From a virus: a DNA stretch of 24,302 bases. A model generated the notes under the pieces. The model saw only the letters and a list, made by a program, of their open reading frames with translations, did not search any database and was not told where the DNA came from. This document shows, in pieces, positions 1 through 24,302 of the stretch (position 1 is the first letter of the stretch; each line of letters starts with the position of its first letter). Location: positions 1 to 24,302 of the IMG/VR virus record IMGVR_UViG_3300017757_000153. One strand, written 5' to 3'. Both the position numbers and the translations under genes were made by a program.

Positions 1-3000
1 GGATCGTCGCCGGTGCCGCCGTCGCCGCCGCCGTCGCCGCCGACTTCAACGGAACCAAACGTGCTGCCTCCCTCAGAAACAAAATCGTTGCCGCCCTCCT
101 CGAAGTGGTCAGATGCTTCCAGCTGGCTGCCGATCCAGCTGCCCATCTGTTCTGACGTAGATGAAGTTGATTGCGAAACGGCAGTTCGTCTTACTTCAGC
201 ATTTCTTGTAGCAATGATAGTTTCTTGAAAAGTTTGAAGAATACCATTAGCATTATAATTTGTTTCTCCAGCAGTAATAGGATCAACAGAAGTTATATTT
301 GTAGGACTTGAAGTTAATCTAAACGAAATTAAACCTGTTCTAAATCTAGGGTTACCAGTAACTGTAGGATCAGGTATAGAAAAAGTTCCCTTAATTCGAC
401 CGCTAGGGCCTGTTATAAGAGCATCACCATTAATCAAACTTGCATCGTTTGTTGAAAATCCAAGTAAAGGTCTGGTATAAGATTCTACGGTTTGTACATC
501 AAAGAAAGGATATACTTGTGTATTTGGAAGAAAATCAAATCCCTCAAAACTAACATCCTTTGCTCTGATAAATGGAATCAATGCAGTAGAAATCATTTTT
601 GTGCCTCTGGATTCCATATCAATTCTTTCAACAACATCTGTTCTAATACCAGTTCTTGTTCGATCTGTTCTAACTGTTTCAACTAATCGTGACTGTTCAA
701 AATCATCGCCAATTTGTTGCGTTTGCGTTGATGAAGAAACAACTCCAGTAAATGATATTTCCCAACTATTGTACTCAGTACCTATAGGATTACCAGCAGC
801 TATCGAATCGAAATTACCTTCTTCATTAATAATCAATGCAGGAGCAATCTCAGTTTCAAACCAATCATCGCCAGAAGGCGTCAATTGTATTTGACCAGTC
901 CAATTTGAAAGAAGAACAGGCGTAACTCTTTCTATTCTTGTGGCGTATGGTTGTTCAATTTGTACAATCTCTGTATATGGTAGAGTAAATATATCTCCTG
1001 TTTTTTGATAATTATTGTTAGCTCTCGATGCATCAGTCGCTGCTGTATTGCCAATCTCATTAGTTACTTCTGTAAAAACAACATTCTTCATTGTACATTG
1101 TGGTCGAAGTTCATTGTTTAGACTATCAATAGAACATTGATAATCTTTATGAAAAACATCACCAAGACGATGGCCCTGAAAAGCATCAACAACAAAACCA
1201 GATTTAAATCTATTTAATCCATTTCCATCCGTAATTTCAAAACTTTCTGCATCACGTTCCAAAAGAGAAAGGTGCGTATAGTATTCAAGATTACCAATAC
1301 GATCCGAAAGTTTACCAATGTCTCTCATAGTAAACCGTTGATTTTTTTCTCTACGAACAACAACATTCTCTAGTTTAAAAGTATATGCCGGAATTCGTAT
1401 ATCCCCTAATTTCATTGAGTTTTCGGTTCGTTGTGGAAACTGAGGTAATTCTTCAGATACACCTTCAATAACCCTAATCAAACCACGACTGTCCATTTCA
1501 ATGATTGCTCTTTTAGGCAAGTAATATTCAAAATCTGCTTGTGTCAAAGAAGCTGGTTTTGGAGAATGACTCGCAGACGCACCCGTTCCATCATATTGAC
1601 GAGAATAGAAATCAAATGAATTACCGGTAATTTCATCTACTGTCGTATGATCTACTCCTGCACCAGCAATATTTTCTACTGTAGGTCTAAAATCAAATGT
1701 ATTCTGTAATTTAAATCTTTTATACGATGGAATATCAACATAATCCATTCTATCTGCTTCATCTGCATATGAATCTACACTGAACATATCACCAGCACCA
1801 TGTTGAAGATAATCATAAATTACAAGCAATCTATTTACTGGTGCTGCAGCGCCTCTACGTCTTACGATTTTAGAGATGTCATAAAAATTATCTCTTTGTC
1901 CAGTATCAAGAACAAAATCGTTTATAATTGATTTATCACCATCAGTAACAGCTGTTAATGTTGCAGTTGCACTCGAAAACGCACCAGTGATTATATCAGA
2001 TGTTGAGAAAACAGTACCCGGCGCACTTGTATAAACAACACTCATTGGACTTGTGGTATTAACAATTCTTCCTTTTGCTCCACTAACACTACCAGTAATT
2101 TTTTCACCTCTTGTAAATGTACCAGTTTGTGTTGTAAAAGTGACTGTAGGAGCAACAGCATCAGTAGAAGCAACAGTGGCTTCATATACAGCAACTAAAG
2201 CAAATGCGTCTGCCCGACCAAATGATATTTCTCTATCACTAGGCCGCGTTCCATATGGATCTGTTGTTCCACTATCCACTTTAAGTTGTTTCATTAACCT
2301 TGTTGTTTTGGCCTTTGGACTTACAGCAGTTTTAAGCAAAGTTGCCATAATTTTAAGTTTTGCACCATCACCAAATTCAGCAAGATTAGTAATAGTTACT
2401 TGTGTCGTACCACCACCAGAAAATCCAGTTGATGCACTAACAATGTCACCCTGACTAGCAGACCCTGCCGCACCTTGAGTTAAAACAGAAATTGTATAAT
2501 CTGCTTCGCTATGTCCTACAAATGTTTCTCCACCACCACCGGCAGTCAGAGTTATAACACCAGCAGAAGTTGAAGTTGCAATAAATTGTTGACGAAAAGT
2601 GTATTGTGTATCAGATACACCAGAATTTGTTTCTGTTAATAAAGTTTTAACAGGAGTTTTTGGTAGTCTGTAGATATTAATATTTTTTTCTGGTTCTTTA
2701 AGTTTCGCAATTGTTCTGATAGAACCAGTTCCGCCAGATGTTCTTCTATCTAATGCTAATGTACCACCATCTTCTAATACAAAACGATCTTCTTGGTCAG
2801 CCGTGCCATCTGAACTATCCATACCAAAAAAGGATATGGGAGAAGAAACAACTTGTGTTTGAACATCAGCAGTAAAATCTTGACCAGTGTCCGCACCAGT
2901 ATCTTGCATATAAACTGATCTTACAGAAGTAAGTTCATAATTTAATACATCAGCAATAGTAAGGTCAGTATTACCTGAATCCTCTACTATTTGTCCTGTC

Positions 3001-4733
3001 TCTGATGAATTTGATAAAACTAAAGTTTCACTAGATACAAAAGTTCCTACAACATTAGTTAGATTCAAAACAGTACCAGTTGTACTGCCAGCATACACAT
3101 AACCAGTAGCACCACTTGTGCTTCCTGTTACTCGCTGGCCACCATTAGATGCACTAGATAAAATTGTTGGACTAGGTGTACCACTTAAAACAAGTTTTGT
3201 GATTGCATTAATATCAAAAAGATACAATCTATATGTCGCATCTTGTTCACCAGCAGTACCAGAATCGTATTGATATGTTCTTACACGAGCAACACCTATT
3301 TGATTTCCTACAGCTGTGCCTCTCGTCGCAATTGATGTATCATACAATTGAAGTTCTTTATAAACAGTTGTCTCACCAGAAATATTAGTAACATCTGGAG
3401 TTCCGTATACATTTGTAATATTAAGATAATTTCCCAAATCAACAGGTGAAGTACCAGCGTTTATTGTATTAAAAGATCTTCCTTTCCTAACATCAATAAG
3501 AGTTGGGGCAATCTTATCTAACTCATATCCTCTGACATATGATTTACCAGGCGATACTTGAAGCACCAATAAATCATCAGAAGCCTTATTATTACTTCTT
3601 GTAGTGTCACCAGCAGTATACACACCATCATAATCAGTTTCACCCACACTAACATCAACCGATTCCTTTATCTCAAATGTAAAAGGTCTTACGGTATAAT
3701 CACCAGATTCATCAAATGTTCTACGAGCAAGAGTCTGTTCAAGAATAGAATATTGAGTATTACGAACATGTTCTTGAACAACACCATTGTCTACTTTAAT
3801 AATTTGAATAAAATCTTTATCGTTTGTAGAATTTAAAAGTTTAGATACTAGAGTAAGTGTAATTTTTAATCTATGTGCACCCTTTGCATTTACGTTTGAT
3901 GTTCCAGTTGCATTATCAAGTAAACTTGAATCTGTTTCTGGAGTAACAATTGTCTCTTCAATTTGAAAACCAATTTTTGCACTTGCATTGTTATTATACT
4001 TTTCTACAACAATCGTTTGTTCTTCAACTTCAACAAAATGTCCTCTAATAAAAAAGACACCGGCTGATTGTTTTACGATAACACATTTGCCAGTAACAGG
4101 CGTAGTTGAAGCAGTATTTGCAAATATACTTGTTCTTGAAACTTCTGAGGATTCTGTTGTCAATGAAACAGTATTTGATGTATATGCTGTACTGCCGTGT
4201 TGTACTGCCACATTTGCACTCAGACTTTCACCAATAACAAAAGAATCATAACCGCCAGCATCTAAAGCACTACGAGAAATAGTAGTGACATCTTCAGTAA
4301 AAGTTGTAGTTCCAGAAAGATTGCTAGAAGTATAAACACCAAAAAGTGTAGCAGGGTCAGTTGTAGTTGCATCAGTTGCAGCAATAACTCTAAATTTAAC
4401 ACCAGAAATAACACCAGTTAAAGTAACAGGAACATCTTCGTTTACATATTGTGAAACATTTACACTTTCTCCACCAAAATTACCCTGAACCTTAACATAT
4501 CTTGGTGCATCAACATTTCCCAAATAAGTAGTTGCGCCAGGTATAACCATAGTTCCATCTTTAAAAATATGACTAAATCCTTGGTCAATTTGGTTTTGAA
4601 GCGTAGACTGAAGTTGTGTTAATTCTCTTGCCTGAATAGCAAAACCAGGCCGAAATAACGTTCTTAAATGATTGTCACTTCCATCGAAATCATCATAGTA
4701 CGGTGCTACGTTTAGATTTGTAGATTCGGGCAT
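1..4733 (-). CDS. Giant virion structural protein, DUF4815-type (3' end beyond window)
   Basis: An open frame starts at an ATG at 4733, with GGAG six bases before it, and stays open to the left edge, giving at least 1577 residues with no stop reached. The N-terminus has a run recognisable from cyanophage and pelagiphage structural proteins: APYYDDFD near residue 10, then a segment with FRPGFAIQARELTQLQ, then a GTMVIPG segment. I associate this with the DUF4815 family of T4-like marine phages, a tail or baseplate periphery protein. The middle holds two copies of a GEKITGxxSGAxG module (near residues 531 and 872). The visible C-terminal part becomes Gly/Asp-rich (GGDGGGDGGTGDD) and GC-rich. It follows gp8 with no gap (the gp8 stop begins at 4734), so it is probably co-transcribed with gp8. 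Exact position in the virion is inferred, not shown. Confidence 0.85.
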   Translation of the reverse strand, partial: MPESTNLNVAPYYDDFDGSDNHLRTLFRPGFAIQARELTQLQSTLQNQIDQGFSHIFKDGTMVIPGATTYLGNVDAPRYVKVQGNFGGESVNVSQYVNEDVPVTLTGVISGVKFRVIAATDATTTDPATLFGVYTSSNLSGTTTFTEDVTTISRSALDAGGYDSFVIGESLSANVAVQHGSTAYTSNTVSLTTESSEVSRTSIFANTASTTPVTGKCVIVKQSAGVFFIRGHFVEVEEQTIVVEKYNNNASAKIGFQIEETIVTPETDSSLLDNATGTSNVNAKGAHRLKITLTLVSKLLNSTNDKDFIQIIKVDNGVVQEHVRNTQYSILEQTLARRTFDESGDYTVRPFTFEIKESVDVSVGETDYDGVYTAGDTTRSNNKASDDLLVLQVSPGKSYVRGYELDKIAPTLIDVRKGRSFNTINAGTSPVDLGNYLNITNVYGTPDVTNISGETTVYKELQLYDTSIATRGTAVGNQIGVARVRTYQYDSGTAGEQDATYRLYLFDINAITKLVLSGTPSPTILSSASNGGQRVTGSTSGATGYVYAGSTTGTVLNLTNVVGTFVSSETLVLSNSSETGQIVEDSGNTDLTIADVLNYELTSVRSVYMQDTGADTGQDFTADVQTQVVSSPISFFGMDSSDGTADQEDRFVLEDGGTLALDRRTSGGTGSIRTIAKLKEPEKNINIYRLPKTPVKTLLTETNSGVSDTQYTFRQQFIATSTSAGVITLTAGGGGETFVGHSEADYTISVLTQGAAGSASQGDIVSASTGFSGGGTTQVTITNLAEFGDGAKLKIMATLLKTAVSPKAKTTRLMKQLKVDSGTTDPYGTRPSDREISFGRADAFALVAVYEATVASTDAVAPTVTFTTQTGTFTRGEKITGSVSGAKGRIVNTTSPMSVVYTSAPGTVFSTSDIITGAFSSATATLTAVTDGDKSIINDFVLDTGQRDNFYDISKIVRRRGAAAPVNRLLVIYDYLQHGAGDMFSVDSYADEADRMDYVDIPSYKRFKLQNTFDFRPTVENIAGAGVDHTTVDEITGNSFDFYSRQYDGTGASASHSPKPASLTQADFEYYLPKRAIIEMDSRGLIRVIEGVSEELPQFPQRTENSMKLGDIRIPAYTFKLENVVVRREKNQRFTMRDIGKLSDRIGNLEYYTHLSLLERDAESFEITDGNGLNRFKSGFVVDAFQGHRLGDVFHKDYQCSIDSLNNELRPQCTMKNVVFTEVTNEIGNTAATDASRANNNYQKTGDIFTLPYTEIVQIEQPYATRIERVTPVLLSNWTGQIQLTPSGDDWFETEIAPALIINEEGNFDSIAAGNPIGTEYNSWEISFTGVVSSSTQTQQIGDDFEQSRLVETVRTDRTRTGIRTDVVERIDMESRGTKMISTALIPFIRAKDVSFEGFDFLPNTQVYPFFDVQTVESYTRPLLGFSTNDASLINGDALITGPSGRIKGTFSIPDPTVTGNPRFRTGLISFRLTSSPTNITSVDPITAGETNYNANGILQTFQETIIATRNAEVRRTAVSQSTSSTSEQMGSWIGSQLEASDHFEEGGNDFVSEGGSTFGSVEVGGDGGGDGGTGDD

Positions 4734-6230
4734 TTAAAACTCCACTATAACTTTAATGTCTTCAATCTGATCATTAGATCGACTGATTGGTTTGCGATTT
4801 TCCAAGTAAATAATATTTCCACTATCAGCAGCTAATTCAGGATTTGCATATCCATCTGTAAAAGTAATTGTGTTACCACCAGCAAGAGTTACAGCACTAT
4901 CAGCACTAGCGTCTGGTGTTCCTGTTGCACTGGATGTTGCTCCGGTTACAGCATTCGCGGCACTGAAAGCAACGTATGCACCTGTAGTGCCATTTGTCCC
5001 GTAGTCACCAAATCTTTCTTGTGAATAGTACAAAATTGAATTTGAAGAATCCCACTCAACAACCTTACCAATAGCACCAGTCGATGCTTGACTAATCTTT
5101 TCATCTCCGTCAAAAGTACCAGACTGAGAGGTTAGTTTAAGAGCATATGTCATTCTTGCTGTTGTAACTGATGCAACAGACGTTGTTCCATATGTATAAG
5201 GATCAACCACAACACCTATTTTTCTAAAATCATTTCCTGTTGTGATATCATCACCTTCAGCTGCTGTTAATGTTGTTGCCATCATAACATAATGTCCACC
5301 AAGTTCTTTAACAGCATTGAAACCATGACCACCCTTTGGGCCAATTACAACTGAAATTGAACCACCAGAACCACCGATTGCAGAGGCACTACTTAGAGCT
5401 GCATCTGAAAATGTATAACCACTTGCAAGATTTACTGTACCAAAAGTATAACCACCACCGGCAGCATGAATTGTAGTATCTGTTCCATTAGTCAAACCAA
5501 AGGCTTGAATTGTGTTACCTGATACCGTAATTCTTACAATTGCACCAGACGATGTACCCTGACTTGTACCATCACCATAGACAGCAGCATAATAAGTTCC
5601 GTTTGTATAACTGGACCCGGCAGTGATAATCAAAGAATCAATCGCACCATCTGTTGCAGCTGAACTAACAGCAGAATCCGTGGCCACCGGCATAAAATCA
5701 GCAGTAAGAAAATTGTTTATCTGACTACTTGACAAAGAATACATATATTGCAATACATAACCACCCAATGTAAACGGAGCATTTGCAGTGCTTGTCGGTT
5801 CAGTGCCACTATAAGCAGTTCCAACATTGTTGTCTAAAACTTTATATACACGATAGTCAGAAGTCATAAAATAAAAAGTAGAGTCATATAGATTAGAAGC
5901 ACCAGATGTTGCTGTTACAGATGCACTATAGTCTGGCCTGTACATATCATACTTGGTACTGTTCACCCAGTTTCTGCGTGGAATAACACGTTGAATTTCC
6001 GAAGAAGTAATCTTTTTGGCAGCAATCATATCATCCCATGAAAAAAATTCATCAGAAGGGCCATCAACTGGAGTTGGTGGCGATGCATCAGAACCACCAC
6101 TTGTTCCCGAAGTGTATGGTGTACTCTTACCTATAAAAAGATAATAAGTGTTATTAGCTGACTCAGTAAATGATTCTTCAAACTGGTCGGCATTATGAAG
6201 TCTAAATTTTTCTGTGATAATAGCTGCCAT
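4734..6230 (-). CDS. 8: Baseplate wedge protein, gp8-like
   Basis: 498 residues, ATG at 6230 with AGGA nine bases upstream. The N-terminus (MAAIITEKFRLHNADQF, then an NNTYYLFIGKSTPY segment and a FFSWDDMIAAKKI segment with RNW and YDMYRPDYSA further on) is the typical opening of T4 gp8-like wedge proteins of marine myoviruses. The C-terminal GNIIYLENRKPISRSNDQIEDI segment also fits this family. T4 gp8 is 334 residues; the excess here is mainly an inserted Gly/Ser/Thr-rich region of about residues 197-300, which is closely similar to a stretch of the 1953-residue protein encoded at 7002-12863. A GDEKISQASTGAIGKV module lies near residue 375. It acts in the outer baseplate wedge together with gp6 and gp25. 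A late-promoter variant lies just upstream, at the end of the preceding gene. Family assignment is from recognised motifs. Confidence 0.85.
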   Translation of the reverse strand: MAAIITEKFRLHNADQFEESFTESANNTYYLFIGKSTPYTSGTSGGSDASPPTPVDGPSDEFFSWDDMIAAKKITSSEIQRVIPRRNWVNSTKYDMYRPDYSASVTATSGASNLYDSTFYFMTSDYRVYKVLDNNVGTAYSGTEPTSTANAPFTLGGYVLQYMYSLSSSQINNFLTADFMPVATDSAVSSAATDGAIDSLIITAGSSYTNGTYYAAVYGDGTSQGTSSGAIVRITVSGNTIQAFGLTNGTDTTIHAAGGGYTFGTVNLASGYTFSDAALSSASAIGGSGGSISVVIGPKGGHGFNAVKELGGHYVMMATTLTAAEGDDITTGNDFRKIGVVVDPYTYGTTSVASVTTARMTYALKLTSQSGTFDGDEKISQASTGAIGKVVEWDSSNSILYYSQERFGDYGTNGTTGAYVAFSAANAVTGATSSATGTPDASADSAVTLAGGNTITFTDGYANPELAADSGNIIYLENRKPISRSNDQIEDIKVIVEF

Positions 6231-6248
6231 TTCTATTTTCCTAGTTTA

Positions 6249-6256
6249 TATTTATG
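6249..6256 (-). promoter_or_regulatory. Possible T4-type late promoter variant (CATAAATA) before gp8
   Basis: On the minus strand the octamer CATAAATA differs at one position from the T4 late promoter TATAAATA and lies about 19 bases before the gp8 ATG. It overlaps the stop codon of the 237-residue gene, so gp8 could be started separately. Support is positional only. Confidence 0.4.
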
Positions 6257-6965
6257 ATGCACTACCAGCACCAATAACTGTTTTTAACGTTGCACCATCT
6301 GAACCCACTATAAGCAATGTTGAAGAAGTTTTCAACATATTTCCTGTTACTGCATCAGAAGAACCTGTAGTTATGACAGTTCCAGTATTATTTGGAAGTG
6401 TAATTGTTCTGTCTGCTGTTGGGTCTGTGACTGTTAATGTAGTCTCATGAGCATCATCAGTGGCACCTTCAAAAACAATAGTTCCATCTTCAGTAATAGC
6501 CAAAGAAGAACCTGTAATCGTTGTACCAACGATTGCTGCAAAAGTACCTGCTGCAGCTGAGTTAGCACCAATTGTTGTTCCGTCAATAGCACCAGCATTA
6601 ATATCTACGGTGGCGAGAGTTGCCGTGCCAGTAGTTGTTAAGTTCTCATTTCCAAAATCAATTGCACCAGAACTATCTGTTATAGAACCAGCTGCAAGTG
6701 CTAATGTTCCTGCATTTAAAGTTGTAGATGTAAGAGTAGTAATAGTAGCAGAAGTTTGAGTGCCAGCAACCACACCACTAATATTAGGAGCAGATAATGA
6801 TATAACAGTAGCTGATGCACTTAGACCACTACTTATGGAACTACCATCTCCAAGAGCGGTATACATTTCCACAAAGTTAGCATTAAGTTTGGTTGCACCA
6901 TCTCTTAGCGTGTCACCACTACCATCATTAGCAGTTGCACCTAGTCCTATTGATTGATATGCCAT
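6252..6965 (-). CDS. Tail-fibre-like or baseplate-attached structural protein
   Basis: 237 residues, ATG at 6965 behind a strong GAGGGG ribosome site. The N-terminus has an NDGSGDTLRDGATKLNANF segment followed by EMYTALG, an opening seen in several short T4-like marine phage structural proteins. The rest is low-complexity Ala/Thr/Gly/Ser with short beta-strand repeats (LATVDINAGAIDGTTIGA, AAAGTFAAIVGTTITG) and an ITLPNNTGTVITTG segment, as in trimeric phage fibre shafts. It has its own consensus late promoter 22 bases upstream and lies between the giant repeat protein and gp8. It probably forms a small fibre or a connector on the baseplate rim; this is inference from composition and neighbours. 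Confidence 0.7.
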   Translation of the reverse strand: MAYQSIGLGATANDGSGDTLRDGATKLNANFVEMYTALGDGSSISSGLSASATVISLSAPNISGVVAGTQTSATITTLTSTTLNAGTLALAAGSITDSSGAIDFGNENLTTTGTATLATVDINAGAIDGTTIGANSAAAGTFAAIVGTTITGSSLAITEDGTIVFEGATDDAHETTLTVTDPTADRTITLPNNTGTVITTGSSDAVTGNMLKTSSTLLIVGSDGATLKTVIGAGSAS

Positions 6966-6986
6966 TTATTGCCCCTCATCTTTTAT

Positions 6987-6994
6987 TATTTATA
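6987..6994 (-). promoter_or_regulatory. T4-type late promoter (TATAAATA)
   Basis: Perfect minus-strand TATAAATA about 22 bases upstream of the ATG at 6965, in the short gap after the stop of the 1953-residue gene. The flanking context TTATAAATAATAAAA is nearly the same as at the gp25 promoter (15267-15274), which strengthens the call. Confidence 0.8.
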
Positions 6995-7001
6995 ATGATT
7001 G

Positions 7002-10000
7002 TTATGCAGCATCAAAAGTTATAGTTGATGAATCAAATGTTCCAAGACTAGAATCATATGAACTTGCTTGATCTGCACCAGCAAGTGAAATTTCGCTTTC
7101 TGGTAAAGCAAGACCACCAGCTTCTGCTGTGGCACCAACTGACACATTTATACTGTTTTGTTGTAGAAATTCAAGTGTTCCACCTTCTAGCAATAACTCA
7201 TCACCAGCATTCGTTGATGAACCATCTGTGCCATTCAATAAAACAAATCCACCTTCATTGCCTGGCACTAAGACATAATTTGTGCTCATAAGTTGAATAC
7301 GATCACCATCATCACGTCCACCAGTGCTATCCAATAACAAATTTTCTCCAACATCAGTACTGGCAGCACTTGCATCCAAAATAACTGCTGAGCCTGCATC
7401 ACTTTGTGCAGCATCAGTACCGTTCAAAAGAACATTGCCCTCGATATCCAGAACGGCAGATGTGCCGTTGAGTATAATATTATCGCCTGCATTTGTTGAT
7501 GAACTATCTGTGCCATCCATTGCAATGAAAACTTCAGTATTACGTTCATCCTGTAATGCTAATCTAGATGAAGCTAATTCTGTATGTATTCTAGCTTCTC
7601 TTGTAAATGGTACAATGTTTCTGTTACCGTAATTCCTTTCTGGAATTTCACCATTATTAGTGTCGCCTTCAAATTCAATCAAACTACCCTCAGTCATTAT
7701 TTTTTCATTTTCAAGAAGGCCGCTTTCTATAATAACATTAACACTGCGATCTTTAACATCAACATCTTCTCCCAACAGATAACCATTTGCATCTGTTCCA
7801 GTTTCTAGTTTGAGAATATTAACATCAGAACCATTTGTAAGGAAAGCATTATTTTCCGAACCAGACTCAACCATTATTCGGCCAACTTCATTGTCTCTAA
7901 ACCTACCAGTGGTTTCTAACAATATGTTTTGACCATTCTCTGATATTATTACTTCATTTCTAACTTCATCTGCATTTAGATTAAATACAACAAAGTCTTC
8001 TAAAACTAATTCATCAGACGCTGCACTTTGTTCAAAAATAATACTACCTTCAGGTTCTTCAGTGAAATTTCTAAAACCTACACCATTCAAAAGAATATTT
8101 GAACCATCATCTAAAGAATGTTCATTTGTTGCATTCAATACTAGATTATCGCCAGCATCTGTCGCATCACTGTCTGTTCCATCAAGAAGAATATTGTCAT
8201 CTTCAGAATCTAGACCAGCGCTCTCAATATAACTTACAGTGTTAAGTTTAGCTAAATCAGATATTGATAATGCAGCTGTTTCATTAACACTAGTATTAGG
8301 TTCTAGAATTAACACATTACCAGCATTTGAACTAGAAGAATTTGTACCGTTTAGAATAATAGAATCATTTGCATCTGTACTAGAAGAATCCGTACCGTCT
8401 AGAACAAGATTGTTACTTATATCATCTGTAGAAATTTCACTAATCTTTACAGCAGAAGCAGTAGAATTATCCCAATAATCTTCATAGATTATTCTATCTC
8501 CTGCTCCAGTGTTATATTCATCAAAACCATCTAACACCAAATTATCTTCCATGATAATAGGAGCTTTGTCTCTATTACCTGCCTCTAATTGAACTCCTGA
8601 TCTATCAAAGAAAAGTGAGCCAGGTAAAATATTACCAAGTAAAGGTGCACCATAAGACTTTCTTGTTTTAACTAATTGTGGCGTAACCTTTAACTTTGTT
8701 ACTTTTGAAACCGTTCTATTAATAATACCATTTTCGCCAAGTGCTGTTTCTGTAAGTAATCGACCACCACCAGCACCCGCTTCCAAGAAAACAGTACCAT
8801 CACCAGAATTACCAGAGTTTTCTATTGCAATATCTAATCCACTTTCGAATTGTAAATTATCGCCATCTGTTTCTTCAAGAAGTTTGTCACCAAGCGCAAC
8901 ACCAGTTTCTATTAGAAGAGCATCAAATAAACTACTCTCACCATCTGGAGAAATCACATTTTGACGCATACCATGATTAACTTGTATGGTTGGACCAAAT
9001 ATTATTCTAAACAGTGAAGCAAGTTCTGGTGAGAATGTATCCGGCGATGCAGAATCATCAACACCAGCAGCAGTAATACCAATTGCAGCTGAAAGTTGTG
9101 TTGATATTGCAATCTTACCAAATGGAGCAAACCCAGCAGGATGAACTGAAGCCTTCAATTCATTCATATATTCAGAAACAGCTGCATTCACTTTTACTTC
9201 ATAAGAGAATTGCTGATAAAAATAAGAATCTTGAATACGAATAATTTCTTCACTGATAAAACTATCATCATCAAGATATGAACCGGTTCTAGTTGCAGTG
9301 GTTCCAATAGATGTATCAGCATCTAGTGTGCCTTGTGTAACAATTGTTGCTGTTGCACCACCAGAATCTGTTATAACATTGCCAACAAAATTCGGATTAT
9401 TATCTATAAGAATCTCGCCGCCAGCATTGAGAGAAGAATTATTTGTTCCATCTAGAACAATTTTATCGCCTAAAGTTTCATCCTCCATCAACAACTCGGA
9501 ACCAGCATCACTAGAAGAATTATCTGTACCATCTAAAAGAAGATTATTACCAGAATTTTCGTTTAGTAATCTATCACCATCTTCTAGAAGAATATCACCC
9601 ATACCATCAGATTGATCGCCATCAAAAATAGTTTGATTATATAAAACATTACCAAACGTTACACTAGTTACATTTGGTGTTTTTTCTGTAATAAACGTTT
9701 CAAAATTTTCTCCAATAAGTCTGCTGTCTGGAGTATTAACATGTTCTATTGATCGACCATGATTTATAAATATATGATCATTTGAATCTGTCTCCAATAA
9801 CAACTGACCTCCAGCATTAGCCGAAAGACTATCTGTACCATCCAAAAGAACAGAAGAATTTTGATCAGCCTGAACACCATCTGTACCATCTAAAAGAATA
9901 TTATCAGTTTCACGAACTAATTCAAAATCACGAATTATGAAGTTATCTTCAGCATCTGTACTGCTAGAATCTGTTCCATCAAAAACTAGATTATTACTGA

Positions 10001-12863
10001 TGTGCTCGGTGACCAGATAAACTTGTGCATCAGAAATGCTATAACCGTCTCCGCCGACATTAAAACCATCTAAAATAATTGCTTCATCTTCTCCGGTTTC
10101 TAATAAAATTTTCTCGCGGCCGCGGCCCTCGTCACCAAGGTCAGCAACATTGTCCTCTAGTCTAATATTAAATTCAAGCCTATTACCATCATTTTCTAAA
10201 CTAATTTGAAAAACATCTACATCATGTGCATTTGATACAATTTGACCAATTTCATTCTCTAAAAGAATGTTTGTCCCTAATGCAGCAGAGTTGTTAAGAA
10301 TGAAACCAGAACCAACTTCATCAATAACTTTATAGATTGTAGCAACAGGACCATGATCTGGCCTGTCCGGTTCAACAATATCAAAATCTTCTAATTGAAT
10401 ACCATCATTATATGTACCAGTTTGTTCTAATGAAACTGTTTCAATCGAAATAGATTTATTACCCAAACCTGTTTGAGTACCTATTTCAAGTTTTTGTGTA
10501 TCTGCATCATATGCAACTACCGCACCAAGGTGAGTTGTAAATGTATTTCCTATTCCAAATGTACCAGTAACATTTTTAAGGATAAAATTTGTATTTGCTA
10601 CTACATCTGGAGAAGTTGCATATTTAAATCCATTATCAGTAATTTTAATTTCAGTAACTTTACCAATAGTTGTCGTGTTTGCAATAAGATTTGCACTTGC
10701 ACCATTTTCTGTAATAATACTCAATGTAGGAAGTGAAGTATATCCACTACCAGAATTGGCCAAATGAATTTTAATAATTTCGCCTTGATCAGAAGAACTT
10801 AAAGTTTCAGTTTCTAAAACAATTGAATCAGATGAATTACCATAAGCATCTGTTATCAAATCTAAAGATTCAGATAATAATCTATCACCTAACCCAGTGC
10901 CAGTTGTTCCATCTTCTTGTCGTAATTGAAATCCTTCATCAAGAACAGCACTACGAGTTTCAAACAAATCGTAAATATCACTATCAAAAGTTGACTTAGC
11001 ATTATTCTGATTGTCACTTGGCATCCAAAAAATTATGTTAGGAACTTCATCAAAGATATAAGCATTAGCTTTTACAGTTGATACATTTGGTATCACCAAT
11101 ATTAAACCATCACTGCCGCCCATATCAGAAGTAGTGGTTAACTCTGGGTCAGAAAAAGTAAATCCACTTGTAATTTTTACATTCGCAAAAGTATAACCAG
11201 TACCAGATCTGTGAATCGTAGTTTCTGTTGCAAGTGTATTACCAAAGGCAGCAATTTTATTTTCTCTGACAACAATTCTTATAATAGCACCAGTGGATGT
11301 TCCTTGATTGTCGCCATCACCAGATACCGCTGCATAATACGTTCCGTTTGAATAACCAGAACCATCATTAACGACAATAACATTACCAATAGCTCCGCCT
11401 GTTGTAGTTGCACTTACTTGTGCCTTTCTTTTATCGGAATATAAAGGATAGTAGTATGATTTAGTATCACTAAATCTCTTATCAGTACCAAATACAGCAT
11501 ATGGTTCAGATGCAGCCGTTGATAGTTCAGTACCATTCAATAAAATATTAGAATGAACAAATTGTTGTCTTGTACCATCTTCTAAAAGAAAATTTTCTGG
11601 AGCAGTTACTTCTACACTATCCTCAGTAGATAATCTGCCACCAACAACAGATACAAAGGCACGAGCAGAAACAGAATCAGTATCAGCACTTACAGCTGTA
11701 AACTTAACAGCATCACCAACTCTATAACCAGTGCCGGCGTCATCAACAATAACTTCACTAATATCACCAGAACTTATTTCACTTACTTGAGCAGTTGCAT
11801 TACCATTACCAACTGATGTATCTAATATAAAGGTATCATCTTTGTTATAAAGTAATCCACCTTCAGTTAACGTAATATCAGTTACAATTGATTGTACAGT
11901 AAATTGCATAGTTATATCTGATGTTTCAGATATACCCGTAAATGTTTCTGATACAGTAAATCCAGTACCTTCAATAGTATCTTCTCGAAGCGTAAATTCA
12001 ACTACAGTATTAGAACCTTGTTGAAAAGTATATTCGGCAATAATCTGAGCCGTTGTTCCAGACGACGCACCAGTAATATTTTTACCAACCATATCGACAG
12101 GAACAGCATTTCCCGAATCAGAAGTACAACGAATAACAATTGGTCTTATCCAATTACCATCACTCACTCTTGCCATATCTTTTTCAGGATAATATATTTC
12201 AGCCTCTTGACCTAATAAAATTCTAAAGAAAAGTTTATGGCCTTCTGACGTACCTTTTGCTGCATACAGATCTCTAATTTGTTTAATCAGATTTCGTTTA
12301 GATACACCACTTGCAAGCGATGTTGGTATAGATTCCATAAAGGAATCTTTAAAGGCATTTAGAAAATGGTCTACTGTATTGTCTGGATCTGAATACTCAA
12401 AGAGTTGCTGAATATTTTGAACAGGATTAGCACGATACTTAACTAAAGTGCTAGTCGCGCCACTGGTGCCGCCAGTGATTGTTTCGCCTTCTTTAAATCT
12501 TTGGTTGGCAGATATATAAAGAGTTTCGTTATCATCTACTAATATCTTAGCAGTTGCTTTACTTGTTCCACCAGTAATAGTTTCACCAATATCGAATTTA
12601 CCTGTACTGTCCTCAAAAACAATCTTACCTGATTCATTAGAACTGGATGCATCAGTACCATCTAACCTAAGAAAACTAGTTGATGCGGTTTCAAGTAAAA
12701 CATCATCCAACGTGCCTGTTATGGTTATCTGAGCAGACTCTAGAAACTTATAATATTGTCTCAGAAAATCAACAAAGATAGGATGGTCAGCCTGAATATA
12801 ATCAGGAACCTGGCCATCAATTAGATTTGATAGTTTAGTTGTTAGTTCTGCTTCATGAGACAT
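7002..12863 (-). CDS. Giant repeat-containing baseplate/tail structural protein (1953 aa)
   Basis: ATG at 12863, four bases after the gp6 stop. The N-terminal ~45 residues (with VPDYIQADHPIFVDFLRQYY) and residues ~150-235 (an FKDSFMESIP segment, then IKQIRDLYAAKGTSEGHKLF and EIYYPEKDMARVSDGNW) match the conserved opening of large structural proteins that follow gp6 in marine T4-like phages. Two GETITGGTS modules lie near residues 89 and 124 and a related one near 259. Residues ~491-594 share a domain with gp8. A helical stretch lies about residues 1180-1215. Many copies of a ~20-residue unit, LLDGTDSSSTDAGDxhhLE, occur mainly at residues ~955-1140 and ~1440-1890, mixed with LLLETGxxxGDKLLEE-like units. 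It is very acidic, with no signal peptide or membrane segment. Role is probably baseplate-associated, near the gp7/gp53 position of T4, but a direct T4 counterpart cannot be assigned by eye. Confidence 0.8.
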   Translation of the reverse strand: MSHEAELTTKLSNLIDGQVPDYIQADHPIFVDFLRQYYKFLESAQITITGTLDDVLLETASTSFLRLDGTDASSSNESGKIVFEDSTGKFDIGETITGGTSKATAKILVDDNETLYISANQRFKEGETITGGTSGATSTLVKYRANPVQNIQQLFEYSDPDNTVDHFLNAFKDSFMESIPTSLASGVSKRNLIKQIRDLYAAKGTSEGHKLFFRILLGQEAEIYYPEKDMARVSDGNWIRPIVIRCTSDSGNAVPVDMVGKNITGASSGTTAQIIAEYTFQQGSNTVVEFTLREDTIEGTGFTVSETFTGISETSDITMQFTVQSIVTDITLTEGGLLYNKDDTFILDTSVGNGNATAQVSEISSGDISEVIVDDAGTGYRVGDAVKFTAVSADTDSVSARAFVSVVGGRLSTEDSVEVTAPENFLLEDGTRQQFVHSNILLNGTELSTAASEPYAVFGTDKRFSDTKSYYYPLYSDKRKAQVSATTTGGAIGNVIVVNDGSGYSNGTYYAAVSGDGDNQGTSTGAIIRIVVRENKIAAFGNTLATETTIHRSGTGYTFANVKITSGFTFSDPELTTTSDMGGSDGLILVIPNVSTVKANAYIFDEVPNIIFWMPSDNQNNAKSTFDSDIYDLFETRSAVLDEGFQLRQEDGTTGTGLGDRLLSESLDLITDAYGNSSDSIVLETETLSSSDQGEIIKIHLANSGSGYTSLPTLSIITENGASANLIANTTTIGKVTEIKITDNGFKYATSPDVVANTNFILKNVTGTFGIGNTFTTHLGAVVAYDADTQKLEIGTQTGLGNKSISIETVSLEQTGTYNDGIQLEDFDIVEPDRPDHGPVATIYKVIDEVGSGFILNNSAALGTNILLENEIGQIVSNAHDVDVFQISLENDGNRLEFNIRLEDNVADLGDEGRGREKILLETGEDEAIILDGFNVGGDGYSISDAQVYLVTEHISNNLVFDGTDSSSTDAEDNFIIRDFELVRETDNILLDGTDGVQADQNSSVLLDGTDSLSANAGGQLLLETDSNDHIFINHGRSIEHVNTPDSRLIGENFETFITEKTPNVTSVTFGNVLYNQTIFDGDQSDGMGDILLEDGDRLLNENSGNNLLLDGTDNSSSDAGSELLMEDETLGDKIVLDGTNNSSLNAGGEILIDNNPNFVGNVITDSGGATATIVTQGTLDADTSIGTTATRTGSYLDDDSFISEEIIRIQDSYFYQQFSYEVKVNAAVSEYMNELKASVHPAGFAPFGKIAISTQLSAAIGITAAGVDDSASPDTFSPELASLFRIIFGPTIQVNHGMRQNVISPDGESSLFDALLIETGVALGDKLLEETDGDNLQFESGLDIAIENSGNSGDGTVFLEAGAGGGRLLTETALGENGIINRTVSKVTKLKVTPQLVKTRKSYGAPLLGNILPGSLFFDRSGVQLEAGNRDKAPIIMEDNLVLDGFDEYNTGAGDRIIYEDYWDNSTASAVKISEISTDDISNNLVLDGTDSSSTDANDSIILNGTNSSSSNAGNVLILEPNTSVNETAALSISDLAKLNTVSYIESAGLDSEDDNILLDGTDSDATDAGDNLVLNATNEHSLDDGSNILLNGVGFRNFTEEPEGSIIFEQSAASDELVLEDFVVFNLNADEVRNEVIISENGQNILLETTGRFRDNEVGRIMVESGSENNAFLTNGSDVNILKLETGTDANGYLLGEDVDVKDRSVNVIIESGLLENEKIMTEGSLIEFEGDTNNGEIPERNYGNRNIVPFTREARIHTELASSRLALQDERNTEVFIAMDGTDSSSTNAGDNIILNGTSAVLDIEGNVLLNGTDAAQSDAGSAVILDASAASTDVGENLLLDSTGGRDDGDRIQLMSTNYVLVPGNEGGFVLLNGTDGSSTNAGDELLLEGGTLEFLQQNSINVSVGATAEAGGLALPESEISLAGADQASSYDSSLGTFDSSTITFDAA
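7190..8545 (-). repeat. Degenerate DGTD coding repeats, block 1
   Basis: About a dozen degenerate copies of a 20-residue, ~60-base coding unit with the core [LI]LDGTDxSSxxAGD, for example at 8370-8410, 8320-8350, 8160-8200, 7480-7520, 7400-7440 and 7200-7240. Some are back to back. At DNA level the plus strand shows recurring gcatctgtactagaagaatc-like strings. They are protein repeats, not spaced identical DNA repeats. Confidence 0.85.
9430..10000 (-). repeat. Degenerate DGTD coding repeats, block 2
   Basis: Five more copies of the DGTD unit (at about 9960-9990, 9880-9905, 9825-9850, 9520-9545 and 9445-9470) inside the same 1953-residue protein, two of them back to back. A lone copy lies near the N-terminus at about 12640-12680. 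Confidence 0.8.
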
Positions 12864-12867
12864 TTTT

Positions 12868-14778
12868 TTAATAACTCGATCCTGATGGACTTACAGATGC
12901 AGAGGGAGCAACATAAGATGCTCCGCCGCTTTCATCGCCCACAGCAATACTATCAATCTCACCAGTTACAGTAGTATTAATCATATCAAGTTCAAGAATT
13001 TGATTTCTAAGTGCAACAATATCTCGTGAATTAGGCACAACAACAATTCGAATAAGAGTAGAAGTATCACCATCTACATCTGATATAGATGTTATATTGA
13101 CCGGATCAATTGCAATATGGCCAGTGGCATAATTCACTGTACCGTGTTTTGGTTGTGAATAAACTCTATCACCACCTGTAGCGATATAATAAGCTCTTAA
13201 ATTGCCATTACCATCATCATCAAAATAGTGTTCTTCATTTCTATCAAAAATTTTAAATCCTGAAGAAGTAAGAATACCACCAAGTGCTTGATTATGACCA
13301 CTATGAGGATTGAAAAATGCATTGTTAAAAAACAAATTATAACTTGTAAGTGTGTTTAGAGTTGGAGAAAAATATTTTGCCAGTCTTGGAACAACAGAAC
13401 TACTAGTTATAGATGTGTCTGTATTATCGATTGTTCTTAAAAGGAAAGAGTTTCTTATCACCGCATCAAACTTTGAAAGTTCTGTTGTATTATATGAGGT
13501 AATTGTAGACGTAACTTCAGTCTCTAAAGTGTCTTTTGTTTTAGTTGTTAGATTGGAATCAAACTTAAAATTCACTGTAAGAAAAACATATGTAAACTCT
13601 GGGTCAACTATAACAGGCGTAATTGATGCAACCTTGTATGGCTCCAAATTATTTAGTAAAGAATTCTTTTCTTGTAGACTTAGATTTGTTCCTTGAGTAT
13701 TACTCACAGAAATAAATACTTTACCATAATCAGGTGTACTTATGACACCAAGACTAGGATCAAAAGAACCATTTTCTCCACCAAACACTTGAACATTCTC
13801 AGCATTAGCATAAAGTTTTTTTACATAAACCTTATAGTCATTCGCAGTGACACAACGACCCTGTGCAGCATAGTCAAGAGGAGCAGCAAGTTTAATAGAT
13901 TGTATACTTTCTGCAGCTGCACCACCGTTTGCAGCCTCAATAGTAGTCGTATCAATATTAGTAACAGTGTTGATTGCACCAGAAGCACTAAAAGAAAATG
14001 CACCATTTGCTTCACCAATATTAGTGACAATATATTGAAGAATAACAACGTTACCGTCAGATAATGCTTTACTTACAACACCATCACCAAAATATACTTC
14101 AAATCTACCATCTTCTGATTCTTGTAAAAAGTATACAGCACTTGTACCTGTCAGTTGTGTAATGTCAGTTGCTTTAGTATAGGTTACAGTAGTGCTGTCA
14201 GTTGAAGAGTTTTGTACTTTGACGGTAAGTGTGGAAGTGTCTGCTAGATTGCTTGTTAAAAAGAATTTTTGATTAACGTCAGTACTATCAACCGTATATC
14301 TTGTTGTGATATATGTGCCTTCATAAATTGGTATGTCTGCAAATAAAAGACCTGCACCATCTTGAGAAGCAGTAAAATCTGATACAGTTACAAATTGATA
14401 ATTAACATTATCAATCTTAGTAGTAAACACTTGACCAGCATTCATAGTTGCTGTGGTCAAAGCACGATCATTCAAAAAAACATTCACTCTTGCTCTTGGT
14501 GATCGAACTGATCTAACTTCATATCCCAACGTCTTAGCATGAGATACTACACTTGAACGTAGAGCCGCACTATCGATAAACATTTCGTTAGCAACCATGT
14601 TGGCATGGAAACTAAGATAATGTGTATTATATGCAAGCACATCCAACAATGCACTCATACCAGAACCTTCAAAATCATAATCAAGAAATTGGTTTTGATT
14701 TTTCAAAAAAGTTTTAAGATTGCTCTTAATCGAATCAAAATCAAGTTGAGAAATATCTAATTTTTGATTATTTGCCAT
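12868..14778 (-). CDS. 6: Baseplate wedge protein gp6
   Basis: 636 residues, ATG at 14778 overlapping the gp25 stop (TAATG), so translation is coupled. The N-terminus (a LDFDSIKSNLKTFLKNQ segment, DYDFEGSGMSALLDVLAYNT, a HANMVANEMFIDSA segment, then SVVSHAKTLGY) is the classic opening of gp6/baseplate J-like proteins. A GAPLDYAAQGR-like segment (KLAAPLDYAAQGRCVTANDY) near residue 300 is the baseplate_J core, and the C-terminal third carries an ILTSSGFKIFDRN segment and a final Ser/Gly-rich tail. T4 gp6 is 660 residues, so this is full length. gp6 forms the wedge dimer ring that holds the baseplate together with gp25 and gp53; the neighbouring gp25 fits. Confidence 0.95.
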   Translation of the reverse strand: MANNQKLDISQLDFDSIKSNLKTFLKNQNQFLDYDFEGSGMSALLDVLAYNTHYLSFHANMVANEMFIDSAALRSSVVSHAKTLGYEVRSVRSPRARVNVFLNDRALTTATMNAGQVFTTKIDNVNYQFVTVSDFTASQDGAGLLFADIPIYEGTYITTRYTVDSTDVNQKFFLTSNLADTSTLTVKVQNSSTDSTTVTYTKATDITQLTGTSAVYFLQESEDGRFEVYFGDGVVSKALSDGNVVILQYIVTNIGEANGAFSFSASGAINTVTNIDTTTIEAANGGAAAESIQSIKLAAPLDYAAQGRCVTANDYKVYVKKLYANAENVQVFGGENGSFDPSLGVISTPDYGKVFISVSNTQGTNLSLQEKNSLLNNLEPYKVASITPVIVDPEFTYVFLTVNFKFDSNLTTKTKDTLETEVTSTITSYNTTELSKFDAVIRNSFLLRTIDNTDTSITSSSVVPRLAKYFSPTLNTLTSYNLFFNNAFFNPHSGHNQALGGILTSSGFKIFDRNEEHYFDDDGNGNLRAYYIATGGDRVYSQPKHGTVNYATGHIAIDPVNITSISDVDGDTSTLIRIVVVPNSRDIVALRNQILELDMINTTVTGEIDSIAVGDESGGASYVAPSASVSPSGSSY

Positions 14779-15245
14779 TATCGCAATGCCTCCAATAGCA
14801 CGTCTAATTGAACTATTTCGCCTGGAGCATTTATCACTTCAAAGTTTATTGTTATATCATATGCATTAGAGTCCATGTTATCAATAACATCAACACCTAA
14901 CAATAATGCTCTCGGTTCATAATTATTAATAACATCTTCTATAGATTGTGCCAATACTATTGCAGTTAAAGGACTAACTATTTCAAATAACAAATCCCTA
15001 ACACCAGAACCAATTTCTGGATGAAAAGGCTTTTCATAGAAGTTTGTTAAAACTAAATTTCGAACTGACCGCTTTACTGCTGTAATATTCGTAAGAACAT
15101 TAACATCGCTATCTCTAGATCGCCGAGTAAAGAACAAATCCAAATCTCTATACTGTTTAACATTTAGAGTTGAATTATTTTGTCTTTCTGCATCTCTAAG
15201 TGCTGTAAGTTCTTTAAATGAACCTGTTCTTTCTACTGTGGCCAC
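14778..15245 (-). CDS. 25: Baseplate wedge protein gp25 (GPW/gp25 family)
   Basis: 155 residues from a GTG start at 15245; the GGAG six bases before it decides this start. The sequence shows the gp25 features in order: a DLDLFFTRR segment, a KRSVRNLVLTNFYEKPFHP segment, GSGVRDLLFE, and the family signature NNYEPRA near residue 106. T4 gp25 is 132 residues, and the longer N-terminus is common in marine relatives. It is a wedge component related to sheath-initiating GPW proteins. It has a consensus late promoter 22 bases upstream and is translationally coupled to gp6. Confidence 0.95.
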   Translation of the reverse strand: MATVERTGSFKELTALRDAERQNNSTLNVKQYRDLDLFFTRRSRDSDVNVLTNITAVKRSVRNLVLTNFYEKPFHPEIGSGVRDLLFEIVSPLTAIVLAQSIEDVINNYEPRALLLGVDVIDNMDSNAYDITINFEVINAPGEIVQLDVLLEALR

Positions 15246-15266
15246 TGAACACTCCGTTATTTTTAT

Positions 15267-15274
15267 TATTTATA
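15267..15274 (-). promoter_or_regulatory. T4-type late promoter (TATAAATA) before gp25
   Basis: Perfect minus-strand TATAAATA, 22 bases from the gp25 GTG, in the 34-base gap after the 80-residue gene. Spacing and flanks match the promoter at 6987-6994. Confidence 0.8.
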
Positions 15275-15279
15275 AGGAA

Positions 15280-15522
15280 TCATCTAATGGTATAAGTTGC
15301 TTTCAATGGTCTATATTCATGATATTCTGCATCCACAATAATAACTTCTGATATAAGAGCATTGATATTGTCTTTCCAATAATTTAAAAATTTATGAACT
15401 CTTGGGCAATCTGGAACAACATCTTCTGTTTGCCAGACGAATTCTTGCAGAATATTTGTATAGTCCGGCATGTAATAAAATACATCAACCGTGACTATAC
15501 TTTTTTTGTGAAGTAAAATCAT
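15280..15522 (-). CDS. Conserved small baseplate-region protein (80 aa)
   Basis: The ATG at 15522 overlaps the spike gene's stop (ATGA), so I choose it over an upstream in-frame GTG at 15528; this gives 80 residues. The sequence contains a VDVFYYMPDYTNILQEFVW segment, PRVHKFLNYWKDNI and a C-terminal VDAEYHEYRPL segment. I have the impression of a conserved marine T4-like phage protein lying between the spike and gp25, but I cannot give it a T4 name. It is too short and unlike gp53 or gp48, and it has no PAAR-type features. It is rich in aromatic residues, consistent with a compact protein-binding fold. No membrane segment. Confidence 0.75.
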   Translation of the reverse strand: MILLHKKSIVTVDVFYYMPDYTNILQEFVWQTEDVVPDCPRVHKFLNYWKDNINALISEVIIVDAEYHEYRPLKATYTIR

Positions 15523-16661
15523 GTCCACGCACTTCCTGTTCTACTATCAACACCAGAATTTAGTTTGATAGAGTTTGTTGCACTAGGAGCACTACCACCA
15601 CCAGAATTAAGGTCAAGTATTGTTCCAGCAACAATACTTGTTTTACCTACAGAACGACTATCAATTACACCAGCAGATTTCAATGAAATAGTTCCTGTCC
15701 CGCTATCAGCAGTAATAAAGACTAAATTTTTAAAAGCTGTCAATGTAACGTCTGCTGTGCTAGATGCTATTTGCAAATCTTTCACCACACCAAGTTCATC
15801 TTTTCCGTTTATTATAGTCTTTCTATTCTTCTCAACTACTAAATCATAATCTTCTGTAACATGTAGTTTATAATCTTCATTAATTTGTGCAGAATAATTT
15901 CCTCTAATTTCTAAAAGATAATTGCCGCCGCCATCTTTAACACCTATTTTTGTTTTTCTATGACCATGAATTTTTTCATGATAATCACCTTGAACTTCTA
16001 AAATATAATCACCCTTTATTAACTGTCGCACATTTCCATTGACAGTTATGTTAAGCGCATCTTCTTTGTCACTCCGTCCACCAGCACCAATATATATGTC
16101 CTTTTTCCCAGCAATAATTTCATAACCGTCACCAATAACTTTTATTCTTCTATCACCATTAGGAAGATATTCTTCAAAGGAACCTGCTTTATGTTGATTA
16201 AGTAATCTTTCGACTCCAAGAGTATCATCAACAATATTAACGTGGCCTGATTCACTTTGAGTAACATGTGCATATGGATAATGTGGACCTATGTAAGTAT
16301 CATCTGCTAGCTGAGGTTCAAGTGCTCCAATGTGTGGTTCTTCTATTGGTTCTACACCAATATCCAATTCAGCATTATCACTAGTTGCTGCAGCACCGAT
16401 ATCTAATTCCTGTGCATCTACCGTTTCAGGATCAATAGAAGTCATTGCTGGTTTTTTCGCTCTAGGTGCTGCACTTTTACTTTGTTTAGAAACTCGTTCT
16501 TTACGAGCCTTTATTGTCGCTGGTGATTTTTCATTTGGTGGTACATAGAAATCACTTGCGTAAAAGTCATCAGTCTTACCCTTTGATTGTATAGGAGTTC
16601 CATCACTACTTTTAGGATTGGGCCCATACCTAGTTGTTCCACTTATTTCTTCATCTACCAT
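15519..16661 (-). CDS. Baseplate spike, gp5 C-terminal beta-helix-like
   Basis: 380 residues, ATG at 16661 overlapping the upstream stop (TAATG). The first ~130 residues are Lys/Pro/Ser-rich and then acidic and look disordered. Around residue 135 comes an HVTQSESGHVNIVDDT segment, followed by regular short beta repeats to about residue 330: GDRRIKVIGDGYEIIAGKKD, NITVNGNVRQLIKGDYILEV, GDYHEKIHGHRKTKI, and NYSAQINEDYKLHVTEDYDL. The pattern of G-D/N plus alternating V/I strands resembles the triple beta-helix of T4 gp5-C and VgrG spikes. It probably forms the membrane-puncturing needle below the hub. In T4 this domain is part of gp5; here it is a separate gene, three genes downstream of the OB-fold hub protein. 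Confidence 0.75.
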   Translation of the reverse strand: MVDEEISGTTRYGPNPKSSDGTPIQSKGKTDDFYASDFYVPPNEKSPATIKARKERVSKQSKSAAPRAKKPAMTSIDPETVDAQELDIGAAATSDNAELDIGVEPIEEPHIGALEPQLADDTYIGPHYPYAHVTQSESGHVNIVDDTLGVERLLNQHKAGSFEEYLPNGDRRIKVIGDGYEIIAGKKDIYIGAGGRSDKEDALNITVNGNVRQLIKGDYILEVQGDYHEKIHGHRKTKIGVKDGGGNYLLEIRGNYSAQINEDYKLHVTEDYDLVVEKNRKTIINGKDELGVVKDLQIASSTADVTLTAFKNLVFITADSGTGTISLKSAGVIDSRSVGKTSIVAGTILDLNSGGGSAPSATNSIKLNSGVDSRTGSAWT

Positions 16662-16978
16662 TATTTTTTTACCCTTTTTAACCCTGCTGTAACCGATTTA
16701 GATTTATTTGAAGCTTCATCTATAATATCTTGAAACGCGTTTTGCAATCCACCACTCAAAGCATCAAGTGAACTAGTATCCAAAGGCGTTTTTTTAGCAC
16801 CAACAAACATTTCATGTAATTCTATCGATAATGTTTTTGTAATTTTTTGCATATCCTCAGCAGACTTTCTTATATCAGGAGAATTTTCTGCCAATCCTTT
16901 AGAAAAATTTCCAACCTGTGTATCAATATCCTTTACTTTTTCTAACAAGTCGGTTATTTTATCAGCTAAATCACCCAT
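16661..16978 (-). CDS. Small helical tail-associated protein (105 aa)
   Basis: ATG at 16978 with a perfect AGGAG ribosome site seven bases upstream. It is almost entirely helical and heptad-like: DLADKITDLLEKVKDIDTQV, then an IRKSAEDMQKITKTLSIELH segment, ending in a basic LKRVKK. No family recognised. It lies between the 392-residue helical protein and the spike gene, with TAATG coupling to the spike, so it could assist hub or spike assembly or pack in the tail tube. Inference only. Confidence 0.7.
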   Translation of the reverse strand: MGDLADKITDLLEKVKDIDTQVGNFSKGLAENSPDIRKSAEDMQKITKTLSIELHEMFVGAKKTPLDTSSLDALSGGLQNAFQDIIDEASNKSKSVTAGLKRVKK

Positions 16979-16994
16979 TATTTTTCTCCTATAA

Positions 16995-18173
16995 TCATGA
17001 ATCCATTGAAGGTAATATTTTAATTGATTTCATAAGTTCATCAAATTTATGTTGTATATCACCCGTTATTGAGGTGTTATCTTTTAATTTTTGCGATTGC
17101 GCTACAAGAGCTCCTTCAAGTTCAAGACTAGCAGCTATTTCCGGCACTGATTCCATAGCCGCATGCAGAGGTTTAATTGCTTTTTCCATAACATTACCTA
17201 ATTCATCCATTTGCAAATTAGGAACCATTTTTTTTATCATACTAGGCAAATCACTAGCACCTTGTCCAACAATTCCACCTAATTTATTTTTAAGATTTTG
17301 TAATTGGTTTGTTTGAGCTGTAAGTTTATTCTTTAAACCCTTTAATGCACTTTTATTTATTGCAGGAATGTCTGGCTCATTATCGCCAAGTGCTCCTCTA
17401 AGTACATCAGCATCAAATATAGGTTCTGTCATAGGACCACCAAAAAGTTCTTCATCTTCTTCATCCAATGCTTCGCCATATTCTACAAAACCCGCTATAG
17501 GATTTCTACTTGCTATTTCAGCACCAGCTGGGTCGCCTAAATTTTTAATTTTAGACTTCATACTTTTAAGTGCCGTATCCATTTCTCCTAATTGTGATAA
17601 TACAGCAGGATTTGCCATGTCTGTTAAATTACTAACCATACTATCTAAATTCATACCTTTACCTATTAATGCATCACCAAACTTACTTTGAATATCTGAT
17701 ATTTTTCCTGACATATCCAAACCACCAAGATTACCTGAAATTGCTTCACCAAGCATATCCTGCAAATTTATATTAGGTATCTCGGGCATTTGTGGAATTA
17801 CTTTACGAAGTTCGCCCATTGCTTCTTCAATTTTTCCTTTCACTTCACTTGTTGCTGCCGGTGCATCATTTTCTAATTGTTCTTTTGCTTTTTCAAATAA
17901 TTTAGTGAATACATTTTTAGTTTCTTCTTGTTTGTCCGTTAAATCTTTTGCAAGATCAAATACATCACTTAAACTTTTGGGTGCACCTTTTCCTTTTGAT
18001 GCCTTGCCGAAAAAAGCGGAAATTGGATTACCACCACCGCTACCCTGATCGTTACCGAGAGGCATAATATTTTCGAATTCTCCTGAAATCAATTCACCAA
18101 ATTCGTTGAGTAAATCTTTTACGCCATCAGCTGCAATTGTCCGGCCTGGTTCATTTTTTCCTGCTTGTGTCAT
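16995..18173 (-). CDS. Helical tail/baseplate hub-associated protein (392 aa), function unknown
   Basis: ATG at 18173 with AAGGA seven bases upstream, ten bases after the gp5-like gene's stop. The N-terminus has GRTIAADGVKDLLNEFGELI, then a flexible Gly/Ser/Lys stretch (residues ~40-65). The rest is mostly amphipathic helices: DLTDKQEETKNVFTKLFEKA, then repeated Met/Asn/Leu segments such as ALKSMKSKIKNLGDPAGAEI and LKNKLTAQTNQLQNLKNKLG, which look like coiled coil. It is rich in Met and Leu and has no membrane segment. No known family recognised. Its place between hub peptidase and spike suggests a hub-internal or tape-measure-linked part, but it is far too short for a myovirus tape measure. 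Confidence 0.75.
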   Translation of the reverse strand: MTQAGKNEPGRTIAADGVKDLLNEFGELISGEFENIMPLGNDQGSGGGNPISAFFGKASKGKGAPKSLSDVFDLAKDLTDKQEETKNVFTKLFEKAKEQLENDAPAATSEVKGKIEEAMGELRKVIPQMPEIPNINLQDMLGEAISGNLGGLDMSGKISDIQSKFGDALIGKGMNLDSMVSNLTDMANPAVLSQLGEMDTALKSMKSKIKNLGDPAGAEIASRNPIAGFVEYGEALDEEDEELFGGPMTEPIFDADVLRGALGDNEPDIPAINKSALKGLKNKLTAQTNQLQNLKNKLGGIVGQGASDLPSMIKKMVPNLQMDELGNVMEKAIKPLHAAMESVPEIAASLELEGALVAQSQKLKDNTSITGDIQHKFDELMKSIKILPSMDS

Positions 18174-18183
18174 TTTAAATTCC

Positions 18184-19206
18184 TTAAGCGTCAGCAGCTC
18201 TTATAACTCTAAGAAGTTTTCGTCCTGACTTTCTGGGATTTCTACCATTTGTGTCTACTTTTAATGTGCCTCCGCCGAATCGACTGCCACCAGCGTTACC
18301 ATTAATTAATCGAATATTTTTACCCTTCGTGCCATGATAAAATCCAACATGACCTTTACTGGGATCGGGAGGCCCGTTTTTCGGATCTCTTTCAAACACC
18401 ATAATATCACCTTTTTGAAATTTATCATAAGGTATTTCGCCTTTACCATCCCAAACAACATCGCCTGGATAATTTTGATAAGCTCTAGAACTTAAATTGT
18501 TGCCTGATAATGGTTTCTTTCCTGCACACTTTAAAGCATGAGTAACAAACGCTGCACACCAATGCGTGCCTTCACCTGTTCTACCCTTATGACCAATTTC
18601 TTTAAACATTTGTCTAAGTTTACCATTTTGACCGCCTCTACCTTCTCGCATCTCTGGCCATTCTCCAGTTTTCGGGTCATATTTACCATAGATACCTTTA
18701 TTATACAAACAATCTTCTAGATCTTTTCCTGTTTCAGATAACGGAGCATCTATTGCTTCTGATGCGGCCGCCGAAGCTTCGCCACCAGATGGTGCACCAG
18801 ATGATGGCGATAATGGAGCACGAGGATCTCCACCGCTGCCAGGAGCATCACGGCCAGGAATACAACCAATGACAACAGGATGTTGTTTATCATGTGCATC
18901 AAGAAAGAAACCAAACACTGTAGTTCCTTCTATAAGATTTGAAGTCCCACCGACACCACTAATGCCTGGTGAATTTGTTGGATGCATAACAGATGCCCAC
19001 GGCAAATCTTTAGTGGGCAACTGATCTTTATCTTGTGTATGATATCCTATGCAACGAACCTTAACCCTACCTAACTTAGCAGGATCACCAACTGAACGAG
19101 GTTTACCATCTCCATCAACGAATAATACTATACGAGCTTCTACAACACCGATAAACCAACAGAAACCATCTAAACCAGCAAAGTTTGAAATATCTTGTTG
19201 AATCAC
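18184..19206 (-). CDS. 5: Baseplate hub gp5-like protein: OB-fold plus Cys/His peptidoglycan peptidase
   Basis: 340 residues from a GTG at 19206, chosen because AGGAG lies nine bases upstream. Residues ~10-120 resemble the gp5 N-terminal OB-fold (FCWFIGVVEARI, LGRVKVRCIGYHT, DLPWASVMHPT, TTVFGFFLDAH, HPVVIGCIPG). A Gly/Ser/Ala linker follows (~121-155). Residues ~160-335 look like an NlpC/P60- or CHAP-like domain of the TIGR02594 type: Cys217 in THWCAAFV, GDIMVFER, His286 in GHVGFYHG, and INGN near 301. The Cys/His pair fits a thiol hydrolase of peptidoglycan cross-bridges, replacing the T4 glycosidase lysozyme domain. The beta-helix normally at the C-terminus is absent and is found in the gene at 15519-16661. 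It probably forms the hub and makes the local hole in the cell wall at infection. A late promoter lies upstream. Confidence 0.85.
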   Translation of the reverse strand: MIQQDISNFAGLDGFCWFIGVVEARIVLFVDGDGKPRSVGDPAKLGRVKVRCIGYHTQDKDQLPTKDLPWASVMHPTNSPGISGVGGTSNLIEGTTVFGFFLDAHDKQHPVVIGCIPGRDAPGSGGDPRAPLSPSSGAPSGGEASAAASEAIDAPLSETGKDLEDCLYNKGIYGKYDPKTGEWPEMREGRGGQNGKLRQMFKEIGHKGRTGEGTHWCAAFVTHALKCAGKKPLSGNNLSSRAYQNYPGDVVWDGKGEIPYDKFQKGDIMVFERDPKNGPPDPSKGHVGFYHGTKGKNIRLINGNAGGSRFGGGTLKVDTNGRNPRKSGRKLLRVIRAADA

Positions 19207-19232
19207 AAATATACACTCCTACGTTATAGAAG

Positions 19233-19240
19233 TATTTATA
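19233..19240 (-). promoter_or_regulatory. T4-type late promoter (TATAAATA) before the gp5-like gene
   Basis: Perfect minus-strand TATAAATA about 27 bases before the GTG of the gp5-like gene, in the 40-base gap after the oxygenase gene. It marks the likely start of the late baseplate transcription unit. Confidence 0.8.
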
Positions 19241-19246
19241 AGTTAA

Positions 19247-19942
19247 TTACAACCTGTTGATATTACCTCTAGAGCCGTAGACAGAACGCCATTGACCCAA
19301 GCCACGATTTTCTAATGTTTGAATATGTGAAAAAGGATTCATTGTGAGATTACCGGCAACAACAATTCTATCATCACCGATATGCTCAGGAACCGAATGA
19401 TTGATCCAGCCAGGAAACATAATCATCATACCTGTTTGTGGCATAATTCGGTATGACCGTTCAGCTCTATCAAATAATAATGGTGCCGAATGAGGCGGAC
19501 AGTTCACATAATAAACAAAACTCCAAAGATGCGGCCAATGATTATGCATAACTGTATAGTCGCCTTCTTTATATATGGCACCCCAGCAATCATAAGCAAT
19601 CATATCTAATGGGTGTGGATTGTTCTCTGTTGCGATATCAATTGCTCGATTGCAAACCCATTGAAACCCTTTAGAGTTATCATGCATAAACCAATCCGTC
19701 ATATGTGCTTTGACGTTGGTTTTTTTGTTTTGTTTATCGCCATATTCTCGAATCTGTCTTTCAAGATTTTCGTTTAGTGTTAAATCCTGATCGGGAACTT
19801 TAATTGATGATAAAGAAAGCAAGTTTACATTAATGACAGGAAACTTTTCTATAAATTTTTTTGAAAGCGGTGTTCTCTCAAACAGCGTTGATGGTTTATT
19901 TCTATTCTCTAGTGTCTTCGCAAGATTTGATAAACTGTTCAT
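19247..19942 (-). CDS. Putative 2OG-Fe(II) oxygenase
   Basis: 231 residues, ATG at 19942. The C-terminal half shows the fold's iron site: a VMHNHWPHLWSFVYYVN segment (His133, Asn134, His135), then GMMIMFPGWINHSVPEH with the distal His182, and Arg192 in DDRIVVAGNL for the 2-oxoglutarate carboxylate. The spacing and the HxH form resemble the TIGR02466 type of putative oxygenases found in many marine phages. The substrate is unknown; phage members may hydroxylate protein or nucleic acid. The ribosome site is weak (AGGA about 12 bases away), and the start lies inside the 51-residue ORF upstream, so translation may be coupled. It precedes the late promoter of gp5 and is therefore probably in a different unit from the baseplate genes. 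Confidence 0.8.
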   Translation of the reverse strand: MNSLSNLAKTLENRNKPSTLFERTPLSKKFIEKFPVINVNLLSLSSIKVPDQDLTLNENLERQIREYGDKQNKKTNVKAHMTDWFMHDNSKGFQWVCNRAIDIATENNPHPLDMIAYDCWGAIYKEGDYTVMHNHWPHLWSFVYYVNCPPHSAPLLFDRAERSYRIMPQTGMMIMFPGWINHSVPEHIGDDRIVVAGNLTMNPFSHIQTLENRGLGQWRSVYGSRGNINRL

Positions 19943-20057
19943 ATTGTTTCATTTTCCTTTCAATGTTATTATTATAGTATCTTAACAGATAATTAATATC
20001 ATGTAAAATTTTTTCTTGCATGTCGCATCTTTTTTTAAGATATTCTAAGTCATCCAT
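19902..20057 (-). CDS. Small helical ORF (51 aa), overlaps the oxygenase start
   Basis: ATG at 20057, two bases after the methyltransferase stop (TAATTATG). It encodes MDDLEYLKKRCDMQEK and then a Tyr/Asn-rich middle and a KMKQYEQFIKSCEDTRE end: charged, probably a single helix or coiled coil with three cysteines or fewer. It fills a gap that is otherwise empty and ends 41 bases inside the oxygenase gene in another frame. No family recognised. Close coupling supports it; the long overlap and weak ribosome site count against it. Confidence 0.5.
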   Translation of the reverse strand: MDDLEYLKKRCDMQEKILHDINYLLRYYNNNIERKMKQYEQFIKSCEDTRE

Positions 20058-20059
20058 AA

Positions 20060-20704
20060 TTAAGTTTTTCTCAATATAGTGATACTACCTTGCCTGAACT
20101 TATGTGGCTCGATTATATCCAATCGTTGTATATTGGGGCCTGTAAGTTTATCAAACTTAAACATTGGACCATGCAAATATTTTGATATGGTTTCACCATT
20201 CTTATTTTCTTTACCCTTAAAGAAAGTAAAATGAACAATCAAATATTCCTTGATTATCTCAAAGTAGTTATCAAGAAAGAATTGCAATTCATTCGGGCCT
20301 CCACAATCAAACCAGCACAAATCAAATTCAGAATAGGTATCTTTCACCTTAGTCATAATATCTGAATTAGTAAAATCGCCTTCAATAAAATCAACGATAT
20401 TTGATGCGTTATTGGTTATCAACTCTCGGCGATTGTCTGCTCTAGTTTCATCTGTTTCTAAACTCTGGTCATCAATGACAACTAATCGAGGATTATATTT
20501 GGTATTCATGAATTCAGGATCACAATTACCATCCCAATGCAATTCAAAATTATTTTCAATTGCTTCTATTAAAAATGGTGTAGTATAACCAAATCCAATT
20601 TCTAATACCTTTTGTGGTCGAGCCATTTCCATCAAACCAATGAGAAACGGACCAACTTTTTCTGTGCCATATCCTGGCGTATACCATTCTTTATATTTTA
20701 TCAT
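20060..20704 (-). CDS. Putative class I SAM-dependent methyltransferase
   Basis: 214 residues. Residues 33-44 (VLEIGFGYTTPF) are a clear motif I (E/D-x-G-x-G) of Rossmann-type methyltransferases, a VVIDDQS segment near residue 75 fits the acidic motif II strand, and DFIEGDFTNSD and FDLCWFDCGGPNELQ fit motifs III and IV. An ITILRK strand ends the fold. The substrate is unknown; there is no DPPY/NPPY motif, so DNA amino-methylation is unlikely. The ATG overlaps the TGA of the 27-residue ORF (ATGA), so the two are coupled. It is one of several accessory enzymes in this part of the phage. Confidence 0.7.
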   Translation of the reverse strand: MIKYKEWYTPGYGTEKVGPFLIGLMEMARPQKVLEIGFGYTTPFLIEAIENNFELHWDGNCDPEFMNTKYNPRLVVIDDQSLETDETRADNRRELITNNASNIVDFIEGDFTNSDIMTKVKDTYSEFDLCWFDCGGPNELQFFLDNYFEIIKEYLIVHFTFFKGKENKNGETISKYLHGPMFKFDKLTGPNIQRLDIIEPHKFRQGSITILRKT

Positions 20705-20784
20705 AAACTTGCAATTCCAATACTAGTTAATAAACAGACAAACCAAATTATAAACAACCAACTCAATATTTTAATTATTCCCAT
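20701..20784 (-). CDS. Single-helix membrane microprotein (27 aa)
   Basis: ATG at 20784, with TTAGGT about nine bases upstream that overlaps the stop of the SprT-like gene. The product, MGIIKILSWLFIIWFVCLL followed by TSIGIASL, is almost entirely hydrophobic and long enough to cross a membrane once. Its TGA overlaps the methyltransferase ATG (ATGA). Too short for automated gene calls. It explains the 95-base gap between two genes. No family recognised. Confidence 0.5.
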   Translation of the reverse strand: MGIIKILSWLFIIWFVCLLTSIGIASL

Positions 20785-20799
20785 AAAAGTGACCTAAGA

Positions 20800-21264
20800 C
20801 TATAAACAAGTTTCTATAAACTCTTCTGCCAATGAATATTCCATTGCATAGGCTTGTGTCTCCCACGGCTGTTTATCATAATCAGTTCGTGCATAGTTTC
20901 TATATTTACTGTCTTTACATTTCCACATTTGAAACGATGCATCAGACTGAACATATTTCTTAGTTGCATATTGCATAACATGTACCATTTCATGACAGAC
21001 AGTCGTAATAAAGTCATATACGCCATCACTAACCAACAAAACACCATCCCTAGACAATCTGTTATGTATTCCAATCTCATAAGTTTTCTTTTCATAAGAA
21101 TCCATGCACCAGCCATACATACCGTCCTTAAGTGTATTAGTAAGTGTACAAGATATGTAAAGATTGCGATGCCGTGGTAATAATTTCTTGATACAGAATT
21201 TAATTACCTTGTAAGCAAGTATTCTGTCTCGTTTTATGCCGCCTTTGGTTTCAAAATATATCAT
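20800..21264 (-). CDS. SprT-like zinc metallopeptidase
   Basis: 154 residues with His91-Glu92...His95 in VCHEMVHVMQY, the HExxH zinc site, and PWETQAYAME with Glu135 as probable third ligand. Size and order (an ~85-residue beta-rich lead, HExxH helix, then a W/E-x-x-A helix) match small SprT-like peptidases that are common in marine T4-like phages. In cells the family cuts DNA-bound or cross-linked proteins; a phage role is not established. The start has no good ribosome site. The gene is followed directly by the 27-residue membrane microprotein and preceded by a hairpin between direct repeats. Confidence 0.8.
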   Translation of the reverse strand: MIYFETKGGIKRDRILAYKVIKFCIKKLLPRHRNLYISCTLTNTLKDGMYGWCMDSYEKKTYEIGIHNRLSRDGVLLVSDGVYDFITTVCHEMVHVMQYATKKYVQSDASFQMWKCKDSKYRNYARTDYDKQPWETQAYAMEYSLAEEFIETCL

Positions 21265-21315
21265 AGTGTTAACGCAAGAATGTATAAGAATGTTGATTCA
21301 TACCAATATTTATTT

Positions 21316-21404
21316 CATTATACATGATAATAATTTGTTGGATGTTACGTTTCCTCGGACACATTCGATTCTTGTCCGAGGTTTTGTAACATCATACATG
21401 ATAA
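21316..21404. repeat. 15-base imperfect direct repeats framing a hairpin
   Basis: CATtATACATGATAA at 21316-21330 and CATcATACATGATAA at 21390-21404 differ at one base and lie 74 bases apart. The long hairpin at 21341-21393 lies between them. Two repeats around a structured unit could be a duplicated insertion site or a remnant of slippage; the sequence alone does not decide. Confidence 0.65.
21341..21393. other. Long two-part hairpin between SprT-like gene and tRNA-Arg
   Basis: Outer arms GATGTTAC (21341-21348) and GTAACATC (21386-21393), 8 pairs; a 4x4 internal loop; inner arms CCTCGGACA (21353-21361) and TGTCCGAGG (21373-21381), 9 pairs; an 11-base loop. All 17 pairs are Watson-Crick. No T-run follows on the minus strand; on the plus strand the inner stem is followed by four T's only, so it is a weak terminator at best. 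It could be an RNA processing or stability element in the tRNA/SprT transcript, or a small mobile hairpin. Confidence 0.7.
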
Positions 21405-21508
21405 CATACTAATAGAATAATTGCAACAATAATAATAGTTTGTGACAACATAAGTACCCATACCGGTATCTCTACAAGTTTTATAAATTGTTGATTAGGT
21501 AACTTCAT
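21392..21508 (-). CDS. Single-helix membrane microprotein (38 aa)
   Basis: ATG at 21508, seven bases after the encoded CCA end of tRNA-Arg. The product starts MKLPNQQFIKLVEIPVWVL and continues with a hydrophobic stretch (SQTIIIVAIILLVCYHV), a good single membrane segment with an N-terminal polar head. It has no clear ribosome site, which lowers confidence. Its stop lies on the edge of the hairpin at 21341-21393. No family recognised. Confidence 0.4.
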   Translation of the reverse strand: MKLPNQQFIKLVEIPVWVLMLSQTIIIVAIILLVCYHV

Positions 21509-21514
21509 AATAAT

Positions 21515-21591
21515 TGGTACGCTCGGTAGGATTCGAACCTACGGCCCACAGCTTAGAAGGCTGTTGCTCTATCCAACTGAGCTACGAGCGC
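21515..21591 (-). tRNA. tRNA-Arg (anticodon UCU), CCA encoded
   Basis: Minus strand, 77 bases. Acceptor arm GCGCTCG/CGAGCGT (one G-T pair at the end), D-arm GCTC/GAGC with a nine-base loop, anticodon arm ACAGC-CTTCTAA-GCTGT giving anticodon TCT, a 5-base variable loop, T-arm GTAGG-TTCGAAT-CCTAC, discriminator A and an encoded CCA. It reads AGA/AGG, which are frequent arginine codons in the AT-rich genes here. A phage tRNA of this kind would help late translation in a host with little of it. The D-loop supplies the stop codon of the upstream 48-residue ORF. Confidence 0.97.
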
Positions 21592-21715
21592 TTTTGTGTT
21601 TATTCTTACGAGTATATTTCGTTTTATCACAAACCACTCGCATGCGAAATGGGCCATTCGGATCTCGAACAACTCTTTTCCAGGCATTTTTAAGTTTTGA
21701 ACGTTTCTTTTTCAT
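21569..21715 (-). CDS. Basic small protein (48 aa) running into the tRNA-Arg gene
   Basis: ATG at 21715 overlaps the TGA of the nucleotidase gene (ATGA). The product is strongly basic: MKKKRSKLKNAWKRVVRD, then a PNGPFRMRVVCDKTKYTRK segment, and KNKHKSARSSVG. The middle part (PF-x-R-V-V-x-D-K-x-x-Y-x-R-K) resembles small basic proteins I associate with T4-like marine phages, so I take the frame as real. The last residues are encoded by the 5' end of the tRNA gene, and the TAG stop is in the tRNA D-loop; the natural C-terminus was perhaps lost when the tRNA arrived. It probably binds nucleic acid; inference from charge. Confidence 0.55.
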   Translation of the reverse strand: MKKKRSKLKNAWKRVVRDPNGPFRMRVVCDKTKYTRKNKHKSARSSVG

Positions 21716-21736
21716 TTGATCGTTTCTTTTTCATTT
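21702..21736. repeat. 16-base tandem repeat, period 19
   Basis: CGTTTCTTTTTCATTT occurs at 21702-21717 and 21721-21736. On the minus strand both copies read AAATGAAAAAGAAACG. The period is not a multiple of three, so the copy nearer the nucleotidase encodes its C-terminal NEKET, while the other supplies its stop and the ATG of the basic 48-residue ORF. Confidence 0.9.
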
Positions 21737-22266
21737 CGAGGTAAAGTAAACATAGTGCTGCATATAGTAAGATTTGTAAACGAATGTAATCTTTCTAACA
21801 AATTCTTTAATTCTTTAAGCGAATGCTTATTGGCTTGATAAAGAATACCAATGCCATGATTTTGTGTCCAAGCTTTTAGTTTCTCTTCACGGTCATCAAT
21901 CAGGATATTCGATTGCCCATTTTCATTAACAGCATATTTTTCTTTTACACTTGAAAAGTATGCATCCTTGGGAGTGTAACCATGATTTGCCAACCATTTT
22001 CTTTTCAAGGATATGCTATGATCATAGTCATCACGTAAAGGAGCAGACAGAATATACCAATTACCATTTGTAAGTTCATGAATAAACTCAACTAATTCGT
22101 CTGACGTTGGAAATTTTGGTAATCGCTCAAAGAAATCAGTTCCTTTCAGTGCTTTTACAGATTCATTCTTGTCTGGCAGATCTTTCCAGTGATTTACATT
22201 ATAATGTCGTGCTAATTCTGTAAAGAAATCAGCAATAACACCATCCATATCAAGATAAATGTTCAT
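21712..22266 (-). CDS. 5'(3')-deoxyribonucleotidase-like HAD phosphatase
   Basis: 184 residues, ATG at 22266 with only a weak GG-rich ribosome site. The N-terminus NIYLDMDGVIADF has the HAD motif I aspartates Asp6 and Asp8, YILSAP near residue 73 is motif II, SLKRKW carries the motif III lysine, and NILIDDREEKLKAW is motif IV. This set fits the NT5C type (deoxy-pyrimidine 5'-nucleotidase, PF06941). It would remove phosphate from dNMPs, tuning nucleotide pools during host DNA turnover. Related genes occur in T4-like cyanophages. The last residues come from a duplicated segment shared with the next ORF's start. Confidence 0.85.
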   Translation of the reverse strand: MNIYLDMDGVIADFFTELARHYNVNHWKDLPDKNESVKALKGTDFFERLPKFPTSDELVEFIHELTNGNWYILSAPLRDDYDHSISLKRKWLANHGYTPKDAYFSSVKEKYAVNENGQSNILIDDREEKLKAWTQNHGIGILYQANKHSLKELKNLLERLHSFTNLTICSTMFTLPRNEKETIK

Positions 22267-22340
22267 ATTACCAAACCAAACTTATTAAAAAAAATGATAT
22301 TATAATTATTACTAAAGAATAAAAACTATTTATTTTTATA

Positions 22341-22541
22341 TCACCAACTCACTCTATAACCCTTCGAATGCGGGTAATCCAGCTTCAAACCACTTATGAT
22401 ATTGTCCATATCACAAATTTTTACTCTACCATACTGTATACAACGATAAAACTTACCATTTTTCTCAACTTTGACAAAATATGTAGTATAGTCAGTTGAG
22501 GATTTAGGAGTAAATCGTAATATTTTCAAAAAATACTCCAT
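22341..22541 (-). CDS. Small conserved-looking hypothetical protein (66 aa)
   Basis: I choose the ATG at 22541; the frame is open to a TTG at 22565, but that lacks a ribosome site and lies in the preceding small ORF. The product, MEYFLKILRFTPKSS then a DYTTYFVKVEKNGKFYRCIQ segment, ends in SKGYRVSW. Alternating beta-strand pattern with aromatics, no membrane segment, no family recognised. A T4-type late promoter octamer lies about 70 bases upstream, inside the preceding microprotein ORF. Confidence 0.65.
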   Translation of the reverse strand: MEYFLKILRFTPKSSTDYTTYFVKVEKNGKFYRCIQYGRVKICDMDNIISGLKLDYPHSKGYRVSW

Positions 22542-22627
22542 GGTTGAACACCAATGATGGCACAAGCAAATATAAATGCACTGCCAACAAACATTATGGC
22601 TGTGCCTAACATATTTATAATTCTCAT
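22526..22627 (-). CDS. Single-helix membrane microprotein (33 aa)
   Basis: ATG at 22627 with AAAGG nine bases before it, a good ribosome site. The product MRIINMLGTAIMFVGSAFI plus FACAIIGVQPWSIF is one hydrophobic segment with a positive N-terminus, so an inner-membrane insertion with N-in is likely. It overlaps the next gene's start by 16 bases. No family recognised. Of the tiny ORFs here this one has the clearest ribosome site. Confidence 0.5.
   Translation of the reverse strand: MRIINMLGTAIMFVGSAFIFACAIIGVQPWSIF
22612..22619 (-). promoter_or_regulatory. Possible T4-type late promoter (TATAAATA)
   Basis: Perfect minus-strand octamer, about 70 bases before the 66-residue gene's ATG. It lies inside the 33-residue ORF, so it could be chance in AT-rich coding sequence; if real it would drive the 66-residue gene and the nucleotidase. 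Confidence 0.4.
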
Positions 22628-22670
22628 TATACCAAACCTTTCTTAAACATGGCGTAGTCAGTCATCTTCA

Positions 22671-22967
22671 TTACCAGTTCCTCATCAGATTTTCCATCTT
22701 CAGAGCAGTGCGGGCGGGTCGTTGGTGATAAACGTTCCGCCACATATCAACCACTGGCCATTGTCGAATGCCTTCAGCAATGAAACCGAAATGTTCTTCG
22801 ACAATTTCGTCGTCGATCATCCAAGTTACATCCTCACCATAAGAGCGACCGATGCCTGAGCAAGACTCACGTACATATTGCTCGAATACCTTTTTGGCAT
22901 CCTGGCCGTCAGTATCAACGAATACAGTACCAACATTACCAACAATGATTTCATGTATTCCTATCAT
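22671..22967 (-). CDS. Conserved marine phage hypothetical protein (98 aa)
   Basis: The frame extends to tandem ATGs at 22985/22982, but GGAG nine bases before the ATG at 22967 makes MIGIHEIIVGNVGTVF the likelier start. The sequence has the pattern GNVGTVFVDTD, VFEQYVRESCSGIGRSYGED and DDEIVEEHFG, which I associate with a conserved uncharacterised family of marine phages; no function is known to me. Compact alpha/beta look, acidic, no membrane segment. Base composition is clearly richer in GC than the baseplate genes. It is followed by a strong ribosome site GAGG and a 14-codon frame. Confidence 0.75.
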   Translation of the reverse strand: MIGIHEIIVGNVGTVFVDTDGQDAKKVFEQYVRESCSGIGRSYGEDVTWMIDDEIVEEHFGFIAEGIRQWPVVDMWRNVYHQRPARTALKMENLMRNW

Positions 22968-22998
22968 ATTTGCATTCTCCATCATTTTCGACTAATAG

Positions 22999-23322
22999 TT
23001 ATTTAGCGAGGGCTTTCAGTATGGGCTTCGATCCACCACTTCGATTCATCACAAATCGACCAGTCTGCATTGCTGTTATTCCACCAATGCCGCCTCCATC
23101 AGTACCCCAGTCTGACCCAGAGCGGGTTCGTGGAAGGAGATCCAAGATTGACCCATACTCCATATCTGCTTTCACAAACTCTTCATTAGTTGGGTGAAAG
23201 ACCTTACGAATGGTGAAGATAGATCCTCGAATCTCGAAGCTCCAACCTAAATCCCCACAGGCGATTCTGATGTCGTTGGCTGCTTCAATCGTTTTCGCAC
23301 TTTTTGTCACACGTACAGTCAT
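22999..23322 (-). CDS. Conserved marine phage hypothetical protein (107 aa)
   Basis: ATG at 23322 overlaps the previous stop (TAATG). Contains CGDLGWSFEIRGSIFTIRKV, HPTNEEFVKADMEYG and a Gly-rich SGSDWGTDGGGIGGITAM segment followed by GRFVMNRSGGSKPILKALAK. The Gly-rich block and basic end are hallmarks of an uncharacterised family I recognise from marine phages. Could bind nucleic acid or protein; not established. About half GC, markedly different from the AT-rich structural genes. Confidence 0.8.
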   Translation of the reverse strand: MTVRVTKSAKTIEAANDIRIACGDLGWSFEIRGSIFTIRKVFHPTNEEFVKADMEYGSILDLLPRTRSGSDWGTDGGGIGGITAMQTGRFVMNRSGGSKPILKALAK

Positions 23323-23546
23323 TATATCAACTCACTCAAAGAGCTCTCAACACCGGCTCGCTCTGCGTACAGGTCTGTGCCATCGCGAAGCTTGACCGAT
23401 CCATTCGGCAGTCGAATCTTCACTTCCAGATCCTTGCCGTACTTGGCTCGCACCGACTCGATGACACCAGTGTATTCTCTGGTGAAAATCTTTCGACCTT
23501 TCGCCCCCCAGAGACTATTCATATATTGATTTATGGTAAATTTCAT
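23322..23546 (-). CDS. Small hypothetical protein (74 aa), first gene of the early-type operon
   Basis: I start at the ATG at 23546, with GAGAG upstream, rather than an in-frame TTG one codon earlier. The product has MKFTINQYMNSLWGAKGRK, FTREYTGVIESVRAKYG and DLEVKIRLPNGSVKLRDG: beta strands with basic charge, like small regulatory or nucleic-acid-binding phage proteins. No family recognised. A consensus-like sigma-70 promoter lies just upstream (23579-23607), so this gene heads a transcript that continues into the 107- and 98-residue genes. Confidence 0.75.
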   Translation of the reverse strand: MKFTINQYMNSLWGAKGRKIFTREYTGVIESVRAKYGKDLEVKIRLPNGSVKLRDGTDLYAERAGVESSLSELI

Positions 23547-23562
23547 CAATTTCTCTCTTTTT

Positions 23563-23779
23563 TCACTCTACAACTGACATTTTACAGGAATTTGGTGCCC
23601 CTGTCAACCCTTTTTTCGGGTTTTTTCGCTTTTTCGCATGATTTTTTCTAATGCGAACTAAGTTATTGATTTTATTGAAGAAAATCCCTTGCCTAAAATA
23701 TCTATTTGGCATATTTTTTTCCAGAAAAATTTTTTAAAGAAGATAAAATTATATAGTTGTCAGTTTTGGGTAGGGGGGC
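23563..23779. other. Intergenic region with A/T tracts, hairpin and promoter
   Basis: This gap holds a sigma-70-like promoter at its left end, a 7-pair hairpin TTCGCAT/ATGCGAA (23633-23639 and 23651-23657, 11-base loop), long A/T tracts, and a C-run just after the 81-residue gene's stop (plus-strand G-run 23773-23778). A short plus-strand stem AACCC/GGGTT followed by T's (23606-23626) looks like a weak plus-strand terminator. No convincing gene was found. Confidence 0.5.
23579..23607 (-). promoter_or_regulatory. Sigma-70-like promoter
   Basis: On the minus strand: a perfect TTGACA (23602-23607), a spacer of 17 bases and TAAAAT (23579-23584, one mismatch to TATAAT). It would start transcripts near 23572, about 26 bases before the 74-residue gene. 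Position and spacing are near ideal, so host polymerase could read this early in infection. Confidence 0.8.
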
Positions 23780-24025
23780 TTATAGACAATATCTGACTAA
23801 CATTCGAATTTCTGATTCGGAAAGTTTCTCAACAGATTCAGAATGCGAATCACGAAGATATTTGTTGATATGCTTCGTGGTTGTTACACTATACTTTTCA
23901 GTAGTGCGAAATGCGATGCCTTCCTGATCATGTCCAGCTACAGGCGTTTCATAAGAGAACATAACTTCAGCACCAGTAGGAAGTACAAGCAGAGTCATAT
24001 TAGAAGCGAGGGTTTTGATTTTCAT
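23780..24025 (-). CDS. Conserved marine phage hypothetical protein (81 aa)
   Basis: ATG at 24025 with AAGG seven bases upstream. The product has MTLLVLPTGAEVMFSYETPV followed by AGHDQEGIAFRTTEKYS, VTTTKHINKYLRD and a helical C-terminus. The pattern of a beta hairpin opening and a TTTKHINK-like helix is one I associate with a widespread uncharacterised family of phages infecting marine bacteria. It may be a small regulatory or DNA-associated protein; no function known. A promoter with a sigma-70 look lies 60-90 bases upstream, and a terminator directly beyond it, so it probably heads its own transcript. Confidence 0.8.
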   Translation of the reverse strand: MKIKTLASNMTLLVLPTGAEVMFSYETPVAGHDQEGIAFRTTEKYSVTTTKHINKYLRDSHSESVEKLSESEIRMLVRYCL

Positions 24026-24060
24026 TTGAGTACCTTGAATGTAAGATAGAGACGTTATTG

Positions 24061-24068
24061 CATTTATA
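24061..24068 (-). promoter_or_regulatory. Late-promoter-like octamer (TATAAATG)
   Basis: One mismatch from TATAAATA, 36 bases before the 81-residue gene's ATG. It may add late expression to the sigma-70-like promoter next to it, or be chance. Confidence 0.3.
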
Positions 24069-24087
24069 GATTAGAAAAGTCTTTCCA

Positions 24088-24116
24088 GTTTTAGTGCCCC
24101 CCTCTTCAATTGACAA
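24088..24116 (-). promoter_or_regulatory. Possible sigma-70-like promoter before the 81-residue gene
   Basis: Minus-strand TTGTCA (24111-24116), 17-base spacer, TAAAAC (24088-24093): one and two mismatches from consensus. It sits directly after the terminator hairpin, so one transcript ends where the next can begin. Confidence 0.5.
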
Positions 24117-24170
24117 AAAAAGGAGGCTGACTGCCATAGAGATTTACTCAATTTAGCGTCAGTCAGCCTC
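24115..24170 (-). terminator. Rho-independent terminator for a minus-strand transcript
   Basis: Perfect 11-base arms GAGGCTGACTG (24123-24133) and CAGTCAGCCTC (24160-24170) with a 26-base loop, followed on the minus strand by CC and seven T's (24115-24121). The large loop is unusual but the stem and T-run are strong. It would end transcription arriving from genes beyond the right edge. Confidence 0.75.
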
Positions 24171-24265
24171 AAAGTCACAGAGACGACGAAAAAAACTATA
24201 TAGATATTATCTCAAATATTACAACTAATGTCAATTGTTTAGTCAAACCGTTTGAGTATGGAAGC

Positions 24266-24302
24266 TCAACCGATTGCATATGCAAGAATTTCTGCATCAC
24301 CA
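24266..24302 (-). CDS. Possible C-terminal end of a gene beyond the right edge
   Basis: A minus-strand frame enters from the right edge and reads GDAEILAYAIG before a TGA at 24266-24268. A terminator follows about 95 bases on, as expected after a gene. The visible piece is too short to identify. Confidence 0.3.
   Translation of the reverse strand, partial: GDAEILAYAIG

Follow-up and report, generated by a model that had tools for sequence, protein, structure and literature searches.

Fremin's catalogue of 2022 reportedly holds thousands of small phage genes. Phages of Arthrobacter cluster AU are described as encoding many small proteins with membrane segments (PMC5679793). In T4, Spackle and Imm are reported to give superinfection exclusion (PMC7677548), and the T5 protein Llp is described as jamming its receptor from the periplasm (PMC9586334).

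The window examined here, i.e. the whole 24,302-nt stretch that was analysed, belongs to a marine T4-like myovirus related to pelagi- and methylomyophages. It carries four short hydrophobic frames (A to D); two further families, E (44-51 aa) and F (55-56 aa), occur in relatives but not in the window phage. We favour, with moderate confidence, the reading that B, C, and D, and probably A as well, are membrane microprotein genes of an exchangeable cassette. An action of their products on the envelope is plausible but more doubtful. Like Imm and Spackle as presented in the source cited above, these would be small proteins of a T4-like phage with an action, predicted here, on the envelope. Unlike the window frames, Spackle is characterized as periplasmic and as an inhibitor of the gp5 lysozyme (PMC7677548); the gp5-like baseplate hub of the window phage (gene at 18184-19206) has a CHAP match below cut-off and a PHROG endolysin match. 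PHROGs and Pfam family searches of A-F, which bear only indirectly on a relation to Imm or Spackle, gave nothing convincing. Frame C fits a lipobox and is thereby likened, by pattern and not by alignment, to the small phage lipoproteins T5 Llp and Cor; its mature part as a lipoprotein would count 12 residues, versus the Llp residues beyond 45 that are named in the source (PMC9586334). A-F are also akin to the small unannotated phage genes with membrane segments. Judged from sequence, they would be new families within a known kind, the phage membrane microproteins.

Genomic setting of the frames

The stretch around frames A-D is an exchange cassette near baseplate genes, and contains tRNA-Arg, an SprT-like protein, a methyltransferase fold, and a nucleotidase (Table 1). 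A DNA search with this stretch matched 34 phage records, and the 20 that were listed all match at the tRNA. The AlphaFold model of the methyltransferase-fold protein (pLDDT 79.7) resembles O-methyltransferases in the PDB (E 1e-9, TM-score about 0.6). Pfam Methyltransf_24 matches this protein of two relatives below cut-off, and no named isolate in the phage collection matched the window protein at 1e-5 (BLAST low-complexity filter on). The SprT-like protein matches phrog_10499, a family of unknown function (E 3e-19); the Pfam SprT-like match is below cut-off for the window protein and above cut-off in relative L020. The 48-aa DUF7230 ORF is conserved in relatives. No tandem repeats were found at the DNA level in the 1953-aa gene.

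Table 1. Features of the cassette, with positions in the window
Feature	Position	Strand	Remarks
Methyltransferase-fold protein, 214 aa, downstream of A	20060..20704	-	
Frame A (A27), 27 aa, one hydrophobic helix, ATGA overlap with methyltransferase-fold gene	20701..20784	-	
SprT-like (zinc-peptidase-like) protein, 154 aa	20800..21264	-	
Strong two-part hairpin, end of frame B and beyond	21336..21398	-	RNA z-score -4.6, no T-run
Frame B (B38), 38 aa, one hydrophobic helix	21392..21508	-	
tRNA-Arg(TCT), CCA encoded	21515..21591	-	
48-aa basic ORF (DUF7230), runs into tRNA gene	21569..21715	-	Pfam 28.8 bits vs cut-off 27
5'-Nucleotidase family protein (NT5C), 184 aa, downstream of D	21712..22266	-	
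Frame D, one hydrophobic helix (KD19 2.38), 26 codons counted from GTT, TAA stop at 22268-22270	22268..22348	-	
66-aa protein without known family, overlaps C	22341..22541	-	52% in L007, 40% in L004
Frame C (C33), 33 aa, one hydrophobic segment, lipobox-like Cys22	22526..22627	-	

Properties of frames A to D

The three ORFs of 27, 38, and 33 aa listed in an earlier note on this DNA (A, B, and C) were recovered, all on the minus strand. Each has a single hydrophobic segment, as had been claimed, with best 19-residue Kyte-Doolittle means (KD19) of 2.39, 2.75, and 2.32, respectively. All four frames, D included, correspond to predicted single-pass microproteins of <50 aa with a hydrophobic segment of about 19 residues. 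The two ribosome sites called acceptable are AGGT motifs located 7-8 nt upstream of the ATG in A and C, and the ATGA coupling is the overlap of the stop of A with the next gene's start. Frame B lacks a Shine-Dalgarno motif and begins 6 nt past the 3' end of tRNA-Arg, while frame C overlaps the following gene by 16 nt. Three of the four frames (A, C, and D) end on or beside a following start; B does not. Second codon positions are occupied most often by T in every one of A-F; the three soluble neighbours measured do not show this.

The fourth hydrophobic frame, D, indeed has no usual start codon (ATG, GTG, or TTG); its stop lies at 22268-22270 and not, as the earlier note had it, at 22270-22272. 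Orthologs of D are present in L003-L007, with ATG as start in L003-L005 and GTG in L006, and the start site reads GTT in the window lineage and in L007. The HMM score of D, 26.8 bits, was equalled by 0 of 2000 shuffles. Since its dN/dS is about 1.1 (window versus L007) and a usual start is missing from both, D may be decaying in the window lineage. That D extends the 66-aa gene through a +1 frameshift is not favoured, because D does not lie behind that gene in L004 and L006 and has an ATG or GTG of its own in L003-L006.

Four gaps of the cassette contain three hydrophobic ORFs, whereas 3000 dinucleotide shuffles averaged 0.074 and never reached 3; the count covers ORFs of at least 24 aa with KD19 of at least 2.0, in gaps picked after the ORFs were seen. 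The antisense strand of these gaps had 0 ORFs passing the length and KD19 cut. Of the 170 ORFs of 24-45 aa on both strands of the whole window, 22 also pass this KD19 cut, so that the hydrophobicity of a single short ORF is by itself weak evidence. These counts bear on the idea that the frames are de novo proto-genes, i.e. that T-rich intergenic DNA yields hydrophobic ORFs, some of which persist without a settled function, as in a model described for yeast (PMC7005711). The T content of the gaps (0.35-0.48 on the coding strand), the detection of A in a single lineage, and the fast evolution of E and F agree with it. However, composition alone gives 0.07 such ORFs instead of 3. B and D have lasted in relatives that share 65-80% identity with the window in the SprT-like protein, and E and F extend to L119, where this identity is 55%. 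We regard a proto-gene origin as unlikely.

A filter that required conservation, the same strand, and KD19 of at least 1.9 found three hydrophobic microORFs in a 54-kb relative, all within the first 3.1 kb, three in the first 2.4 kb of a 34-kb relative, and none in the rest of either. It missed C, whose frame runs into the following gene, and, for lack of a start codon, D in L007. Conserved hydrophobic frames antisense to gene direction in two other records, two in G003 and one in G004, passed as well, so passing is not proof of coding. The conservation survey gave 39 window candidates, most of them, including several hydrophobic ones, inside a 1577-aa gene that runs off the window and was hence unmasked; those were left uncounted. 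For B, C, and D, conserved frames support the clustering of membrane microproteins in an accessory stretch that the earlier note had proposed.

Conservation among relatives

Reading frames of B, C, and D are conserved among relatives in IMG/VR, and breakage by stops or frameshifts was not seen in close relatives where the frame was found. Homologs of B occur in L006-L008 (38-41% over 29 aa; HMM 26.5 bits, 0 of 2000 shuffles as good), and B is wholly absent from three close relatives. The 37-aa ortholog of C in L007 shares 54% over 37 columns. Frame A was found only in the near-identical contigs L001 and L002 (100%) and is probably a real gene. In its place, six relatives have a 55-56-aa protein without detectable relation (family F) and one relative has nothing. 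Relatives keep or swap these probably real, hitherto unrecognised one-helix membrane proteins of 26-38 residues.

Codon position 2 accounts for 27 of 170 differences pooled from five hand-picked pairs, one per family B-F, versus one third expected (p 2e-7). This deficit is the pattern of kept hydrophobicity. In simulations of nine pairs, random change gave a frame that stayed open and equalled the relative in hydrophobicity in 0.14-4.8% of runs. Less favourable to a reading as genes, pairwise dN/dS of B and C (0.4-0.5) exceeds the 0.15 of the adjacent nucleotidase and SprT-like genes, though it is close to the 0.44 of the gene for the 66-aa protein. Values for E and F against L119 are 0.8-1.4.

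The small frames could also be coupling or leader ORFs, on which a ribosome ends and re-initiates on the next gene, the peptide being a by-product. Frames A, C, and D do stop at the next start or 1-16 nt from it, and E and F overlap the following gene's start in relatives. A hydrophobic peptide is not needed for coupling, yet hydrophobicity and the second codon position are conserved. In addition, B is uncoupled, with 127 nt and a hairpin before the next start, and L004-L006 retain the C-terminal residues of D, with the next conserved ORF starting some 15-30 nt beyond the stop of D. We consider this explanation distinctly unlikely.

Database searches yielded little for these families. For frames A-D and their relatives, PHROGs gave nothing better than E 0.04 and Pfam nothing above its cut-off, and searches of the phage collection with E and with the L007 form of C had no hit at E values up to 1 (BLAST low-complexity filter on). 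Viral-contig scans with B, C, D, and E alignments returned only already known contigs; those with B and D failed to refind all known relatives, which indicates that such short queries have low search sensitivity.

Possible functions

On the favoured reading, the microproteins are packed head to tail with the tRNA, the SprT-like protein, the methyltransferase-fold enzyme, and the nucleotidase, and would presumably be translated from a polycistronic transcript. Each would span the inner membrane with a single helix. For A, B, and C an N-in/C-out topology is probable, given a lysine or arginine close to the N terminus, although C may instead be processed as a lipoprotein. The proteins would most likely act through contact with a host or phage envelope protein, benefiting the infecting phage; taken alone, this functional step is tentative and more doubtful than not. 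Exclusion of a second phage would be the best-known precedent, and an envelope action of this kind is plausible. Kept by relatives though without convincing match in the family libraries searched (PHROGs, Pfam), these frames offer a concrete and cheap candidate set for envelope-directed phage functions in marine bacteria.

Frame C could encode a minimal lipoprotein with a 21-residue signal peptide, a lipidated Cys22, and a 12-residue mature peptide (CAIIGVQPWSIF), a possibility that we lean against. In this form it would act at the outer membrane or in the periplasm, resembling a very small Llp or Cor. The lipobox pattern fits both C and its L007 ortholog (Cys22 and Cys26), both have a positive residue at position 2 (R2/K2), and 8 of the 12 mature residues are identical. 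Lipobox-bearing proteins of 106-115 aa in L020, L024, and L038 have N termini similar to the L007 form (equalled by 0 of 2000 shuffles). For the C of the window the likeness is less clear, with 17 and 9 of 2000 shuffles as good. Moreover, the L020 protein has no match in the phage collection, and the conserved 3' end of C overlaps the next gene's start, which alone can keep those bases.

A role as lysis helpers, holin-like as suggested in the earlier note or antiholin-like, agrees with the size and the single helix only, and nothing supports a holin role. PHROGs searches with A, B, C, and relatives of B, D, E, and F gave no lysis match at E values up to 1, and the presence of the microproteins varies among close relatives, unlike that of an essential holin. 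Their neighbours are the 66-aa protein, the nucleotidase, the tRNA, the SprT-like protein, and the methyltransferase fold, with no endolysin or other lysis gene adjacent; the nearest cell-wall-enzyme candidate, the hub gene, lies beyond the methyltransferase-fold, 51-aa, and oxygenase genes. Lysis helpers are highly improbable.

Equivalent spots in other phages hold other one- or two-helix proteins. Family E precedes the SprT-like gene in seven records and family F the methyltransferase-fold gene in six; in Melnitz and S-SM2, the gene preceding the SprT-like one is not strongly hydrophobic. A hydrophobic microORF lies directly upstream of the methyltransferase-fold gene at 9 of 18 loci, and these are of at least three kinds (A, F, and an L113 ORF) with no detectable mutual relation. 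It is conceivable, if quite improbable, that fixed slots of the cassette, chiefly before the methyltransferase-fold gene, before the SprT-like gene, and after the tRNA genes, hold some membrane microprotein that anchors the co-translated enzyme. Any one- or two-helix microprotein could then be the occupant, A, F, and the 30-aa ORF of L113 filling the same slot, and would serve as anchor or recruiter, bringing the activity of the methyltransferase or peptidase to the inner membrane. On this reading, translation of D in the window lineage and L007 would also begin at a codon other than ATG, GTG, or TTG, namely at GTT or at ATA/ATC one base past the upstream stop. The cassette gives a clean setting in which to ask if microproteins of this sort partner the enzyme whose gene follows directly.

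Several candidate relationships among these short ORFs were rejected. When A27 was taken for a truncated form of family F, which has the same place and a similar look, 1672 of 2000 shuffles of A scored as well. Likewise, 1203 of 2000 shuffles were as good for a 32-aa hydrophobic ORF past the tRNA genes in L119 as a homolog of B, and 837 and 685 of 2000 for the L113 ORF as a relative of F or A, respectively. For a 26-aa ORF in L108, 10 of 2000 shuffles were as good against F, 20 of 2000 against the L113 ORF, and 589 of 2000 against A; it has no likeness to A, and because of its weak likeness to the other two it is not called unrelated.

Phage and gene neighborhood

Judged by its gene content, the 24.3-kb window is part of the genome of a T4-like marine myovirus; most genes lie on the minus strand. 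Among the 2334 phage records matched, the nearest relatives of its gp6-like baseplate protein are those of Pelagibacter phage Mosig (49%), Methylophilales phage Melnitz (49%), and Pelagibacter phage HTVC008M (47%). Four small hydrophobic frames, A–D, sit in an accessory stretch before the gp5-like hub gene in transcription order. The order on the minus strand is: C, a 66-aa protein, D, nucleotidase, DUF7230 ORF, tRNA-Arg(TCT), B, a hairpin, SprT-like protein, A, methyltransferase-fold protein, a 51-aa ORF, and 2OG-Fe(II) oxygenase. The methyltransferase label is based on an AlphaFold model (pLDDT 79.7) whose top PDB matches are O-methyltransferases (TM-score about 0.6), and on Methyltransf_24 matches below the cut-off in two of four scanned relatives.

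The 3' end of the DUF7230 ORF overlaps the tRNA-Arg gene; this ORF also extends to the tRNA in the related IMG/VR loci L004 and L005 and stops short of it in L006 and L007. The CHAP match of the gp5-like hub (23.2 bits) is below the cut-off of 26; T4 carries a lysozyme domain at this place. Many LLDGTDSSSTDAGDN-like motif copies were seen by eye in the 1953-aa protein, and no DNA-level tandem repeat was found in its gene.

Coordinates of the microORFs and other features
Feature	Record	Positions	Strand	Remarks
A	window	20701-20784	minus	27 aa
B	window	21392-21508	minus	38 aa
C	window	22526-22627	minus	33 aa
D	window	22268-22348	minus	26 codons from GTT
Hairpin	window	21336-21398	minus	at B's end and beyond
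DUF7230 ORF	window	21569-21715	minus	48 aa, basic, conserved
gp5-like baseplate hub	window	18184-19206		OB domain
1953-aa protein	window	7002-12863		between baseplate genes
Lipobox-bearing protein	L020	5776-6096
Lipobox-bearing protein	L024	7507-7854
Lipobox-bearing protein	L038	from 8160
39-aa one-helix protein	L113	2678-2797		61 nt past tRNA-Asp
39-aa one-helix protein	L099	1498-1617

Start signals and chance expectation

The positions and lengths of A, B, and C are as the earlier note gave them. AGGT lies 7–8 nt before the start in A and C, and B has no such site. The stop of D had been placed two bases off and is at 22268-22270. B starts 6 nt past the CCA end of tRNA-Arg (21506-21515), and processing of this tRNA would make the B message nearly leaderless.

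In four gaps, three ORFs were observed that are 24 aa or longer and have a best 19-residue Kyte–Doolittle mean (KD19) of at least 2.0, against a mean of 0.074 in dinucleotide-preserving shuffles, and none of 3000 shuffles gave three; gaps, length limit, and cut-off were fixed post hoc with the ORFs already known, so that this result flatters them. By a plainer yardstick, 22 of the 170 ORFs of 24–45 aa across the window are equally hydrophobic.

The hairpin is strong and two-part, pairing GATGTTAC/GTAACATC around CCTCGGACA/TGTCCGAGG (RNA z-score -4.6), and lacks a T-run. In an Rfam scan of the window at gathering thresholds, the tRNA was the sole match.

Conservation and selection

The frames are probably real, mostly conserved microproteins. 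The close set comprised nine records (the window and L001–L008), with L119 added as a more distant tenth; L009–L019 and some later loci, being repeats of the same contigs or the window itself, were omitted. Among these ten, A is limited to the window, L001, and L002. C is present in these three and L007 (54% over 37 columns). B occurs in the same four as well as in L006 and L008 (38–41% over 29 aa), and was not found in L003, L004, or L005. D is present in all eight close records covering its place; L008 ends short of it. Two further hydrophobic families, absent from the window, are E (44 aa in L003–L008, 51 aa in L119) and F (55–56 aa with two hydrophobic segments; L003, L004, L006–L008, and L119). 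In profile homology tests of window B, window D, and L119 E, none of 2000 query shuffles scored as well.

The dN/dS ratio, the measure of conservation that the earlier note proposed, was 0.38–0.47 for B (window versus relatives), 0.41 for C, and 1.07 for D (window–L007). F gave 0.5 (L007–L003) and 0.79 (L007–L119), and E 0.1–1.4 depending on the pair. In the window–L007 pair, the neighboring nucleotidase and SprT-like genes gave 0.15 and the 66-aa protein 0.44. These ratios are too mixed to carry weight, and the codon-position pattern is the steadier signal. Codon position 2 holds 27 of 170 differences (p 2e-7 versus an expected one third) in five pooled pairs, hand-picked one per family (B window–L008, C window–L007, D window–L006, E L005–L119, F L007–L119). 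Substitutions are mostly hydrophobic-for-hydrophobic, and the helix is retained. When the same amount of random change was simulated for nine pairs, the frame stayed open and at least as hydrophobic as in the relative in 0.0014–0.048 of runs, the test being weakest for C (0.048) and D window–L007 (0.040).

Frame D has an ATG start in L003–L005 and GTG in L006; in the window, L001, L002, and L007 the same place reads GTT, immediately past an in-frame stop. One base past the stop of the 66-aa gene lies ATA (window) or ATC (L007), at the same spacing as that from the D stop to the nucleotidase ATG. D is thus a real family. It adjoins the DUF7230 ORF in L003–L006; in the window lineage, where the nucleotidase gene lies between the two, D either uses an unusual start, is translated by re-initiation, or is being lost. 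Its high dN/dS tips the choice a little toward loss.

Frame C as a putative lipoprotein

Sequence features suggest that C may be a lipoprotein. C and its L007 ortholog fit the lipobox pattern: each carries a positive residue (R2/K2), then a hydrophobic stretch, then FAC at Cys22/Cys26. A lipobox-bearing family of 106–115 aa occurs on the T4-like contigs L020, L024, and L038. Compared with the N termini of these proteins, the L007 form of C outscored all 2000 shuffles, and for window C 17 and 9 of 2000 shuffles were equal or better in two tests. The motif common to the L007 form and these proteins is C followed by GV-PW, which L020 encodes with different DNA. The lipoprotein reading is weakened by the overlap of C's final codons with the start of the next gene. 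The L020 protein had no match in the phage collection, none in Pfam up to E 1, and a sole PHROGs match at E 0.26.

Slots before enzyme genes

Places directly before a gene that hold a hydrophobic microORF (22–70 aa) were surveyed in 32 loci chosen to avoid duplicates. A greedy pick of same-strand ORFs of 100 codons or more gave 269, and 21 of them have such a microORF just upstream. Nine of the 21 are methyltransferase-fold genes (present in 18 loci) and six are SprT-like genes (present in 22); in the remaining six cases, some of the microORFs look like products of chance. The SprT-like gene of L119 escaped the filter, though preceded by E. Occupants before the methyltransferase-fold gene are A, F, a 26-aa ORF (L108), and a 30-aa ORF (L113). 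Shuffle tests detected no relation of A to F, of the L113 ORF to F or A, or of the L108 ORF to A; the L108 ORF has a weak likeness to F and to the L113 ORF, reached by 10 and 20 of 2000 shuffles, respectively. Among the nine methyltransferase-fold loci without a microORF, L005 has the SprT-like gene immediately upstream, and in L097–L102, L109, and L112 other genes precede; in six of these eight, a recombinase-like gene or a small gene behind one (named by eye) is upstream. Before the SprT-like gene, Melnitz has an 87-aa gene (KD 0.96) and S-SM2 a 32-aa gene (KD 0.89), neither strongly hydrophobic; a hydrophobic 87-aa gene (KD 2.37) lies one position further up in Melnitz.

A 39-aa one-helix family (69% identity) has been kept in L113 and L099 in differing gene surroundings, which shows that ORFs of this kind are also maintained at other places in these phages.

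Possible function

PHROGs and Pfam searches with the frames gave no convincing family, and no phage record matched E or the L007 form of C. Among the literature matches listed, none concerns the A–F families, a statement about those matches and not about all that is in print. A–F are new families of an already known protein type. Exclusion precedents are Spackle and Imm of T4 (PMC7677548) and Llp of T5 (PMC9586334), and pelagimyophages are described as having hypervariable regions in which some genes might serve coinfection avoidance (PMC7029224). Given their size, patchy presence, and position, the microproteins would most likely be envelope-directed accessory proteins, as the earlier note suggested, with exclusion as the best precedent.
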